From NCBI GenBank assembly GCA_958295955.1, contig OY282420.1, forward strand, positions 2,308,435 through 2,372,434: a DNA stretch of 64,000 nucleotides, read 5' to 3'. This stretch comes from an uncultured Bryobacterales bacterium. Lineage in GTDB: Bacteria > Acidobacteriota > Terriglobia > Bryobacterales > UBA6623. Shown here one piece after another: positions 1 to 64,000 of the stretch; position 1 is the stretch's first letter, and each line of letters begins with the position of its first letter. The notes beneath the pieces were generated by a model. It ran no database searches. It saw nothing but the letters and a program-made list of their open reading frames with translations, and had not been told where the DNA came from. The position numbers and the translations under genes were made by a program.

Positions 1-551
1 ATGCGGGATTTCACCGTGCCGGGGGCAATCCCCAGCGTCTCGGCAATTTCGTTGTAGGCGAGTCCTTCGATATCGCGTAGAACCACGGCCTGACGCAGGC
101 GCTCATCGAGCTCGCGCAGTCCGCATTCCAGGGCCATGCGCACTTCCCGGCGCTGCATCGAATCGAACGGCGTCTCGACCGAAGCGGCCGGCAACTCCCA
201 ATCTCGGCCGGCGCCGCCGTCCCGGGCGCCGTTGGCGACCTCGCGGAGGCGGCGCCGCGCGAACCAGCGCCGCCGGTTGGCGGCCTCATGGACCGCAATG
301 CGGTAAATCCAGGTCTTCAGGCTCGCATCCTCGCGGAACTCCCCGATCTTGCGAAAAACCTTCAGGAAAACTTCTTGCGTTACGTCAGGCGCTTCGCTGG
401 GGTCGTCCAGCAAGCGATAGACGAAGGAATAAATCGAGTTCTGATAGCGTTCGAGCAATTGCTCGAAACTGTGCGCCGAGCCGCATTTGAGGCCGCGGAC
501 GAGGGCGGAATCGGGATCCGCGCGGACAGCGTCGAGTTTCAGTTCCGGCAC
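1..551 (-). CDS. ECF-type RNA polymerase sigma factor, 3' end cut by window edge
   Basis: Reading the minus strand from a GTG at 551 gives 183 codons with no stop before the window edge. The start is supported by AAGGAG six bases upstream. Region 2 is clear: FEQLLERYQNSIYSFVYRLL, then the DVTQEVFLKVFRKIGEFR core and KTWIYRIAVHEAANRRR. After a variable linker comes region 4 (RELDERLRQAVVLRDIEGLA, then YNEIAETLGIAPGTVKSR), the helix-turn-helix that reads the -35 box. It would direct RNA polymerase to a stress or surface regulon. No anti-sigma gene is visible because the downstream side is outside the window. Confidence 0.9.
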   Translation of the reverse strand, partial: MPELKLDAVRADPDSALVRGLKCGSAHSFEQLLERYQNSIYSFVYRLLDDPSEAPDVTQEVFLKVFRKIGEFREDASLKTWIYRIAVHEAANRRRWFARRRLREVANGARDGGAGRDWELPAASVETPFDSMQRREVRMALECGLRELDERLRQAVVLRDIEGLAYNEIAETLGIAPGTVKSR

Positions 552-704
552 TCGTTTCTCCTTGCCTCTCTGCCTCTGCCTTTCGCTCCGCTTCAGCGTA
601 CCAGCCGGGGAGCCGGCGAACAACCCTTCGTTCCGGCCCGGCGTAACTAGAGACACCGCCAAGCCTCGATTGGTTCCCTGAAAGCGGAATGGAGCCGCCG
701 CCAC

Positions 705-735
705 GGCCGGTGAATAGCGGCCGGCGGATAGCAAA
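705..735. repeat. short intergenic repeat, copy 1
   Basis: The 16-mer GGCCGGTGAATAGCGG at 705-720, followed by a related GGCGGATAGC, sits just past the 3' end of the decayed NHL/TIGR03437 gene. The identical 16-mer occurs at 12936-12951, and a related inverted form (CGCTATCCGCCGTTCGCTAT) lies near 10510-10535. No coding role is seen. Confidence 0.5.
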
Positions 736-745
736 ATCGCGGCTA

Positions 746-1459
746 TTACTCCACGGCAACGGTCACGCCGGCTTGGCTCGTTCTGCCGCCGATGGCGATG
801 GGCGCCTCCGCCGCGGCGGACGGCGCGATGTCTGCGGGAACTTCGACCAGCACCATGTCCACCGCCGCCGGCGTCGGCGCCGAACCTGAAAACAGCACGC
901 CGCCCGCAGCGACCGCCACGCTGCCGATGCTTACCCGCGGGCGCTCCGCCGTGACCGTAACCACCGCCTCTTCGTCTTCGCGCAGGCTGCCGCTCGCCGG
1001 AGATCCAACGCTGCGCGGGCTGCGCGCGGAAATCCACAGCGCCGTTCTCGGCGTACAAGACGACCTCCTGCGCCGCCGGCGCGTCGTTTTGCCGCAGCAC
1101 GAACGCCAACTCCAAGGTTCGCGCGCGCCGCGGCCTTGCGGATGCGCTGGTTGTTGCGATCGGCGATGTAGCAGGTTGCCCGCTCAGTCCAGCGCCAAGC
1201 CAAAGGGGTAGTTCAGTTGCGCGCCCACGGCCGCGCCGCCGTCCCCGCTGTAGCCTTCCGTCCCGTTTCCCGCCACCGTGGAGATCACCCCCGCGGCGTC
1301 CACCTTGCGGATGCGGTGGTTGTCGGTATCTGCGATGTACAGGTTGCCCGCGCCGTCCGGCGCCACGCCGACGGGGTTGTTCAGTTGCGCCGCCGCGGCC
1401 GCGCCGCCGTCCCCGCTGAAGCCTTGCGTCCCGCCCCCCACGACCGTCTCGGCATGCAT
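746..1459 (-). pseudogene. decayed NHL-repeat / TIGR03437 protein
   Basis: The fragments match, in order, the intact gene at 13204-14733. From 1459 to about 1185 one frame encodes NHL repeats (NLYIADTDNHRIRKV, two FSGDGG/YSGDGG turns). It then hits a TGA where a Gly codon is expected, followed by a one-base insertion before YIADRNNQRIRKA. A third frame covers the segment matching LAFVLRQ-DAPAAQ-VVLYAE. About 8 bases are missing near 1000. Near 949-952 the text jumps to the C-terminal tail (RVSIGSVAVAAGGVLFSG), skipping about 759 bp relative to the intact copy. No signal peptide remains. Multiple independent lesions make sequencing error unlikely. Confidence 0.85.
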
Positions 1460-1534
1460 CTGAGCCGGCCGAGAGAGCTTCCGCCGGCTGCATACAGGCC
1501 GCGCGCTTTGGATGCGACCCCTGCTGCGCGCTGC

Positions 1535-2725
1535 TCAAGGCGCGCTATCGACCCGCTCGATCTTGTCTTTGCCGTTGAGCTCGTAAACGTATCCCCGCCA
1601 GGCGATGCGGCGGGTGAGGCTCGAGCGGACGAGGCTGTAGAGCCATACCCAGGTGGCGATCGGGGTCATCCAGAAGTACGCCCAGCCGTATGCCGCGAGC
1701 CGGTCTTCGCGGTCGGGGAACATCAATGCCGCGGCGTAGCCTCGCATGCCTCCCTTGGCCATGCCGGAAACCAGAACGATTACCAGCACGGCGAGGCCGA
1801 GCAGGTTGCCCGCGGCCAGTTGGACGAGCGAGAGGAGCATCGCCGCGCAATAGACGACGTGGCCGATGAAAGCAGGCAGCCAGAGGTCGAAGCGGTAAAC
1901 CCTGGTAATGACCAGTTGGCGCGCGGCCCAGCGCAGAAACTCCCGGGCGCTGCATTGACCGGTAGTCGCCACCATCGCTTCGGGGACGAAGCGGATGCCC
2001 CGGCCGGCTGCTTGCAGCGCCTCCCGGAGCCGGCAGTCGTCGCTGACCGTGCCCCGCCAGAAATCCACGACTCGGGCGGAGTCGAAGACCTCGCGGTGGA
2101 TCGCCATGCCGCCGCCCCAAGCGAAGTTCTTGTCTTTCGCGCTCATGCTGCCGGCGATGGTCGAGTCCCAGACGCTGCGCAGCAGCGGCCAGAAATCGGC
2201 CTTTTCGGGGAAATGCCAACGGAAGGCGGTGGTTGCGCCCAGGGCTTCCTCTTCCAGCGGAGCGACGAGACGCCGCAGCCAATCGGCGCGGACCTGTCCG
2301 TCGGAGTCGGCGAAGACAAAGACCTCCGACTCGCGCCGCGCGGCGCCGACGGCGGCGATGAGGTTGTGAACTTTTTCGCCGGCGCCGGCGGGAGGCTCGC
2401 CGGACACGACTAGGCGAAAGTTCTCGCCCAGCGTCAGGCGGGCCGCGGAGACGGCCGGGTCAGCTTCGTCGCGGCAAACGACGATCAACTCGTAGTCGGG
2501 ATAGTTCTGGGTTCCCAGCGAGCGCAGGTTGGCGGCGAGGTCGTGATCGATCCCCTTGACGGGAAGAATCAGCGTCGCCTTGGGGGTATAAGGGTCGGGG
2601 TCGGGTTCGTCCAGGCGCGCCATGCGTTCCTGGACATACTCCAGATAGGCCCGGCCGTTTTTTACCGAGACGAGCGCGGCCAGAACGGCCGGAACGGCAA
2701 AGATCCAAAAAAGAACTTCCGGCAA
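1535..2725 (-). CDS. membrane glycosyltransferase, GT2/GT21 (ceramide-glucosyltransferase-like)
   Basis: This 396-aa protein begins with a membrane segment (about residues 4-22), followed by a GT-A domain (about 48-275) and at least three C-terminal membrane helices (about 275-375). The DxD-type motif is ADSDGQV (D140, D142), the D3 motif is SDD (229-230), and EFLRW (262-266) stands where ceramide glucosyltransferases carry (Q/R)xxRW. Related bacterial proteins add a sugar to lipid acceptors, including hopanoids or diacylglycerol (HpnI and GT21 families). The start is TTG with GGAGAG upstream, 15 bp after the stop of the phosphatase gene, so the two are probably co-transcribed. The acceptor cannot be read from the sequence. 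Confidence 0.8.
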   Translation of the reverse strand: MPEVLFWIFAVPAVLAALVSVKNGRAYLEYVQERMARLDEPDPDPYTPKATLILPVKGIDHDLAANLRSLGTQNYPDYELIVVCRDEADPAVSAARLTLGENFRLVVSGEPPAGAGEKVHNLIAAVGAARRESEVFVFADSDGQVRADWLRRLVAPLEEEALGATTAFRWHFPEKADFWPLLRSVWDSTIAGSMSAKDKNFAWGGGMAIHREVFDSARVVDFWRGTVSDDCRLREALQAAGRGIRFVPEAMVATTGQCSAREFLRWAARQLVITRVYRFDLWLPAFIGHVVYCAAMLLSLVQLAAGNLLGLAVLVIVLVSGMAKGGMRGYAAALMFPDREDRLAAYGWAYFWMTPIATWVWLYSLVRSSLTRRIAWRGYVYELNGKDKIERVDSAP

Positions 2726-2740
2726 GGCGGTCTCTCCGGC

Positions 2741-4540
2741 CTACTTTGCGGCCTGGATCGTTTCGGCGTAGAGCAGATCGCCGGTCAGGCCGTCGTAATA
2801 CTGGAAGATTGCCTGCGGCCGCGCGTAGGCGGCCCAGAACTCCTTGCCGCGCGGGTTGGGGATGCGGAAGACGTTGTTGATGTTGACCACGGCATAGATG
2901 GGCCGCCTGTTGCCCTTGCTGGCTTCGTTGGGAATGAACGACGACCAGCGGATATCGACCGTCTTCCCCCGTGAGGCGAACGGGCCGTTGGTGGGGCGGT
3001 CGTTTTCTTCTGCGAGGATATGGTTGCCGGAGTTGTGCGGTCCGGAGGCGAACTCCCAGACCCGATCGGTGATCTTGATGGCGAAGCTGTTGTGCAGGTC
3101 GCCGGTGAGCACGAATACGGGCTTGCCGAGCGAGTCCCAGAAATCGATCAGTTCGTTGCGCTCGGCGGCGACGGCCGTCCAAGCCTCGTCTTTGTTGCCT
3201 TTTTCCTCACCGGCGCGAATGTGCGGGACCATCAAGTTGACGGAAGAGACGATGAAGAGGAAGTCTGCGCCGCTGTCGCGCATGGCCTCCTGCAGCCATT
3301 TCTTCTGGCGCTTGCCCAGGATCGAGACGTCGGCGTCGAAGGGGTTGTCGATGTCGTGCATTTGCCTGTGGCTGCGCGTGTCGACGTAGAAGAACTCGAC
3401 GTTGGCGATTTTTTGGCGGAAGTGTGAGAAACGTCCGATGGAGTAGGAGACTTCGCTGTCGGCCCGGGGGGCGGGCGAGATGCGCAGGCGGTTGCGGTCG
3501 AGGATTTCTTCGATGGCGTAAACCCCGGCGTTGGGGTCGCCTCCGGCGCGGTCGAGAGCGGCGCGGTTGACTCCGGCATCGGGCGTGCCCCAATGGACGG
3601 TCAGCGTGCCGGCTTCTTCGAGTTTCAGTTCGCGGAAGTCGGCATCGTTGTCCACCAGCGTCTCGCTGCCCCGTTTGAGCGCGGTGCGGCCGAAATGGAT
3701 GTCCTGCCGCCAACCGACCGGGTTCGACCAGCCCAGGTAGTCGTACCAGGCGCGGGCGCCGATGTCGCGGAAGGCGGGGCGGCGGTGGCGCAGCCCCGGA
3801 GTGCCTGCGCCGTTCAGGTCGTTCAGCATTTCGTGGTCGTCGAACATGAAAAACGACGGGACCTCGCGGTGCCAGGCGGCCAGATTCTTGCCGCGGGAGA
3901 GATAGAGCTTGTAGTTTTCCCAGACGCCGACGATGGTCGGGGCGAGCGCGACGATGCGCGGCAGCCGCGCGGCGCCGGTCTGCCGCCGCCAGTCCGCCGG
4001 CGGGTAGTCGCGCATCTCTTCGTAAAGCCAGTCGCCGTCAAGGATGGCGAAGTCGATTTTCCGCTCGATCTCGCGCAGCATGGTTCCGAAGCCCGGCAGC
4101 GAGGGGTCGGACGGCTGGTTGTTGCCGCAGCCGTATTCGAAGCTGAAATTGAACAGGCCCTCGGGGTTGTGCTGGGGGTGCAGGCGGGTTGTCCGGTCGG
4201 GCAAAGTTCGGAAGTCTCCGCGCAAGTCGGCGTGGGAACGCGGGCCGGGGTCGCCCTTGACCTCGTAGTAATAGCGGGTGTCGGGCGCGAGGCCGGTGAT
4301 GTGGACCCAGGAAGCGTTATCGCGGTCGAGGGCGGTGCGCGCGGCCGGCGACTGCCGGTTGAGCCGGTCGGGGTCGGTTCCGTAGCGGACGCTGAACTCG
4401 CCGGGGCGCCGGGTGCGCGCCCAAACGCCGATTTCGGTCGAGCCCAGGCGACCGAGAATCGGTCCGTGAGTGATCTCTTGCGCGAGCAGGGAACAAGCGG
4501 ACAGACATGCGGCGGGAATGAGTCGTTTCATTTGCGTCAT
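2741..4540 (-). CDS. secreted PhoD-like metallophosphatase
   Basis: The 599-aa product has a signal peptide (MKRLIPAACLSACSLLAQ, the second Met being an alternative start). A fibronectin-like N-terminal PhoD domain follows (ITGLAPDTRYYYEVKGD). The calcineurin-like phosphatase core shows metal-site motifs ILDGDWLYEE, FMFDDHEMLND and VLTGDLHNSFA, plus SGPHNSGNH near the C-terminus. PhoD enzymes are exported phosphodiesterases/phosphomonoesterases active on phospholipid or teichoic-type esters. It lies first in a two-gene unit with the membrane glycosyltransferase, which hints at lipid or envelope remodelling. The promoter must lie in the 77-bp divergent gap shared with the carboxylase gene. Confidence 0.87.
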   Translation of the reverse strand: MTQMKRLIPAACLSACSLLAQEITHGPILGRLGSTEIGVWARTRRPGEFSVRYGTDPDRLNRQSPAARTALDRDNASWVHITGLAPDTRYYYEVKGDPGPRSHADLRGDFRTLPDRTTRLHPQHNPEGLFNFSFEYGCGNNQPSDPSLPGFGTMLREIERKIDFAILDGDWLYEEMRDYPPADWRRQTGAARLPRIVALAPTIVGVWENYKLYLSRGKNLAAWHREVPSFFMFDDHEMLNDLNGAGTPGLRHRRPAFRDIGARAWYDYLGWSNPVGWRQDIHFGRTALKRGSETLVDNDADFRELKLEEAGTLTVHWGTPDAGVNRAALDRAGGDPNAGVYAIEEILDRNRLRISPAPRADSEVSYSIGRFSHFRQKIANVEFFYVDTRSHRQMHDIDNPFDADVSILGKRQKKWLQEAMRDSGADFLFIVSSVNLMVPHIRAGEEKGNKDEAWTAVAAERNELIDFWDSLGKPVFVLTGDLHNSFAIKITDRVWEFASGPHNSGNHILAEENDRPTNGPFASRGKTVDIRWSSFIPNEASKGNRRPIYAVVNINNVFRIPNPRGKEFWAAYARPQAIFQYYDGLTGDLLYAETIQAAK

Positions 4541-4617
4541 TGCGGCGAACCGTCACCAGAGTAGCCGATTCCGCCGCCTGCCCGCTTTGCGCGGCGCCGT
4601 GATAAGTTTGGGGATTC

Positions 4618-6168
4618 ATGACCTTGGAAGAGAAACGCGCGGAGCTTGAGCGGAGAAACAAGGCGGCGTTGGCGGGCGGCGGACCCGAGCGCGCCGCGCG
4701 GCAACACGCGGCGGGGAAGCTTGCGGCGCGCGAGCGGTTGGACCTGTTGCTCGACGAGGGCAGCTTCCAGGAATTGGACCGGCTGGTCGTCCACGACTGC
4801 GCCGACTTCGGCATGGACGCGCAGAAAATACCGGGCGACGGCTTCGTGACGGGATACGGACGCATCGACGGCCGGCCGGTTTACGTTTTTGCGCACGACT
4901 TTACCGTTTTCGGCGGCTCGCTTTCGCTCGCAAACGCCGGGAAAATCTGCAAGGTGATGGACCTGGCGGTGAAGAACGGGGCGCCGCTGATCGGCTTGAA
5001 CGATTCGGGCGGCGCGCGGATTCAGGAAGGCGTGGCGTCGCTGGCCGGTTACGCCGACATCTTCCTGCGCAACACGCTGGCGAGCGGCGTCGTTCCCCAA
5101 ATCTCGGCCGTCATGGGGCCGTGCGCCGGGGGCGCGGTGTATTCGCCGGCGATTACCGACTTCGTATTCATGGTCGACAAGACCAGCTACATGTTCGTCA
5201 CCGGGCCGGAGGTGATCAAGACGGTGACCCAAGAGGAAGTCACCAAGGAAGAGTTGGGCGGGGCGCATACCCACAACGAAATCAGCGGGGTGGCGCACTT
5301 TCTGGCGGCGGACGATACGCACTGCCTGCAGATGATCCGCGAGTTGCTTTCGTTTCTGCCCTCGAACAATCTGGACGACGCTCCGCTGCGCGCGTCCGGC
5401 GACCCCGTCGACCGCGCCGACGAGAGCTTGGATGCGGTCGTGCCCGCCGATGCGAAAACCCCCTACGACATCAAGGAAATCGTCGCGGCCGTCGTCGATG
5501 ACGGATATTTTTTCGAGGTGCAAGAGCGCTTCGCCAAGAACATCGTGGTCGGCTTTGCGCGGCTCGCCGGCCGGTCGGTGGGCATCGTGGCCAACCAGCC
5601 CGCGGTGCTGGCCGGGTGCCTGGATATCGATGCATCGCTCAAGGGAGCGCGGTTCGTGCGCTTCTGCGACGCCTTCAACATTCCGCTCGTCACCTTCGAA
5701 GACGTGCCCGGATTCCTGCCCGGAACGCGCCAGGAGTACGGCGGAATCATCAAGCATGGGGCGAAGCTGCTGTATGCGTTTTGCGAGGCCGTCGTCCCCA
5801 AAATCACGGTCATCACGCGCAAAGCCTACGGCGGGGCGTACTGCGTGATGGGCTCGAAGCATATCGGCGCCGATGTCAACTTCGCTTACCCCACGGCCGA
5901 GATCGCGGTGATGGGGCCCGAAGGCGCCGTAAACATTCTCTACAGGCGTGAGTTGGCGGCGGCGGACGACCCCGATGCCTTTTGGGCGCAAAAAATCGAG
6001 GAGTTCAAGACGCGGTTCGCCAACCCCTATAAAGCCGCCGAGAAAGGATGGGTCGACGAGGTGATCGAGCCCCGGCGCACGCGGCCCAAGCTCATCTCCG
6101 CCCTGCAGATGCTGGAGAACAAGACCGATTCGATGCCGCGCAAGAAGCACGGGAACATACCGCTGTGA
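4618..6168 (+). CDS. pccB: acyl-CoA (propionyl-CoA) carboxylase, carboxyltransferase beta subunit
   Basis: The 516-aa length is standard for this family. The N-terminal crotonase-fold half contains [20 protein letters not shown], the acyl-CoA oxyanion-hole element [12 protein letters not shown], and SGGARIQEG. The C-terminal half contains [19 protein letters not shown] and the carboxybiotin-site element [20 protein letters not shown]. The enzyme transfers carboxyl from biotin to propionyl-CoA (possibly acetyl-CoA), giving methylmalonyl-CoA. No biotin carboxylase or BCCP gene lies adjacent. MeaB and methylmalonyl-CoA epimerase at 62-63 kb fit the same pathway. The alternative reading is a methylmalonyl-CoA decarboxylase alpha chain, which has nearly the same sequence. 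Confidence 0.92.
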
Positions 6169-6226
6169 TTCCCGCTTTTCAGCCGCGGCGGCGTGCTGCT
6201 ACGATGGCGGAAGCGCGAGGCGTTGC

Positions 6227-6718
6227 ATGAAGATTTTCCCTCGACTGTTGGCGGCCGCCGCCGCCGTTCTGTTTTTCTCCGTCGAAACCGCATCCGCCCA
6301 GCGGACGCACGGCTATGTTTTCGCCGCGCCCGGAGTGGGCGGGATCGGCGTAAACGAAGGCTTGCTTCACGCCGGCGCAGGCGGGGAGCTGGGCCTGCCC
6401 ATGCGGCTCGGCGTCGGCGCGGAAGTGGGCGTGGTCGGGTCGTTCAAGAACATCCGCAACATCGACGAGACCAACACCCTTGCCTCGCTCAGCATCTATC
6501 GGCACTTCCCAACGCCCGGCCCTGTCGATCCCTACGCGTTCGGCGGCTACTCCAAGCTGCTGCGCGGCGAGACCGGAAACGGGTTCAATTTCGGTCTTGG
6601 AGCAAACCTGTCTCCTTGGGGGCGGCTCGGCTTCAAGGTCGAATTCCGGGGCCACGTTTTCTCGGGCGCCGACGATTCGGCGCAAGTGTGGCAGGGCCGC
6701 TTCGCGCTGATCTTTTAG
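6227..6718 (+). CDS. small predicted outer-membrane beta-barrel protein
   Basis: The 163-aa protein opens with a clear Sec signal peptide (MKIFPRLLAAAAAVLFFSVE, cleavage near ASA-QR). The remainder alternates Gly-rich and aromatic strands (LGVGAEVGVVG, PYAFGGYSKLLRG, FNFGLGANLSPWGRLGFKVE) and ends in FALIF, with a terminal Phe typical of barrels recognised by BamA. The size fits an eight-stranded OmpA/OmpX-like barrel. No specific family is recognised and function is unknown. It starts 58 bp after the carboxylase stop and may be transcribed separately. Confidence 0.75.
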   Translation: MKIFPRLLAAAAAVLFFSVETASAQRTHGYVFAAPGVGGIGVNEGLLHAGAGGELGLPMRLGVGAEVGVVGSFKNIRNIDETNTLASLSIYRHFPTPGPVDPYAFGGYSKLLRGETGNGFNFGLGANLSPWGRLGFKVEFRGHVFSGADDSAQVWQGRFALIF

Positions 6719-6747
6719 CCGCGGGCGCCTCTGCTAAAATACGCCGC

Positions 6748-7257
6748 ATGTCGCTTGCGCAATCTTTTCTCATGGAGTTCGACCAGGAGATGGCGAACAC
6801 CCGCAAAATACTGGCGTTGGTTCCCGAAGACCGGTTCGATTTCGCGCCGCACGAGAAGTCGATGAAGCTCGGCTATCTCGCCGGACATATTGCCGATGCG
6901 CCCGGCTGGATCGTGCCGACCGTCAACACTGCCGAGTTCGATATCCGGCCCGTCGGCGGCCCCGTTTACAAGCCCTTCGAGCCCCAGACCCGGGACGAGC
7001 TTCTGGCCCTGTTCGACAAGAACGTCGCCGCGGCGCAAGAAGCGGTCGGGGGCGCCGGCGACGACGATTTGACGGCGCTCTGGTCGCTGCTGGCGGGCGG
7101 CAAGACCTTGTTCACCATGCCGCGCATCGCCGTGTTGAAGAGCACGGTGCTGAACCACATCATCCACCACCGCGCGCAACTGGGCGTGTACCTGCGCATG
7201 AACGACGTCCCAATTCCGGGAATGTACGGCCCCTCGGCCGACGACCCGAGTTTTTAG
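6748..7257 (+). CDS. DinB-like metal-binding protein
   Basis: The 169-aa four-helix protein shows the DinB/YfiT metal triad: His in LGYLAGHIADAP near residue 50, and HIIHHRAQLGVYLRM near residues 137-151 supplying the HxxxH pair. Members bind a divalent metal and several act as thiol-dependent S-transferases, for example toward bacillithiol or mycothiol. The substrate here is unknown. The ATG at 6748 is chosen because the conserved first helix (SLAQSFLMEFDQEM) begins immediately after it; the reading frame stays open further upstream but shows no conserved sequence. Confidence 0.85.
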   Translation: MSLAQSFLMEFDQEMANTRKILALVPEDRFDFAPHEKSMKLGYLAGHIADAPGWIVPTVNTAEFDIRPVGGPVYKPFEPQTRDELLALFDKNVAAAQEAVGGAGDDDLTALWSLLAGGKTLFTMPRIAVLKSTVLNHIIHHRAQLGVYLRMNDVPIPGMYGPSADDPSF

Positions 7258-7282
7258 GGCGCGCCGCGGCCGGGATTTTTCT

Positions 7283-7894
7283 CTAGTTGACGCAGCAGGC
7301 GGATTTTTCGCCGTATTCGTCGTAGAGCGCGTCGAGCGCCGCGCGCAGTTCGCGGCACATGGTCCGGCAGGCCCCGAGCGCGGCTTGTTTCTCGCCGCCG
7401 GTCAAGGCGTCGAAGCGCTCGCGCAACGCTCGCGGCTCGTCTTCATCGACCTCGTGGACGGCGAAATACTCTTCACCGGCGGGGTCGAGCGCGTAGTGCT
7501 CGCGCAGGCCCTGCAGCTTCGAAGCGGCCGTGGCGGGCTGTTGGGCCTCGAATGCGTAGAGGGCGCCGATGGACTCCGCCGGAGCGGCGAAGAGCTTCCG
7601 GGCGGTTGCCGTCAGGCGAGCGACGCCCGCGTTCGACGGGGATTCGATGTCGGCGCCGAGAGCCCCGGCGAACCGCCTCCACAACTCGACGTGCGAGCGC
7701 TCGACCGCGGCGGTTGCGGAGTCGCCGTGAGCCTCCCACCCGCGGGGAACCGCGGCGATAAACGAGCCGTACTGGGCGGCGTAACTCTGCAGCGCGCCGA
7801 CGGGCAGCGTTCCGGCGCTCCAGGCTCGATAAAACTTGCTTTCCAGCAGATTCCAGCGCGCAATCGGCCGGTCGAGGGGATGGACGGTACTCAA
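7283..7894 (-). CDS. TenA/PqqC-fold protein resembling CADD-type p-aminobenzoate synthase, with an incomplete metal site
   Basis: This 203-aa all-helical protein has the haem-oxygenase-like di-iron fold. Segments like Chlamydia CADD are [11 protein letters not shown] near the N-terminus, [28 protein letters not shown] (Glu with a Lys ten residues later, matching CADD E142/K152) and [18 protein letters not shown] proteins make p-aminobenzoate for folate from an internal Tyr and Lys. Here the last motif is altered: the usual H-x3-D-x2-H reads H-x3-E-x2-P, and the first Glu ligand is not evident. It may therefore be a divergent or non-catalytic member. The C-terminus ends CCVN. Confidence 0.65.
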
Positions 7895-7995
7895 GATTTC
7901 GCACTCCTATGGGCGGCAAGCCCTGAACAGGAAAGAACCAGGATAGCGGGCGGCGCCCGCCGGCGGCAAGCGCGGCCGCTGATAGAATCGGACCA

Positions 7996-9144
7996 ATGGC
8001 TTTCGTGTCGGTCGAAGAAGCGGTAGAAGAGCTCCGCGCGCGCCGCATGATTGTCGTCATCGACGACGAAGACCGCGAAAACGAGGGCGATCTGACCATC
8101 GCCGCCGAGCATGTCACTCCCCAAATCATCAATTTCATGGCCAAGCACGGCCGCGGCTTGATTTGCCTGGCGATGACCGAACAGCGTCTGGAGCATTTGG
8201 CGATTCCCTTGGCCACGCGGCAGAATACGTCGCTGTTCGGCACCGCGTTTTGCGAACCGATCGACGCCGCTTCCGGGGTGACGACCGGCATCTCGGCGGC
8301 TGACCGCGCGCGCACGATTCAGGTGGCGATCGATCCCGCGGCGCGGACGGAAGACCTGGCGCGGCCGGGTCACGTGCCGCCGCTGCGCGCGCGCAAGGGC
8401 GGCGTGCTGGTGCGCGCGGGGCAGACCGAGGCCGCCGTCGATCTTGCCCGGCTCGCCGGCCTGATCCCCGCGGGCGTGATCTGCGAAATCATGAAAGACG
8501 ACGGCACGATGGCCCGCGTGCCCGACCTGCTCGAATTTTGCGCGGTTCACGGCCTGAAGATGCTCACCATCGCCGACTTGATCCGCTATCGACTGCAGCA
8601 CGAGGCTTACGTGCAGCGCGTCGGGGAGGGTGTTGTCGATACGGAATTCGGAGAATTTCTAACGGTCGCTTACCGCACGACGCTCGATGACGAGATCCAC
8701 CTGGCCCTGGTCAAAGGAGACGTGTCCGGCGGGGGTTCGGTGCTCGCGCGGATGCATGCGCAAGACCTGTTCGGCGACGTTTTCGCCTCGCGGCGGAACG
8801 CTTCGTACCGCTGGATTCACGATTCGCTGCGCATGATTGCAAGCGAAGGGCGGGGGGTGCTGGTCTATCTGCACCACGGCGGCCCGGGCTTCGGCCTCGA
8901 CAAGGGCGCGGGCTCCGTCGGCCGCATCGTCGCCCATCCGCAACTTGCCGGGACCGCGGGATCCGGCGGCGGCCGCAGGCTGCAATACGGCGTGGGCATC
9001 GGCGCGCAGATTCTCAAGGACCTGGGTCTCGAAAACATCCGCCTGCTGACCAACCGCCCGCGCCGGGTGGTCGGGCTCGAAGGGTTCGGCATCCACATCG
9101 AGGCGCAGATTCCCATCGCCGCGGGCGCCGCAAGCCGCAGATGA
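7996..9144 (+). CDS. ribBA: DHBP synthase with degenerate GTP cyclohydrolase II domain
   Basis: Residues 1 to about 205 form a normal RibB domain: [29 protein letters not shown], then [36 protein letters not shown] and [12 protein letters not shown]. This enzyme makes the four-carbon unit of riboflavin from ribulose 5-phosphate. The C-terminal half has the GTP cyclohydrolase II fold ([32 protein letters not shown]). However, the zinc motif normally reading SECLTGD..SLRCDCG is [18 protein letters not shown] (residues 253-270), with all three cysteines replaced by Asp, Arg and Ala. GTP cyclohydrolase activity is therefore unlikely. A separate RibA would be needed elsewhere in the genome. Confidence 0.9.
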
Positions 9145-9168
9145 CCGCCGCGGGCGCGGCCGCCTGTC

Positions 9169-10464
9169 TTAATTTTCGGGCGCCGCCGGCAGCAGTTCTG
9201 CGGCCATGCCCCCCGCGGCCATAATTGCGCGTTCTTTTTCGGTCAACCGCCGGTGCGCCTCGCGCTCCGCCTGCGCGGCCTCGGTCTTGCCCAGGCGGCG
9301 ATAGACGCGGGCCAGGCGGTAGCGCGGCTTCGAGGCTTCGGGGTTCAACTCGACGGCGCGGCGCAGGTATTGCTCCGCATCTTCGTAGCGCCGCTCCTTG
9401 GCCAGCAGCACGCCCAATTCGAAGTTCGCTTCCCAGAAATCTTCGCGCCGGTCGAGCGACTCGCGGAGCAGTTTCTCAATCGCCGCGACGGCCTCGGGAG
9501 CGTTGCCCGCGCCGAGTTGCGCGAGCAGTATCTGCCCGTACAGAAAAGGCCCCAGGTAATTTTTCGAGTGCTCTTCGTGGAAAACGCGAAGCCGCTCGAC
9601 GGCGTCTTCCATGCGCTGCGGCGCGTGCTGCAAGACGCGGCCCAGGAAGGCGTGCGGCTGTTCCATCGAGGGGGCGAGCTGCGCCGCCCGCAGAAACGCA
9701 TCGACCGCGTCGGCGAAGCGCCGCTGCCCGTAGTAGGCGATGCCCAGCCCCAACTCGATCGCGGCGCTTTTGTCGAAGTACCTGCGGCCGTGCAGGAACG
9801 CCGCCGCCGCCGCGTCGAAGTCCCTGTGCCGCAGATGGAAATAGCCGAGGTCGAAATGCAGCGACTCCTCGTAGGGCAGGGCGGCGACGGCGCTTTCCAG
9901 GTGGCCGCGGGCGGGCGCCGGCTCGCCGGCCGTTTCGTACGCCTTGCCGAGGACGTTGTGCAGTTGCGGCGACTCTTCCTTTTCGAGGCCCCGGCTCGCC
10001 AGTTCGATCGCCCGCCGCGGCATGTTTGCCTGAAGATACATCGAGGCGGCGCGCAGGTAAGCGTGGGAATCGGCCCGGCTGCTCGCGGCGAACGCTTCTT
10101 CCCAGCGGGCGGCCTCGGCCCAATTCCCGTATTCGGCATGGAACAGCGACAGGGCGTGCTGCACGGTCGGGTTCTCGCCGTCCAGGCGAGCCGCTTCCGC
10201 GGCGTGGTTGTGGGCCTGGGTGTGCAGATTGAGAATGGCGTAGATTTGCGCCAAGCCGAGCCATCCGCGAGCGTCTTCCGGCGCCTCTTCGACAGCTTTT
10301 TCGAGATGTTCTTGCGCCGCCGGGATGTCGCGGCCGTTCAGCGCGAGCAATCCGGCGCGCAGGCGCTCGCCGGCGCTGTCGGGCTGCTGCGCCGCAAGCA
10401 GACAGGCCGCGGCCGCCAAGGCCGAAACGATGCGCTGTAAGCCGCGGGCAGCCATTACATTCAA
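9169..10464 (-). CDS. exported tetratricopeptide-repeat protein
   Basis: The 431-aa protein starts with a hydrophobic export signal (LQRIVSALAAAACLLAAQQ). Consecutive 34-residue TPR units then run almost to the end, for example DARGWLGLAQIYAILNLHTQ, HLESAVAALPYEESLHFDLG and AEQYLRRAVELNPEASKPRY, which is the best match. TPR superhelices are protein-binding scaffolds. The partner is not predictable from the neighbours, which are ribBA (convergent) and ychF (divergent). The AT-containing gap to ychF (10465-10554) should hold both promoters. Confidence 0.82.
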   Translation of the reverse strand: MNVMAARGLQRIVSALAAAACLLAAQQPDSAGERLRAGLLALNGRDIPAAQEHLEKAVEEAPEDARGWLGLAQIYAILNLHTQAHNHAAEAARLDGENPTVQHALSLFHAEYGNWAEAARWEEAFAASSRADSHAYLRAASMYLQANMPRRAIELASRGLEKEESPQLHNVLGKAYETAGEPAPARGHLESAVAALPYEESLHFDLGYFHLRHRDFDAAAAAFLHGRRYFDKSAAIELGLGIAYYGQRRFADAVDAFLRAAQLAPSMEQPHAFLGRVLQHAPQRMEDAVERLRVFHEEHSKNYLGPFLYGQILLAQLGAGNAPEAVAAIEKLLRESLDRREDFWEANFELGVLLAKERRYEDAEQYLRRAVELNPEASKPRYRLARVYRRLGKTEAAQAEREAHRRLTEKERAIMAAGGMAAELLPAAPEN

Positions 10465-10554
10465 TATAAGGCGGGGCGCGGGTCTTTTCGACTCGCCTCT
10501 CTTTGCGCTCCGCTATCCGCCGTTCGCTATCCACTACGATAAAGTGCTGCCTCT

Positions 10555-11628
10555 ATGAAGACCGCCATCGTCGGACTGCCCCAGGTCGGCAAGACTGCGC
10601 TGTTCAAGATCTTGACCGGAGCCGCCGGCGAAGGCCGCATCGGCGCGACCAAAGTTCAACTCGGCAGCGCCAAGGTTCCCGACAAGCGGCTCGATGCGCT
10701 GACTGAAATTTTCCAGCCGCCGAAATCGGTCCAGGCCGTAGTCGAGTACGCGGACATGCCCGCCCTCTCGCGTGAAGCGCTGCGCAAACCGAGCTACATC
10801 GCCGACTTGCGCAACGCAGACGCCTTCACCCACGTGCTGCGCGCGTTCGAAGAGGCGACGGTCATGCATGCCGCGGGCTCGCTCGACCCGCGGCGCGATT
10901 GGGAAAACATCGAAGCCGAGTTGATGCTCAACGACTTGCAGGTTGTCGAGAACCGGCTGGAGCGCGTGGAAAAAGACATCAAGCGGGTCAAGAATCCCGA
11001 GCTTGCCGCAGAGCGCGCGCTGCTGATCCAATGCAGGAACGCTCTGGAAGAAGAACAGCCGCTGCGCGAGGCCGCGTTCACGGCCGAGGAAGCCAAGCTT
11101 CTGAAGGGATTCCAATTCCTCTCCGCAAAGCCGATGCTGCTGGTCGTCAACGCCGGTGAGGAGCAGGCCGGGGAGTTAGCCGCCGTCGAACGCCGGTACC
11201 GCGAAGCGCTGCTGCCCGGCCGCAAGAATCTGGGCGTAACCGCCGTTTGCGGCAGCATCGAGGCGGAGTTGGCCGAGTTGGACGCCGCGGAGGCAAGGGA
11301 TTACCTCGACAGTTACGGCCTCGCCGAATCCGGGCGCGAGCGGATCGTCCAAGCCGCTTACGAGCTGCTCGGCCTGATGTCGTTCCTGACGGCGGGCGAG
11401 AAGGAGTGCCGGGCCTGGACCGTGCCCAAGAACTCGACCGCCGTCCAGGCCGCCGGAGCGATTCACGGCGACTTTGCCAAAAGGTTCATCCGCGCGGAGG
11501 TCATCGGTTGGGAGAAGCTGGCCGCGCACGGAGGGTACGCGGCCGCGCGCGCCGCCGGCGACCTGCGGCTGGAAGGCAAGCAATATATCGTGCAGGACGG
11601 CGACGTGCTGGTCATCCGCCACGGTTAG
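10555..11628 (+). CDS. ychF: YchF/OLA1-family P-loop ATPase/GTPase
   Basis: The 357-aa length matches the family. The Walker A motif is GLPQVGKTALF at residues 7-17, with Gln and Thr where many homologues have Asn and Ser (NVGKST). A coiled-coil insertion (about 125-185, LQVVENRLERVEKDIKRV) is followed by the G4-like MLLVVNAGEE. The C-terminal TGS domain shows FLTAGEKECRAWTVPKNSTA, then IHGDFAKRFIRAEVIGWEKL and IVQDGDVLVIRHG. YchF binds ATP in preference to GTP and associates with ribosomes and stress regulation. It is followed by tpiA and secG on the same strand. Confidence 0.92.
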   Translation: MKTAIVGLPQVGKTALFKILTGAAGEGRIGATKVQLGSAKVPDKRLDALTEIFQPPKSVQAVVEYADMPALSREALRKPSYIADLRNADAFTHVLRAFEEATVMHAAGSLDPRRDWENIEAELMLNDLQVVENRLERVEKDIKRVKNPELAAERALLIQCRNALEEEQPLREAAFTAEEAKLLKGFQFLSAKPMLLVVNAGEEQAGELAAVERRYREALLPGRKNLGVTAVCGSIEAELAELDAAEARDYLDSYGLAESGRERIVQAAYELLGLMSFLTAGEKECRAWTVPKNSTAVQAAGAIHGDFAKRFIRAEVIGWEKLAAHGGYAAARAAGDLRLEGKQYIVQDGDVLVIRHG

Positions 11629-11772
11629 GCCGGCGGCAAGGCCGGCGGAGACGGCAGCGAAGCGAAAAACTCGCGACTCGCGGCCCGAAGGCGTGTAGTA
11701 CCCTGAATATTGCGGGCGGCGTCTCGCCCGTTACCCCGACAGGAAAGCTCGCGAATCCGCGGCGGAGGAGTT

Positions 11773-12546
11773 GTGCGCATCCCAGTAGTTGCCGGCAATT
11801 GGAAGATGTTCAAGACGGCCGCCGAGACGGCGGAGTTTCTGACAACGTTGAAACCGCTGGTCGCCGGCGCCGCCGGCTGCGAGATCGTCGTCGCTCCGCC
11901 CGCTCCGGCGCTGGCCGCGGCCGTCGCGGCGGCGCGCGGCAGCGCGGTGCGCATTGGCGCGCAGAACCTGCACTGGGCGCCGGAGGGCGCGTTTACCGGC
12001 GAGATCTCGGCGCAGATGATCGCCGCGGCAGGGTGCAGCCACGTCATCGTCGGCCACAGCGAGCGCCGCCGGCACTTCGGCGAAACCGACGGCGCCGTCC
12101 ATCTCAAGACCCTCGCGGCGCTCGAAGCGGGACTGGCGCCCATCGTTTGCGTCGGCGAGACCCTGGAGCAGCGCGAAGCCGGCAACACCGAGATTGTGCT
12201 CCGCGAGCAGTTTCTAACCGGACTCGGCGCTTTGACCGCCGCGCAGTTCTCGCGTATAATCGTGGCGTACGAGCCGGTTTGGGCCATTGGCACGGGCCGC
12301 ACCGCCACCCCGCAGATTGCCGCGGAAGCGCACCGCATTCTGCGTGCGTTGGCCGCCGAGCGCTTCGGCGCCGAGGCGGCGCAAAGCCTGCGCATCCTCT
12401 ACGGCGGCAGCGTAAAACCGGCCAACGTCGAGGGATTGATGGCGGACGAAGAGATCGACGGGGTTTTGGTTGGCGGGGCGAGCCTGGAGCCGAAATCGTT
12501 CGCGGCGCTGGTTAACGGCGGAGCGAGTCACGGAGCGCAACGTTAG
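11773..12546 (+). CDS. tpiA: triosephosphate isomerase
   Basis: The GTG at 11773 is preferred over upstream in-frame codons because GGAGG lies four bases before it and the protein then opens RIPVVAGNWKM, as in other TIMs. That gives 257 aa. Catalytic residues are visible: Lys in GNWKM, His in VIVGHSERRRHF and Glu in VAYEPVWAIGTG. The phosphate-binding loop is ILYGGSVKPAN and then GVLVGGASLEPKSF. It interconverts dihydroxyacetone phosphate and glyceraldehyde 3-phosphate in the cytosol. The stop lies nine bases before secG; the tpiA-secG order is common in bacteria, and the two are probably co-transcribed. Confidence 0.96.
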   Translation: MRIPVVAGNWKMFKTAAETAEFLTTLKPLVAGAAGCEIVVAPPAPALAAAVAAARGSAVRIGAQNLHWAPEGAFTGEISAQMIAAAGCSHVIVGHSERRRHFGETDGAVHLKTLAALEAGLAPIVCVGETLEQREAGNTEIVLREQFLTGLGALTAAQFSRIIVAYEPVWAIGTGRTATPQIAAEAHRILRALAAERFGAEAAQSLRILYGGSVKPANVEGLMADEEIDGVLVGGASLEPKSFAALVNGGASHGAQR

Positions 12547-12555
12547 GAGCAAGCG

Positions 12556-12933
12556 ATGCTGATTCTATTTACGGCCTTGCATGTGATAGTGAGCTTTTTT
12601 CTGATTATTGTCGTGCTGCTGCAGAGCGGCAAAGCCGCCGATCTGGCGGGGGCTTTCGGCGGCATGGGTTCGCAGACGGCTTTCGGGCCGCGCGGCGCGG
12701 CGACGATTCTCTCCAAGGCGACGACGACGGCCGCGGTGCTGTTCATGCTGACGTCGATCACTCTCGGCATCTGGCAGGGCCGCAACGTCGGCGCGGGCCA
12801 ATCGGTGATCGAACGCAGCGGAATCGCCGCGGAGGAGACCGAAACGGCGCCGGAACCCGCGCCCGCCGCCCCGGCGGACACGGAGGAAGCGGGGGCGGGG
12901 GAAGCGGAGGCGGGGACACTATCCGGTGAATAG
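12556..12933 (+). CDS. secG: SecG preprotein translocase subunit
   Basis: The 125-aa protein has two membrane segments (about 4-22 and 55-75) flanking the conserved loop LLQSGKAADLAGAFGGMGSQ followed by TAFGPRGAATILSKAT, the SecG signature. SecG joins SecY and SecE in the inner membrane and assists SecA cycling. The C-terminal 40 residues are an acidic Ala/Glu/Pro tail. Its last codons run into the intergenic ATCCGGTGAATAG repeat text, so the tail end may be recently evolved. Confidence 0.93.
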   Translation: MLILFTALHVIVSFFLIIVVLLQSGKAADLAGAFGGMGSQTAFGPRGAATILSKATTTAAVLFMLTSITLGIWQGRNVGAGQSVIERSGIAAEETETAPEPAPAAPADTEEAGAGEAEAGTLSGE

Positions 12934-12935
12934 GG

Positions 12936-12951
12936 GGCCGGTGAATAGCGG
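12936..12951. repeat. short intergenic repeat, copy 2
   Basis: GGCCGGTGAATAGCGG, identical to the 16-mer at 705-720, lies just downstream of secG. It is preceded at 12922-12934 by a partial copy (TCCGGTGAATAGG) that contains the secG stop codon. Confidence 0.5.
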
Positions 12952-12988
12952 ATAGTAAAGAATGTGTAACGGACGGGCGGCGCCCCCC

Positions 12989-13011
12989 GGCAACTCGTAT
13001 GGGGAGTTGCC
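12989..13011 (+). terminator. hairpin between secG and tRNA-Leu
   Basis: GGCAACTC (12989-12996) and GAGTTGCC (13004-13011) form a perfect 8-bp stem around a 7-base loop. Short GGGCG/CGCCC flanks may extend it. There is no U-run, so it could equally be a processing or attenuation structure rather than an intrinsic terminator of the ychF-tpiA-secG run. Confidence 0.4.
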
Positions 13012-13027
13012 CGCCCGGCCGGCAATT

Positions 13028-13114
13028 GCGGAGGTGGCGGAACCGGCAGACGCGCTAGCTTGAGGTGCTAGTGGGAGCAATCCCTTGGGGGTTCGAGTCC
13101 CCCTCTCCGCACCA
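13028..13114 (+). tRNA. tRNA-Leu (anticodon GAG)
   Basis: An 87-nt class II tRNA with an encoded CCA end. The acceptor GCGGAGG pairs with the 3' TCTCCGC. The anticodon stem CTAGC/GCTAG encloses TTGAGGT with GAG at 13062-13064. A long variable arm follows (TGGGAGCAATCCCTT), and the T arm is GGGGGTTCGAGTCCCCC. The GAG anticodon reads CUC/CUU leucine codons, in keeping with high-GC codon use. Confidence 0.96.
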
Positions 13115-13203
13115 GTTTCGTACGCGGACGCGCCCGCGTACAGTTGGGGATAGTGAAATAGTGTCAACCTCGCCGGTCCGGCGGCGCGCGCCCGACTCGC
13201 GGC

Positions 13204-14733
13204 CTATTCGACGGCAATGGTGACGCCGGGTTGACTCGCTCTGCCGCCGCCGGCGATGACCAACTCCGCCGCGTCGGACGGCGCGATGCCTGCGGGAACT
13301 TCGACCAGCACCATGTCCACCGCCGCCAACGTCGGCGCCAAACCCGAGAACAGCACGCCGTCCGCGGCGACCGCCACGCCGCCGATGCTTACCCGCGGGC
13401 GCTCCGCCGTATGCCGCAGCGCCACGTTCGCGCCGTCGGCCCGACAGACGCCGTCCGGCGCGCACGAGTTCTCCCCGTCGGCCACCGGCGGATACACCGG
13501 CCCCAGTCCCGTGGCGTAAATCTCCAGCACGTCCCCGGCCCGCGCCGGACGGCTCTTTCCGCTCGCGCCGCGCGGCGCCGCGAGCGCTCCCGCGCCCGCC
13601 AACAGCGCCGCCGCCTGACCCGTCCCCGCGCCCGACACCGTGAACACGCCCGGCGCATGGGCGGCTACGGTAAAGCGCCGCGGATAGCTGCTGCCCTGGG
13701 CCGTCTCCACCACCACCGTCGCCAGAGCGGTTTCGCCCGCCTCCAGCGCCTCCATGCCCAACAGCGAGGGCGCCTGTGTTTCGATGCGCTGCGGGCCCAC
13801 CGCGAACAACCGCGCTTGCAGGCCGTCGAACCGCACCGTGACCCCGCCCAGGCTCGCCGGCAGCGGGAAACCCTCCGCCGCATACGCTTCTCCGCCGGTG
13901 AAATTCACGCCCCGGACCACCACCAGCGAACCCGCCGCGACAGGCAGCAACCGCGGGCCGAACAGCTCCCGCTCGCCGAAGGCGCTCAGCACCGCCGCGT
14001 TGACCACGCCGTGCTCCGACACCGCCGGCCCCGCGGCCGGCTGCACCGTCAAGGCGATCCTCACCCGCGCCGTCAAGGCGAGGCGCGCCCGCGCCGTCAC
14101 CCGCCCCCCGGAGCGCACGTACAGCAGCGCCTCGCGCCGTCCTACGCGCAGCCCGGCAGGATCCACCGTGACCGTAAGCACCGCCTCTTCGTTCTCTTCC
14201 AGGCTGCCGCTCGCGGGCTCGACGGCGATCCAACGCTGCGCGGGCTGCGCATGGAAATCCACCGCGCCGTTCTCGGCGTACAAGACGACCTGCTGCGCCG
14301 CCGGCGCGTCGTCTTGCCGCAGCACGAACGCCAACTCGAAGGTTCGCGCGCGCGCCGCCGGTTCCGGCTCGCGGGGCGGCGCGGGCGGCGGCGCCACCTT
14401 GCGGATGCGGTTGTTGTTCGTATCGGCGATGTACAGGTCGTCGCCGGCTGGCGCCACGCCGTAGGGGTTGTGCAGTCGCGCCGCCGTGGCCGCGCCGCCA
14501 TCCCCGCTGAAGCTGCCCGTGGTTGTGCCGCTACCCGCGACCGTCTCGATGATCCAGTTGTCCGCGGGCTGCGCCCCGGCAACCGCCGCCGACAGCGCGG
14601 CGAGGATTAGTGAAGAGTGAAGAGCAAGCCCGCCGGGGCGGCAAGAGCGGATAACTTGAAGAAGAGACCCGATTCTGAAAAGGGAGAGAGAAGAGCGGAA
14701 AACGGAGCGCGCGCCGCCCGCGTTACTCCTCAT
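13204..14733 (-). CDS. exported NHL-repeat protein with TIGR03437 C-terminal domain
   Basis: The 509-aa protein has an Arg/Ser-rich start, then a hydrophobic export segment (LALHSSLILAALSAAVAGAQ). The ATG at 14733 is therefore uncertain but no better start is seen. One NHL blade follows (FSGDGGAATAARLHNPYGVA, then YIADTNNNRIRKV). A BACON-like Ig segment comes next (LAFVLRQDDAPAAQQVVLYA, then GSLEENEEAVLTVTVDP), and finally the TIGR03437 domain (VVVRGVNFTGGEAYA, GDVLEIYATGLGPVYPPVAD, AVDMVLVEVPAGIAPSDA). This domain is abundant in Solibacter-type Acidobacteria and its role is unknown. A single NHL blade cannot form a propeller, so repeats have probably been lost; the decayed relative at 746-1459 keeps more. 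Confidence 0.85.
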   Translation of the reverse strand: MRSNAGGARSVFRSSLSLFRIGSLLQVIRSCRPGGLALHSSLILAALSAAVAGAQPADNWIIETVAGSGTTTGSFSGDGGAATAARLHNPYGVAPAGDDLYIADTNNNRIRKVAPPPAPPREPEPAARARTFELAFVLRQDDAPAAQQVVLYAENGAVDFHAQPAQRWIAVEPASGSLEENEEAVLTVTVDPAGLRVGRREALLYVRSGGRVTARARLALTARVRIALTVQPAAGPAVSEHGVVNAAVLSAFGERELFGPRLLPVAAGSLVVVRGVNFTGGEAYAAEGFPLPASLGGVTVRFDGLQARLFAVGPQRIETQAPSLLGMEALEAGETALATVVVETAQGSSYPRRFTVAAHAPGVFTVSGAGTGQAAALLAGAGALAAPRGASGKSRPARAGDVLEIYATGLGPVYPPVADGENSCAPDGVCRADGANVALRHTAERPRVSIGGVAVAADGVLFSGLAPTLAAVDMVLVEVPAGIAPSDAAELVIAGGGRASQPGVTIAVE

Positions 14734-14880
14734 TAGTCACAAGCCCCGCGTCAAGCGCTCGCGCCAACAAAGAAAACAATTTTGCTGCCTGCCGCTCATT
14801 GACAACGAAGGTATCCCATCCGCCAACGTCTTGGCAACGGTAAAATGCGTTGACCGGATTTTTTTCGTGGCCGCCGGGGC
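14723..14880 (-). pseudogene. possible gene remnant in the 14734-15053 gap
   Basis: The 320-bp gap between the NHL gene and the DUF3500 gene has no clear gene. On the minus strand a stretch ending at 14723 reads NPVNAFYRCQDVGGWDTFVV, then NERQAAKLFSLLARALDAGL. It looks protein-like and is less GC-rich than the flanks, but it lacks a plausible start and is not recognised. Its stop (GAGGAGTAA) overlaps the ATG proposed for the NHL gene. It may be the tail of a lost gene. Confidence 0.25.
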
Positions 14881-15053
14881 CGGCGGAAATCGAAGAGCAA
14901 GACCGCCGCGCCGCCCACGGCATTTTCGCCGCGGGCCGCCGGTCCCGCCCAAAAGATTGCGGCATTCGCAATCGTGCGTACGGGTTTGCGCTAGAGATAT
15001 AATCGTGCATGGTTCGCGTTCGGCCGAGCCGCCCTGCGATGAGGAGTGAAGCC

Positions 15054-16142
15054 ATGACCCGTTCGACCCGCCTTCGAGCTCTGATTCTGTTGCCGGCGAT
15101 CTGCGCGGCGGGCATCGCCTACCATCACTCGACCGAGGACATGATGGTCGGCGCGGCCAAAGCGTTCCTGGCTTCGCTCAACCCCAACCAGCAGCCGGCC
15201 GCCCATTTCAAAATGGATAACCCGGACTACGAGACCTGGCACTTCGTGCCGGACAACAATTTCATTCAGGCGCACGGCTACGCGCGCAACGGGCTGACCT
15301 ACCGCGACATGATTCCCGAGCAGCGCGTGCTGGCCGACTCCCTGCTGGCCGCCTCGCTGTCGCAAGCCGGGTTCATCCGGGCGAAGACCATCATGAGCCT
15401 CGAAGAAGTCCTGCGGATTCAAGAGAACGACACCGTCGGGCGCCGCGACGTGGAGATGTACCACGTGAGCATTTTCGGCGATCCGTCAACCGCGGGCGCA
15501 TGGGCTTGGCGGCTCGAAGGCCATCACATCTCGCTGCACTTTCTGATGAAAGACGGCAAGCTGGTTTCGGTCTCCCCCACGTTCTTCGGGTCGAACCCGC
15601 ACGAAGTCCGCGAAGGCCCGCGCAAGGGAATCCGCGTGCTCGGGCGCGAAGAAGACCTCGCGCGCGATCTCGTGCGCTCGCTCGACGAGGCCGGCCGCAA
15701 GCAGGCCGTCATCGCCGACAAGGCTTACCGCGATATTCTGACGACTTACACGACGCGGGCCAAGCTCGAGGGGGCGCCGCAAGGCATTCCGGCGGCGCAA
15801 CTCGACGGCGAGCAATACGAGATGCTGCTCGAACTTGCCGCGCAGTACGCGCTGTCGTTCCCGTCCGAGCAGGCCGAGGCGCGGAGCGCCAAAGTCCGCG
15901 CAACCGCGAAGGAAGACCTGTACTTCGCCTGGGCCGGGTCGATCGAGCCCGGCAAGGGCGACTACTACCGCATCCAGGCGCCCGAATTTCTCATCGAATA
16001 CGACAATACGCAGAATCGGAACAACCACAGCCACTCCGTGTGGCGCGATTTCAAGGGGGACTTCGGCCGCGATATCCTGGCTGCTCACTACGAGCGGTTC
16101 GACCACGGCTTCGCGGGCGGCGAGCGTCCGTTGGCCGACTAG
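15054..16142 (+). CDS. exported DUF3500 family protein
   Basis: The ATG at 15054 has GAGGAG seven bases upstream and is followed by a signal segment (TRSTRLRALILLPAICAAGI), giving 362 aa. The frame is open further upstream but without conserved sequence. DUF3500 hallmarks are visible: NPDYETWHFVPDNN (residues 46-59), AWAWRLEGHHISLHF near 135, and near the C-terminus FAWAGSIEPGKGDYYRIQAP with FLIEYDNTQNRNNHSHSVWR. The His-rich, aromatic motifs suggest metal or haem binding, but no biochemical role is established for the family. No operon partner is evident. Confidence 0.85.
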   Translation: MTRSTRLRALILLPAICAAGIAYHHSTEDMMVGAAKAFLASLNPNQQPAAHFKMDNPDYETWHFVPDNNFIQAHGYARNGLTYRDMIPEQRVLADSLLAASLSQAGFIRAKTIMSLEEVLRIQENDTVGRRDVEMYHVSIFGDPSTAGAWAWRLEGHHISLHFLMKDGKLVSVSPTFFGSNPHEVREGPRKGIRVLGREEDLARDLVRSLDEAGRKQAVIADKAYRDILTTYTTRAKLEGAPQGIPAAQLDGEQYEMLLELAAQYALSFPSEQAEARSAKVRATAKEDLYFAWAGSIEPGKGDYYRIQAPEFLIEYDNTQNRNNHSHSVWRDFKGDFGRDILAAHYERFDHGFAGGERPLAD

Positions 16143-16203
16143 CCGGACGGAATCGCGCATAACTCCGCCGTCCCCGTTTCTCTTGCCCCACCGAAGAAAG
16201 TAG

Positions 16204-17511
<1,308 letters not shown>

Positions 17512-17518
17512 GCCGCGG

Positions 17519-18133
17519 CTACGGCCGGCGGGCGGTCAGGCGGAACGAGACGTCCATCTCGTTTTTCGTGCCTACCGCGCCGAACGCCGCTGACGGCGGC
17601 TTGAGGCCGTAGTCCCGCAGCGCGACCGCCGCGGAGCCGTCGAAGCGCAATTCGCCGGACCCGCCGGCGCTCATGACCGCCTCCACGCGGACGGCCTCCG
17701 CGCGGTTGCGAATGGTCAGCAGGCCGAGAACGGCAAAGCTTCCGTTCGCCTGCGGACGAACTTCCGTCGAGCGGAACAAGATGTGCGGATATCTTGCGGC
17801 CTGCAGGATTTTTTCCTTGCCCTCGCGCTCGATTTTGGCCAGATTTCCGGCGTTGACCCAGGTATCCTCGCAAACCATGCCGTCCGCCTCGATAGCGATC
17901 TTTACGCTCGAATTTTCCGGATTCGAGGCGTCGAAGTCGATTTCTCCGGAGTAGCGCTTGAAAACGAAGTCGTGGACCTTGCCGCGCATGAAACCGGTTT
18001 TGTAAACCTTGAGCCTGATCTCGGCCCCGTCCGCCGGCGCGAGGCGATAGATTTCCGCAGCGGCCGGCGTCATCCCCGCGGCAAGAAACAGCGCCAGTCC
18101 CGCGCAGCGCGCCGGTCGCGGGCCGCTGGTCAC
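17519..18133 (-). CDS. periplasmic YceI-like lipocalin-fold protein
   Basis: The best start is GTG at 18131-18133, which overlaps the stop of the upstream glycosyltransferase (GTGA) and gives 204 aa with a short signal segment (CAGLALFLAAGMTPAAA). The YceI pattern is clear: VYKTGFMRGKVHDFVFKRYS, then GEIDFDASNPENSSVKIAIE, KIEREGKEKILQAARYPHIL and VLGLLTIRNRAEAVRVEAVM. YceI proteins bind isoprenoid-like lipids in the periplasm. Coupling to a dolichyl-phosphate-type glycosyltransferase suggests, without proof, a role with polyprenyl lipids. Confidence 0.85.
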   Translation of the reverse strand: MTSGPRPARCAGLALFLAAGMTPAAAEIYRLAPADGAEIRLKVYKTGFMRGKVHDFVFKRYSGEIDFDASNPENSSVKIAIEADGMVCEDTWVNAGNLAKIEREGKEKILQAARYPHILFRSTEVRPQANGSFAVLGLLTIRNRAEAVRVEAVMSAGGSGELRFDGSAAVALRDYGLKPPSAAFGAVGTKNEMDVSFRLTARRP

Positions 18134-18948
18134 GGGTCGCGGGGCTTTTCGATTTGCGGCTTGCGACTCGCGGCTCGCGACTCTTTGTTCTCCACTGCCC
18201 ACTGCGCACTATCTCCATACTTGCCGGTAAGGTCGTTCCAGCGCACTTTCAAGACATCGACGAAGGCGCCGACGCCGTGGAGGAAACCGACGGTCGTGCC
18301 TTCGACGTCGTTCCAGCGCACCGGGACCTCGGCAATTTTACAGCCTAACTTTTCAGCCAGAAAGAGTTGCTCGACATCGAAGCCGAACCCCTCCAGCCGC
18401 TGGCGGGCGGCGACTTCCCGCGCGGCCTCCCGCGAAAAAAGCTTGAAGCCGCATTGCGTATCGGCCGGCGACAGGCCGGTAACCAGCCGGACGACGAGAT
18501 TGAACGCGCGGCCCATTGCTTCGCGAAAGAACGGTTGGCGCACGCCGATCAGGGAACGGTCGAGCGCGCGCGAGCCGATGGCGACCGCGCATGCGCCGTC
18601 CCGTCCGGCGCGGAGCAGCTTCTCCGCTTCTTCGATCGGCGCCGAAAGATCAGCGTCGGAAAACAGCACCCAGTCGCCGCGGGCCGCGCGCATGCCGCGG
18701 CGCACGCTGTAGCCCTTGCCGCGGTTGCCGGGATTGTCGAGCACGCGGTACGCCGCGCCGATGCGGGCGAAAAGCTCGGCGGCTTCATGAGCAACCGCAA
18801 GGGTGCGGTCGCGGGAGCCGTCGTTGACCACCAGCACCTCGACGGCGTCCATCCCGGTCCGGCTTAGGTACGCCGCGATGCGTTCCAGCGACGCGGGGAG
18901 GCGTTTTTCCTCGTTGTAGGCCGGGATGACGACGCTCAGAAAGGGCAA
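18130..18948 (-). CDS. GT2 glycosyltransferase, dolichyl-phosphate beta-glucosyltransferase-like
   Basis: The 272-aa GT-A protein begins MPFLSVVIPAYNEEKRLPAS, with nucleotide-binding VNDGSRDRT, the DxD motif in VLFSDADLSAPIEEAEKL, and the family signature SPADTQCGFKLFSREAAREV. GFGFDVEQLFLAEKLGCKI, EVPVRWNDVEGTTV and DVLKVRW match the Alg5/DPG-synthase group, which loads glucose onto polyprenyl phosphate at the inner membrane. The last 25 or so residues (SAQWAVENKESRAASRKPQI and onward) are encoded by low-complexity text (CGCGAGCCGCGAGTCGCAAG) and are unlikely to be conserved. The stop overlaps the YceI gene start. Confidence 0.88.
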   Translation of the reverse strand: MPFLSVVIPAYNEEKRLPASLERIAAYLSRTGMDAVEVLVVNDGSRDRTLAVAHEAAELFARIGAAYRVLDNPGNRGKGYSVRRGMRAARGDWVLFSDADLSAPIEEAEKLLRAGRDGACAVAIGSRALDRSLIGVRQPFFREAMGRAFNLVVRLVTGLSPADTQCGFKLFSREAAREVAARQRLEGFGFDVEQLFLAEKLGCKIAEVPVRWNDVEGTTVGFLHGVGAFVDVLKVRWNDLTGKYGDSAQWAVENKESRAASRKPQIEKPRDP

Positions 18949-18996
18949 GCCGAGGGGACCCCAAACCGCGAATTATACCGTGAAGACCGTTCGGCT

Positions 18997-19725
18997 TCAG
19001 GCGCGGACGGCGCGTTCGAGCAGCCGCTCGTAGTAGGGCCGGCATGCGGCGAGAAGCGGCCGCAAAAAGTCGGGGAAGGATTCCTGCTTCGGCCGGTAAG
19101 GTTGAAATCCGGTCGAGCGGTGGACGTTGCGGTACCAATGCGGCGCCCAGACCCCGTCGTACGGCTTCGGCCCCCGAGGCCAGGCGAGCATCGACGGTTG
19201 AAAATCCAGATTCAGGCGCAAGCAGAGTTGCCGGAGAACCGATGCCGGGTCGAGCAGCAGTTCGCGGGAGTCGAGCACGGCCGCCGGACGGCCCCAATCC
19301 TCCAACATATCGAGCAATGCGCACTGCCGGGCCAAGCCTGTGTCGGTCAGGGTCGGTTGCGGAATCTGGTGGATCAGCGACGGCAGCATCTGTTCGGGAT
19401 CGCGCGTGAGCAGCACATTGGCCGTCTCGCGCATGAATTGCAGGTCGAGAGCGACGAGGTGGTGCGCCATCTGCTTGAGAAAGAGCGCCGGCCGCGCGCA
19501 AGGACCCAGGACGATGCCGCGCACAGCCCGCTCGCCGTCGGCGTCCTGCGCGGCGAGAACGTCGCCGCGCCCCGGATGGCGGGCGCCGGACACCCGGAGA
19601 TAGTGGGCGTACAACGGCTCGTCCACGACATGCGTGTCGCTGCGTTGGGCGAACGAGTACATCAGCGCCGTGGAAACGTTGCGCGGCCCCGACCACAGGC
19701 AGACGCGCCGAACCGCGTCGGGCAT
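18997..19725 (-). CDS. sulfotransferase-like protein
   Basis: The ATG at 19725 gives 242 aa beginning MPDAVRRVCLWSGPRNVSTA; upstream codons belong to an IS-like remnant. The WSGPRNVSTALMYSFAQRSD segment matches the PAPS 5'-phosphosulfate loop region of sulfotransferases, with VVDEPLYAHYLRVSG after it. LLTRDPEQMLPSLIHQI resembles the 3'-phosphate-binding R..P...S element. The C-terminus carries PDFLRPLLAACRPYYERLL. It probably transfers sulfate to a glycan or small molecule, though similar proteins are annotated only as 'sulfotransferase family'. It lies beside the glycan-related genes on both sides. Confidence 0.72.
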   Translation of the reverse strand: MPDAVRRVCLWSGPRNVSTALMYSFAQRSDTHVVDEPLYAHYLRVSGARHPGRGDVLAAQDADGERAVRGIVLGPCARPALFLKQMAHHLVALDLQFMRETANVLLTRDPEQMLPSLIHQIPQPTLTDTGLARQCALLDMLEDWGRPAAVLDSRELLLDPASVLRQLCLRLNLDFQPSMLAWPRGPKPYDGVWAPHWYRNVHRSTGFQPYRPKQESFPDFLRPLLAACRPYYERLLERAVRA

Positions 19726-19739
19726 AAGCGGCCCAGCGT

Positions 19740-19833
19740 AACAGAGTCTTGCCGGCCGACTCCCGGCGCCCGCAGCTTGCCCCACCCTACCCCATGCCTG
19801 CCCTCCTTCAGCCTCATCTTGTATTGGACCAAG
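19740..19833 (-). mobile_element. IS-like 5' remnant, copy 1
   Basis: Read on the minus strand, this stretch aligns with 47215-47310 over roughly 90 nt, including a 24-nt perfect block that contains ATACAAGATGAGGCTGAAGG. Both copies can be read as YKMRLKEG, then a W/G-rich stretch, leading toward a RQDSVTL/RQGAELSL start. As far as I recall, this resembles the leader and first codons of integrase-core (IS481-like) transposases. The transposase body is absent; the sulfotransferase gene begins directly after. Confidence 0.5.
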
Positions 19834-19861
19834 GCGCAGACGGCGCCCTGTGGTAAGTTGA

Positions 19862-20095
19862 GAAACAAAATACCCAACTTCCAAGGCCGCACGGCGGTTT
19901 TATCTCACCGCAGCGGGGCCGGCTTGTTGCTGCCGGCCTGCCGCTATTGGCTCCTGCGCCGCCTTGGTCAGCGATGCGCTGCCGGCCGATGTCCTGTTAG
20001 CCGGAATGGCGCTCGAGGCGCTCGGCGCCCGACGGAGATGGGAGCGGTTTTGGGGAGAAAAGAATAAAGCAGCGTAAGCGCGGCCGGTCAAAGCT
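19862..20095 (+). other. gap with possible gene-tail remnant
   Basis: No intact gene is seen between the IS-like remnant and the ligase-like gene. On the plus strand a frame ending TAA near 20078 reads DALPADVLLAGMALEALGAR, then RRWERFWGEKNKAA. It looks like a natural C-terminus but has no start and no recognised family. The promoter for the ligase-like gene should lie here; no clear consensus is visible. Confidence 0.25.
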
Positions 20096-21916
20096 ATGAA
20101 CGGTGCTCCCGATTCACCCCTCCTCGGAAACCCCGAGTCCGCCCGGTCCCGGTTGATCGCATTCGCCTTCTGGGGGCTGGCCGTCGTAGTGCTGGTCAAC
20201 GCGCATTGGCTATACCTTTGGGGGGCGCCGCTGGTGCGCTATGGCGGCTATTGGGCCATTCTTGCCTGCTGTCTGCTCCTGATGGGTTCGGTCAACGCCC
20301 GATTGTGGAAGAAGCCGGGAACGCCCGGCCTATTGATCGCCGCCACGATAGCGTCTTATCTGATCATCGGCGTCGCTGCCTCGTTCGTTAACGCCGCGCC
20401 GCCGCAGCCGGATTTGGGCAGAGACATATTGCGTCAAGTTTTTTTCTTCATCGTGCTTCTGGCGGCAGCCCTCGGCGGCCGCGCGCTCCTGGAGCGATCC
20501 GGAATCGAGGCGTTGTTAAAGGGGGTGTTGGCGACCCTGATGGCGAGCTGCATCGTTATTCTGGCCTCGCCGGTCCTGCAAGATGTCGGCTTGACGCCGC
20601 TCTACAGACTGCCCTTTCGCTTGACCGGCGCCTTCACCGACGTCAACGACGCGGGCTTCGTCGGTTGCATGACGGTCGCGGCGGCGGTGGCGTTGCTCTG
20701 CAACGGCGGCCGGCGCAAACTCGCATATTCGGGGCTGATAGTGGGTTACGCCGCAGCTTGGGGATCGTTATCCAGGACGGCAGTGCTTGTTATCGGCGCG
20801 CTATCCATTTTTTTTCTGCTGTCGAACGGTCTCGGCAGGCGGCGCCCCATGCTCCGCCTGCTGTGCGTTCTGAGCTTGGGCGGCATCGTCGTCCACACAG
20901 GCGGGTACCTGCAAAAAATCAACATCTATCCTGATTATGCCCGTGGGGGCTTTTGCTCCACGACGCCCCCGAACAACCCCGGCTTGAGCAGCGATTGCAC
21001 CATTCTGCTGGCCGTGCGGGACACCTTGGCCGGCGATGCCGTGCTGAACTGGGACGATGCGGCGCCCGTCGCCCTTTGGCAGGGCGTCAAGATGGGAAAT
21101 CTGTTGGAAGGACGGCGCGTTGTGGCGCTGGATTTGTCGCGAATGGAGCTGAGCGGGCGTATTCCGCCGGAGTTGGGCGCGCTGGACCAACTCGTCTCGC
21201 TGCGCCTGAATCGCAATCGGCTCAGCGGGTCCGTGCCGGCGGAGTTGGGGAACCTTGCGAACCTCACGGAGTTGCGCCTCGAGGAAAATCAATTGACCGG
21301 CGTCGTACCGGCAGAGTTGGAAGCGCTCGACAATCTGACGATCCCGGGCTTGGCGGACAACGACCTTGCCGGCGCAGGCGGCGATACTGCCCGGGACATC
21401 CCGCCGGTGACGCGCGATACGGCAGGGTCGGCCACAGGGACTGCCGAAGGCGAGGAAACCGACTCCGACGGATTTATGAAAAAGCGACCGTTATTGTGGA
21501 AAATCGGCCTCGAAAAAATCCGGGAATCGCCGATTATCGGGAGCGGCGTAGGCCGGTTCCGCTATAATATGGAGGGTGCTCCCTTCAGCCCCCACCAGGG
21601 CAAACATACAGGAGTCCACAATGTGTACCTGATGCTGGTCGGCGAAGCAGGCATTGCGCCGCTATCGTTTTATCTGTTGTTTCTCTTCTCCTTGATGCGG
21701 TTGCGCTGGGCCGCGCCGGAATCCCCGGCCAGGGACGTGGTCGTCGGTTGGGCGCTTGTCATGGCCTTATACGGTATGGCTTTCCATCATTATCTAACCC
21801 AGGGGACATTCATGTTTCTTGTCGGTTTGAGTTGCGCGCTGGCGGCGGCGGTGTTTGAAGATCGTAAACATCCGCTTCGTAATCCGCGCTCCGGGCTTCC
21901 GGCTACGTCAAACTGA
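20096..21916 (+). CDS. O-antigen-ligase/polymerase-like membrane protein with inserted leucine-rich repeats
   Basis: The 606-aa protein has about eight membrane helices in residues 20-270. It then has a long loop (about 275-465), the Wzy_C/WaaL signature (SPIIGSGVGRFRY, then GKHTGVHNVYLMLVGEAGIA, about 478-520) and two more helices. The loop, facing the periplasm in this family, contains an LRR block at 292-428. A cap NNPGLSSDCTILLAVRDTL and ALWQGVKM is followed by four repeats: VVALDLSRMELSGRIPPELG, LVSLRLNRNRLSGSVPAELG, LTELRLEENQLTGVVPAELE and a weaker LTIPGLADNDLAG. Such ligases join or polymerise lipid-linked glycans. LRRs here would add a protein- or glycan-binding surface. The frame is continuous and there is no internal stop. 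Confidence 0.82.
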   Translation: MNGAPDSPLLGNPESARSRLIAFAFWGLAVVVLVNAHWLYLWGAPLVRYGGYWAILACCLLLMGSVNARLWKKPGTPGLLIAATIASYLIIGVAASFVNAAPPQPDLGRDILRQVFFFIVLLAAALGGRALLERSGIEALLKGVLATLMASCIVILASPVLQDVGLTPLYRLPFRLTGAFTDVNDAGFVGCMTVAAAVALLCNGGRRKLAYSGLIVGYAAAWGSLSRTAVLVIGALSIFFLLSNGLGRRRPMLRLLCVLSLGGIVVHTGGYLQKINIYPDYARGGFCSTTPPNNPGLSSDCTILLAVRDTLAGDAVLNWDDAAPVALWQGVKMGNLLEGRRVVALDLSRMELSGRIPPELGALDQLVSLRLNRNRLSGSVPAELGNLANLTELRLEENQLTGVVPAELEALDNLTIPGLADNDLAGAGGDTARDIPPVTRDTAGSATGTAEGEETDSDGFMKKRPLLWKIGLEKIRESPIIGSGVGRFRYNMEGAPFSPHQGKHTGVHNVYLMLVGEAGIAPLSFYLLFLFSLMRLRWAAPESPARDVVVGWALVMALYGMAFHHYLTQGTFMFLVGLSCALAAAVFEDRKHPLRNPRSGLPATSN

Positions 21917-21971
21917 TTTTAAATCTCCGAACGTGCGCCATGCGTGCAACTAAACGAAAAGGAATGGAGAG

Positions 21972-23036
21972 ATGGCAGTGAAATCGACGCTGAAAAAAGT
22001 CAAGCGCTTCCTGCGGGGAGGGTGCGTTCCTATTTACTATTCGCTCCGGTCCAGGGCTGTGCAATGTTTCAAACTAAAACGGCTTCCTTTCCTTCCTCAC
22101 AAAATCGATATCGAGCCAATCGATATGTGCAATTTCACCTGTGATCACTGTCAGGTGACGCACTGGAATCGCTTGACCACGCGCCTGACTCCCGAGCGGT
22201 TCAAGACAATTCTCACGCAGCTTCCCGGGCTTCTGTCTATCAAGCTGCAAGGCATGGGCGAACCGTTGCTCAACAAGCTGCTCATAGATATGCTGGAAGA
22301 ATGCGAGCGGCGCGGCATCGACATGGAGGTAACAAGCAACGGCTCAGTCTATACGGAGAATATTGCGTCACGGCTGAGTTCTCTGCGCCGAGCACTGATT
22401 GTCTTTAGCATAGACGGCGCGACCGCGGAGACTTTTGAGGCGATTCGAGTCAAGGGAAATTTCAAGGCGGTTACCAGCCATGTTGCCGACTTCACGCGCC
22501 GCCGCGGCAAGAAACCCTGGCCGCGAATAGAAATCAGAACGGTAGCTACGCTCCGCAATATACACGAATTACCCGACATCGTCAGACTGGCGAAAAGACT
22601 AGGAGTGGATAGTCTGACGATAACGACTTTACTCACGGATTGGGGCAAGGCAGAAATGCAGGACTCTCTTGCGCCAATTAATGTCTCTCGTGAAAATTCC
22701 CATACAGACCAGTTTATTGAGGAAGCGGAAAAAGTTGCAGACACAATAAATATGCCGATAATTATAGAACACGGGCAAAGATATTCCACTTTGAACCGCT
22801 GTATTTGGCCTTGGTATAGTTCCTACATTGCTGCAAATGGAGATGTTGTTCCCTGCTGTATAATAGCTGACTCGACCGTTGCAAAAATGGGCAACTTGTT
22901 TGAAGAACCGTTTTCCAGAATCTGGAACAACGAGAAATATCAGGATCTGCGACGGCGCATCTCGAGCAACGACATTCCGCATTACTGCCGTAATTGTTAT
23001 GGGATGACGCCGATTGCCCCGGCAAATGAACGGTAA
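21972..23036 (+). CDS. radical SAM enzyme with SPASM-like C-terminus
   Basis: The 354-aa protein has the radical SAM CxxxCxxC motif in MCNFTCDHCQVTHW (about residues 50-63). It also has a glycine motif KLQGMGEPLLNKLLIDML and VFSIDGATAETFEAIRVKGN. A SPASM-type auxiliary cluster region follows (CIWPWYSSYIAANGDVVPCC, then MGNLFEEPFSRIWNNEKYQD, and CRNCYG). Family members modify peptides or sugars via a 5'-deoxyadenosyl radical. No precursor peptide is visible, and the neighbour is a glycan ligase-like gene. Base composition falls to roughly 45% GC in the second half, with AT-rich codons (ATA, AAT) rare elsewhere, pointing to transfer from another genome. Confidence 0.85.
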   Translation: MAVKSTLKKVKRFLRGGCVPIYYSLRSRAVQCFKLKRLPFLPHKIDIEPIDMCNFTCDHCQVTHWNRLTTRLTPERFKTILTQLPGLLSIKLQGMGEPLLNKLLIDMLEECERRGIDMEVTSNGSVYTENIASRLSSLRRALIVFSIDGATAETFEAIRVKGNFKAVTSHVADFTRRRGKKPWPRIEIRTVATLRNIHELPDIVRLAKRLGVDSLTITTLLTDWGKAEMQDSLAPINVSRENSHTDQFIEEAEKVADTINMPIIIEHGQRYSTLNRCIWPWYSSYIAANGDVVPCCIIADSTVAKMGNLFEEPFSRIWNNEKYQDLRRRISSNDIPHYCRNCYGMTPIAPANER

Positions 23037-23094
23037 CGACGAACCTACCGGCAATGGCCGTAGGATTCTTCCCCTGCACGCGTACTCTGTACGC

Positions 23095-23646
23095 ATGCGT
23101 CAACTGACCGCCGCCGCGGGATTGACCGCGGCGGCCTGCAACATACCCGTCACCACGCTCCGGGACGAACCGCCCCGCGAGTCGCCGGGTCCGCCCGTCG
23201 TCATTGCCGTGTTCGACGACTCCGGCAGGCGGCTGGGGACGCGGCTCGCGCCGAAGATCGTGCGCAACGAGGCCGCTTGGCGGCAGACGCTTTCGCCCGC
23301 GGCATTCAACGTAGCGCGCCGGGGAGCAACCGAGCCGCCCTACAGCGGCGCATACGACAACCATTACGAGCCGGGTTCGTACCGCTGCGCCGCATGCGCA
23401 ACCGCCGTCTTCTCGTCCGCAGCCAAATTCGACTCGCAGACCGGCTGGCCCGCTTTCGCGGCTCCGGTCGCTGGCGAAAATATCCGCGTCGAGTGGGATC
23501 GCAGTTGGGGAATGAACCGGCGCGCGGTCTTGTGCAGCCGCTGCGATGCGCGCCTCGGCCATGTCTTTAACGACGGCCCGCCGCCGGAGCGCCGCCGTTA
23601 CTGCATCAATTCGGCGGCTTTGCAGTTCATCCCCCGCCCCGACTGA
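23095..23646 (+). CDS. msrB: peptide-methionine (R)-S-oxide reductase
   Basis: From the ATG at 23095 the product is 183 aa. The first residues (RQLTAAAGLTAAACNIPVTT) look like a short export or lipoprotein signal with Cys at residue 15. The MsrB domain has the two zinc CxxC pairs (CAAC and CSRC), the core GSYRCAACATAVFSSAAKFD and TGWPAF, and the catalytic cysteine in RRRYCINSAAL. It reduces methionine-R-sulfoxide in oxidised, here probably envelope, proteins. It follows the radical SAM gene by 58 bp but returns to high GC, so it is likely native. Confidence 0.92.
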   Translation: MRQLTAAAGLTAAACNIPVTTLRDEPPRESPGPPVVIAVFDDSGRRLGTRLAPKIVRNEAAWRQTLSPAAFNVARRGATEPPYSGAYDNHYEPGSYRCAACATAVFSSAAKFDSQTGWPAFAAPVAGENIRVEWDRSWGMNRRAVLCSRCDARLGHVFNDGPPPERRRYCINSAALQFIPRPD

Positions 23647-23719
23647 CCGCGCTTATGCCGGGACTTCATGGATCGCTTCACCCCCCAAGGGTCTCTCCCG
23701 AAACGACAACGAAATTCTC

Positions 23720-23742
23720 AACTCATTGATATATAATGAGTT
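23720..23742. promoter_or_regulatory. perfect AT-rich inverted repeat
   Basis: AACTCATT (23720-23727) and AATGAGTT (23735-23742) flank GATATAT and are followed by TTTAAAT. The symmetry and AT-richness stand out in a 210-bp non-coding gap. It is either an operator or promoter element for the dehydrogenase gene that starts at 23858, or a weak terminator after msrB. Confidence 0.45.
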
Positions 23743-23857
23743 TTAAATCCCCAAAATTGCTTGTCCGGGGATGCGGGCTGCGCTCCATCCGACAACTCGA
23801 TTACCATGTCTGGGTACGGCCGGTTTCTCCGCCGCGATAGAAAGTTGCTCTTGACCG

Positions 23858-24886
23858 ATGAAGGCTCTCAAGCTCGTTGCGCCGCGAAGGCTTGAAATGG
23901 GCGAGTTGCCCGACCCGCCCGAGCCGGGGCCGGGCGAGGCGCTCGTGCGGCTGCGCTCGACCGGCGTTTGCGGCAGCGACATGCACTTCTTCAGCGAAGG
24001 CGGCATCGCCGGCTACCCCGCGGACTACCCGCGCGTGTTGTGCCACGAGCCGGGCGGCGAGGTGCTTGCGGTGGGCGCGGACATCGACGACCTGCCCGTC
24101 GGGGCGAAGGTGGCCGTCGAACCGGCGATCGTGCGCGAAGAGTGCGAATTCAGCCGCAAGGGACATCCGAACAAAGCTCGGCACGGCTCGTTTTTAGGCG
24201 GCGACGTGCCCGGAGCGCTGCGCGAATACGCCCTGATGCCGCGCCGCAACCTGCTGGCGATGCCCGCGGGAATGACCTTTGCCGACGCGTCGTTCGTGGA
24301 GCCGCTGGCCGTGCTGCTGCACTCGATGGAGTTGGCCGATCTGCGCCTGGGCGAGTCGGTCGCGGTGATGGGCGCGGGGCCGATCGGCTTGCTGGCGGCG
24401 GCGGTGTCGAAGCTGTGCGGGGCATCGACGGTGATCGTCGCCGACCGCATCGAGCACCGCCTCAAGCGGGCCGTGGAGCTGGGCGCGGACGCCGCCGTGA
24501 ACATCGCCAGGGAGTCGCCGGTCGACGCCGTCATGGACCTGACCAAGCTCGGCGCGCACGTCGTGTTCGACGCCGCGGGCAAGCCCGACTCGATCCATAA
24601 CGCGCTGGGCTGCCTGCGTCCCGGAGGACGCATGGTGTTGATCGGCATTCCGTCGGCATCGCCGGTTCCGGTGGATTTCTGGCGCGCCATGGCCGTCGAA
24701 GCGACGATCAAGGTGCAGCGGCGTTCGAACGGCAACGATCACGATGCGCTCGATCTGCTGAAGCGGGGCGCGATCCGCTCCGACTCGATCGTCAGCCACC
24801 GCTTTCCGTTGGAAAAAGGCCAGGAAGCCTTCGAGACGATGGAGGCTTACCGCGACGGGGTCATCAAACCCCTGATCGAGTGGTAG
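23858..24886 (+). CDS. zinc-type medium-chain dehydrogenase (sorbitol/threonine dehydrogenase family)
   Basis: The 342-aa MDR protein has catalytic-zinc residues in STGVCGSDMHFF (Cys), LCHEPGGEV (His-Glu) and SFVEPLAVLLHSME (Glu). The NAD-binding Rossmann fold is VAVMGAGPIGLLAAAVSKLC. It most resembles sorbitol, idonate or xylitol dehydrogenases that oxidise a secondary alcohol of a sugar alcohol or acid. The structural-zinc lobe, normally with four cysteines, reads EECEFSRKGHPNKAR and keeps only one, as in some sorbitol dehydrogenases. Substrate is unknown. It stands alone, with a possible operator upstream. Confidence 0.85.
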   Translation: MKALKLVAPRRLEMGELPDPPEPGPGEALVRLRSTGVCGSDMHFFSEGGIAGYPADYPRVLCHEPGGEVLAVGADIDDLPVGAKVAVEPAIVREECEFSRKGHPNKARHGSFLGGDVPGALREYALMPRRNLLAMPAGMTFADASFVEPLAVLLHSMELADLRLGESVAVMGAGPIGLLAAAVSKLCGASTVIVADRIEHRLKRAVELGADAAVNIARESPVDAVMDLTKLGAHVVFDAAGKPDSIHNALGCLRPGGRMVLIGIPSASPVPVDFWRAMAVEATIKVQRRSNGNDHDALDLLKRGAIRSDSIVSHRFPLEKGQEAFETMEAYRDGVIKPLIEW

Positions 24887-25049
24887 GCCGCCGCCGGCCG
24901 GCGGGCGGACGGGCTGAAGATGGTTTCCCAAGCGCTAACGGATTGAATTTCCCGCCGTTCCGAGCGGATTTCGGCAAAATAGTTGCGGGCAACGTATTGA
25001 CCGGGAAGATGGAAGGGGACTACACTGCGAATGACGCGGGAACGGCTTT

Positions 25050-27605
25050 ATGAAACGCTTGACGGTGATGTTCGTTGCATGTTGCGGAATGAGCGCTTTC
25101 GCTCCGGCCGCGGGCGAGCCTACGGTTCATTTTGCCCGCGATGTCGCTCCGATCTTCGAGCGGGAGTGCGCGCAGTGCCACGGCGATAAGCAGCAACTCT
25201 CCGACCTCGATCTGGGCAGCCGCGAGGCGCTGTTGAAAGGCGGCAAGCACGGGCCGGCGATCGTCCCCGGCGACGCCGCCAAGAGCCGTCTCTACCGCCA
25301 CTTGACGGGACTCGAAACGCCTGTCATGCCCTTCGGCAAATCGCTTCCCAAAGAGCAGATCGAGATCGTCGCGCGCTGGATCGACGAAGGCGCCGAGTGG
25401 CGGGAAGATGCCGCCGCGGAAGAGAAAACGTGGTGGGCGTTCGTTCCGCCGGAGCGCCGCGAGCCGCAGGCGGCCGCCGCCTCTCCGATCGACGGATTCC
25501 TGCTGGACGCCTTGCGGCGCAAAGGTCTCGCGCCCGCGCCGCGCGCCGACAGGCACACCTTGATCCGTCGCGCCTATCTCGACCTGGTCGGGCTTCCGCC
25601 TCCCCCCGAAGCGGTTGACAAGTTCGTCGCCGACGATGCGCCGGACGCTTTTGCGCGCCTCGTCGACGGGTTGCTCGAATCGCCGCGCTACGGCGAACGT
25701 TGGGGCCGCCATTGGTTGGACGTCGTGCGCTACGCGGATTCGTCCGGTTACGAGCACGACTACGACTACCCCCACGCTTGGCGCTACCGCGATTACATCA
25801 TCCAATCGTTCAACGAAGACAAGCCGTACGACCGCTTCATCGCAGAACAACTCGCCGGCGATGAAGTCGAGAACCCCAGCGACGAGACGCTGATCGCCAC
25901 CGGCATGCACCGTATCGGTCCGCGAGTTCTGTTCCGCGAGAAAGACAACCCGCAATACCGCTACACCTACCTCGACGACATGATCGCGACAACCGGCCGC
26001 GCCTTTCTCGGGCTGACGGTCGATTGCGCCCGTTGCCACGACCACAAATTCGACCCCATCGAGCAGATGGACTACTACCGCATGATGGCGGTCTTCTTCC
26101 CGCACATCCGCTATGAATTTCCTCTGGCGCCGCCCGACGAGGTCAAGCGGCACGAGGAGGCCGTGAAAGCCGTCGAGGCCCGTACGGAGCCGTTGAAGCA
26201 GCGCATCGCCGCGATCGAGAAGCCCTACAGGCAGAAGCTTCGGGCGGAGAGATTGCTCAAATTTCCGGCCGAGATACAGGAAGCGGTGCGAACTCCCGAG
26301 GAGCGGCGCACGGCAGGCCAGAAGCTGCTGGCCGCGCAGGTGGAATCGATCGGCGTGAGCGGAGTCGCAGAGGTCTTGGCGGAAGCCGACGCCGCGCAAA
26401 TCCAATCGCTCAAGGCCGAGATCGCCGCGATCGAGAAAGATCTGCCGAAACCGCTGCCGCGGGCCATGGGCATCCGCGATGGGGACTACCGTCTTGCTCC
26501 CAACGGCCTGGGCGACGAGGTCCAGCCGGGCAAGGGCGACCGCGAAGATTTCGGCGAGTTGAGCGGCAGTTGGATTGCCGCCAAGCCGTACAAGCCGCCC
26601 ACGGCATATTTCCTGCCCAACGCCGACTACCGCAATAAAGGCGACGCCGTGGCTCCCGGCTATGTCGCCGCCTTGGCCCGCGGGCAGCAGTTCGTTCCCG
26701 CCGCGCCGCAAGACGAGCGCGTTTCCAGCGGACGGCGGCTGGCGCTGGCGAAATGGATTGCTTCGGAAGAGAATCCGCTCACGGCCCGCGTGATGGCGAA
26801 CCGCATCTGGATGCATCATTTCGGCCGCGGGATCGTGACTACCGCCGGCAATTTCGGGCGCATGGGCACGCTGCCTTCTCATCCGCAACTGCTCGATTGG
26901 CTGGCGCTCGAGTTCGTTCGCAGCGGCTGGAGCGTCAAGGCGGTGCACCGGCTGATCATGAACTCCGAAGCCTACCGCATGGCGTCGGTTCACAACGATG
27001 AAAAGGCCCGCGAAGCCGACCCCGAGAATATCTTGCTCTGGCGCTACCCGCGGCATCGGCTCGAAGGCGAGGCGATCCGCGACTCGATTCTGGCGGCAGC
27101 CGGAAATCTCAATTTGCAAGCCGGCGGCCCCGGGTTCTTCCCGCCGATCCCGCAGGAATTGCGAGCCTCCTTTCCGAAGGGCAAATGGGAGATGGCCGAG
27201 CCGGGTCCGGCGGTGTGGAGGCGCAGCGTTTACAGCTACGGCAAGCGCGGGCTGCGCTACCCGATGTTCGAGGTGTTCGATCAGCCCAACATGAACGTGA
27301 CCTGCGAGCGGCGCACGACCACCACCGTCCCGACGCAAGCGCTGACCTTGCTCAATAACGACTTCACGTTGCGGCAGGCGCGCTATTTCGCGGAACGCGT
27401 GGCAGGGGCGAAGGCAACCGCCGAGGAGCGCATCGCCGCAGCGTACCGCATTGCGCTGGGCAGGGCGCCGACCGCGGTGGAGTCGGCGGCGAATCGGGAC
27501 TTTCTGTCGCGGCAAACACGTTTCCACGGCGGCGATGCGACGGCCGCCCTAACCGATCTTTGCGACGTGATTTTGAATCTCAATGAGTTCGTTTACATCA
27601 ACTGA
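25050..27605 (+). CDS. PSD1 (DUF1549/DUF1553) protein with N-terminal CxxCH domain
   Basis: The 851-aa exported protein has a signal peptide (KRLTVMFVACCGMSAFAPA) and a planctomycete-type cytochrome domain with CAQCH at residues 40-44 and a distal Met in PVMPFGKSLP. DUF1549 follows (GFLLDALRRKGLAPAPRAD, WGRHWLDVVRYADSSGYEHD, CARCHDHKFDPI). A coiled linker precedes DUF1553 (LTARVMANRIWMHHFGRGIV, then PTQALTLLNNDFTLRQARYF). Family biochemistry is unsettled; it is abundant in Planctomycetes and Solibacter-type Acidobacteria and tied to polysaccharide use. It overlaps the DUF1501 gene by 23 bp, the standard partner. Confidence 0.9.
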   Translation: MKRLTVMFVACCGMSAFAPAAGEPTVHFARDVAPIFERECAQCHGDKQQLSDLDLGSREALLKGGKHGPAIVPGDAAKSRLYRHLTGLETPVMPFGKSLPKEQIEIVARWIDEGAEWREDAAAEEKTWWAFVPPERREPQAAAASPIDGFLLDALRRKGLAPAPRADRHTLIRRAYLDLVGLPPPPEAVDKFVADDAPDAFARLVDGLLESPRYGERWGRHWLDVVRYADSSGYEHDYDYPHAWRYRDYIIQSFNEDKPYDRFIAEQLAGDEVENPSDETLIATGMHRIGPRVLFREKDNPQYRYTYLDDMIATTGRAFLGLTVDCARCHDHKFDPIEQMDYYRMMAVFFPHIRYEFPLAPPDEVKRHEEAVKAVEARTEPLKQRIAAIEKPYRQKLRAERLLKFPAEIQEAVRTPEERRTAGQKLLAAQVESIGVSGVAEVLAEADAAQIQSLKAEIAAIEKDLPKPLPRAMGIRDGDYRLAPNGLGDEVQPGKGDREDFGELSGSWIAAKPYKPPTAYFLPNADYRNKGDAVAPGYVAALARGQQFVPAAPQDERVSSGRRLALAKWIASEENPLTARVMANRIWMHHFGRGIVTTAGNFGRMGTLPSHPQLLDWLALEFVRSGWSVKAVHRLIMNSEAYRMASVHNDEKAREADPENILLWRYPRHRLEGEAIRDSILAAAGNLNLQAGGPGFFPPIPQELRASFPKGKWEMAEPGPAVWRRSVYSYGKRGLRYPMFEVFDQPNMNVTCERRTTTTVPTQALTLLNNDFTLRQARYFAERVAGAKATAEERIAAAYRIALGRAPTAVESAANRDFLSRQTRFHGGDATAALTDLCDVILNLNEFVYIN

Positions 27606-29046
27606 CAGGCGCTTCGTTTCGCGCCGCGATTTCTTGTTCCGCGCAGGCGAGGGCATCGGCGGCATCGCGCTGGCCCACATGCTGCAAGGGGAAGGTCTGC
27701 TTGCCTCGCAAGCGGCTTGCGACACGGCGGGGATTACTTCGCCGACCGCGCCGCGCGAGCCCCATTTCAGGCCGCGGGCCAAAGCGGTGATCTCGCTGTT
27801 CATGAGCGGCGGCGTCAGTCACGTCGACAGCTTCGATTACAAGCCGATGCTGGAGAAGCATCACGGCAAGCCGTTGACGGGTAAAGGCAAGGTGCGCGTG
27901 CGCCAGGGATTTCCGGGTCCCCTGATGAAGAGCCCGTTCGGCTTCAAGCAGTACGGCGAAAGCGGCAAGCACGTTTCCGAGTTGTTCCCCTGCATGGGCG
28001 AGATGGTGGACGATCTGGCTTTCGTGCATTCCTGCCAGGGCCGTTCGAACGACCACGTGCTCGCGCATTACGAGTGGAATACCGGCTCGCTGCTGATGGG
28101 CCACCCGAGCGTCGGAAGCTGGGTGACCTACGGTTTGGGCTCGGAGAACCAGAGCCTGCCCGGATTCGTAGTCGTTTACGACCACCGCGGCGGCCCGTTC
28201 TCGGGACCCGCGAACTGGAGCAGCGGCTATTTGCCGGCGGCGTACCAGGGAACGGTCTTCCGTTCCGCGGGCGACCCCATACTCGACTTGCGGCCGCCCG
28301 GCGAGATGGTTTCCCCCGAGCAGCAGCGCGCGCGGTTGGATCATCTGGCGGTGCTGAACGAAGAGCATGCCAAAAAATACCCCGGCGCCGGCGACTTGGC
28401 CGCGCGCATCGCTTCTTACGAATTGGCCTACCGCATGCAGGGGTGCGCGCCCGAAGCGGTGGACCTCTCGCAAGAATCGGAAGCGGTGAAAAAGCTCTAT
28501 GCAATGGACGATCCCGTTACCGAGCCCTTCGGCAGGCAGTGCCTGCTTGCCCGCCGATTGGTCGAGCGCGGCGTGCGCTTCGTCCAGCTTTACAGCGGCG
28601 CGCTGCGCCAACAGAATATCGACACTTGGGACGCGCACAGCAACCTTGTCGAGAATCACACGCTGCACGCCAAGGAAGTCGACCGTCCGATCGCGGGCTT
28701 GCTCCAAGACCTCAAACAGACCGGTTTGCTGGAGGATACGCTTGTCGTCTGGCACTCGGAGTTCGGGCGCATGCCGATTTCGCAGCGCGGCGTCGGCCGC
28801 GACCACAATCCGGGCGCGATGACGGCGTGGATGGCCGGCGCGGGCATCGCGGGCGGGCAATCGATCGGCGCCACCGACGAGTTCGGCTACAAAGCCGAGC
28901 AACAGGTGATGACGTACCACGACCTGCATGCAACGATCCTTCACCTGCTGGGGATGGACCATACCCGGCTGACTTATTTCTTCAACGGGCGGCACATGCG
29001 CTTGACCGACGTGCATGGCGAGCCCATTCCGCAGATCGTCGGCTAA
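27583..29046 (+). CDS. DUF1501 family protein, Tat-exported
   Basis: The 487-aa protein starts with a twin-arginine type signal (SRRDFLFRAGEGIGGIALAH). The alkaline-phosphatase-like fold is suggested by KAVISLFMSGGVSHVDSFDY, the His/Asp motif VHSCQGRSNDHVLAHYEW, VVWHSEFGRMPISQ and GRDHNPGAMTAWMAGAGI. Metal-site residues of the sulfatase/phosphatase superfamily appear to be present (D in HVDSFD, H in DHNPGA). Its start lies inside the end of the PSD1 gene, so the two are translationally coupled and probably act together outside the cytoplasm. Confidence 0.9.
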   Translation: MSSFTSTDRRFVSRRDFLFRAGEGIGGIALAHMLQGEGLLASQAACDTAGITSPTAPREPHFRPRAKAVISLFMSGGVSHVDSFDYKPMLEKHHGKPLTGKGKVRVRQGFPGPLMKSPFGFKQYGESGKHVSELFPCMGEMVDDLAFVHSCQGRSNDHVLAHYEWNTGSLLMGHPSVGSWVTYGLGSENQSLPGFVVVYDHRGGPFSGPANWSSGYLPAAYQGTVFRSAGDPILDLRPPGEMVSPEQQRARLDHLAVLNEEHAKKYPGAGDLAARIASYELAYRMQGCAPEAVDLSQESEAVKKLYAMDDPVTEPFGRQCLLARRLVERGVRFVQLYSGALRQQNIDTWDAHSNLVENHTLHAKEVDRPIAGLLQDLKQTGLLEDTLVVWHSEFGRMPISQRGVGRDHNPGAMTAWMAGAGIAGGQSIGATDEFGYKAEQQVMTYHDLHATILHLLGMDHTRLTYFFNGRHMRLTDVHGEPIPQIVG

Positions 29047-29181
29047 GGCCCCGCGGAACGAGGTCGAGGCCGTCCGCCTCCGGGAAGGCGTCTTCTTCTA
29101 CGGCGCGCCGGAGCGCGCCCGCCGGCGCCGGCGAATTCCTCTGCTGATAAACTCGAAAAAGAGCGGCGCGCCGGAAAACCG

Positions 29182-30414
29182 ATGCGGATAGACAGAAGAA
29201 CCGCCGCCGTCTGCGACATCGACGGCGTCAAGGTTGGCGGACGGAACCCGATTGTCGTCCAGTCGATGACGAATACGGACACCGCCGACACGTCCGCCAC
29301 CGTCAATCAGACAATAGCGCTGGCCAACGCCGGCTCCGAGCTCGTCCGCGTAACGGTCAATCACGACGAGGCGGCCGCCGCCGTGCCGACGATCGTTCGC
29401 GCCCTGCGCGATTTCGGCTGCGGCGCGCCCATCGTGGGCGATTTTCACTACAACGGCCATTTGCTGCTGCGGCGCTATCCCGATTGCGCAAAGCTGCTCG
29501 CGAAGTACCGCATCAATCCCGGCAACGTCGATATCGGCAGGAAGCACGACGACAATTTCCGGACGATGATCGAGACGGCGATCGAGTACGGCAAGCCGGT
29601 CCGCATCGGCGTCAACTGGGGATCGCTCGACCAGCGGCTGCTCACCGAGTTGATGGACAAAAACGCCCGCCTGCCCGAACCGCAAGACGCCGGCGAAGTG
29701 ATGCGCGAGGCCATCGTCGCCAGTGCTCTGCGCTCCGCCGAAGCTGCCGAAGGCTACGGCTTGGGGCGCGACCGCATCGTGCTCAGCGCCAAGGTCTCGA
29801 ACGTTCGCGATCTGATCGGGGTTTACCGCGATCTGGCGTCCCGCTGCGACTACCCGCTGCACCTCGGGCTCACCGAAGCCGGCATGGGCAACAAGGGCAT
29901 CGTTGCCTCGACCGCGGCGATGGCCGTCCTGCTGCAGGAAGGCATCGGCGACACCATTCGCGTCTCGCTGACTCCGCAGCCGAACGGCGACCGCGCCGAA
30001 GAGGTCCGCGTCGCGCAACAGATTCTGCAGTCGCTCGAAATCCGCAGCTTTACGCCGCAGGTCACGGCGTGCCCCGGCTGCGGCCGAACCACGAGCACGT
30101 TCTTTCAGCAGATGGCCGAAGAAATCGAAAGCTATTTGCACTCCCGAATGCCCGTCTGGAAGACCCGCTACGAAGGCGTCGAAGAGATGAACGTAGCCGT
30201 GATGGGCTGCGTGGTCAACGGTCCCGGCGAATCGAAGCACGCCGATCTGGGCATCTCTCTGCCGGGCGCGTTCGAGGAACCCAAAGCTCCCGTTTACATC
30301 GACGGACGCCTCAACCGCACCCTCAAGGGCGACCGCATCGTCGCCGAATTCATTGAAATCCTCGACGAATACGTCGAGAACCGCTACGCTCCGAAAGCGG
30401 TCGGGACGGCCTGA
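29182..30414 (+). CDS. ispG: 4-hydroxy-3-methylbut-2-en-1-yl diphosphate synthase (IspG/GcpE)
   Basis: The 410-aa length is typical of the compact bacterial form. The TIM-barrel part includes [18 protein letters not shown] and ADFHYNG-like [17 protein letters not shown], then [10 protein letters not shown]. The C-terminal 4Fe-4S part carries [13 protein letters not shown] and [20 protein letters not shown], which supply the three cysteines and the Glu ligand. It performs the penultimate reductive step of the MEP isoprenoid pathway. No other isoprenoid gene is adjacent, though polyprenyl-phosphate-using enzymes occur in the window. Confidence 0.96.
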
Positions 30415-30465
30415 TCGGAAAGCCGCGGCGCCGGCGCGAACCCCCGCATCCCAGGTAAATCGCTC

Positions 30466-30834
30466 TTGGATACGCGCACGAAAATCCGCCCGCCGGACGC
30501 TATCGCTCCCCGGCCCGATACCGTCGTCGTCCGGGGCTGGTTCGACATTCTGACCGCCGAGCATTGCCGCGCGCTGGCGGACGCCAAAACCGCTGCGGCC
30601 GGCCTGGTGGCGCTGGTCTTCCGCGAATCCGCCGGCCGCGCGACCGTGCTCGACGCCGGCGACCGCGCCCAACTCGTCGCCGGCTTGGGCTGCGTGGACG
30701 AGGTGGTAATCTGTGACGAATCCGAGGCGGACGCTCTGATCGCGGCTTGGCGGCCGGCGGCCGCCGTCGATGTCGAAGCATTCGTGAAGCGCGACGTGGT
30801 CGCCGATGTCATTGCCGGTAAGCGCAGCGGGTAA
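30466..30834 (+). CDS. degenerate cytidylyltransferase-like protein (RfaE/HldE C-domain-like)
   Basis: The 122-aa product (TTG start) matches the nucleotidyltransferase part of heptose-phosphate adenylyltransferases: GWFDILTAEHCRALADAKTA for the usual GCFDxLHxGHxxxLxxA, then DAGDRAQLVAGLGCVDEVVI and CDESEADALI. The HxGH active-site motif is TAEH, keeping only the last His, and the SSS/T motif near the end is not seen. Catalysis is doubtful. Its 3' end overlaps the heptosyltransferase-like gene by 29 bp, so the pair is co-translated. It may be a regulatory or vestigial partner in LPS heptose assembly. Confidence 0.65.
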   Translation: MDTRTKIRPPDAIAPRPDTVVVRGWFDILTAEHCRALADAKTAAAGLVALVFRESAGRATVLDAGDRAQLVAGLGCVDEVVICDESEADALIAAWRPAAAVDVEAFVKRDVVADVIAGKRSG

Positions 30835-31834
30835 ATCCGTCGAAAACATCCTGCTCGTGCGCCTGGGAGCAATGGGCGACGTCATCCAGACTTTGCCCGC
30901 GGCCGCCGAGCTCAAGCGCTGCTTTCCGCAAGCCGCCCTGACCTGGGCGATCGAGAGCCGCTGGGCGCCGTTGCTTCACGGGAACCCTCATGTGGACAGA
31001 GTTTTCGAGATTCCGCTCAACCGCCTGCGCAAGGCGAAATGGAGTCGGGCGGCGCGCCGCGAGATCGCCGGCTGCCTGTCCGGCTTGCGGCAGGCAAAGT
31101 TCGACCTTGCCGTCGATTTCCAGGGCCTTGTCAAGTCGGCCGCCGTCGCCTTTCTCAGCCGGGCGGGCCGCATCTACGGATTCGACCGCTGCCGGCTTCG
31201 CGAGCCGTTCGCGGCGGTGTTCTACTCGAACCGCATCGAGGCCGGGTCGAAGCACGTCGTCGACCGCTACCGCGAGTTGGCCGCAGCCGTGCGCGGGCTG
31301 CGGCCCGCGGGCGCGGCGGATTTTCCGCTGCCGCCCGGCGAGACCAAGGCCGCTTTGCCGGACGATTACGTGATCGCCTCTCCCCATGCCGGCTGGGGCG
31401 CCAAGCAGTGGCCGTTCGAGCGCTACGCAGCGCTCGCCGATCTGCTTTGGAGCCGCCGCCGCATTCCCCTGCTGCTCGACTGCGCCCCGCGCGATGAGGC
31501 GGCGGCGGTTTCGATCGCTCGTCTGGCCGCCCCCGGCGCGGTCGTCCCCCACCCGTCCGACATCGCGGCGTTGATCGCGGCTACCCGCCGCGCTTCAGCC
31601 GTCGTGGGCCTCGACAGCGGACCGCTCCACTTGGCCGCGGCGCTGGGCAAGCCGGGCGTCGCGATCTTCGGCCCGACCGACCCCGCCCGCAACGGCCCTT
31701 ACGGCAAGTCGATTGAAGTGCTGCGCAGCCCGGATGCGGAAACCACCTACCGCCGCGGCAAAGCGCCCGCCGCCGCGATGCGGGCGGTCGCCCCGCAAGC
31801 CGTCTTCGAGAAGCTGGACCGCCTGCTCGACTGA
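30806..31834 (+). CDS. GT9 heptosyltransferase-like glycosyltransferase
   Basis: The 342-aa GT-B protein begins with ENILLVRLGAMGDVIQTLPA, the GT9 opening with a conserved Gly-Asp. Further N-terminal-domain elements are KFDLAVDFQGLVKSAAVAFL and YGFDRCRLREPFAAVFYS. The C-terminal nucleotide-sugar domain has PHAGWGAKQWPFERYAALAD and AVVGLDSGPLHLAAALGKPG with IFGPTDPARNGPYG. Family members (WaaC type) add heptose from ADP-heptose to lipid A core. The gene overlaps the degenerate nucleotidyltransferase gene. Confidence 0.88.
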   Translation: MSLPVSAAGKSVENILLVRLGAMGDVIQTLPAAAELKRCFPQAALTWAIESRWAPLLHGNPHVDRVFEIPLNRLRKAKWSRAARREIAGCLSGLRQAKFDLAVDFQGLVKSAAVAFLSRAGRIYGFDRCRLREPFAAVFYSNRIEAGSKHVVDRYRELAAAVRGLRPAGAADFPLPPGETKAALPDDYVIASPHAGWGAKQWPFERYAALADLLWSRRRIPLLLDCAPRDEAAAVSIARLAAPGAVVPHPSDIAALIAATRRASAVVGLDSGPLHLAAALGKPGVAIFGPTDPARNGPYGKSIEVLRSPDAETTYRRGKAPAAAMRAVAPQAVFEKLDRLLD

Positions 31835-31948
31835 GCGGCCCGCGGCAAAAATCGCGCAGACTGCGTTACGCGGCGCGGTGAAGCGGACATTTGGATGGCG
31901 ATAGTCGGACGCTTGATTTGCGTCTGCTCGGCTCGGGCGGGCGCGGTT

Positions 31949-33463
31949 TCAGTTGCCCGCTCCGCCCGGAATCTTGAACGCATAGGCATGCCGTCCGGGA
32001 ACCTCGTCCACGGACAACGCCGGAACCGTAATGACCAGACCGCCTTTCCGCTGCTTCCACTTGAGAGGCCGCTCCATGCCGAGCATCGAAACCTCGGCTT
32101 CTTCCGGCGCCCTCACGCCCTTGAGAACGAGCTTGCCTTGCGGCCATCCCGGAACGATGGCGTACAGGTCGGGACCTTTGCGCGTAAAGAAAACCTCTTT
32201 GCGGGCCTTGCCGTTTACGGGGGTCGACCCGGCCAGTTCGAGAATGTCGTACTTTTCCCGATACTGCCCATATCCCTGAGCCGGCCGCTCGCCCTCGGTC
32301 CATTGCGCCGAGGTCTTCCATGTGCGCGTGCCGAAAATCGCCTCGCCGTTGACCTCGAGCCAGGCGCCGAGCTCCAGTAAGCGGTCCTGCTGCAGCTCCG
32401 GGATGCGCCCGTCCGCCGTCGGCCCTACGTCGAGCAGGAAGTTGCCGCCGCGGCTGACCAGATCGATCAGTATCCAGACCAGTTCCTTGCCCGTTCTATA
32501 GTTGCCGAGCGGCTCGTTGCGGTTATAGCCGAACGAGTGGCCCATGCCGCGGTTTTCTTCCCAGGGGTGAGACGAGTCGGCCATGCCCGCGCCGTACTCG
32601 GTCGTGTAGTAGCCCCCGTGCTTGTGGCGGATTCCTTTCCCCCAGCGGTCGTTCACGACCACCTCGCCGCGGCTTGGGGACTCGTTGAAAAGCCAAGCCA
32701 GCAGTTCCGGGCTGCGCCACTTTTGGTATTCCATGTCCCATTCGCCGTCGCTGAAGATGATCGCGGGCTCGTAGCGCGTCACCACGTCTTTGAACTGCGG
32801 GATCATGTGTTCGTTGACGTAGCGCTCGCGGTCGCTGAGCCACAGCGGATTGAACCACTCGTACAGCGAATAGTAGAAACCCATCTTGAGCCCGGCTGCC
32901 CGAACCGAGGAGCCCAGATCGCCCAGCAGATCCCGTTGCGGGCCGATCTCGACGCTGTTCCACTTGCGGCCCCAGGTTTTGCCGGCTTCCTTGCTGGGCC
33001 ACAGCGCATATCCGTCGTGATGCTTCGACGTAAGCACCACGTATTTCGCGCCCGACCGCCGAAAAACATCGGCCCACTGGTCGGGGTCGAACAGTTCCGC
33101 CTTGAACAACGGGGCGAAGTCCTCGTATGCGAAGTCTTTTCCATAGACGCGCTCATGAAACTCGCGCGTCGCCCGGGCGTTGCGCGACTGGCGCTCGTTC
33201 GGGTTTGCGCGCTCGCCGTCGAGCGAATGCCAGTACCATTCCGAATACGAATCGGGGTAGGCGAACGCAGGCGCCGAATAGACGCCCCAGTGAATGAAAA
33301 TGCCGAGCTTGGCGTCCAGATACCACTCCGGGGTGGGGCGCGCATCGAGCGATTCCCAATCGGGCTCGTAAGGCTGCGCCTGCATCCGCGCGCCCGGAAA
33401 CGCGGCCGGCGATAAAGCCGCCGTCAGGCAACAGACAAACAGGGCAAATTTCCGCAACTGCAT
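31949..33463 (-). CDS. secreted alpha-L-fucosidase, GH29
   Basis: The ATG at 33463 gives 504 aa with a signal peptide (MQLRKFALFVCCLTAALSPA). The GH29 catalytic barrel shows WYLDAKLGIFIHWGVYSAPA, VLTSKHHDGYALWPSKEA and the nucleophile region PAIIFSDGEWDM, with Asp in SDGEW. NEPLGNYRTGKELVWILIDL and SRGGNFLLDVGPTADGRIPE precede the C-terminal beta-sandwich. It removes alpha-linked fucose from glycans by a retaining mechanism. Nearby sulfatases and the CE6-like esterase suggest decorated fucose-containing polysaccharides as food. Confidence 0.92.
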   Translation of the reverse strand: MQLRKFALFVCCLTAALSPAAFPGARMQAQPYEPDWESLDARPTPEWYLDAKLGIFIHWGVYSAPAFAYPDSYSEWYWHSLDGERANPNERQSRNARATREFHERVYGKDFAYEDFAPLFKAELFDPDQWADVFRRSGAKYVVLTSKHHDGYALWPSKEAGKTWGRKWNSVEIGPQRDLLGDLGSSVRAAGLKMGFYYSLYEWFNPLWLSDRERYVNEHMIPQFKDVVTRYEPAIIFSDGEWDMEYQKWRSPELLAWLFNESPSRGEVVVNDRWGKGIRHKHGGYYTTEYGAGMADSSHPWEENRGMGHSFGYNRNEPLGNYRTGKELVWILIDLVSRGGNFLLDVGPTADGRIPELQQDRLLELGAWLEVNGEAIFGTRTWKTSAQWTEGERPAQGYGQYREKYDILELAGSTPVNGKARKEVFFTRKGPDLYAIVPGWPQGKLVLKGVRAPEEAEVSMLGMERPLKWKQRKGGLVITVPALSVDEVPGRHAYAFKIPGGAGN

Positions 33464-33548
33464 CGAATCTTCAATCGCCTCGTCAATGAAACGATACCAC
33501 CCGGCGCGGCAGGCTGTCGACCGCATGGATTGCTAAACTGATCGCTCT

Positions 33549-34829
33549 ATGGCGGGCCGCAACACGCTGCCGGCGCGCGGCGGCCGGAACGGAAGGGAAG
33601 GGCCGGACTTCGCCGCGTCCCTGGCCTCGCTCGCAAGCGTGCGGCGGGGGTTCGTCCTCATTGCCAGGCATAAGCGCTGGATCGACCGGCAACACCTGGC
33701 GGTCTGCCGCATTCCCGCGCCGACCTTCCGCGAGCAGCAGCGGGCGCAGTATCTCTGCAAAAAATTCGCGGAACTCGGCCACCGCCCGCACCTCGACGAA
33801 GCCGGCAACGTCGTGGTTCCCGTCACTTACGCGAAGAATCGGCCCTATGTAGCCGTAAGCGCCCACATGGACACGATCCTCGCTCCCGCGCGCCCGGAAG
33901 ATGTCCGCGTCCGAGCGGACGGCACGATGGAAGGCCCCGGAGTCACCGACAACGGCGCCGGCCTCAGCGCCCTGCTGGCGCTGGCCAAAGTTCTGGACGC
34001 TCCGTTGCTCCCGGATGCCGGGCGCAACGTCCTGCTGATCGCCAACGTCGCCGAAGAAGGCGAAGGCGATCTGCAAGGAATGCGCTATCTTGCGGAGCAC
34101 TCTCGCTATGCCGGGCAGGTTGACCGCTACCTTGTCGTCGATGGCGCTTCGGTCGGCCACATCGCTGCGGAGGCGCTCGGCAGCCGCCGCTTCGAGTTGA
34201 CCATCGAAGGATACGGCGGCCACAGTTGGAACGATTTCGGCCGCGCCAACCCCGTGCATGCGCTGTCGCGCGCGGTTGCGCTGATGACCGACGCCGAGTT
34301 GCCCGACAACCCGCGGGCCACCCTGACCGTCGGAGTCATTCAGGGAGGCGCGGGCATCAACGCCATCCCGACTTCGGCGCGGGCGAAAATCGATGTGCGC
34401 TCCAGAGACGGCGCGGGCATTCAAAAGGTGGTCGGCATCATCGAGGATTCCGTCCGCCTGGCCGTTCGCGAGGAAAACCGGCGCTCCAGCGACCGCCTGA
34501 ACGCTTACCGCCTGCGCGAAGTCGGCAACCGTCCCGCCGTAGCCCCGCTGGAGAGCAACCCCGTGGCCGACTGCTTCCAGGCGGTGGATCGTTATCTGAA
34601 CATTTCATCCCGCATGGACTACGCTTCCACCGACGCCAACATCCCCTTGGCCAAGGGTCTGCCGGCCGTAACCGTGGGCGGGGGCGGGCGCGGCGGCGAC
34701 GCCCACATGCCGAGCGAATGGTACGACCCGGAGGGCAGGGAACTCGGGCTCCGGCGCCTGCTGCTTGCCTTGGCCGGCTTGATCGCGCCCGACGGCAATT
34801 GTGTTCCCAAGGGAACTTTGCTCCAATAG
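33549..34829 (+). CDS. M20 family metallopeptidase
   Basis: The 426-aa protein has the two-zinc M20 core: AVSAHMDTILAP (His and Asp), GPGVTDNGAGLSALLALAKV (bridging Asp), NVAEEGEGDLQGMR (catalytic Glu and Glu ligand), and a late His in RGGDAHMPSEWYDPEG. The dimerisation lid lies between (RFELTIEGYGGHSWNDFGRA and VIQGGAGINAIPTSARAKID). It is nearest to tripeptidase T/carnosinase-like dipeptidases. There is no signal peptide; the Arg/Gly-rich first 20 residues may be an over-extended start. Confidence 0.88.
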   Translation: MAGRNTLPARGGRNGREGPDFAASLASLASVRRGFVLIARHKRWIDRQHLAVCRIPAPTFREQQRAQYLCKKFAELGHRPHLDEAGNVVVPVTYAKNRPYVAVSAHMDTILAPARPEDVRVRADGTMEGPGVTDNGAGLSALLALAKVLDAPLLPDAGRNVLLIANVAEEGEGDLQGMRYLAEHSRYAGQVDRYLVVDGASVGHIAAEALGSRRFELTIEGYGGHSWNDFGRANPVHALSRAVALMTDAELPDNPRATLTVGVIQGGAGINAIPTSARAKIDVRSRDGAGIQKVVGIIEDSVRLAVREENRRSSDRLNAYRLREVGNRPAVAPLESNPVADCFQAVDRYLNISSRMDYASTDANIPLAKGLPAVTVGGGGRGGDAHMPSEWYDPEGRELGLRRLLLALAGLIAPDGNCVPKGTLLQ

Positions 34830-34854
34830 CTGCGTATTTTCGACTGTGAGTTGC

Positions 34855-35844
34855 ATGGCGAAACAGAGGTTTGCGGGCATCTGCGGGGCGGTTCTGGCCG
34901 CAAGTCTGCTGGCGCCCGCGGCCGCCTCCGCCCGCGTCATGGTGGCCGAAAACATCTACGTCGGTCCGGACGAGGTAGTGGACACGGTCGTTTGCATCGC
35001 CTGCTCGGTCCGCGTGGATGGCGTCGTTGAGCAGGAGGTCGTCGTGATCGCCGGCGACGCCGACATTCAGGGCCGCGTGGACGGGGACATCGTGGTGCTG
35101 GCGGGCAGTCTGGACTCTGCCGGGCCGGTCGCCGGCGACGTCGTCGTGGTTGCCGGACGCGCCAAGCTGAGCGCCGATGTCGCCGGCGACGCGGTAACCG
35201 TCGCGGGCGGCCTCAGTTTGTCCCCCGGAATCGCGCTTGACGGCGACGCCGTCGCAGTTTTCGGCAGCATTCACGGCGCCGACCGAGCGGCCGTCGCCGG
35301 CGACGTGGTGGAGGTCGCCGGCGAATCGATGGCGCCTTTGGCCGTCTCCGGATTATTGATCGCGCTCTGCGTCTTTCTGCTCGTCGTCCTGTTGATCCAT
35401 CCGTTGCTCGTCATGCTGGGCTTCGCCGTCCTCAGAGAGCGGCGGTTCCGCGTTCTGGCCGATACGGCCGCGCAGCGCGGCGGCTTCTCGTTCCTGTTCG
35501 GCATCGGAACGTCTTTCGCGCTGTTCGTTGTCAGCATCGTCGCGGCGCTGACTTTTCCCGTGCCGCTGCCCGCATTTCTGTTCTTTATCGTGCTTTCGAT
35601 CGTCGGCTACTGCGGGGTCAGTTATTGGGTCGGACGCGGCATATTGCCCAACGCCGGCGTTCTCGGCGCCGCATGCACCGGCGCCCTGCTGATTACGTTC
35701 ATCCAGTTCATCCCCGTAATCGGCTGGTTCGTGATGTTCGCGTTCTGGAATATCGCCATCGGTTCCGCGGTCTTGAGCGGCTTCGGAACTTCTGTCGATT
35801 GGCTGCTGCCGCGCACGGAATCCAACCCCTGGACATCGCCGTAA
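34855..35844 (+). CDS. bactofilin-like beta-helix protein with membrane domain
   Basis: The ATG at 34855 gives 329 aa. After a signal peptide (FAGICGAVLAASLLAPAAAS), residues about 30-160 are short repeats of alternating valine and Gly-Asp turns (EVVVIAGDADIQGRVDGDIV, VLAGSLDSAGPVAGDVVVVA, GDAVTVAGGLSLSPGIALDG). This is the pattern of a right-handed beta-helix as in bactofilins/polymer-forming proteins. From about 165 on come four or five membrane helices (LAVSGLLIALCVFLLVVLLI, FALFVVSIVAALTFPVPLPA, FLFFIVLSIVGYCGVSYWVG). It could anchor a periplasmic polymer to the membrane; the function is not known. Confidence 0.72.
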   Translation: MAKQRFAGICGAVLAASLLAPAAASARVMVAENIYVGPDEVVDTVVCIACSVRVDGVVEQEVVVIAGDADIQGRVDGDIVVLAGSLDSAGPVAGDVVVVAGRAKLSADVAGDAVTVAGGLSLSPGIALDGDAVAVFGSIHGADRAAVAGDVVEVAGESMAPLAVSGLLIALCVFLLVVLLIHPLLVMLGFAVLRERRFRVLADTAAQRGGFSFLFGIGTSFALFVVSIVAALTFPVPLPAFLFFIVLSIVGYCGVSYWVGRGILPNAGVLGAACTGALLITFIQFIPVIGWFVMFAFWNIAIGSAVLSGFGTSVDWLLPRTESNPWTSP

Positions 35845-35850
35845 AGCCGG

Positions 35851-36753
35851 TTACCGCGGGCGAAGCGCATGCATCGCCTCGGCGAATCTCTTGCCGAGTT
35901 CGATGTAGCCCGCCGTGTCGTAGTGATAGGGGTCGGAATAGCCGTACTTGTCGGTCTCGGTGACGATCGCGGCGGCGGCGTCCGAATCGACGAAGTCTTG
36001 CTGCGCCCGGCGCACGATGCCGCCGTAATTCCAAACCTTGCCGTCCCGATCGTTGCCGGAATCCGAGATGCGCCCGATGACCAACGGCAGGTCGTCCGTG
36101 CGCAGCGCCGCGCGCATCAAGTCCATCAGGCGCTTCAGGTTGCGCCCGTAGCGTTTCGCGACCGCGGCGCTTCCGGCGTCGCTCTCGCCCTGCATCCAGA
36201 GGATGCCGGCCGGGATCAATGCGTCGTCCTCGCCGTCGCCGTCGATGTCGCGGCGGGCGAATGCGTTGCGCAAGGCGGCCAGAAAATAGTCGTACTGGTT
36301 CAGCCCCGAATGTTCGCGCGGGCCGCCGATGAAGTCCGCTTCCCAACTGCCGAACCAGCGCGCCGCGGTCTCGTCGATCGACGTGCCGCCCCGCGAGTAT
36401 TTGATCAACGCAACATTCTCGCCGGGGCGAAGCTCCCGGATGCGCCGGGCGAAGGTCAACTCGACGCCGAAACGTTCCGAGTAGGCATTGCTCTTGCCGT
36501 CGGAACGAAAACCCGCGCCGTGGCCGGGCCGCAGCTTTGCCCAGATGCCTTCGCCGCCGCCGCTCTCGGCGTCGGGCCGCGGGTCGCCGTGGAAGATCGG
36601 AACCGAGGCCGGCGCGGCCTCCATGCCGGCCGGCAACTCGCTGACCTGCCCGTAGCCGTCCATGTTCGATTGGCCGCCGAGGTAGTAAACGTAGTAAGTC
36701 TCCGCCGGAAGGCAGGCCGCGCCGATGACGATGCCCATGACTGCGCGCAACAT
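35851..36753 (-). CDS. secreted sialate-O-acetylesterase-like (CE6/SASA) protein
   Basis: The 300-aa protein has a short signal segment (LRAVMGIVIGAACLPAE) and an SGNH-hydrolase fold: nucleophile Ser in YYLGGQSNMDGYG, oxyanion Gly/Asn in ALIKYSRGGTSID, WMQGESDAGSA, and the Asp/His end in YGYSDPYHYDTAGYIELGKR. CE6-type enzymes remove acetyl groups from xylan or sialic acids. Acetyl-ester removal fits the glycan-degrading neighbourhood. It is convergent with the bactofilin-like gene, leaving only 6 bp between their stops. Confidence 0.86.
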   Translation of the reverse strand: MLRAVMGIVIGAACLPAETYYVYYLGGQSNMDGYGQVSELPAGMEAAPASVPIFHGDPRPDAESGGGEGIWAKLRPGHGAGFRSDGKSNAYSERFGVELTFARRIRELRPGENVALIKYSRGGTSIDETAARWFGSWEADFIGGPREHSGLNQYDYFLAALRNAFARRDIDGDGEDDALIPAGILWMQGESDAGSAAVAKRYGRNLKRLMDLMRAALRTDDLPLVIGRISDSGNDRDGKVWNYGGIVRRAQQDFVDSDAAAAIVTETDKYGYSDPYHYDTAGYIELGKRFAEAMHALRPR

Positions 36754-36807
36754 GATGAGTCCTATCGTAAACGATGGCGAGGGTATCAGACGCTATCATT
36801 CTAAGCA

Positions 36808-38700
36808 GTGTTGACCCGGATCGTTCTTCTGCTCGCGACCGTTGCCGGCGTTGCCTACTTTCTGAAAATCGTCTCGACTCGTCTCGGCGGGCTGCGCGCC
36901 GCGAAGGAGCGCAACCTGCCGTTCGACAACATTCCCAAGCGGTTGTGGGTCGTCTTCTGCGAAGTGATGCTGCAAACCCGGGTAGTCCGCGAAAGACCGT
37001 TGGCGGGCATTCTCCACGCGCTGGTCATGTGGGGCTTCTTCGCTTTTGCCTGGGTGAGCATCCAGCATTTTCGGCACGGTTTCGCCGGTCTGGACCACGC
37101 CGCGCCCGACGCCTCGCTGTACGGTTGGTTCGCGGCGCTCTGGGCCGCAGCCGTGCTGGTCGGCATCCTCGGACTCAGCTACCGGCGGTTCGTCGTCCGC
37201 CCCAAGACTCTCGGAGAGCATGTCTCGAAAACGTCCGGCGTGGTGGCGGCGCTGATTGTCGTGCTGATGGTTTCCTACTTGGCCGGCTGGAGTTGGCTCG
37301 ATGCGCCCGGCGCAGCCTGGAAAGTCAACTGGTGGGTGCATACCGCGGCGCTGCTGGGGATGCTGTGGGTGATCCCGCGGTCCAAGCACCTGCACCTCGT
37401 GCTCGGCCCCGTCGCGATTTTCTTCCGCGCAGATATCACCAGCAGCGTGCGCGCGCTGCGCGAAGACGATGACGACGATTTCGGCATGCTCGCTTTCAGC
37501 GATCTTTCGCAGAAAGACATCCTCGACGTGAACTCCTGCGTCGAATGCGGGCGCTGCGCCGATAACTGCCCGGCCAACATTGTCGGCGGAACCCTGAATC
37601 CCAAAGAGATCGTCTTGCAGATGCAGCGCGGTCTGCTGGCCGGCGGCGAAGCGATCGCCGGAACGGCTGGCGAAGTCGAAGCGGGCCGTGCCTGGGTGTC
37701 GGAAGCCGATCTTTTCCAGTGCCTTTCGTGCGGCGCCTGCGAGCAGGTTTGTCCGCTGGGCATCGAGCACGTCGGCATGAAAATACTCGATTTGCGGCGC
37801 GGCCTGGTAAGCGAGGGCCGCACGCACAACGACAACCTTACCGGCATGTTCACGACGATGGAACGCTCGCCGCACAATGCCTGGGGGATTTCCCAGGACA
37901 TCCGCCGAAAATTCGTCGAAGCCGAAGAACTACCCGTTTTCGACGGCGAGCAGGAATGGCTTCTGTGGCTCGGCTGCGGCTGCAGCTACGACCCGCACGG
38001 GCAGCGAGTCGCGCGCTCGATGAAGCGGATACTCAACGCCGCGGGCGTTTCATGGGGCGTGCTCAAGCGCGAGACCTGCTGCGGCGAACCCGCCCGCCGG
38101 GCGGGCAACGAGTACCTTTACATGGAGCTTTCGCAAAAGGTTGTCGAAGCCTTCGGATCGAGCTCCGTAAAGAAAATCGTCACTGCCGACCCGCATTGCA
38201 CGCGGATGTTCGACCTCGATTACCGCCAGGACGAATCCTTCGCCGAACTCGGCATCGAGGTTGTCCATCATACCGAGCTCCTCGACCGCCTGTTGCCCGC
38301 GCTCGATCTGACGCCCTCGTTGGAACGGCTGACACTGCACGACCCCTGCTATCTCGCGCGCGGCCGCGGCGTTACGGAGCAGCCGCGCGCGGTGCTGCGG
38401 GCAATCGGCGCCGACGTGGCGGAGATGAAGCATCACGGCAAGCAGACCTTCTGCTGCGGTGCCGGCGGAGCGCAACTCTACATCGCCGACGACAAGGAAG
38501 AGTTGCCGGGCGGCCGGGTCAACCACAAACGCTTCGCGGAAGTCGAGGCGGTGGGAGTGGACACGGTTGCAACGGCCTGCCCCTACTGTCCGATCATGCT
38601 CAAGGACGCCGCCAACCAGGCAGGGCGCGAAGACGTGAAAGTGGTCGACGTAGCCGAACTGGTTGCGGCGCGGCTGCCGGAGGAGAGCCCCGGCGGTTGA
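36808..38700 (+). CDS. membrane-bound Fe-S oxidoreductase with CCG domains
   Basis: The 630-aa protein starts with GTG. It has about five membrane helices (1-205) resembling NarI/HdrE haem-b subunits. Two 4Fe-4S motifs follow (CVECGRCADNCP and CLSCGACEQVCP). Two cysteine-rich CCG domains come last (CGCSYDPHGQRV with ETCCGEPARR; HDPCYLARGRGV with TFCCGAGGAQ). This is the fused HdrED/GlpC-like arrangement found in many aerobic bacteria; it likely passes electrons between a soluble donor (acyl-CoA or hydroxyacid oxidation) and quinone. No flavoprotein partner lies adjacent. Confidence 0.9.
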   Translation: MLTRIVLLLATVAGVAYFLKIVSTRLGGLRAAKERNLPFDNIPKRLWVVFCEVMLQTRVVRERPLAGILHALVMWGFFAFAWVSIQHFRHGFAGLDHAAPDASLYGWFAALWAAAVLVGILGLSYRRFVVRPKTLGEHVSKTSGVVAALIVVLMVSYLAGWSWLDAPGAAWKVNWWVHTAALLGMLWVIPRSKHLHLVLGPVAIFFRADITSSVRALREDDDDDFGMLAFSDLSQKDILDVNSCVECGRCADNCPANIVGGTLNPKEIVLQMQRGLLAGGEAIAGTAGEVEAGRAWVSEADLFQCLSCGACEQVCPLGIEHVGMKILDLRRGLVSEGRTHNDNLTGMFTTMERSPHNAWGISQDIRRKFVEAEELPVFDGEQEWLLWLGCGCSYDPHGQRVARSMKRILNAAGVSWGVLKRETCCGEPARRAGNEYLYMELSQKVVEAFGSSSVKKIVTADPHCTRMFDLDYRQDESFAELGIEVVHHTELLDRLLPALDLTPSLERLTLHDPCYLARGRGVTEQPRAVLRAIGADVAEMKHHGKQTFCCGAGGAQLYIADDKEELPGGRVNHKRFAEVEAVGVDTVATACPYCPIMLKDAANQAGREDVKVVDVAELVAARLPEESPGG

Positions 38701-38750
38701 ACGGGCACTGAGGAGCGCCTGTTCAACCGGGAGAGGGCCGGCGGCGGCGA

Positions 38751-40240
38751 TTATTCATCCGCGCGGTCGATGACGTGGGCGCCGCGCTCCTCGGGGAAGC
38801 CTTCGAGCGGATCCGCTCGTTGAAACCGGCCTCCGCCGCGCAGGAGGAAATTCGGCCTCAGCGGAATCGCCGGGGCGCCGGCGTCGATGACGCGGGAAGC
38901 GGCTGCGAGCTCCTTGACGAGATCGGGGTGCTTCGCGGCCACGTTGTCGGATTCCGCGGGGTCGGTGAAGATGTCGTACAGCTCTTGCCGCAGCGCCCCC
39001 GGGGTGCCGCCTCGCCCGCGGGGAGCGCCGCCTACGCCGGCGCCCGGCCTGTGCGGGCCGGGTCCGCCTCCCGGCCCTGCAGCCGGGACTCCGGGAACCG
39101 TCTCGACGTATTTCCACTGCCCGCGGAAAAGCGCGCGGCGGCCGAGGAGGGAAGCGAAGACCAAATCGCCTCGCTCGACGGATTCGCCGTCCGTGATCGC
39201 GGGCCACATGTCGAAACCGTCGAACGGCTTTGCGGCGGCCGAAGCGATTCCAGCGGCGGCAATCAGCGTTGGCAGCCAGTCATGGACGCTGATTTGCTGC
39301 GATAGAACTCCGGGACGGATCTTTCCCGGCCAATTGACGAGTCCCGGCACACGGATGCCGCCCTCATGGGTGTTGCCCTTGCCGTCGCGCAAAGGACTGT
39401 TGTCGGCGCCTGCCGTTACCAGGCCGCCGTTGTCGCTCAACCAGATCGCCGGCGTGCTCCGGCGCAGCCCTTCCTTCTCGAGCGCAGCAATGAGAGCCGC
39501 GGCCGAGTCGTCGATCTGGGTCACCATCGCACTGTAGGTGCGCCGGACTTCGTCGTCGATGTGCGCGTACTGCTGCAGGTATTTCTCGGGCGCCTGCAAC
39601 GGCGTGTGCGGCGCGTTCCACGCTACGTACAGAAGGAAAGGCTTCTCCTTGTCTCGGTTCTCGATCAGGCTCAGCGCTTCGCGGGTGTAGAGGTCCGTTG
39701 TGTGGCCTTCCTCTTCGAGCGGCTTGCCGTTGCGGCGCCAGTCGGGGACGCCCATCAGAACGTCGCTGTTGTGCGAGTAGTGGTCGAGCCCGCCGGTCAG
39801 CGAGCCGTAGGAGTGATCCCAGCCGCGCTCGTTCGGGAAGTAGGCGCGCTTGTCATGGCCGAGATGCCACTTGCCCACGAGCCACGTCTGGTAACCGGCA
39901 TCCTGGAAGATGTCTCCCATAGTGGTTTCGTCGAGCGGCAGACCGCCGTGGTCGATGATCGGCATCGCCATCCCGAAGCGAAGCGGCGAACGGCCCGTCA
40001 TGAGGGCAACGCGCGTCGGGGTGCAGAAAGGGAAAGCGTAATGGCGGTCCAGGCGCAAGCCCTCTCGGCGGCCGGCCGGTCGATCGTCGGCGTCCTGATC
40101 GCGCTGCCGTTGTAGCCGACGTCGTTCCAGCCGAGATCGTCGGCCACCATCAGCAGGATGTTCGGCCCGGCGCCCGGCGCCGCCGCCGCGAACGCCAACA
40201 GGAGAGGCGCTATGCGCTTTGCTCGTTTCACGGTTTTCAT
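38751..40240 (-). pseudogene. arylsulfatase-like gene interrupted by a 2-bp frameshift
   Basis: The N-terminal part reads from ATG 40240 ([20 protein letters not shown] signal, [20 protein letters not shown] metal site). At about 40062-40066 the minus strand reads GCCGAGAGGGCTTGCGCCTG; removing one AG restores E-G-L-R-L-D-R and joins the second frame. That frame carries the formylglycine motif [44 protein letters not shown] and IWLSDNGGL to a stop at 38751. All other sulfatase motifs are intact, so the lesion is recent or an assembly error. An unusual Gly/Pro/Arg-rich insert (GPGGGPGPHRPGAGVGG) lies near residue 390. It is last in the minus-strand cluster, 19 bp after the dioxygenase gene. 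Confidence 0.82.
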
Positions 40241-40259
40241 TGTTACCCCCTTCGGTCCC

Positions 40260-41069
40260 TCAGGCCCGCTTGACTCCGACGACGATCGTGCCGACCTGGG
40301 TCTTGCCTTCGGTCGTCATCGCGGGAAAGACGCCGGCCGGCTCTTCCCCGTCCGTGCCCCAGTACTTTACCCGGTCGTTGGAATTTCGATAGGGCGTCGG
40401 GTGGCGCGAGGCGTAGGCTTCGGTGCGATGGATCGCGTCGGTCAGATCGTCGGGGAAATAAAGCTGCGTGGTGAGCAGCTCGTTGCCGCCGAGATGCGCC
40501 TTCACATGCACGTGAACGGCGCGCGGCGTGTACCAGCCGGGATAGACGGTCAGGAACTCGACCTGCCCTCGATCGTCGGCCGTTTGCGAGCCGCGCAGAA
40601 ACCGCTGCAGTCCGGTTGGCTCGCGCCGGCCGCCCAGCCCCCCGCCTCCGCGGAACCCGGCCGGCGGGCCGCCGCGCCGGCCTTCTCCGCCGCCGGCGCG
40701 GCCGCCCCTGCCGCCCCCTCCGCCGGAGCCGGGCGGCACGTTGGGATCGACATCGGGATGACCGCTGTAGTTGCCGAGAGCGTCGCATGACCAGATTTCC
40801 GTCCTCGCGCCGGCGACCGCCTCGCAGGAGCCGGCGTCGACGACTTTCAGGCGCAGCACGAGATCGACGCCCGGTTTGCCGGAACGGACGTCGCGCCGCT
40901 CCTCCGCGCCCTCGATGTGGTAGGGGCCGTCGATCTGTCTCGAAGTCAGGATGCACTCGGCGGCGCGGGAGAAATCCGGGCCGGCGGCGAGCGCGCCGAA
41001 GGCGGTTCCGCCTGCGATGAGCGCCTCGCGACGGGTGGGTTTGACGATTCTTGAGTCCTTGTTCTGCAT
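40260..41069 (-). CDS. Tat-exported intradiol ring-cleavage dioxygenase-like protein
   Basis: The ATG at 41069 gives 269 aa and a Tat-type signal ([20 protein letters not shown]). The intradiol fold shows [20 protein letters not shown] (first Tyr ligand, Y101) and [20 protein letters not shown] (second Tyr and the H-x-H pair). These are the Fe(III) ligands of catechol/protocatechuate 3,4-dioxygenase relatives. Between them a Gly/Arg-rich stretch of about 35 residues ([19 protein letters not shown] and onward) replaces the usual short loop. Exported members of this group occur widely in soil bacteria with unknown aromatic substrates. It sits between a PSD1 gene and a sulfatase gene on one transcript. 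Confidence 0.82.
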
Positions 41070-41211
41070 TTTGTTGTCTCTTTTTTTCCGGAAACGATTG
41101 TCGGTCGGGGCGCTGACGGAGGCGATACCGTTACATCCAGTCAAGGGGGACGAGAAGTTTCTCGCGCAGCCCCGCCAACCGTCGATAGGTTTGAGACAGG
41201 CCGAACCCGGC

Positions 41212-43395
41212 CTACCGATTGAACAGGAACGCGTTCGAGTTGATCAACGCCCAGAGCAAGTCCTGCGTCTGCGCCGCGCGGCCGGAATCGCTGCGTATAT
41301 AAGTCAGCGCGCGGTCCATCTCGATTCCCGTGGGAAAGCGGCTGAGGGCGGCGAGGTAAAGCTCCTCGACCAACTCGCGGTCCGATTTTCCGGCCAGAAT
41401 CGCCTCGGCAACGCGGCCCTCGGGGTCGGCGATCGCTTCCGCGAGCGTCGGCCCGTTCACCAGGTTCATCGCTTGCGGCAGGCTCAAGTCGTTGCGCCGC
41501 TCGCACTCGCAGGAGGACTCGCGGTCCGGACGCCCGAACATGTCGAGAAAGCCGCCCTTGCCGACGTGCGGGTCGGGCAATTGCTGCGCCGTGAAATCCT
41601 CCGGAACCTCCGGGAAATTCGGACGCGATCCGGTGGCGACGGTAATCGCATCCAGCAACGACTCGGCAGGCAGGCGGCGCGGCGCGAAGCGCGAGAAGTT
41701 CACCTCGTCGGTTTCGTTCCACTTGTTGGTTTCGATGCCGGTCTGATAGGTCCGCGAACTGACGATCGTGCGCATCAGATGCTGCAGGTCGAAACCGCTC
41801 GCGATGAAGTCCTGCTCCAGGGCATCCAGCAAGTCGGGATTGATCGGCGGGTTCGAGCCGCGGATGTCGTCGACGGGTTCGATGATTCCGCGTCCGAGAA
41901 AGTAGCTCCACACGCGGTTGACGATCGCTTTCGCGAAGAACGGATTTTTCGCCGAGGTCAGCCAATCGGCCAGAGCTTCGCGGCGGTCTCTGAAATCGGC
42001 GATCGGCGGCAGGCCGGCGGAGGCGATCAGATACTCCGCGTCCACGACCTTGTTGGTCTTCGGATGCTTGATGTCGTTGTCGTCGCGTTTGAGGTAAACG
42101 ATCTGCTCGTCGGCGTCGAAGCCGGGTTTCATGCCGACGGCCGCGAAGAACGCCGCGAGCTGGTAATACTGATTCTGCGTCCATTTCTCGAAAGGATGGT
42201 CGTGGCACTGCGCGCAGACCATGCGCACGCCGAGGAACAACTGTGTCGTGGTCTCCATCGCGATCTTGGGATCGTCGTTGACGCGGAAGTAGTTCGACGC
42301 CGGCGATTGGAACGTGCTGCCGACCGAAGTCAGGATCTCCCTGGTGAAATCGTCGTACGGCTGGTTCGAAGCGATGGCGTCGCGAATCCACTGGCGGAAC
42401 GCCCAAGTCCCTTTTTCGCCGAGGTGCTTGCGGTTGGACTGCAACAGGTCGCCCCACTTGAGCGCCCAGTGATCGACGAATTCGCGCGAGCCGATGAGCC
42501 GGTCGATCAGGCGCTCGCGTTTCGTCCGCGACGCAGCGCGGTCTTCGAGGAAAGCGCGGGTCTGCTCCGGCGTCGGCGGAATGCCCGTGAGGTCGATGTA
42601 GATCCTGCGCACGAACACTTCGTCGCTTGCTTCGGGCGCGGGCTGAATCTTCAGCCGCTTGAGCTTGGCGTCGATGTGTTTGTCGATGTAGTTGCGCTGC
42701 GCAAGCCGCCGCCATTCGAAACCCGGCTCGGGGTTCAGAATCGTCACCGGGACGGTCGCGAATTTGCCTTCGTAACGCACCAGAACCGCGGCCTCGCCGA
42801 TCCGTTCTCCGTGTACCGAGCCGTCGTCGTTGATCTTGGCCGTGCTGGTGGAGTTGCTTTCGATTACGGCCTCGCTCGATACGTCGCGCGTCGAGCCGTC
42901 TCCGTACTTCGCCGTGACCTTCAGCGCGAGGTCGCCGCCGGGTTTCTCCATAAAGATTTCAGCGGGTTCGACTGACAATTCCGCTACGGCGTCCAGGGCG
43001 GGGTCGCCGTACGGCGCGCCTTCTGAAATCCACTTGTAGATCGTCTTGTAGTAGTCGGAATCGACTTCGAAGCGTAGTCCGCCTTCGTGAGGAATCTGCA
43101 TGGCCGGTTTGGAGAGCATCAAGCTCTCGGCCGGGGCGGCGCGGTTGAAGCGCCGTCCCGAAACTTCGAAAAGCAGAGCCCGGTAGTCGAATTCCGGGTC
43201 GTAGCCCCGCAGCGAGAGCTTGAATCCGTTCTTGCCCTTCGCCGAGCCGTGGCAGGGACCGCCCGTACACCCGGTGCGGTTGAGCACCGGCATGATGTCG
43301 CGGATGAAATTGGTCTGACGCTCGGCGCTGGCGCCGGGTGTCGGCGCCGCGAGCGGCAGGACACAAAGCGCAAGGAAAAACTTGACGGCTTTCAT
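41212..43395 (-). CDS. PSD1 (DUF1549/DUF1553) protein with Big_2-like domain
   Basis: The 727-aa protein has a signal peptide (KAVKFFLALCVLPLAAPTPG) and a modified cytochrome-like domain with GCTGGPCHGSAKGK (C-x4-CH rather than CxxCH, residues 43-49). A bacterial Ig-like domain follows at about 140-225 (GDLALKVTAKYGDGSTRDVS). DUF1549 has VRRIYIDLTGIPPTPEQTRA and CAQCHDHPFEKW; DUF1553 has NPFFAKAIVNRVWSYFLGRG and LSLPQAMNLVNGPTLAEAIA. The start is 36 bp after the PPC-domain gene, and it probably shares its transcript. It differs from the PSD1 protein at 25 kb, whose partner is DUF1501. Confidence 0.9.
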   Translation of the reverse strand: MKAVKFFLALCVLPLAAPTPGASAERQTNFIRDIMPVLNRTGCTGGPCHGSAKGKNGFKLSLRGYDPEFDYRALLFEVSGRRFNRAAPAESLMLSKPAMQIPHEGGLRFEVDSDYYKTIYKWISEGAPYGDPALDAVAELSVEPAEIFMEKPGGDLALKVTAKYGDGSTRDVSSEAVIESNSTSTAKINDDGSVHGERIGEAAVLVRYEGKFATVPVTILNPEPGFEWRRLAQRNYIDKHIDAKLKRLKIQPAPEASDEVFVRRIYIDLTGIPPTPEQTRAFLEDRAASRTKRERLIDRLIGSREFVDHWALKWGDLLQSNRKHLGEKGTWAFRQWIRDAIASNQPYDDFTREILTSVGSTFQSPASNYFRVNDDPKIAMETTTQLFLGVRMVCAQCHDHPFEKWTQNQYYQLAAFFAAVGMKPGFDADEQIVYLKRDDNDIKHPKTNKVVDAEYLIASAGLPPIADFRDRREALADWLTSAKNPFFAKAIVNRVWSYFLGRGIIEPVDDIRGSNPPINPDLLDALEQDFIASGFDLQHLMRTIVSSRTYQTGIETNKWNETDEVNFSRFAPRRLPAESLLDAITVATGSRPNFPEVPEDFTAQQLPDPHVGKGGFLDMFGRPDRESSCECERRNDLSLPQAMNLVNGPTLAEAIADPEGRVAEAILAGKSDRELVEELYLAALSRFPTGIEMDRALTYIRSDSGRAAQTQDLLWALINSNAFLFNR

Positions 43396-43431
43396 AAAGA
43401 TTCTCTCCGTGAGCGCCGCTGCGGGGTTTCC

Positions 43432-45807
43432 TCAGTCGTTCGCCACTGCTATTGTACGCCCGGCTGCGACGACGAGCGTCGCGTCGACCGGCGTGACGTT
43501 GTAGGGCACGGCCTCTTTGCCGCGGCTTGCGAGCACTGATTTCGGCGTAATCGAAATCTTGTATTCGCCGCCGGCAACTTCGCCGGCTTGACAGTCGAGC
43601 GTGTAGTCGGACGGGTTGCCGGCAATCGCGGCCGTTGCGCACTCCACGCCCAGCGGAAGGTTCTCGGCTTCGACGATCACTTCGGAATCGAAATTCGGCT
43701 CGCGGTGGAAAGAGCCGCCGATTGCGAACGGCCGATTGCTCGTCACGGCGACCGGCTTTTCCGGCGCGCCCACGTCGTAGCCTTGCACGACGTCCACGGT
43801 GATGGCGGGCGAAACGATCTGCTGCATGCTTCCGTTGCTGCGAATCTGCGCGGCGAGGATCAGGTCGAAGGTCATCGCGGGCGTGCCCATCGTGGTATTG
43901 AGCTCGAAAACGCCCTTGGTATCGCCCTTCTCGATTTTACCGCCGCCGGTGATCCTCAGGTTGGCGACGTTCGGCCCGTTGATGACGCTCACGGCATCGG
44001 CCGGGCGGACGCCGGGCGCGCGCGCGGTGAACTGCCAGCGAATCTCGTGCGCCATGCCTTGGATCAGGCGCAGCCTGCGCGGCGTCAGGACTTCCAGCAC
44101 GCCGGCCTCGGGGCTTGCCAGACTGGCCTGAACCGCCGGTTCGCGCGAGGCGATCCGCAGCGGCTTTTGGCCTTTCCCGGCGACCGGCGTGACTACCGCC
44201 GATGCAGCGGCGCGGCGCCTGACGATTTCGCCCGACGGCAACTCGGTCTCCCCGTGGACGACGAAATGCAGCCGCCGCGGTTTCGCGCCCGGCTTGGCCG
44301 TGAGCGTCACTCTGCCGGTGCGCGACGTCCGCGCGGTTGTCATGCCGCCGAATTCGGCCGGAATATGACCGCCCTCGACCATGATGTCTTCCGGCAGTCC
44401 GTCGACGACGAGCCGCACCGCGCCCTCGTAGCCGCGCCGGTCCATCGTGACCGACAACGCCGCGCTGCCGCCTTGGGGGATATTCACGGCGGCCTCGTTC
44501 AATCGCAGAACAAAATCGCCGGGCTGCTTGCGGGCAACCAGGCGGTAGCCGTAACCCGGACCGCCCCGCCTCAGCAGGTCTTCCATCGTCAAGTCGATCC
44601 GCGCGACGCCGGGGGGAACGCGGAAGCCGATGTGCGGGTCGCCGAATGTCTCCGCGCGGGCGCGAATGAACGACAGCATCTCTTCCGGCTCCCGGTCTCC
44701 CGCGGATCCCAATTTTTTGCCGTCCTGGTCGTAGAGAGTCAGCAGGGTATAGAGATGGGACGTGCCCAATCCGGCGGCCTGCGTCTCGATCAACCACTCC
44801 TCGCCTTCTTGCACGTCCAGGGAATAGCGGTCGGTTTCGCCGGATTTCGCGATGCGTCCATTGACCACCGTCGAGTCGGTCAGACGGTGCGGCCTTTCGC
44901 CTGCGGGCTCGAGCTCTTCCGGCCCTTCGCCGCGCACCAGCGGCAGCGGCAGCGAGACGCGCCGCCCGGGCAGGCGCACCGAGTCGCCGGCTGCATCGAC
45001 GCGCCGCGGCGCGGCCAGTGAGCCGCCCGAAAGCTCGATGGACGCCGTTTCGCCGCGCGTCCAGCCCAAGGGAAAAATCGCGTCCGCGAAGGCGATCGGC
45101 CCGACTCGCAAGCGGTAGAAGTTGGTTTTCTGTGCGCTGAAACGAGCGTCGTGAACGGCGACGAAGTAGGTTCCGGATTTGGTCGCTTGCAGGCGTAGGC
45201 GGGCGTCGACGCCGATGCCCGCGGCGTCGTTATTGCGCGCGACCGGGTTGCCTTCCGCGTCGCTTACGGCGATGACGGGATCGATCGCCGATCCCAGGCG
45301 CTGCGCTTCGACTTCAAAGGTCAAGACGTCTCCGGCAGACAACTCCAAGCGGTAAAAATCGCGGTCCGCGCCGGCCAGCGTACCGTTCACAGTCACCGGC
45401 GCTTCCAGGAACTCCGCGTTCGACGGCGTATCGTTTGCGGGTAAATGACGCTTGAGAGCGGACTCCTTCTCCACGCTTTCAGGGAACGACGAAATGCCGA
45501 ACAGCCGCGTATTGGAGAGGCCCGCTGCGGATTCGACCTGCAGCGGGTACGCGCCCACCGCCGCGTCGCGGTCGATTTCGAGCAAATACTCCTTGCCGGC
45601 GCCGGCGGCGCTCAGCGGCGTGAGCGTCCCTGGAATCTTCGAGTGCAGGGCCAGCTTGCGGTCGAGCCCGCTGCCGTGCAGCGTCAGCCGGACCGCCGTC
45701 CCGGCTTGGCCGCCCGGAGGGTCGATGCGGGCGATCGTCGGGCCGCCGGCTGATAGAGACCCGACGGCGCAGGCCAGGATCGGCAGGATACGAAGGCGGC
45801 TGCGCAT
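43432..45807 (-). CDS. secreted PPC-domain protein
   Basis: The ATG at 45807 lies four bases after the WD40-cytochrome stop, giving 791 aa with a signal peptide (RLRILPILACAVGSLSAGGP). The N-terminus is IPT/TIG-like (IARIDPPGGQAGTAVRLTLH). Two PPC (pre-peptidase C-terminal) jelly-rolls follow: NGTLAGADRDFYRLELSAGD with GTYFVAVHDARF, and NGRIAKSGETDRYSLDVQEG. Several Ig-like segments fill the rest. There is no catalytic domain; PPC modules usually bind substrate or aid export. The stable co-occurrence with PSD1 and WD40-cytochrome genes suggests an extracellular binding partner. Confidence 0.86.
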   Translation of the reverse strand: MRSRLRILPILACAVGSLSAGGPTIARIDPPGGQAGTAVRLTLHGSGLDRKLALHSKIPGTLTPLSAAGAGKEYLLEIDRDAAVGAYPLQVESAAGLSNTRLFGISSFPESVEKESALKRHLPANDTPSNAEFLEAPVTVNGTLAGADRDFYRLELSAGDVLTFEVEAQRLGSAIDPVIAVSDAEGNPVARNNDAAGIGVDARLRLQATKSGTYFVAVHDARFSAQKTNFYRLRVGPIAFADAIFPLGWTRGETASIELSGGSLAAPRRVDAAGDSVRLPGRRVSLPLPLVRGEGPEELEPAGERPHRLTDSTVVNGRIAKSGETDRYSLDVQEGEEWLIETQAAGLGTSHLYTLLTLYDQDGKKLGSAGDREPEEMLSFIRARAETFGDPHIGFRVPPGVARIDLTMEDLLRRGGPGYGYRLVARKQPGDFVLRLNEAAVNIPQGGSAALSVTMDRRGYEGAVRLVVDGLPEDIMVEGGHIPAEFGGMTTARTSRTGRVTLTAKPGAKPRRLHFVVHGETELPSGEIVRRRAAASAVVTPVAGKGQKPLRIASREPAVQASLASPEAGVLEVLTPRRLRLIQGMAHEIRWQFTARAPGVRPADAVSVINGPNVANLRITGGGKIEKGDTKGVFELNTTMGTPAMTFDLILAAQIRSNGSMQQIVSPAITVDVVQGYDVGAPEKPVAVTSNRPFAIGGSFHREPNFDSEVIVEAENLPLGVECATAAIAGNPSDYTLDCQAGEVAGGEYKISITPKSVLASRGKEAVPYNVTPVDATLVVAAGRTIAVAND

Positions 45808-45811
45808 CGGG

Positions 45812-47170
45812 CTACTCCGCCTCGCGCTCGCCGTTTTCCAGCGGCACGGGGATAAACGCTTTTTGTTCCTTGCCCGAGGCGGCGTCGTAAAGCCGCACCA
45901 CGCCGTCGAAACCGGCGGTCGCGAGCTGTTTCCCGCCGGGGTGAAAGGCAATCGTGAAAATGCCTCCGCTGTGACCTTTGCAGGCGGCGACCCGGCGGCC
46001 GGATTCCGTATCGTAGATGGGCGCTTCCGAAGCGATCCCGCCGACCGCGATGCGCGCGCCGTCGGGACTGAACGCCAAGGCGAAAATCTTTCCTTCCTGT
46101 TCTTCGAACTTGTGGATCAAGGTCGAATCGTCGGCGATCTTCAGCGCCCGCGGGCGGTCCATCGTGTAGAGATAGGGCACGCGATCTTCGCCGCCGATCA
46201 AGATGTAATCGCGGCGGGGATGCCGCGCAACCGCATAGAGTTTTTCGCGCAGGAGATTGACGTTTTCGCGGAACGCGCCGGATTCGGCGTCGGCCAACCT
46301 CGCGGCGCGGTCGCGGCCGACCGAGACAATCCTTTTGCCGTCGATGCCGTAAACCGTCTGCAGCACCCAGTCTTCATGGTGGCCGGCCTTGAAGAGTTCT
46401 TTCCCCGTCTCCAACTCCACCGCGCGCACGGTCTTGTCGGCCGCGCCGAACGCAACCCGTTTTCCATCCGGCGAGACATCCCCCGCGAAAAGCGTGTCCG
46501 CGGTCGCCGTAACCGAGCGTATCTGTTTCCGCGAGGCGACGTCCCAGACCTGGATCTCGCCGAAGCGGGCCGGCGTGCCGCCGACCGCCACGAGCAAAGC
46601 GCCGTCGGGCGTAAACGAAAGCGAATGAATTTTGTCCGAGCGGCCCAGCAGCCGCGCTTGGATGCCCGACCCGTCGGCCTTGTGCAGGACGATTTCCTTG
46701 AAGCCCCCGACGGCAAGCGTGCGGCCGTCCGGAGAAAACGCCATGCCGGTGATTACGGGCGGCTGCGTATAGGACGGCGGCTCTTTGGGGACTTGCGGCG
46801 CTCTTGCCTCCGCGGGCGTGTCGTCTTCCGCTCCTTCCCGCACCCAGCGCGCCAGCAACTCGACGGCTTCGTCCGGGAGGTTCGGCCCGCCGAGCGGCAT
46901 ACGCGGCTCCAACGCGCCGTTGACTGACCGCACCAGCGGACTCGTGTCCGGCGCCCCCTTGGCAATCGCGCTGCCGTGTTTCTTGCCGCCCTTGAGAATG
47001 CCGGTATATTCGGTCAACACCAAGTCGCTCATCTTGCTCGCGGGTTGATGGCAGCCCGAGCAGTAGCGCTGGATTACAGGCCGAACCTCGTTGTAGTAGC
47101 TGACCGGAGCGGCGGCCTGCGCCAGCGCCGCGAGCAAGGCGGCAGCCGCCGGGCAGAAAAGGCGTTTCAT
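45812..47170 (-). CDS. CxxCH-domain and WD40-repeat protein
   Basis: The 452-aa exported protein (signal KRLFCPAAAALLAALAQAAA) carries a planctomycete-type cytochrome motif CSGCH at residues 37-41 and LEPRMPLGGPNLP with the likely axial Met. WD40/YVTN-type blades follow: PVITGMAFSPDGRTLAVGGF, KIHSLSFTPDGALLVAVGGT, DVSPDGKRVAFGAADKTVRA and AFHPGGKQLATAGFDGVVRL. It heads the minus-strand cluster running to the sulfatase at 38751. It may deliver electrons for, or organise, the PSD1/PPC partners in the periplasm. Confidence 0.88.
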   Translation of the reverse strand: MKRLFCPAAAALLAALAQAAAPVSYYNEVRPVIQRYCSGCHQPASKMSDLVLTEYTGILKGGKKHGSAIAKGAPDTSPLVRSVNGALEPRMPLGGPNLPDEAVELLARWVREGAEDDTPAEARAPQVPKEPPSYTQPPVITGMAFSPDGRTLAVGGFKEIVLHKADGSGIQARLLGRSDKIHSLSFTPDGALLVAVGGTPARFGEIQVWDVASRKQIRSVTATADTLFAGDVSPDGKRVAFGAADKTVRAVELETGKELFKAGHHEDWVLQTVYGIDGKRIVSVGRDRAARLADAESGAFRENVNLLREKLYAVARHPRRDYILIGGEDRVPYLYTMDRPRALKIADDSTLIHKFEEQEGKIFALAFSPDGARIAVGGIASEAPIYDTESGRRVAACKGHSGGIFTIAFHPGGKQLATAGFDGVVRLYDAASGKEQKAFIPVPLENGEREAE

Positions 47171-47214
47171 GGCAGGAACCGTGCGCTCCTATTGTAACCC
47201 CGAAAGGCAACCCG

Positions 47215-47390
47215 TCTTGGGCCGATACAAGATGAGGCTGAAGGAGGGGGAAGCATGGGGGAAGGTGGGCAAGCAGCGGGCGCCGGCAGTCGCTATGCGG
47301 CAAGGCGCAGAGTTGAGTCTGGAACAGATCGCGGCATTTCCGGCGGGGACGGAGGACGTCGTTTTTGGAGCGGAGAGCCGGGCGCAGCGC
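47215..47390 (+). mobile_element. IS-like 5' remnant, copy 2, with start of a transposase-like frame
   Basis: The 302-bp gap 47171-47472 holds no intact gene. Positions 47215-47310 match 19740-19833 in inverted orientation. Beyond the match, from an ATG at 47295, the frame reads RQGAELSLEQIAAFPAGTED, then VVFGAESRAQR and a stop at 47391. This resembles, from memory, the N-terminus of integrase-core transposases (LSLEQIxAFLxGxExVxF). The rest of the transposase is missing. The remnant abuts the AT-richer helicase gene. Confidence 0.5.
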
Positions 47391-47472
47391 TAGCGGTTGC
47401 GCGCGGCCACGCCGAGCGGGCCTGCGCCGCGAGCGCCAACTCCACGGGCGGGGCGAGTGCAGGCGCGTCGTT

Positions 47473-50151
47473 CTACTGCCAACTCTGAGCGAACGCTTCT
47501 TCCAATTCCGCCATGACTGCCGGCAGTTCCCGCTCGCACGTCATCCCAAGATAGGCAGCCGCCCTTGTGGCGCCGACATAAAGAAATTTATCGAACAGCT
47601 TGGGGCGACGTTCTGCAAGCTTGTCGATTCCAACGAAAAACACCGCTTCGAACTCCAATCCTTTGATGTGTTCGACGTTGACCACCCGAACCGAGCCGTC
47701 ATTTCCGCGCACCTGCCCGTCCGTACAGGGGGTAACCTTGATGTTCCGGTCCGCTAAAGAGTCACGGAGGGCAGTCGTGATTTTACGCACTTCGTCCTCA
47801 TCGTTCACAAGCACCGCGACCGAGGGCAGTTCGCAGACAAACTTTTCGATTTCTACGATGCGTCCGGTCAGCCAATCTGCAATCGCCGGCGCCTCGGTCA
47901 TGTTTTTCGCCAGCACCGGCGCAACGCCGTCATTGTCCACATAGTCGGGCAACGCGGCATTGGCGGCTCCGTTTTCCGACAGTTCCGCGATTCGCTGGGC
48001 GAGGTCATGCAACTGACGGCTCTGCCTGTACGCTACGGAGATAGCCTTGGTATCCATATCGGGAACCGCCCACTTCATATCCTCGAGTGATCGTGCGCCC
48101 CAACTGGTAATGCGCTGGTTGAAGTCACCGCAAGCGCAAAACGAACGCGTTCCGGGTCGCGCCAACGCCGCCATGCATGCCAGTTGAACCGGCGAGAAAT
48201 CGGTTGCTTCGTCCACAAGCACCTGCGTTCGGTACAACTGCTGTAATCTCTCTAATACGACGCTTGCCGGATTATCCGCATTGCGCAAGCTTCGAGCGCC
48301 CGTAATCAGATCGTCTGCGGCGCGGATCATGGTCAACAGGACGATGTCCACTTCCAGAGGATGGATATCCGCAGGGCGAAATCCGTCGGCGCAGTACCAA
48401 CGGCTCTCGCGCTGCCGAATGCGACGAAACCACCGATACCGTGCCGGTACGCCGTTGATGTATCTACGGACAGGGTTTACAAACCGTCTGAGCGCCGATT
48501 GAACCACAAGACTGCCGCCGACATCCAGCAGTGCCTGTTCGCTGAGCGATCGGTCGCCTATCCATTCGAGCAGCCTTCCTGTGCGGCTTGCCTTGCGGAC
48601 TCGCCGCCCTGTTGCCCGCGCCCTGGCGCGTGAACGAACCGCCCGCATGTAATGTTGTAGGGCAGTTGCCGGCCTGCCTGTTGGCTGATTGGGATCCTCC
48701 TCCTCATCGTCTTCCGAATCCTGATCTTCCGGCTCATCGTTCGTCTCACCCAGTCCCTCGATGAATCGCGCCATGTCATCGAGAAACTGCTTGCCCTGTT
48801 TGATCAGCGTGCTGCGAATCTTTTCATCCGTGACCTCCTTCATGCTCTTGACCAAAACTTGTATCTCACTTCCCAGAGCCGCGAGGGACACAAAGGCGCC
48901 GGGATGCGGTTTGGGTCCGGCTTTCTCCAGGATCGCCAGAATCTTGCCGGCGAGTTCAGATATCTCTTGTGTCGGGCTCTCGCTCAAGCTCCGGGCTGCA
49001 TCCCGTATCTCGTTCCAAAAGTCCGTTTTTTGCCATTCATCGAAATCGGAAAACCAAGCTGTCTGATCGGTTTCGGTCCCGGCCTCGAGAGTCCGCACAG
49101 CATCCTTCATCACGAAAGAATTCCTGTTGACAGCCGCGCGCAAAATACCAAACACGTTCCTTGCCAAGTCGTTGCGGAAGTCAGTCCAGGTGCGGACGCA
49201 GGAATCCGGCGCCGGGACGCCTTCCCTGTTGAACGCCTCTTTCAAATACAGCTTCAGTAGTTCCGTCGGCGTGAACATGATCCAGCTTTTTCCGTGATCG
49301 TTTTCACCGCCGAAAGCGTTGGATTGGATTGATTGCCGCTCATCCTCGTCCAGGAACGCCGGATCACGCTTCTGTCCAAGTCGTTTTATCAGCGTCGTTG
49401 TCTTGCCCGTACCGGGAGCGCCCAGAATGAGTAGGCGGCTGTCCAATGGCAGGCGGAAGATATCGTCCTGATACCGGTCGAGGATGGGCTGGTCGCGCAG
49501 ATCCATTTTCTGGATAACGCTGCGGCGCAGCCCTTGCCACACCTTTTCTTCCGCCAGTAGGCTCTCAAGCCATGCGGCGTCTATTTCATCGCCATCTGGT
49601 CTGAGCAAAGTGCGCAGCGACTCAACGGTTAGCGGCCCATAATCACCGCCTTCGAGGGTCGAGTCTCGGGAGTCCCATTCCTGGTTAACCCATATCGGAT
49701 GGAGCTTTGCATTCTCCAGAACCTCGACGGAGATCGTTTCACCGCCGGGCAAAGCAACGGTATGTTCTTCCCCGATGGGAAGAGCGGCCAAGCGTCCCAG
49801 TGGCGAACGATAGCTCACCAACTTGATTCCTGTATCGTCGGTGCGAGGCGGCGCCGCGCGGCAGATGTAGTGCGTTATCTCGTCTCCGCTTTCGTCGATC
49901 ACTGCCACGCGGGCGATAGCCGGCTCACGGCTCAGCACCTCGTAGCCTTCGATCGCGTCCTTTTTGATCTCTTGTATCTCCTTGTCTGCACTCGATGAAG
50001 TCCACGAATTGGGATTGGCTAATGTTTCGGATCCGCTGGCGGGCGATGCGCCGGCAAGTTGAGACTCGGCGGCTTCGGCTACCTTCGAGAAGGTGTCCAA
50101 ACTCTCCTTCGCAATGTCTTTGATGCGGTCCTGGGTGTCCACGGAATCCAT
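47473..50151 (-). CDS. UvrD/Rep-like SF1 helicase with GreA/GreB C-terminal domain
   Basis: The ATG at 50151 (GGAGG about 11 bases upstream) gives 892 aa. Residues 1-65 are helical and charged. Residues 78-150 match the FKBP-like GreA/GreB C-terminal domain: RVAVIDESGDEITHYICRAA, then LVSYRSPLGRLAALPIGEEH and TVALPGGETISVEVLE. The SF1 core has Walker A GAPGTGKTTTLIKRL (244-258), an acidic linker at 472-488, Walker B VLVDEATDFSPVQL (644-657), RQSRQLHDLAQRIAEL, motif V VNVEHIKGLEFEAVFFVGID and motif VI FLYVGATRAA. HelD-type helicases also enter the RNA-polymerase secondary channel, so this probably acts on RNA polymerase. GC is lower than in its neighbours. Confidence 0.85.
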   Translation of the reverse strand: MDSVDTQDRIKDIAKESLDTFSKVAEAAESQLAGASPASGSETLANPNSWTSSSADKEIQEIKKDAIEGYEVLSREPAIARVAVIDESGDEITHYICRAAPPRTDDTGIKLVSYRSPLGRLAALPIGEEHTVALPGGETISVEVLENAKLHPIWVNQEWDSRDSTLEGGDYGPLTVESLRTLLRPDGDEIDAAWLESLLAEEKVWQGLRRSVIQKMDLRDQPILDRYQDDIFRLPLDSRLLILGAPGTGKTTTLIKRLGQKRDPAFLDEDERQSIQSNAFGGENDHGKSWIMFTPTELLKLYLKEAFNREGVPAPDSCVRTWTDFRNDLARNVFGILRAAVNRNSFVMKDAVRTLEAGTETDQTAWFSDFDEWQKTDFWNEIRDAARSLSESPTQEISELAGKILAILEKAGPKPHPGAFVSLAALGSEIQVLVKSMKEVTDEKIRSTLIKQGKQFLDDMARFIEGLGETNDEPEDQDSEDDEEEDPNQPTGRPATALQHYMRAVRSRARARATGRRVRKASRTGRLLEWIGDRSLSEQALLDVGGSLVVQSALRRFVNPVRRYINGVPARYRWFRRIRQRESRWYCADGFRPADIHPLEVDIVLLTMIRAADDLITGARSLRNADNPASVVLERLQQLYRTQVLVDEATDFSPVQLACMAALARPGTRSFCACGDFNQRITSWGARSLEDMKWAVPDMDTKAISVAYRQSRQLHDLAQRIAELSENGAANAALPDYVDNDGVAPVLAKNMTEAPAIADWLTGRIVEIEKFVCELPSVAVLVNDEDEVRKITTALRDSLADRNIKVTPCTDGQVRGNDGSVRVVNVEHIKGLEFEAVFFVGIDKLAERRPKLFDKFLYVGATRAAAYLGMTCERELPAVMAELEEAFAQSWQ

Positions 50152-50389
50152 TATTGTGATTCCTCCATGTTTTTGATCTTGTGACTGCGATGGCAGCTTC
50201 CCTGTCAATGAACAATAATAAACCGGTCGTCAACTTGTGTGACGCACCTTCAAGCAGGCGGCGAGTTGGAAGCCGAACCCTGTGCGCGGACAATCTTCAA
50301 AGGACGTTCCAAGCGTTTTGAAGCGCCTTTTAACGGCCTTTACAAATACGGTGGGCCGCAAGCAGCGGGGCCTCTGCTATCTTGTGCGC

Positions 50390-51889
50390 ATGTCGGTGCG
50401 TGTTGCCTGCTGCCTGTTTTTGCTCGGCCTGCCGTTCGGGGCTGCCCGCGGCGCTCTGCCGAATATCGTTTTCATCCTGGCCGACGATCTGGGCTACGGC
50501 GACCTGAGTTGCTACGGCGCGACGAAGGTCCAAACCCCCAACATCGACCGGCTGGCCAAAGAGGGCATGCGCTTCACCGACGCGCACTCGCCGCACTCGG
50601 TCTGTACGCCCACGCGGTACGGCCTGCTGACCGGCCGTTACGCTTGGCGGACATGGGCGAAGAGCCGCTGCGTCTGGTCCGACGACCCGCTGTTGATCGA
50701 CACCGAGCGCATGACGCTGCCGAAGCTGCTGCGCTCCGCGGGCTACGCCGCGGGCTGCGTGGGCAAGTGGCACCTCGGCTTCGGCGCGCCGGGGCAGGCG
50801 GGATGGCTCGGTAGCCTCGGCCCGGACTACAACGCCCCGCTCAAGCCCGGCCCGCTCGAAACGGGCTTCGATTATTTCTACGGCATCCCCCATGTCGGCC
50901 AGTTCCCGCACGTTTACATCGAGAACCACCGCGTTGTCGGACTGCGCAAAGACTCGCCGCTGCGCATCGTTCGCGACGAGCGTCTGGCCGGGCGCAGCTC
51001 GTTCCTGGAACGTTTCAACCTCACTCCCCGACACCTGTTCAGCGGCGGCGAAGACGCCCTCTACCGGCACGAAGACCTGGCGGTTCACTTGACCGAAAAA
51101 GCGGTCGAATGGCTGCACGCCAATCGGCGGAAACGGTTTTTTTTGTACTTCGCGCAGCGCAACGTCCATTCGCCGCTCAAGCCCAACGCGCGCTTCGCGG
51201 GGAAAAGCGAGATCGGCGTTTACGGCGACTTCATCCTGGAGCTCGATTGGTCGGTCGGTCGCATCCTGGACACGTTGGACGAACTGGGGCTGACCGAAGA
51301 CACGCTCGTGTTCTTCTCCAGCGACAACGGCGGCGTGCAAATGGGACACCGGCCGGCCGACATCGTCGATTACGACGGCCACAAGGCCAATGGTCCGCTG
51401 CGCGGGCAAAAGACCGAGATTTACGAAGGCGGCCACCGCGTCCCGCTGCTGGTCCGTCTGCCGGGAACCGTCAAGCCGGCGACGGTTTCCGACCGACTGG
51501 TTGCCCTGACGGACACGATCGCCACAATTTCCGAGTTGATCGAAAAGCCGCTGCCGCTGCAGGCCGCCGAAGACAGCTTCAGCTATCTCTCCGCGCTGAC
51601 GGGAGGAGCGCCCCAAAGCGCGGTCCGCGACACGATCGTGCATGACGGCAACCGCGGCAAGTTCGCCGTCAGGGAAGGCAATTGGAAGCTGTTGCTGACG
51701 CAAGGCGGAGGGGGCATCGGCGCGGACGACCGGGAGTTCGACCCCGGCCGGCCGCCGGCGCAACTTTACGACCTCGCCGCAGATCTCGAAGAGCGAACGA
51801 ACCTCTACGACAGCCGCCGGGATATCGCCGCCAAGCTCACGGCGCTGTTGGCAAGGATTCGCGACAGGGGACGGCAACGCGTCGAATGA
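50390..51889 (+). CDS. secreted arylsulfatase
   Basis: From ATG 50390 the product is 499 aa with a signal peptide (SVRVACCLFLLGLPFGAARG). The sulfatase core is complete: NIVFILADDLGYGDLSCYGA (metal Asp pair), formylglycine motif in HSVCTPTRYGLLTGRYAWR, CVGKWHLGF, LYFAQRNVHSPLKPNARF and FFSSDNGGVQMGH. It hydrolyses sulfate esters after Cys-to-formylglycine maturation. The 238-bp gap before it, next to the helicase gene, holds the promoter and nothing else recognised. It is followed 62 bp later by the SoxC-like gene. Confidence 0.92.
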   Translation: MSVRVACCLFLLGLPFGAARGALPNIVFILADDLGYGDLSCYGATKVQTPNIDRLAKEGMRFTDAHSPHSVCTPTRYGLLTGRYAWRTWAKSRCVWSDDPLLIDTERMTLPKLLRSAGYAAGCVGKWHLGFGAPGQAGWLGSLGPDYNAPLKPGPLETGFDYFYGIPHVGQFPHVYIENHRVVGLRKDSPLRIVRDERLAGRSSFLERFNLTPRHLFSGGEDALYRHEDLAVHLTEKAVEWLHANRRKRFFLYFAQRNVHSPLKPNARFAGKSEIGVYGDFILELDWSVGRILDTLDELGLTEDTLVFFSSDNGGVQMGHRPADIVDYDGHKANGPLRGQKTEIYEGGHRVPLLVRLPGTVKPATVSDRLVALTDTIATISELIEKPLPLQAAEDSFSYLSALTGGAPQSAVRDTIVHDGNRGKFAVREGNWKLLLTQGGGGIGADDREFDPGRPPAQLYDLAADLEERTNLYDSRRDIAAKLTALLARIRDRGRQRVE

Positions 51890-51951
51890 AAATTTTCAGG
51901 GAACCGCCCGCTGCGCATTTTGCCCTGCCAAAGGAGTAGAATTGGGTTACC

Positions 51952-53175
51952 GTGCCCAAAGATGCTTCCAGTCGACGCGCTTTTCTCGGAGCCGGCGCCC
52001 TGCTCGGAACGGCGCTCGGCGCCTGCCGGACGCAAGAGTCCGCGCCGCCGGCCGAACAGGAACTGCCCAGTCTGCTGGGAGAGCCGGTCCGCCGTTACGG
52101 CGCAAGAAGCCCGCATGAAACCGCGGCTCGCGCAATTCGCGAGACGCAGACGCCCGAGGCGTCGTCGTCCCGAACGCCGCTCGGCGACTCGTACGGCACG
52201 GTCACGCCTTCCGCGCTGCACTTCGAGCGCCATCATGCGGGCGTCCCGGCGATCGACCCGGCCGAGCACAAGCTGTTGATTCATGGGTTGGTCGAGCGGC
52301 CGCTCGTTTTCTCCGTGGATGACGTCAAGCGGCTGCCCTCCGTCTCGCAGCCGTACTTCATCGAATGCTCGGGCAACAGCGGGGGCGAGTGGTCGCCGGC
52401 GGGAGCGCCCACCGTACAGCTCAGCCACGGCTTGGCCGCTTGCAGCGAATGGACCGGCGTTCCGCTCAAGATGCTGCTGGCCGAAGCCGGAGTCCAGGCC
52501 GGCGCAAAGTGGCTGCTCGCCGAGGGCGCCGACGCCTGCAAGATGCAACGCAGCGTCACGCTGGAGAAAGCGCTCGACGATGCGCTCGTCGCTTACGGGC
52601 AGAACGGCGAAGCGCTGCGGCCCGAGCAGGGCTACCCCCTGCGGCTGGTGCTGCCGGGCTGGGAAGGCAACGCCAACGTCAAATGGCTGCGCCGCATCAA
52701 GCTCACCGAGGGGCCGCAGTACGTCAAGGACGAAACGTCCAAGTACACCGAGTTGATGGAAGACGGCAAGGCATGGATATTCACTCTGGAGATGGACGCC
52801 AAATCGGTCATTACCTCGCCGTCCGGCGGGCAAACGATCGGGGCGCAAGGCTACCGTGAGATCAGCGGGCTTGCCTGGTCCGGCCGGGGAAAGATCGTGC
52901 GGGTCGAAGTCTCGACCGACGGCGGCGGCTCCTGGGCCGAAGCCAAGCTTCAGGAACCGGTGCGGACGAAGGCTTTTACCCGTTTCACGCTCGATTGGCA
53001 ATGGGCCGGCGGGGAAGCCGTGCTGCTGTCGCGCTGTCGCGACGAAACCGGCTATGTCCAGCCGACGCTCGCGGAATTGATTGCCGAAAGAGGGCGCAAA
53101 TCCGCCTATCATTGCAACCGCATCAAAGGCTGGAAAGTCGCTGCCGATGGGAGTGTGAGCAATGCGCAAGCTTGA
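51952..53175 (+). CDS. soxC: SoxC-like molybdopterin sulfite/sulfane dehydrogenase subunit
   Basis: The 407-aa protein (GTG start) has a Tat-type signal (SSRRAFLGAGALLGTALGAC) and a sulfite-oxidase fold. The molybdenum cysteine is in YFIECSGNSGGEWSPAGAP (C139). HFERHHAGVP, LRLVLPGWEGNANVKWLRRI and the C-terminal dimerisation domain (GKIVRVEVSTDGGGSWAEAK) match SoxC more closely than YedY. With a cytochrome directly downstream it forms a SoxCD-like pair that oxidises sulfite or sulfane sulfur in the periplasm. Other sox genes are not present, so sulfite detoxification is an equal possibility. Confidence 0.88.
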   Translation: MPKDASSRRAFLGAGALLGTALGACRTQESAPPAEQELPSLLGEPVRRYGARSPHETAARAIRETQTPEASSSRTPLGDSYGTVTPSALHFERHHAGVPAIDPAEHKLLIHGLVERPLVFSVDDVKRLPSVSQPYFIECSGNSGGEWSPAGAPTVQLSHGLAACSEWTGVPLKMLLAEAGVQAGAKWLLAEGADACKMQRSVTLEKALDDALVAYGQNGEALRPEQGYPLRLVLPGWEGNANVKWLRRIKLTEGPQYVKDETSKYTELMEDGKAWIFTLEMDAKSVITSPSGGQTIGAQGYREISGLAWSGRGKIVRVEVSTDGGGSWAEAKLQEPVRTKAFTRFTLDWQWAGGEAVLLSRCRDETGYVQPTLAELIAERGRKSAYHCNRIKGWKVAADGSVSNAQA

Positions 53176-53257
53176 GGCGCGCCGCAGGCGCGCCACTGGA
53201 GAATTGAGCGTGAACTGCTGCCCGGGCCGCAAAGACAGTGGAGAGCAAAACCGCCGC

Positions 53258-53782
53258 ATGGGGCGGCGCATAGCCCTTTGGGCCGCGGTTCCGGCGCTCG
53301 CGGCCGGCATCGTTTCGGCGCAGCAGTACGGCTTGGGGCGCAGCGCCGGTACGGACGAGATCGCGGCGTGGGACATCACCATCGGCCCGCAGGGCAAGGG
53401 ATTGCCGCACGGCGCCGGCGCCGCCCGCGAGGGCGCGCAAGTTTACGAAGTCCGCTGCAAGGAATGCCACGGCGAAGCCGGCGCGGGCGGCGATCAGGTC
53501 GGCTTCGTCGGCAAGCCGGAGCAACTGGTCGGCGAGAAAACGGTGCGCAATGTCGGCAGCTTCTGGCCCTACGCCACGACGTTGTTCGACTACACCCGCC
53601 GGGCGATGCCGTTCGACCGGCCGGGCACGTTGACCGACGACCAGATCTACGCCGTGACCGCCTACATCCTGTATTTGAACGGCATCGTCGGCGAAGACGA
53701 GACGATGGACGCGGAAACTCTGCCCCAGGTGAAAATGCCTAACCGCGGCGGGTTCATCCGCGACCCGCGCCGAAAACCGTAA
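53258..53782 (+). CDS. SoxD/SorB-like c-type cytochrome
   Basis: The ATG at 53258 starts a clean signal peptide (GRRIALWAAVPALAAGIVSA), giving 174 aa. Earlier in-frame starts (ATG 53162, which overlaps the soxC stop) cannot be excluded. Haem-c motif CKECHGEAGAGG lies near residue 70, with the distal Met in RRAMPFDRPGTLTDDQIYAV and TAYILYLNGIVGEDETMDAE, a SoxD-like segment. It should accept electrons from the molybdenum subunit encoded just upstream and pass them to the respiratory chain. Confidence 0.87.
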   Translation: MGRRIALWAAVPALAAGIVSAQQYGLGRSAGTDEIAAWDITIGPQGKGLPHGAGAAREGAQVYEVRCKECHGEAGAGGDQVGFVGKPEQLVGEKTVRNVGSFWPYATTLFDYTRRAMPFDRPGTLTDDQIYAVTAYILYLNGIVGEDETMDAETLPQVKMPNRGGFIRDPRRKP

Positions 53783-53812
53783 CCGCAACCCACTCGAATT
53801 TTACCCGGGCGG

Positions 53813-53971
53813 TTGGCCGGCCCGGAGACGCTCACTGCGGCTGCTTTACGGATTCTGCCGGCGCTTTCCGGAGAAGATCTTCATGGGTGCGGAATGATGC
53901 AAGAGGTTCGCCGTCAGACCGCCGGCCGGTACGACTTGTGGCCCGGCGCGCTGTACGACAACTTGCAGCGG
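53813..53971 (+). pseudogene. truncated PadR-family regulator
   Basis: The frame reads LTAAALRILPALSGEDLHGC, then GMMQEVRRQTAGRYDLWPGA and LYDNLQR, the winged-helix N-terminus of PadR repressors (usual HGYxIMxEV and GPGTLYxxLxR). It then turns into unrelated residues and stops at 54040. The recognition wing and dimerisation helix are missing, Tyr of HGY is Cys, and the first Gly of GPGTLY is Trp. Only about half of the gene survives. Confidence 0.7.
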
Positions 53972-54014
53972 CAGCCGCGATTTCTTGTTGCGCGAGCCGC
54001 AAACACGAAGCGGC

Positions 54015-54473
54015 TCAGGCGGCGTTGCGGCGGCTCGTAACCGCCTCGCGCAACCCTTCGAGCAGTCCTTCGAGTCTGGCCATGCGCTCGCGGGAATCGG
54101 CTTGCCCGCGCTCCACGGCAGTGAGCCGTTCGCTCTGCTTGGCTATATCCCAATGCAACCGTTCGCCTTGGCCGGCAATATCCTGGCTCAATCGTTCACC
54201 CTGCTCGTCTGAACGTTCGCCTTGCGCGGCAATATCCCGGCTCAACCGTTCGCCTTGGGCGGCAATATCCTGACTCAATCGTTCGCCCAGCGCGGCCATA
54301 TCCTGACGCAACCGTTCATCCCGCACGGCCATATCCTGACGCAACCGTTCACCCAGCGCGGCCATATCCTGACGCAACCGTTCATCTTGCGCGGCCATAT
54401 CCCTACGCAGCCAAGCGAACAAGCCGAGCAGCAAAGCGGCAATACTCAGGAAGCCGCCGATTTCAATTGCCAT
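54015..54473 (-). CDS. membrane-anchored hendecad-repeat coiled-coil protein
   Basis: The ATG at 54473 gives 152 aa. One membrane helix (IEIGGFLSIAALLLGLFAWL, residues 3-22) is followed by about eight 11-residue units of the form RQDMAALGERL/SQDIAAQGERL (residues 23-108). It ends with a heptad-like tail (RMARLEGLLEGLREAV). Eleven-residue periodicity predicts a slightly right-handed coiled coil. The tail matches a motif recurrent in small repeat proteins of unknown function. It lies downstream-facing to the PadR remnant; no operon partner is evident. Confidence 0.75.
   Translation of the reverse strand: MAIEIGGFLSIAALLLGLFAWLRRDMAAQDERLRQDMAALGERLRQDMAVRDERLRQDMAALGERLSQDIAAQGERLSRDIAAQGERSDEQGERLSQDIAGQGERLHWDIAKQSERLTAVERGQADSRERMARLEGLLEGLREAVTSRRNAA
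54150..54412 (-). repeat. 33-bp tandem repeats within the coiled-coil gene
   Basis: About eight head-to-tail units, e.g. CGCAACCGTTCACCCAGCGC followed by GGCCATATCCTGA on the plus strand, each encode one 11-residue hendecad. One unit near 54200-54215 is shortened to 24 bp, which keeps the frame. Near-identity of central units implies recent slippage or unequal crossing-over. Confidence 0.85.
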
Positions 54474-54533
54474 GCCCGCAGTCTGACATATCGCCGCCTT
54501 GCAGGGCAACAGGGATTCGCCGCGGCGGGACGC

Positions 54534-55613
54534 TCAGCCGCCCAAGTGGACTTCGGCGATGGCGATGCCGCTCTCGCCGGCCACCGCGTAGAGCAGATAG
54601 ACCCGTCCGTCTTCCTCGAAGATCGCCGGATCGCGCAACTGGTTCACTTTCCCGTAGGCCACGCTGCGCAGCGAGGGTTCGACGGGTTGGCCGGCGCCTT
54701 CCCAGCCGCGTTCGGGGCGGAGCACGACTCGCGGCTCGGTCGCGCTCCATTCCGTCCATGGAGGGGAGAGATCGATCGTGCTCAGCAGGATGCTCTCGGG
54801 CGCGTCGCCGACCCGAGTCCAAAAAACGTAGAGCAGGTCTCCGCGCTTGAGCAGGGCCGAGTGCCGCATCGCGGGGTTGAACAGCAACGGTCCCTGCTCG
54901 AAGCCCGTCAGACCGTCTTGCGAGCGGTAGAGTTGGCCGGGCATCGCCAGCGCGTAGGTCATCTCCTTGTACTGGAAGACGCGGAAATAGGTGCGTCCGA
55001 GTTTCTCCGGAAGACCCTGAAAACGAATGCCGTCCGGCGAAAGCGCAACCCGCGAGAGTTGGCCGGCGAAGGAGTCCAACCCGTGGAAGTACATGACGAT
55101 GCGCCGCTCTTGCTCGTCGACGTGGACGTCCGGCGAGGCGATATGCGGAGCGGTGAGCTCCTTGGCGAGGGAATGCGGCAGCTTGTCGCCGCCGCCCGCG
55201 GCGCCGGCTCTCCTGGCCGCGGCTTCTTCCAGAGCGCCCGGCGGAATCGGCGGCGGCTCCGCCGGGAAATGCGTATCGGCGATTTGCAGGCTGCCGGGCG
55301 CGTGAACCTTCCACGGGCCGAGCAGGTCGTCGGCGTAAGCCAAGCGGATGTAGCTCCCCTTGTGGTCGGCGAAGTAAAGGTAGTATTTGCCGAGCGGCTC
55401 CTCGACCCAGCCGGGGACGCGGATCAGCGAGGGGCCCTGGATGTTGTCTCCGATGCTCGGATGCGTCTCGGGCGTGACGATGGGCGCATCCAGAAGCCGC
55501 TCGATGCGAATCCCGCCGCTTCCCGCGGATGCGCCGCCGCCGCTCATCGTCAGCGCCGTCATTGCAACCCACAAGGCAACGAACCCTTGCCGCGAACGCC
55601 GAACTCTGCTCAT
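54534..55613 (-). CDS. secreted GH43-like five-bladed propeller protein
   Basis: The 359-aa protein has a signal peptide (RQGFVALWVAMTALTMSGGG). Propeller blades of the GH43/GH32/GH68 type follow: IQGPSLIRVPGWVEEPLGKY, YLYFADHKGSYIRLAYADDL, then IASPDVHVDEQERRIVMYFH, GRTYFRVFQYKEMTYALAMP and the late LRDPAIFEEDGRVYLLYAVA. The usual catalytic Asp/Glu triad is not fully identified, so it may bind or hydrolyse arabinose-, galactose- or fructose-type glycans. It is divergent from the Tat-exported sulfatase gene, sharing a 90-bp promoter gap. Confidence 0.72.
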   Translation of the reverse strand: MSRVRRSRQGFVALWVAMTALTMSGGGASAGSGGIRIERLLDAPIVTPETHPSIGDNIQGPSLIRVPGWVEEPLGKYYLYFADHKGSYIRLAYADDLLGPWKVHAPGSLQIADTHFPAEPPPIPPGALEEAAARRAGAAGGGDKLPHSLAKELTAPHIASPDVHVDEQERRIVMYFHGLDSFAGQLSRVALSPDGIRFQGLPEKLGRTYFRVFQYKEMTYALAMPGQLYRSQDGLTGFEQGPLLFNPAMRHSALLKRGDLLYVFWTRVGDAPESILLSTIDLSPPWTEWSATEPRVVLRPERGWEGAGQPVEPSLRSVAYGKVNQLRDPAIFEEDGRVYLLYAVAGESGIAIAEVHLGG

Positions 55614-55702
55614 ACACCGCCTCCTGCGTCAAGCGCGCGCGCCGCCCGCCGGACTTACCGACACAGTATACTGGCGTTGCCGGCCGCGGCGGGGAGGACT
55701 CC

Positions 55703-57169
55703 ATGCAAACCGGAAACGATGCGAACCATCCGCTCTCGCGGCGAGACGTTCTCGCCGGGGCGGCGGCCGCGGCGCTCGTTGCCTGCGGCGGTTCCCCAAT
55801 GCCGGGCCCTCGCGCCGCGAAGCGTCCGAACATGCTCTTCCTGCTCTCCGATCAGCACCGCGCGGACTGGCTCGGCCGCAATCCCGAAATTCCAATCCCG
55901 ACGCCGAACATTGACCGCTTGGCCGCCCGCGGCGTCGATTTCACCCAGGCGATCGTCGCTTCGCCGGTTTGCGGCCCCTCGCGTTCCTGTCTTGCGTCCG
56001 GCATGGAGTACGAGAATTGCGGCGTCGAGGTCAACCGCGTCCCGTATCCGGCGGAGAAAACGACCTGTTACAAGCATTTGCGGGAAAGCGGTTACCACAC
56101 GATGGCCTGCGGCAAAATCGACCTGCACAAAGGCGCCGCCGGCCGCACGCTCGACGGCCGCAAAAACATGGAAGAGTGGGGCTTCTCGGACATGCGCATC
56201 ACCGCCGGCAAAGGCGGCGGATATTTCGGCGGCGCTCCCGGGCCGAAAGAGCCGTACTATGCCTACCTCGCCTCGTTGGATCCTCCACTGGACCGCATCT
56301 GCGCCGAAGATATCGCCCGGCGCGCCGAGCCGCGAGAAGAAAACTGGTGGGGCATGACCGAACCGTGCCCCCTCGACGACGAGCGCTACCTCGACAACTA
56401 CACCGCGCGCAGCGGGTTGGAATTGCTCGAACGGACGCCCGAGGATACCCCCTGGTTCCTGATCGTCAATTTCAACGGCCCGCATCCGCCGATGGACATC
56501 ACCGAGCGGATGGAACGGCAATACCGCGGCCCCGACCGCGTGATCGACGATTTCCCTCAGCCGCACGGTTACTCGGGGCCTTTTCCGGCCGAGCGGCACA
56601 TTCGCATCCGGCAGAACTACTCGGCGATGATCGAGAACATCGACCGTTGGCTGGGAATCTACCAGGACCGTTTGCGCAGCCGCGGCGAGCTCGACAACAC
56701 GATCGTGGTCTATTCCAGCGATCACGGCGAGATGCTGGGCGATCACAACCGCTGGGGCAAGTCCGTTCCGCACCGAGCTTCCGCGGGCGTGCCGCTGGTA
56801 GCGGCCGGACCGGGAGTTGCCCGGGGCGCGCGCAGCGATGCGCTGGTCAGCCTGATGGATCTTGCGGCCACGTTCCTCGATTGCGCCGGCTTGGCGGTTC
56901 CCGCGGAGATGGAGAGCCGCTCGCTGCGTCCGCTGCTCGAGGCCGGCCGCGGCGAGCATCGCGATTATGTGCGCTCGGCCTTGAAAACCGCCAATGCCCG
57001 GACGGGGCGGTTCCGCATGGCGCAGGACCACCGTTACAAGTTGGTCGAGGGATTTTTCGAGCGGACGGCGCTCTTCGACCGCGAGGCCGACCCGCTGGAA
57101 ACGGAGAACATCGCAGACAGCAAGCCCGGCGAAGTTGCACGCCTTGAAAAGCTGTTCGCGGACGGATAG
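55703..57169 (+). CDS. Tat-exported, probably lipid-anchored sulfatase
   Basis: The ATG at 55703 (GGGGAGG upstream) gives 488 aa. The signal combines a twin-arginine motif (SRRDVLAGAAAAALVACGGS) with a lipobox-like LVAC, suggesting membrane anchoring. The sulfatase core has NMLFLLSDQHRADWLGRNPE (single-Asp variant of the first metal site, as in choline-sulfatase-like enzymes). Formylglycine motif VCGPSRSCLASG, GKIDLHKG, VNFNGPHPPMDIT and VYSSDHGEMLGDHNRWGKS follow. It differs in architecture from the other two sulfatases, so a different substrate is likely. Confidence 0.9.
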   Translation: MQTGNDANHPLSRRDVLAGAAAAALVACGGSPMPGPRAAKRPNMLFLLSDQHRADWLGRNPEIPIPTPNIDRLAARGVDFTQAIVASPVCGPSRSCLASGMEYENCGVEVNRVPYPAEKTTCYKHLRESGYHTMACGKIDLHKGAAGRTLDGRKNMEEWGFSDMRITAGKGGGYFGGAPGPKEPYYAYLASLDPPLDRICAEDIARRAEPREENWWGMTEPCPLDDERYLDNYTARSGLELLERTPEDTPWFLIVNFNGPHPPMDITERMERQYRGPDRVIDDFPQPHGYSGPFPAERHIRIRQNYSAMIENIDRWLGIYQDRLRSRGELDNTIVVYSSDHGEMLGDHNRWGKSVPHRASAGVPLVAAGPGVARGARSDALVSLMDLAATFLDCAGLAVPAEMESRSLRPLLEAGRGEHRDYVRSALKTANARTGRFRMAQDHRYKLVEGFFERTALFDREADPLETENIADSKPGEVARLEKLFADG

Positions 57170-57196
57170 CGGCGCCGGAAACCGCGCCCGCATGAA

Positions 57197-58858
57197 CTAC
57201 GGCGGCGCGCCGAACGCTTCGCTGTCGACTTCGACTACAAGCCCTTTCATGCCCTCGGCCGCGAGCGTTGCACGCAGCGCTGCGGCCTCGCTGCGCTCTG
57301 CTGCGCAGCCGACGATGAGGTGATGGAGCGCGCCCTGCTCGTGCTGCCGCCGGTAGATCCGGACGACGCCGTATGTCCCTCGGAGCGCGTTTTGCAGACG
57401 GCGGGCATTGCGCTCTCTACCGAAGGCGCCGACCTGTACGCCGAAGTGCGGATCGAGGTTGCAGGCGCCGCCCAAGCGGGCGGGCGGCGGCGGCCCTGCG
57501 ATTGCGGCGGAGGGTTCCGCTTGTTTTACCGCCTCGACCGCGGGCGTTGCTTCGGTTACGGGGATTGCCTCCGGTTCCACTTGCGGCTCGGGGGTGTCAG
57601 GCGCTTGCGGCTGCGCGGTTTTTGCCGCGGAGACCGTATCCGCCTCGGCGATTGCCGGCGGAACGATCGCCGGCTCGAAGGGTTCGCTGCCGGAAACGGC
57701 CGTTTCCCGCGCCGTCCCCGCAGCGTCCGGAGAATCCGCGGCGTCCGCGGAAAGCGCCAAGTCGCCGCCGACTTCGACCACAAACCCTTTCGCTCCCTCG
57801 GCCGCCAGCGTTCTGCGCAACGCTGCGGCCTCGCTGCGCTCTGCTGCGCAGCCGACGACAAGATGATGGAGCAGGCCCTGCTCGTGCTGCCGCCGATAGA
57901 TACGCACGGCGCTGTAAGTTTGCTCGAGCGCGCCGCGCAGACGACGGGCATTGCTCTCTCTGCCGAAGGCTCCGACCTGTACGCCGAAGCGTCGACCGCC
58001 GCCGCAAACGCCGGCCGCGCGGGCGGGCGGCGGCGAGTCCGCGCTTTCGTCGGAGGATTCGGGCGGTTCTGCCGCCTCGGTCACAAGCGCGACCGCGGTT
58101 GCAGGCGGGGCCGGAGGCTGCTGCTCCGATTCGACTTGCGGCTCGGGAGCGGCGGGCGCAACGTCGGGGGCAATCGCCGGCTCGAGGGGTTCGCCGCCGG
58201 AGGCGATCATTTCCCGATCCGGCCCTGCTGCGTCCAGTGAAAACGTAAAGTCGTCAATTACCAACTCGGGGCCGGGGTGGCAGGCGCCCGGCGGACAAGC
58301 GTCTTCGTTATTCCCTCCGGAAGCACGGATGCGCAGCATGTCGATCTCCCATGCGCCGTTCAGCGCAACGGTTTCCGTCGGGCTTGCCGACAGTTGCTTG
58401 GCGAATACGACCTCGCCGCCGCGCAAGCCTTCCAGGGTCGCTGCGAGGCCCGTCCGCCAGGCGGCCGTCAGATGCACGCCGTAGAAAACGAATGCGCCGC
58501 CCCCGTATTTCTCGATCGTACTTTCGGCGAATGCCCGCCCGGCGGCGACGGCTGCAAACGTTCCCGAGACGGCGCCGCGCGCGTACCCGCTCCGCGGGAA
58601 TTTCGCCAGCGAGTCGTGATCGCTTTGAATCACGCTGAAGCCGCGCCACACCAGCCCTTTGTAGAGAAACGGCTCGGGCGTATCGACGATGAAAGCGACA
58701 GCCGGCGGCGGCGAGTCGTCGAACGCCGCGACGATGCTGTCCGCGGGCCGGGTCTGGGGGGCGGCGGCGCTTGCCGCCGGCAGCAGCAGCAGCAGCGCCG
58801 CGCAGGATTGGCAGGAACGATCCAAGCCGATACTTCCTGAAAGGCGTCCTACGAGCAA
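57197..58858 (-). CDS. exported protein with two near-identical SPOR domains
   Basis: The 553-aa protein has a hydrophobic leader (SCAALLLLLPAASAAAP; the TTG start is uncertain). A beta-rich domain of about 200 residues resembles a carbohydrate-binding jelly-roll (VDTPEPFLYKGLVWRGFSVI, ELVIDDFTFSLDAAGPDREM). Two Ala/Pro/Glu linkers each lead to a SPOR domain: FGVQVGAFGRESNARRLRGA near residue 290 and FGVQVGAFGRERNARRLQNA near 475. Both contain VRIYRRQHEQG and HHLxVGCAAERSEAAALR. SPOR domains bind denuded septal peptidoglycan. The second pair ends the protein. Twin SPOR is uncommon. Confidence 0.83.
   Translation of the reverse strand: MLVGRLSGSIGLDRSCQSCAALLLLLPAASAAAPQTRPADSIVAAFDDSPPPAVAFIVDTPEPFLYKGLVWRGFSVIQSDHDSLAKFPRSGYARGAVSGTFAAVAAGRAFAESTIEKYGGGAFVFYGVHLTAAWRTGLAATLEGLRGGEVVFAKQLSASPTETVALNGAWEIDMLRIRASGGNNEDACPPGACHPGPELVIDDFTFSLDAAGPDREMIASGGEPLEPAIAPDVAPAAPEPQVESEQQPPAPPATAVALVTEAAEPPESSDESADSPPPARAAGVCGGGRRFGVQVGAFGRESNARRLRGALEQTYSAVRIYRRQHEQGLLHHLVVGCAAERSEAAALRRTLAAEGAKGFVVEVGGDLALSADAADSPDAAGTARETAVSGSEPFEPAIVPPAIAEADTVSAAKTAQPQAPDTPEPQVEPEAIPVTEATPAVEAVKQAEPSAAIAGPPPPARLGGACNLDPHFGVQVGAFGRERNARRLQNALRGTYGVVRIYRRQHEQGALHHLIVGCAAERSEAAALRATLAAEGMKGLVVEVDSEAFGAPP
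57224..58030. repeat. direct duplication encoding the twin SPOR domains
   Basis: Segments about 57224-57485 and 57769-58030 are highly similar at the DNA level (for example GCTGCGGCCTCGCTGCGCTC and CTGCTCGTGCTGCCGCCG in both). They are separated by about 545 bp start to start. Together with the adjoining linkers, they indicate an internal tandem duplication. Confidence 0.8.
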
Positions 58859-58864
58859 AGATCG

Positions 58865-61800
58865 TTACAAACCCGCGCGGAGGTAGGCAATGACATCCGC
58901 CAGATCCTGACGCGAGAGATCGTTTTCGAAACCCTCGGGCATGAGCGAGACGGCCGACGCCCGCATTTCTGCGATGCGCGCTCGGGGGATGGTGACGTTG
59001 CCGCGCTCGCCCCGCAGCGTCACCGCGGTTGCGGATTCGCCCGCCTGCAAGCCGTCGTAAATGCGCCCGCCGCGGTCGACGACGATGTAGTTCGTGTAGT
59101 TCGGTTGGATTTCGAAGCTCGGATCGAGGATGTGCGTCAGCAGTTCTTCGCGCGTCTTGTTGCTGATTCCGGCCAAATCGGGTCCGATGCGGCTGCGGCG
59201 GCCTTGCGGCACGTGGCATTTCGCGCAGTGCCGCTCGAAGACGTCGTGGCCGCGGGCCGCGCCGCCGCGCATGCGCAAAACTCCGGCGAAGCGCCCCACC
59301 ACAGCGGCCCGGTCGCTCGCGCTGGCGGCGAAAACGGCCCTTGCCCGCGCCCGCGTCTCTTCGTCGGGGTACTCTCGCAGCCGAATCTTGTGGATGGGGT
59401 CAATCGCGCTCGGCGGAATGGAGCCTCTTTCAATGGCGGCGATCAGTTTCGCCGCGCGTTCTCGGCGCCCGAGAAGCACGCGAACCGCCGACTCGCGGGC
59501 AAGCGGACCGTAGCCTTGCCAGCCGTCGATGACGATGTCCGCAACCCGAGGCGCATCGAAAACGGCCAGCGCCGCGATGGCTTCGCGGTGCAATTCGGGC
59601 GCTTCGGGCCCGGCCAGGATGCGCGCGAGCACGGGCGCGGCCGCATCGAAATCCGCGCCGCGCAACAGGCGGATCGCCGCGGTCCGCCACACCGTGACCA
59701 GTTCCCGATCGCCCGCCGCGGCGAGCGACGTTGCGATGCGTTTCGGCAAAAGAAAGTACTGCGCGAGATCGACCGCCGTCTCGCGCACGGTCTCGTCGCC
59801 GTGGCTCAGCCACCGCCGGAAAACGCGGTCGGCGTTCCCGAACTCCAGAGCGGCGCGCCTGCCCTCCACGGATAGCCCGCTCGCCAAGCCCCGCAGCCCG
59901 GCGGCCAGCCGGCGAGACTGCCGGAAATGCGGACTTGACGCCAGGATCGTTGCCAAGCGGGCGATCTTTTCCGGGTCTTGTCCGCGTCCGACCTGGGCGG
60001 CCAGTCCCTCGATGAATCGCGCGTTTTCGCCGGAACCCGTGAAAAACGAGCGGCGCCGCAACGCCGGCGACGCCAGCACCTCCGCGCCGTTGCCGTTCAG
60101 CGCAGTCAGCAGAGCTTCGCGGAACCACTGATCGGCTGCATGCTCCGCGGCCATCTCGGCGATGACCGCGGCGGCCCCTTCGATCTTGCCGATGCTGAGC
60201 GCAACCTGGAAGCGGACCTTGGCGTCGGGGTCGGCGCGCCGCGCGGCGATTTCTCCTGAAAGCTCCGGCAGAAAACCCTCCGCCAGACGGACCGCGTGAG
60301 CGCGGACGGCGGGATGCTCGTCGCGCAGCGCGCGGCGGACATCGCCGGCGGCGAGCGCGCCGATGCCGTGCAGCGTCCACAACGCATGCAGCCTGGACTG
60401 CGGCGATGCGCCGCCGCGGACCAGCGTTGCCAGCGCCGCCGCGGCAGCCGTACCCCCCTGCTCGACGAGCAGCCTCTGGGCGGTGAGGCGGCGCCATCCG
60501 TTTTTGTGCTCCAGCGCGGCAACCAACTCGGACGCGCCGGCGCGATGCAGCCCGGAGTTCAGGCCGCGCCGCACGGACGGCTCATCCTTGACGATGCGGT
60601 AGATCCTGCCGCGGTCGTTCCCCCGGTAAAAATCGAGTTGCAGGCGCTCCTGGATGGCTTGCGGAATCGAAGCCGGCTCCTCGATGTACTCGCGGTAGAA
60701 ATCGAGCACGTAGAGATTGCCGTCGGGAGCGTTGGCCAGGTTGACCGGGCGGAACCATGATTCCCGGGCAGCCAGGAACTCGCGGTCCGCCGGGCGCGGC
60801 TCCGAGCGGAAGGTGGGGCCGGCGTCGAACAGCAACTCGCGGCGGACGATTCCGGCATTGGCATCGGCGATGAAAACGTTGCCGCGGTACTCCTCGCCGA
60901 AGGCGTCGCCGGCATAGACGGTCGTGCCGGTTGCGGCCGTGAAATGACCGCCGGCGAGCTCCTTGCGCCCCGGCCGCGTTGCGTCGTAGCGTTCCTGGCG
61001 GGCGGCGGTGCGCTCGATGCGCCATTGCTGCGTCCGGGTCAACGGAAAGATGCGGCTGTTGCGCGGGTCGTCGCCGGGCGCGTAGTGCAGCATCGAGCCG
61101 GGCGCGTACGCCGGGTTGCGCAGAATGTAGCGGGCGGGCAGAACGGCGTGGCGCAAGTGTACGGTGTTCTGCGTGACGAAACGATTGCCCCACTCGTCGA
61201 AGCTCATGCCGAACTGCGTCGGCCCCGCGGCCGGGGCGAAATCGCCCGTGCCGGGGTTGAAGCGGAAATCGTAGCCGCGCACCGAGACGCTCGGCTTGCC
61301 GGGGAATCGGGGCGAGCGGATCTCTCCGGGGCGGCCGTTGTTCGCCGCGTAAATCCAGTTGTCGAGCCCGTAACGCAGGTTCGTGACGCGGCTTTCGGAA
61401 GAGACTTCGCGCGATTGAAACCCGGTATAGAAGACTTCTTTCGTATCGGCGATGCGGTCGCCGTCGGTGTCTTGCAAATAGAGGATGTCGGGGGCGGACG
61501 TGGCGAAGACTCCCTTTTTCCAGGGGAGAACGCTGGTGACTTGCAGCAGGCGGTCGGCGAAAACGGTCGCCTTGTCGATCTTGCCGTCGCCGTCGGCGTC
61601 TTCGAGGAAGCGAATGCGGCTGCGCGGCTGCTCGCCCTCTGCGGGGTCGAAGGGGTAGTCCAGCATTTCGGCAACGTAGATGCCGCCGGCTTCGTCGAAG
61701 CAGATTTCGACGGGATCGACGACATGCGGCTCGGCGGCGAAGAGTTCCGCGCGGAACCCGTCGACCAAAACGAGCTTGGCGCCGGCCTCGGCCGGTTCCG

Positions 61801-61885
61801 TCGGGTCGGTGTCGTACGGGCCTTTGCCGCCGCAGGCCAGCGCAAGCGGCAATCCGGCCAAGATCATCGAGCGAATCGGGCGCAT
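58865..61885 (-). CDS. PVC-type haem-binding lipoprotein with propeller, HEAT repeats and CxxCH
   Basis: The ATG at 61885 gives 1006 aa with a lipoprotein signal (RSMILAGLPLALACGG, lipobox Cys). Residues about 40-440 form a membrane-bound-dehydrogenase-type propeller (AAEPHVVDPVEICFDEAGGI, GNLYVLDFYREYIEEPASIP). HEAT-like helices follow to about 840. A terminal cytochrome domain has FERHCAKCHVPQGRRSRIGP with IGPDLAGI, and MPEGFENDLSRQDLADVIAY supplies the distal Met. Such proteins are typical of Planctomycetes and Solibacter-type genomes and are thought to act as periplasmic dehydrogenases for sugars; the substrate is unproven. It is divergent from meaB. Confidence 0.88.
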   Translation of the reverse strand: MRPIRSMILAGLPLALACGGKGPYDTDPTEPAEAGAKLVLVDGFRAELFAAEPHVVDPVEICFDEAGGIYVAEMLDYPFDPAEGEQPRSRIRFLEDADGDGKIDKATVFADRLLQVTSVLPWKKGVFATSAPDILYLQDTDGDRIADTKEVFYTGFQSREVSSESRVTNLRYGLDNWIYAANNGRPGEIRSPRFPGKPSVSVRGYDFRFNPGTGDFAPAAGPTQFGMSFDEWGNRFVTQNTVHLRHAVLPARYILRNPAYAPGSMLHYAPGDDPRNSRIFPLTRTQQWRIERTAARQERYDATRPGRKELAGGHFTAATGTTVYAGDAFGEEYRGNVFIADANAGIVRRELLFDAGPTFRSEPRPADREFLAARESWFRPVNLANAPDGNLYVLDFYREYIEEPASIPQAIQERLQLDFYRGNDRGRIYRIVKDEPSVRRGLNSGLHRAGASELVAALEHKNGWRRLTAQRLLVEQGGTAAAAALATLVRGGASPQSRLHALWTLHGIGALAAGDVRRALRDEHPAVRAHAVRLAEGFLPELSGEIAARRADPDAKVRFQVALSIGKIEGAAAVIAEMAAEHAADQWFREALLTALNGNGAEVLASPALRRRSFFTGSGENARFIEGLAAQVGRGQDPEKIARLATILASSPHFRQSRRLAAGLRGLASGLSVEGRRAALEFGNADRVFRRWLSHGDETVRETAVDLAQYFLLPKRIATSLAAAGDRELVTVWRTAAIRLLRGADFDAAAPVLARILAGPEAPELHREAIAALAVFDAPRVADIVIDGWQGYGPLARESAVRVLLGRRERAAKLIAAIERGSIPPSAIDPIHKIRLREYPDEETRARARAVFAASASDRAAVVGRFAGVLRMRGGAARGHDVFERHCAKCHVPQGRRSRIGPDLAGISNKTREELLTHILDPSFEIQPNYTNYIVVDRGGRIYDGLQAGESATAVTLRGERGNVTIPRARIAEMRASAVSLMPEGFENDLSRQDLADVIAYLRAGL

Positions 61886-61980
61886 CGGGCGCTGCACCGA
61901 TTTTAGCCTTTGCGCCGCGCTCTCTCGGCGCGGGACCGCTCCGTTACAATCGTGGGTTCGCGGGCGGCGCGCCGCCCGCA

Positions 61981-62922
61981 TTGCGGAAATATCGGGTGAG
62001 CGGGCAAATCAAGGGGATCGCGCGGCAGGTGCGGGCGGGCTCCCCCCGCGCGCTCGCGCGAGTCCTCAGCGAGGTCGAGAACCGCGGGCCGCGGGCCGAC
62101 GCCCTGCTCGCCGAGTTGTTCGCCGGCGCCTCCCCGGCGCGGCGGATCGGCGTCACCGGAGCGCCGGGAGTCGGCAAGAGCACCCTGGTCAACCGCATGG
62201 CGCGGCATCTGCGCGCCGCCGGCCGCGCCGTTGCCGTGCTGGCCGTCGATCCGACCAGCCCCTTCAGCGGCGGGGCGGTCCTCGGCGACCGCGTGCGCAT
62301 GCAGTCGCACTACGACGACGCGGGGGTCTTCATCCGTTCGATGGCGACCCGCGGCGCTCTGGGCGGCTTGGCGCCGGCGGTCGGGGATGCGCTTGCCGTG
62401 CTCGAAGCCGCCGGCTACGGCGCGGTCATCGTCGAGACGGTCGGAGTCGGCCAGGCCGAGGTCGATATCGTGCAGCTTGCCGATGTCGTTTGCGTCGTCC
62501 TGACGCCTGCCCTGGGCGACGATATCCAGGCGGCGAAAGCGGGCATCATGGAGATCGCCGGCGTATTCGCCGTCAACAAGGCCGACCAACCCGGCGCGGA
62601 ACGGCTGGAGCAGCAACTCCGCGCGATGCTGTCGCTGCTGCCCGCGGGGCGGCCTCGCCCGCGCATCGTGCGCACGGTCGCCACCGAAGACGCCGGCGTC
62701 GCCGACCTCGTGGAGGCGCTGCTGCGCGCCCCCCGCGGTCCCGACGCGGCGAAAGCGTACTGGCGTCGGCGGCTGCTCGAGCGCATCTCCGAGGGTCTGC
62801 TGGACTCCCTCGGCGGCGCAACGCTCGACCGGGCCGCCGAGGACGCCGCCGCCGGGAAGCTGAACCCTTACGAGTTCGTCCGGCAGGCCGTTGCGCAGGC
62901 AACCGGCGGAGGCGAAAAATGA
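61981..62922 (+). CDS. meaB: methylmalonyl-CoA mutase-associated GTPase MeaB
   Basis: The 313-aa G3E P-loop protein may start at TTG 61981 or GTG 61996 (five residues shorter). Walker A is GVTGAPGVGKSTLVNRM; Walker B and switch regions are VAVLAVDPTSPFSGGAVLGD with RMQSHYDDAGVFIRSMATRG, and VIVETVGVGQAEVDIVQLAD. The base-recognition motif is NKAD. The C-terminal dimerisation arm contains ISEGLLDSLGG. MeaB protects and reactivates the B12-dependent methylmalonyl-CoA mutase. The stop overlaps the epimerase start (ATGA), so the two are translationally coupled. The mutase itself lies outside the window. Confidence 0.93.
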   Translation: MRKYRVSGQIKGIARQVRAGSPRALARVLSEVENRGPRADALLAELFAGASPARRIGVTGAPGVGKSTLVNRMARHLRAAGRAVAVLAVDPTSPFSGGAVLGDRVRMQSHYDDAGVFIRSMATRGALGGLAPAVGDALAVLEAAGYGAVIVETVGVGQAEVDIVQLADVVCVVLTPALGDDIQAAKAGIMEIAGVFAVNKADQPGAERLEQQLRAMLSLLPAGRPRPRIVRTVATEDAGVADLVEALLRAPRGPDAAKAYWRRRLLERISEGLLDSLGGATLDRAAEDAAAGKLNPYEFVRQAVAQATGGGEK

Positions 62923-63344
62923 AAATCGATCATATCGGCATCGCCGTGCGCTCCATCGAACGCTCGTTGGAGTTCTACCGCGAGGTTCTGGGCGCGGCGC
63001 CGAGCCGCCGCGTCGTTGTCGCGCAGGAAGGCGTCGAAGCCGCCATGCTGCCGGCAGGCGGTCCGCGCATCGAACTGCTGCAGCCCGCCGCCGCGGATTC
63101 GCCGCTCGCCCGCTTCCTCGAAAAGCGCGGCGAGGGCATCCACCATATCGCCGTGGAGGTGGACGATCTCGACGCCGCGGCCGCCGCGGTCCGCCGCTCG
63201 GGCCGCCGTCTCGTCACCGACGAAATCCGCATCGGAGCGGAAAACTACCGTTATGTCTTCGTCCATCCCAAAGACGCCGGCGGCGTCCTGCTCGAGCTGA
63301 TCGAGCCGCTTGCCCGGCAGTCCGCGGGGAAAGCGGCGCGGTAG
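62919..63344 (+). CDS. mce: methylmalonyl-CoA epimerase
   Basis: The 141-aa vicinal-oxygen-chelate protein has paired beta-alpha-beta-beta-beta modules: KIDHIGIAVRSIERSLEFYR (first metal His), RIELLQPAAADSPLARFLEK, the second half GEGIHHIAVEVDDLDAAAAA (metal His), and FVHPKDAGGVLLELIEP (final Glu). It interconverts the R and S forms of methylmalonyl-CoA, between propionyl-CoA carboxylase and the mutase. The ATG lies within the meaB stop. Confidence 0.94.
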   Translation: MKIDHIGIAVRSIERSLEFYREVLGAAPSRRVVVAQEGVEAAMLPAGGPRIELLQPAAADSPLARFLEKRGEGIHHIAVEVDDLDAAAAAVRRSGRRLVTDEIRIGAENYRYVFVHPKDAGGVLLELIEPLARQSAGKAAR

Positions 63345-63436
63345 GCCCGGCGGCGCGTTGTGCGAGTGTGCCATAGTGGTTCAGCCCTCAGGCGCGCAAC
63401 GCCGCCGCGCAACTTTTGCCGCGGACTTCTCAACCC

Positions 63437-64000
63437 ATGCCGCAATCCGACCCTTTCCCGATTCTCGACTCCGCCAGACTCGAGAAAGCCGCCAGATCGT
63501 GCCCCCTGCTCAAAGGCGGGACCACGGAATACACGAAAGAGTGGATAGCCTGCTGCTCGCGTCGCTTTTTCCGCGCGGCCCGGTCCATCGTTGGCGACGA
63601 CGCTCTCGCCGAAGACGTCTTGCAGGAGAGTTGGATCAAGATCATGCAAAAAATCAAATCGTACGCGGGCGGCCCCGTCGCCTGCCCCTGGGTGCATGCA
63701 GTCGTCTCCAACACGGCCAAAGACGTCCTCCGCGCGCGCCGTCAAAAAAGGGAAGACCCCATGCTCGACGTCGTGGACCCTACGCAAGACCTCGAAACGC
63801 CTGAGGAACAGCAACAAATGCTGCGCCTGCTCCGCGAAATGATCGCCGTGCTGCCCGAAACCTACCGCCAAGTCGCGCAGTTGCGCATCTACGGCGAGCT
63901 TTCCGTCGAGGAGACGGCCGAAAGCCTGGGTATCTCGCAATCCAACGTTTCCGTCCGTCTGCACCGCGCCGCGGACATGCTCAAGAAACGCCTCGACGCC
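63437..64000 (+). CDS. ECF-type sigma factor, 3' end cut by window edge
   Basis: The 188 codons from ATG 63437 are open to the window end. Region 2 reads EWIACCSRRFFRAARSIVGD, then ALAEDVLQESWIKIMQKIKS and CPWVHAVVSNTAKDVLRARR. Region 4 reads LLREMIAVLPETYRQVAQLR, then GELSVEETAESLGISQSNVS and VRLHRAADMLKKRL. Two adjacent cysteines (ACC) at the start of region 2, and another in the ACPWVH segment, are unusual for region 2. It is only distantly similar to the sigma factor at the other edge, so the two are not copies. The anti-sigma gene, if any, would follow outside the window. Confidence 0.88.
   Translation, partial: MPQSDPFPILDSARLEKAARSCPLLKGGTTEYTKEWIACCSRRFFRAARSIVGDDALAEDVLQESWIKIMQKIKSYAGGPVACPWVHAVVSNTAKDVLRARRQKREDPMLDVVDPTQDLETPEEQQQMLRLLREMIAVLPETYRQVAQLRIYGELSVEETAESLGISQSNVSVRLHRAADMLKKRLDA

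Follow-up and report, generated by a model that had tools for sequence, protein, structure and literature searches.

Leucine-rich repeats in the TM9-TM10 loop of a predicted O-antigen ligase or polymerase, and unrelated modules at the same point in its relatives

The usual signature of WaaL-type proteins is H[NSQ]x9Gxx[GTY], and the way in which WaaL and Wzy proteins choose their acceptor and chain is hard to study because their loops are very divergent. O-ligases form the CAZy family GT121 (PMC10920833). A bimodular O-antigen ligase, WadA, has been described in Brucella, and its extra domain is a cytoplasmic N-terminal glycosyltransferase (PMC9938171). In sponge symbionts, enrichment and lateral transfer have been reported for proteins with leucine-rich repeats (LRRs) and FN3 domains, which are discussed there as host-interaction and attachment proteins (PMC8163846). 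In the literature searched, with most subscription journals outside its scope, we found neither a Wzy_C protein or O-antigen ligase joined with LRRs nor an LRR-type ectodomain on Wzy. Here we analyze a protein that combines these domains, encoded in a stretch of 64,000 nucleotides from an uncultured Bryobacterales bacterium (the window).

The gene has an ATG start and no internal stops, and Pfam detects both LRR_1 and Wzy_C in its product (Table 1), which agrees with the original prediction that a single continuous frame carries membrane helices, LRRs and the Wzy_C/WaaL signature. The repeats score above the curated cut-off (LRR_1, E 3.8e-8, 32.4 bits against 20.6; LRR_8, E 1.6e-5) and together with their N-cap make up an LRR domain, the units of which span residues 341-364, 365-388 and 389-412, followed by a degenerate unit to about residue 428. 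Using phmmer, residues 299-430 matched the start of a plant LRR receptor ectodomain, N-cap included (54.7 bits in one stretch, i-E 8e-14). The predicted cap and 4 LRR units are therefore borne out, and the block extends over about residues 287-428 (about 292-428 as first described). A chance LRR match was also considered and dropped because the E-values, the N-cap and the relatives of the protein speak against it. The Wzy_C match (PF04932) has an E-value of 2.1e-6 and 28 bits as a single piece, and exceeds the cut-off of 31.7 with 41.4 bits once the neighboring pieces of the frame are added, which assigns the protein to this superfamily. The GC contents of the 3 parts of the gene (0.62, 0.65, and 0.57) are near that of the whole window (0.65), so the LRR block is not marked as foreign. 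Divergent from the ligase gene lie GT2 and sulfotransferase genes (window positions 18133-19884, reverse strand), and a link of these genes to glycan modification is possible.

Table 1. Positions of the features described (window coordinates unless a locus is given).
Feature	Position	Strand	Basis or remark
LRR-bearing O-antigen-ligase/polymerase-like protein, 606 aa	20096..21916	+	ORF and Pfam
N-terminal half, TM1-TM9 (residues 1-273)	20096..20914	+	Hydropathy and charge bias; low-confidence AF2 helices
R227 codon, equivalent of 7TPG R191	20774..20776	+	Insert-free alignment and profile alignment to 7TPG
LRR N-cap, residues 287-340, DC..LL..RDTLAGD..LNW..P...WQGV	20954..21115	+	phmmer and module comparison
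Four LRR units, residues 341-428, between TM9 and the R464 helix	21116..21379	+	Pfam, phmmer, module comparison
Linker to ligase core, acidic, Gly/Thr-rich, residues 429-455	21380..21460	+	Sequence
R464 codon, equivalent of 7TPG R265	21485..21487	+	Alignments; invariant in 15/15 aligned ligase-like proteins
H508 codon, equivalent of 7TPG H313, in HNVYLMLVGEAG	21617..21619	+	Alignments
TM10-TM12, residues 512-590	21629..21865	+	Hydropathy and AF2 helices
Radical SAM/SPASM protein	21972..23036	+	Downstream of ligase; syntenic with most homologous ligases in other phyla
FN3-bearing second ligase-like protein, 819 aa	L086:8734-11193; G000:C1 about 3233733-3236192		Same genome as the window

From hydropathy and charge only, the protein is predicted to have 12 transmembrane helices (TM) with an N-in orientation and cytoplasmic ends, and an outward TM9-TM10 loop (residues 274-511) that contains the LRR block. 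This is the arrangement of the Wzy_C/WaaL superfamily, and the low-confidence AF2 helices agree with it. Three helices follow the signature (about residues 512-536, 545-563, and 566-590, by hydropathy and AF2 helices), instead of the 2 that had been reported. The whole-protein AF2 model, which was obtained with the family alignment as input, was poor (mean pLDDT 44), probably because non-homologous inserts were aligned to one another, and it was used for the helix count alone, being too poor for distances. The LRRs had been predicted to lie in the periplasmic loop, and a cytoplasmic location had been named as evidence to the contrary. The latter was dropped because the predicted topology is outward; the block is placed between the conserved R283 and R464, an Arg of the phosphate-binding type, and H508 is intact.

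To compare the core with solved structures, we used a profile of the window protein and 14 relatives, which matched the ligase 7TPG (E 1.7e-23). Counting on the printed 7TPG profile alignment, R191, R265 and H313 of this ligase correspond to R227, R464 and H508 of the window protein, and the same 3 residues align to family-conserved positions when inserts are left out. The WaaL-type signature is present only in part. H-N-x9-G is kept and is followed by I-A-P, so that a proline occupies the last position (HNVYLMLVGEAGIAP), which is a glycine in 13 of the 15 aligned proteins. In the main clade of the family (see below), the LRR-bearing proteins keep the R227 equivalent and most of their Ig-bearing sisters have lost it: N, H, D, A, F or Y is found at the R191 position in most of L127-L139, and R only in L138 and L139. 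In one sister (L228, the same gene as L206), Q replaces the active-site His. Because of these substitutions, some members may be inactive or act on another donor.

As a control for loop size, we used about 85 loops of ligase-like proteins from the window's phylum, in which TM9 and the His are 53-115 aa apart. Only 2 proteins fell outside this range, both from the window's genome: the window protein itself, with 238 aa, and a second one, with 429 aa. A few spacings of 1-29 come from second or false hits of the motif and were excluded from this control. The values quoted are not based on an alternative gap rule, which stops at long internal loops and thus gave false long gaps for ordinary proteins. 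In the second protein, about 350 aa with FN3 repeats occupy the loop position that holds the LRR block in the window protein, and its gene is clustered with genes for an epimerase, glycosyltransferases and a Wzx-like protein. An orthologue with 1 FN3 is present in a Dehalococcoidia MAG (L276). This FN3-bearing ligase contains the one region of the window's genome above the fn3 cut-off, and of the 2 LRR_8 regions of this genome one is in the window ligase. A relative of the FN3-bearing ligase (L275, G669:C1 2281000-2286000) carries yet a different insert in this loop, about 180 aa long and without a Pfam match. C-terminal FN3-like modules of the same kind were also seen on 2 sugar-dehydrogenase/cytochrome-like proteins of the window's genome (L195:1486-3291, reverse strand, and L196, the frame of which is reported to have 1 in-frame TGA).

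Close searches, and searches with the window protein alone against viral contigs and genome contigs, returned no relatives, and from these single-protein scans the fusion seemed unique. A search with an alignment of the C-terminal core overturned this impression by detecting 13 near-full-length loci, of which 2 are identical. The MAGs concerned, mostly megabase chromosome records, are labelled Dehalococcoidia, Binatia, Pseudomonadales, Gammaproteobacteria, Entotheonella, and Latescibacteria. Restriction of the fusion to one assembly, which together with a break in read coverage at the LRR edges was to count against it, thus does not hold. Homologues bearing the Ig-like module described below or LRR arrays occur in Chloroflexota, Binatota, Pseudomonadota, Entotheonella, and Latescibacterota, and full-length homologues with the Ig-like insert span 5 other phyla. 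Across phyla, the backbones of the relatives are 44-55% identical to that of the window protein and about 56-91% identical among themselves.

The loop of these relatives contains an unrelated module of about 106 aa that is predicted to be all-beta and for which no Pfam family was reported. Its model (pLDDT 79) gave weak matches in a fold search (best E 7.5e-4), many of them to Ig or FN3-like beta-sandwiches, so 'Ig-like' is a description drawn from weak fold matches and not a family assignment. The module recurs in other ligase families of the same genomes, always in the same loop and in 1, 3 or 7 to 8 copies, and in a 1388-aa protein the loop that bears it is about 1000 aa long. PMT-like membrane glycosyltransferases of about 880-900 aa (L217, L218, L227, and L216) also have it, in their outward-facing C-terminal part. 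In the Dehalococcoidia MAGs read, nearly all strong matches to the module are in outward-facing membrane glycosyltransferases (several ligase families and the PMT-like proteins), and no Ig-like module was found in the window's genome. Module-bearing ligases occur as adjacent tandem copies at L129, L135, L134, and L259, with a ligase remnant at L134. In addition, the start of a different membrane protein (L136:468-2760) is nearly identical to the segment MPQLIPLLWRRLDFASVTCIA of the ligases, which suggests shuffling of gene starts as well.

A Wzy_C search of the same MAGs detected LRR arrays of 300-2000 aa, again in the TM9-TM10 loop, in 10 more ligase-like proteins (792, 794, 823, 1024, 1767, 2006, 2034, 2213, 2292, and 2388 aa). 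A family of fusions with the LRRs always in this loop, which had been proposed as a test of the architecture, therefore exists. The arrays hold up to about 10 capped modules, which are 45-56% identical to the LRR module of the window protein, N-cap signature included, and ordinary short-loop ligases coexist with the array-bearing ones in these genomes. In one locus (L262), 300-nt copies lying 636 nt apart are 98% identical, indicating that some arrays have grown recently. Other secreted proteins of these genomes contain LRR and FN3 modules as well (L299, L304, L195, and L196). The Dehalococcoidia genome to which L127 belongs (G659, 2.8 Mb) has 185 LRR-module matches, many of them clustered at about 636-684 kb.

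In a tree of 55 backbones from which the inserts had been removed, the window protein grouped in a clade with 8 more LRR-bearing and 15 Ig-bearing proteins (support 98/92), the next relative of which is an ordinary-loop protein (100/99). Ligases from the window's phylum cluster in the tree with those of named Acidobacteria, and this and the presence of Soli_cterm domains make Acidobacteriota the probable phylum of the window. On this tree the LRR label changed 3 times throughout the bootstrap range and the Ig label 3 to 4 times, and a single Ig-bearing clade was rejected (AU p 1.6e-13). Because one origin of the Ig-bearing ligases is rejected, the modules entered the TM9-TM10 loop several times. 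Monophyly of the LRR-bearing members of the main clade was not rejected (p 0.08), so that within this clade either module may have come first and exchange may have occurred in either direction.

The radical-SAM/SPASM gene that follows the window gene adjoins the homologous ligase in most of the other genomes (53-67% identity), and the N half of the backbone is missing from 395 other genomes sampled from the phylum, bar one weak partial match. This synteny in most homologues, together with the near-absence of the backbone from the phylum, argues for lateral transfer: the backbone moved across phyla with the radical-SAM gene and polysaccharide-cluster genes. Between the cluster of the FN3-bearing ligase and the genes beside Ig-bearing ligases, identity reaches 64% for Wzx and 78% for a glycosyltransferase, and the whole looks like a shared, laterally moving polysaccharide gene set. 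Neither the Ig-type and LRR-type alignments in viral contigs nor tblastn in plasmids and phages detected ligases of this family, and thus no transfer vehicle was identified.

Most likely, the window protein faces outward, ligates or polymerizes Und-PP-glycans and carries a recognition module adjacent to its active site, and we assign a probability of roughly 0.55 to the whole explanation of a GT-C ligase/polymerase core equipped in this way. As a GT-C-type glycosyltransferase with 12 TM and a member of the WaaL/Wzy_C superfamily, the enzyme would work at the outer face of the inner membrane on a glycan linked to undecaprenyl diphosphate, which it would either ligate to an acceptor or polymerize. 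The TM9-TM10 loop, which would hold part of the active site (R464 and H508), has repeatedly been the entry point for modules in different lineages of the family: a single LRR module in the window protein and, in relatives, up to about 10 LRR modules, 1 to 8 Ig-like modules, or FN3 repeats. To judge from the folds and their place, the module may hold a ligand near the active site, which could be the acceptor (a protein or a glycan), the chain being extended, or an export-machinery partner. In this way the module would set what is glycosylated, how far, or where, and exchange of the module could alter specificity with the catalytic core untouched. That the LRR block may select acceptor proteins or glycans was part of the original prediction, and it gains strength from the repeated entry of unrelated folds of binding type at one and the same position. 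Lipid A-core is unlikely as the common acceptor because relatives are found in Chloroflexota, which lack LPS. The impression is of one core enzyme that can be equipped with interchangeable binding parts.

The lost Arg and the replaced His of Ig-bearing sisters and the position of the window gene outside a Wzx-type cluster count against this explanation, and so do the modules found in other secreted proteins, since they make a passive accumulation of modules possible. The LRR, Ig-like and FN3 segments, of which bacteria of this niche would carry many, would then be mobile passengers that the TM9-TM10 loop merely tolerates, with no effect on catalysis, as the FN3-like modules at the C-termini of the 2 sugar-dehydrogenase/cytochrome-like proteins and the growth of arrays by tandem duplication (the L262 copies) might suggest. 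However, several unrelated folds occupy the same loop in separate ligase lineages, frames are open across insertions of up to about 2000 aa, and the Ig-like module of the Dehalococcoidia MAGs hardly occurs outside outward-facing glycosyltransferases, and we consider passengers unlikely. The presence of 1 to about 10 LRR or 1 to 8 Ig-like modules in otherwise similar enzymes, and of Wzx and GT genes next to those of the relatives, would also be expected if the module were a scaffold docking the ligase to Wzx, a chain-length regulator, the export machinery or peptidoglycan, so as to set its location and not the choice of acceptor, with long arrays serving as a ruler across the periplasm or wall. 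This seems improbable to us, because no partner gene was found to be conserved across all the module types and the radical-SAM neighbor is expected to be cytoplasmic.

Among the samples of its own family and phylum, the LRR-ligase fusion is present in the window's genome alone, as it would be if an LRR coding sequence had been mis-assembled or mis-binned onto a ligase. Such an artefact is nevertheless highly implausible: the frame is open and the domain edges are clean, other organisms have the same module in this loop on single-contig chromosomes, and the second ligase of the genome has its FN3 insert at the same place and an orthologue in a Dehalococcoidia MAG.

Beyond the reading of a recognition module beside the active site, we tentatively raise a broader proposal, itself open to considerable doubt, that at least 6 phyla share by lateral transfer envelope glycan ligases or polymerases with exchangeable, internally duplicating recognition arrays (LRR, Ig-like, and FN3). 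If this is true, module exchange and copy-number change would diversify the recognition of acceptors or chains, as in repeat receptors elsewhere. Discrete and separable loop domains make the choice of acceptor or chain directly testable by removing or swapping modules. The family would also be of evolutionary interest, as a membrane enzyme that took up domains repeatedly at one site and spread to several phyla together with polysaccharide gene cassettes.

With WaaL (PDB 7TPG/7TPJ; PF04932), the window protein has in common the 12 TM, the large periplasmic TM9-TM10 loop and the matching 2 Arg and 1 His, and it differs in the folded LRR module of about 150 aa within this loop, ordinary loops having 53-115 aa from TM9 to the His. 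Wzy O-antigen/capsule polymerases belong to the same superfamily and have the same topology, and relatives of the window gene adjoin genes for Wzx flippases and glycosyltransferases. Several relatives and the FN3-bearing paralogue have a Wzx homologue encoded close by, whereas no Wzx flippase was recognized in the neighborhood of the window gene, which sits outside any Wzx-type cluster. The profile that matches 7TPG also matches a PglL-type oligosaccharyltransferase (PDB 9RMK, E 7e-13); the window protein has no PglL-specific Pfam or NCBIfam domain, no target protein gene was recognized nearby, and the protein does not qualify as a PglL/PilO protein O-glycosyltransferase. Its score with TIGR03097, the exosortase-linked O-glycosylation ligase, is only 25 bits against a cut-off of 188. 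The LRR and FN3 proteins reported from sponge symbionts consist of the same domain types, but in the window's genome these are located inside a membrane glycosyltransferase; the report fits the kinds of organisms found as relatives, whose MAGs may derive from sponges. The nearest described fusion is WadA, which likewise joins a WaaL-type core to an extra domain. In WadA this domain is a cytoplasmic glycosyltransferase, whereas that of the window protein is a binding-type module in the predicted periplasmic loop.
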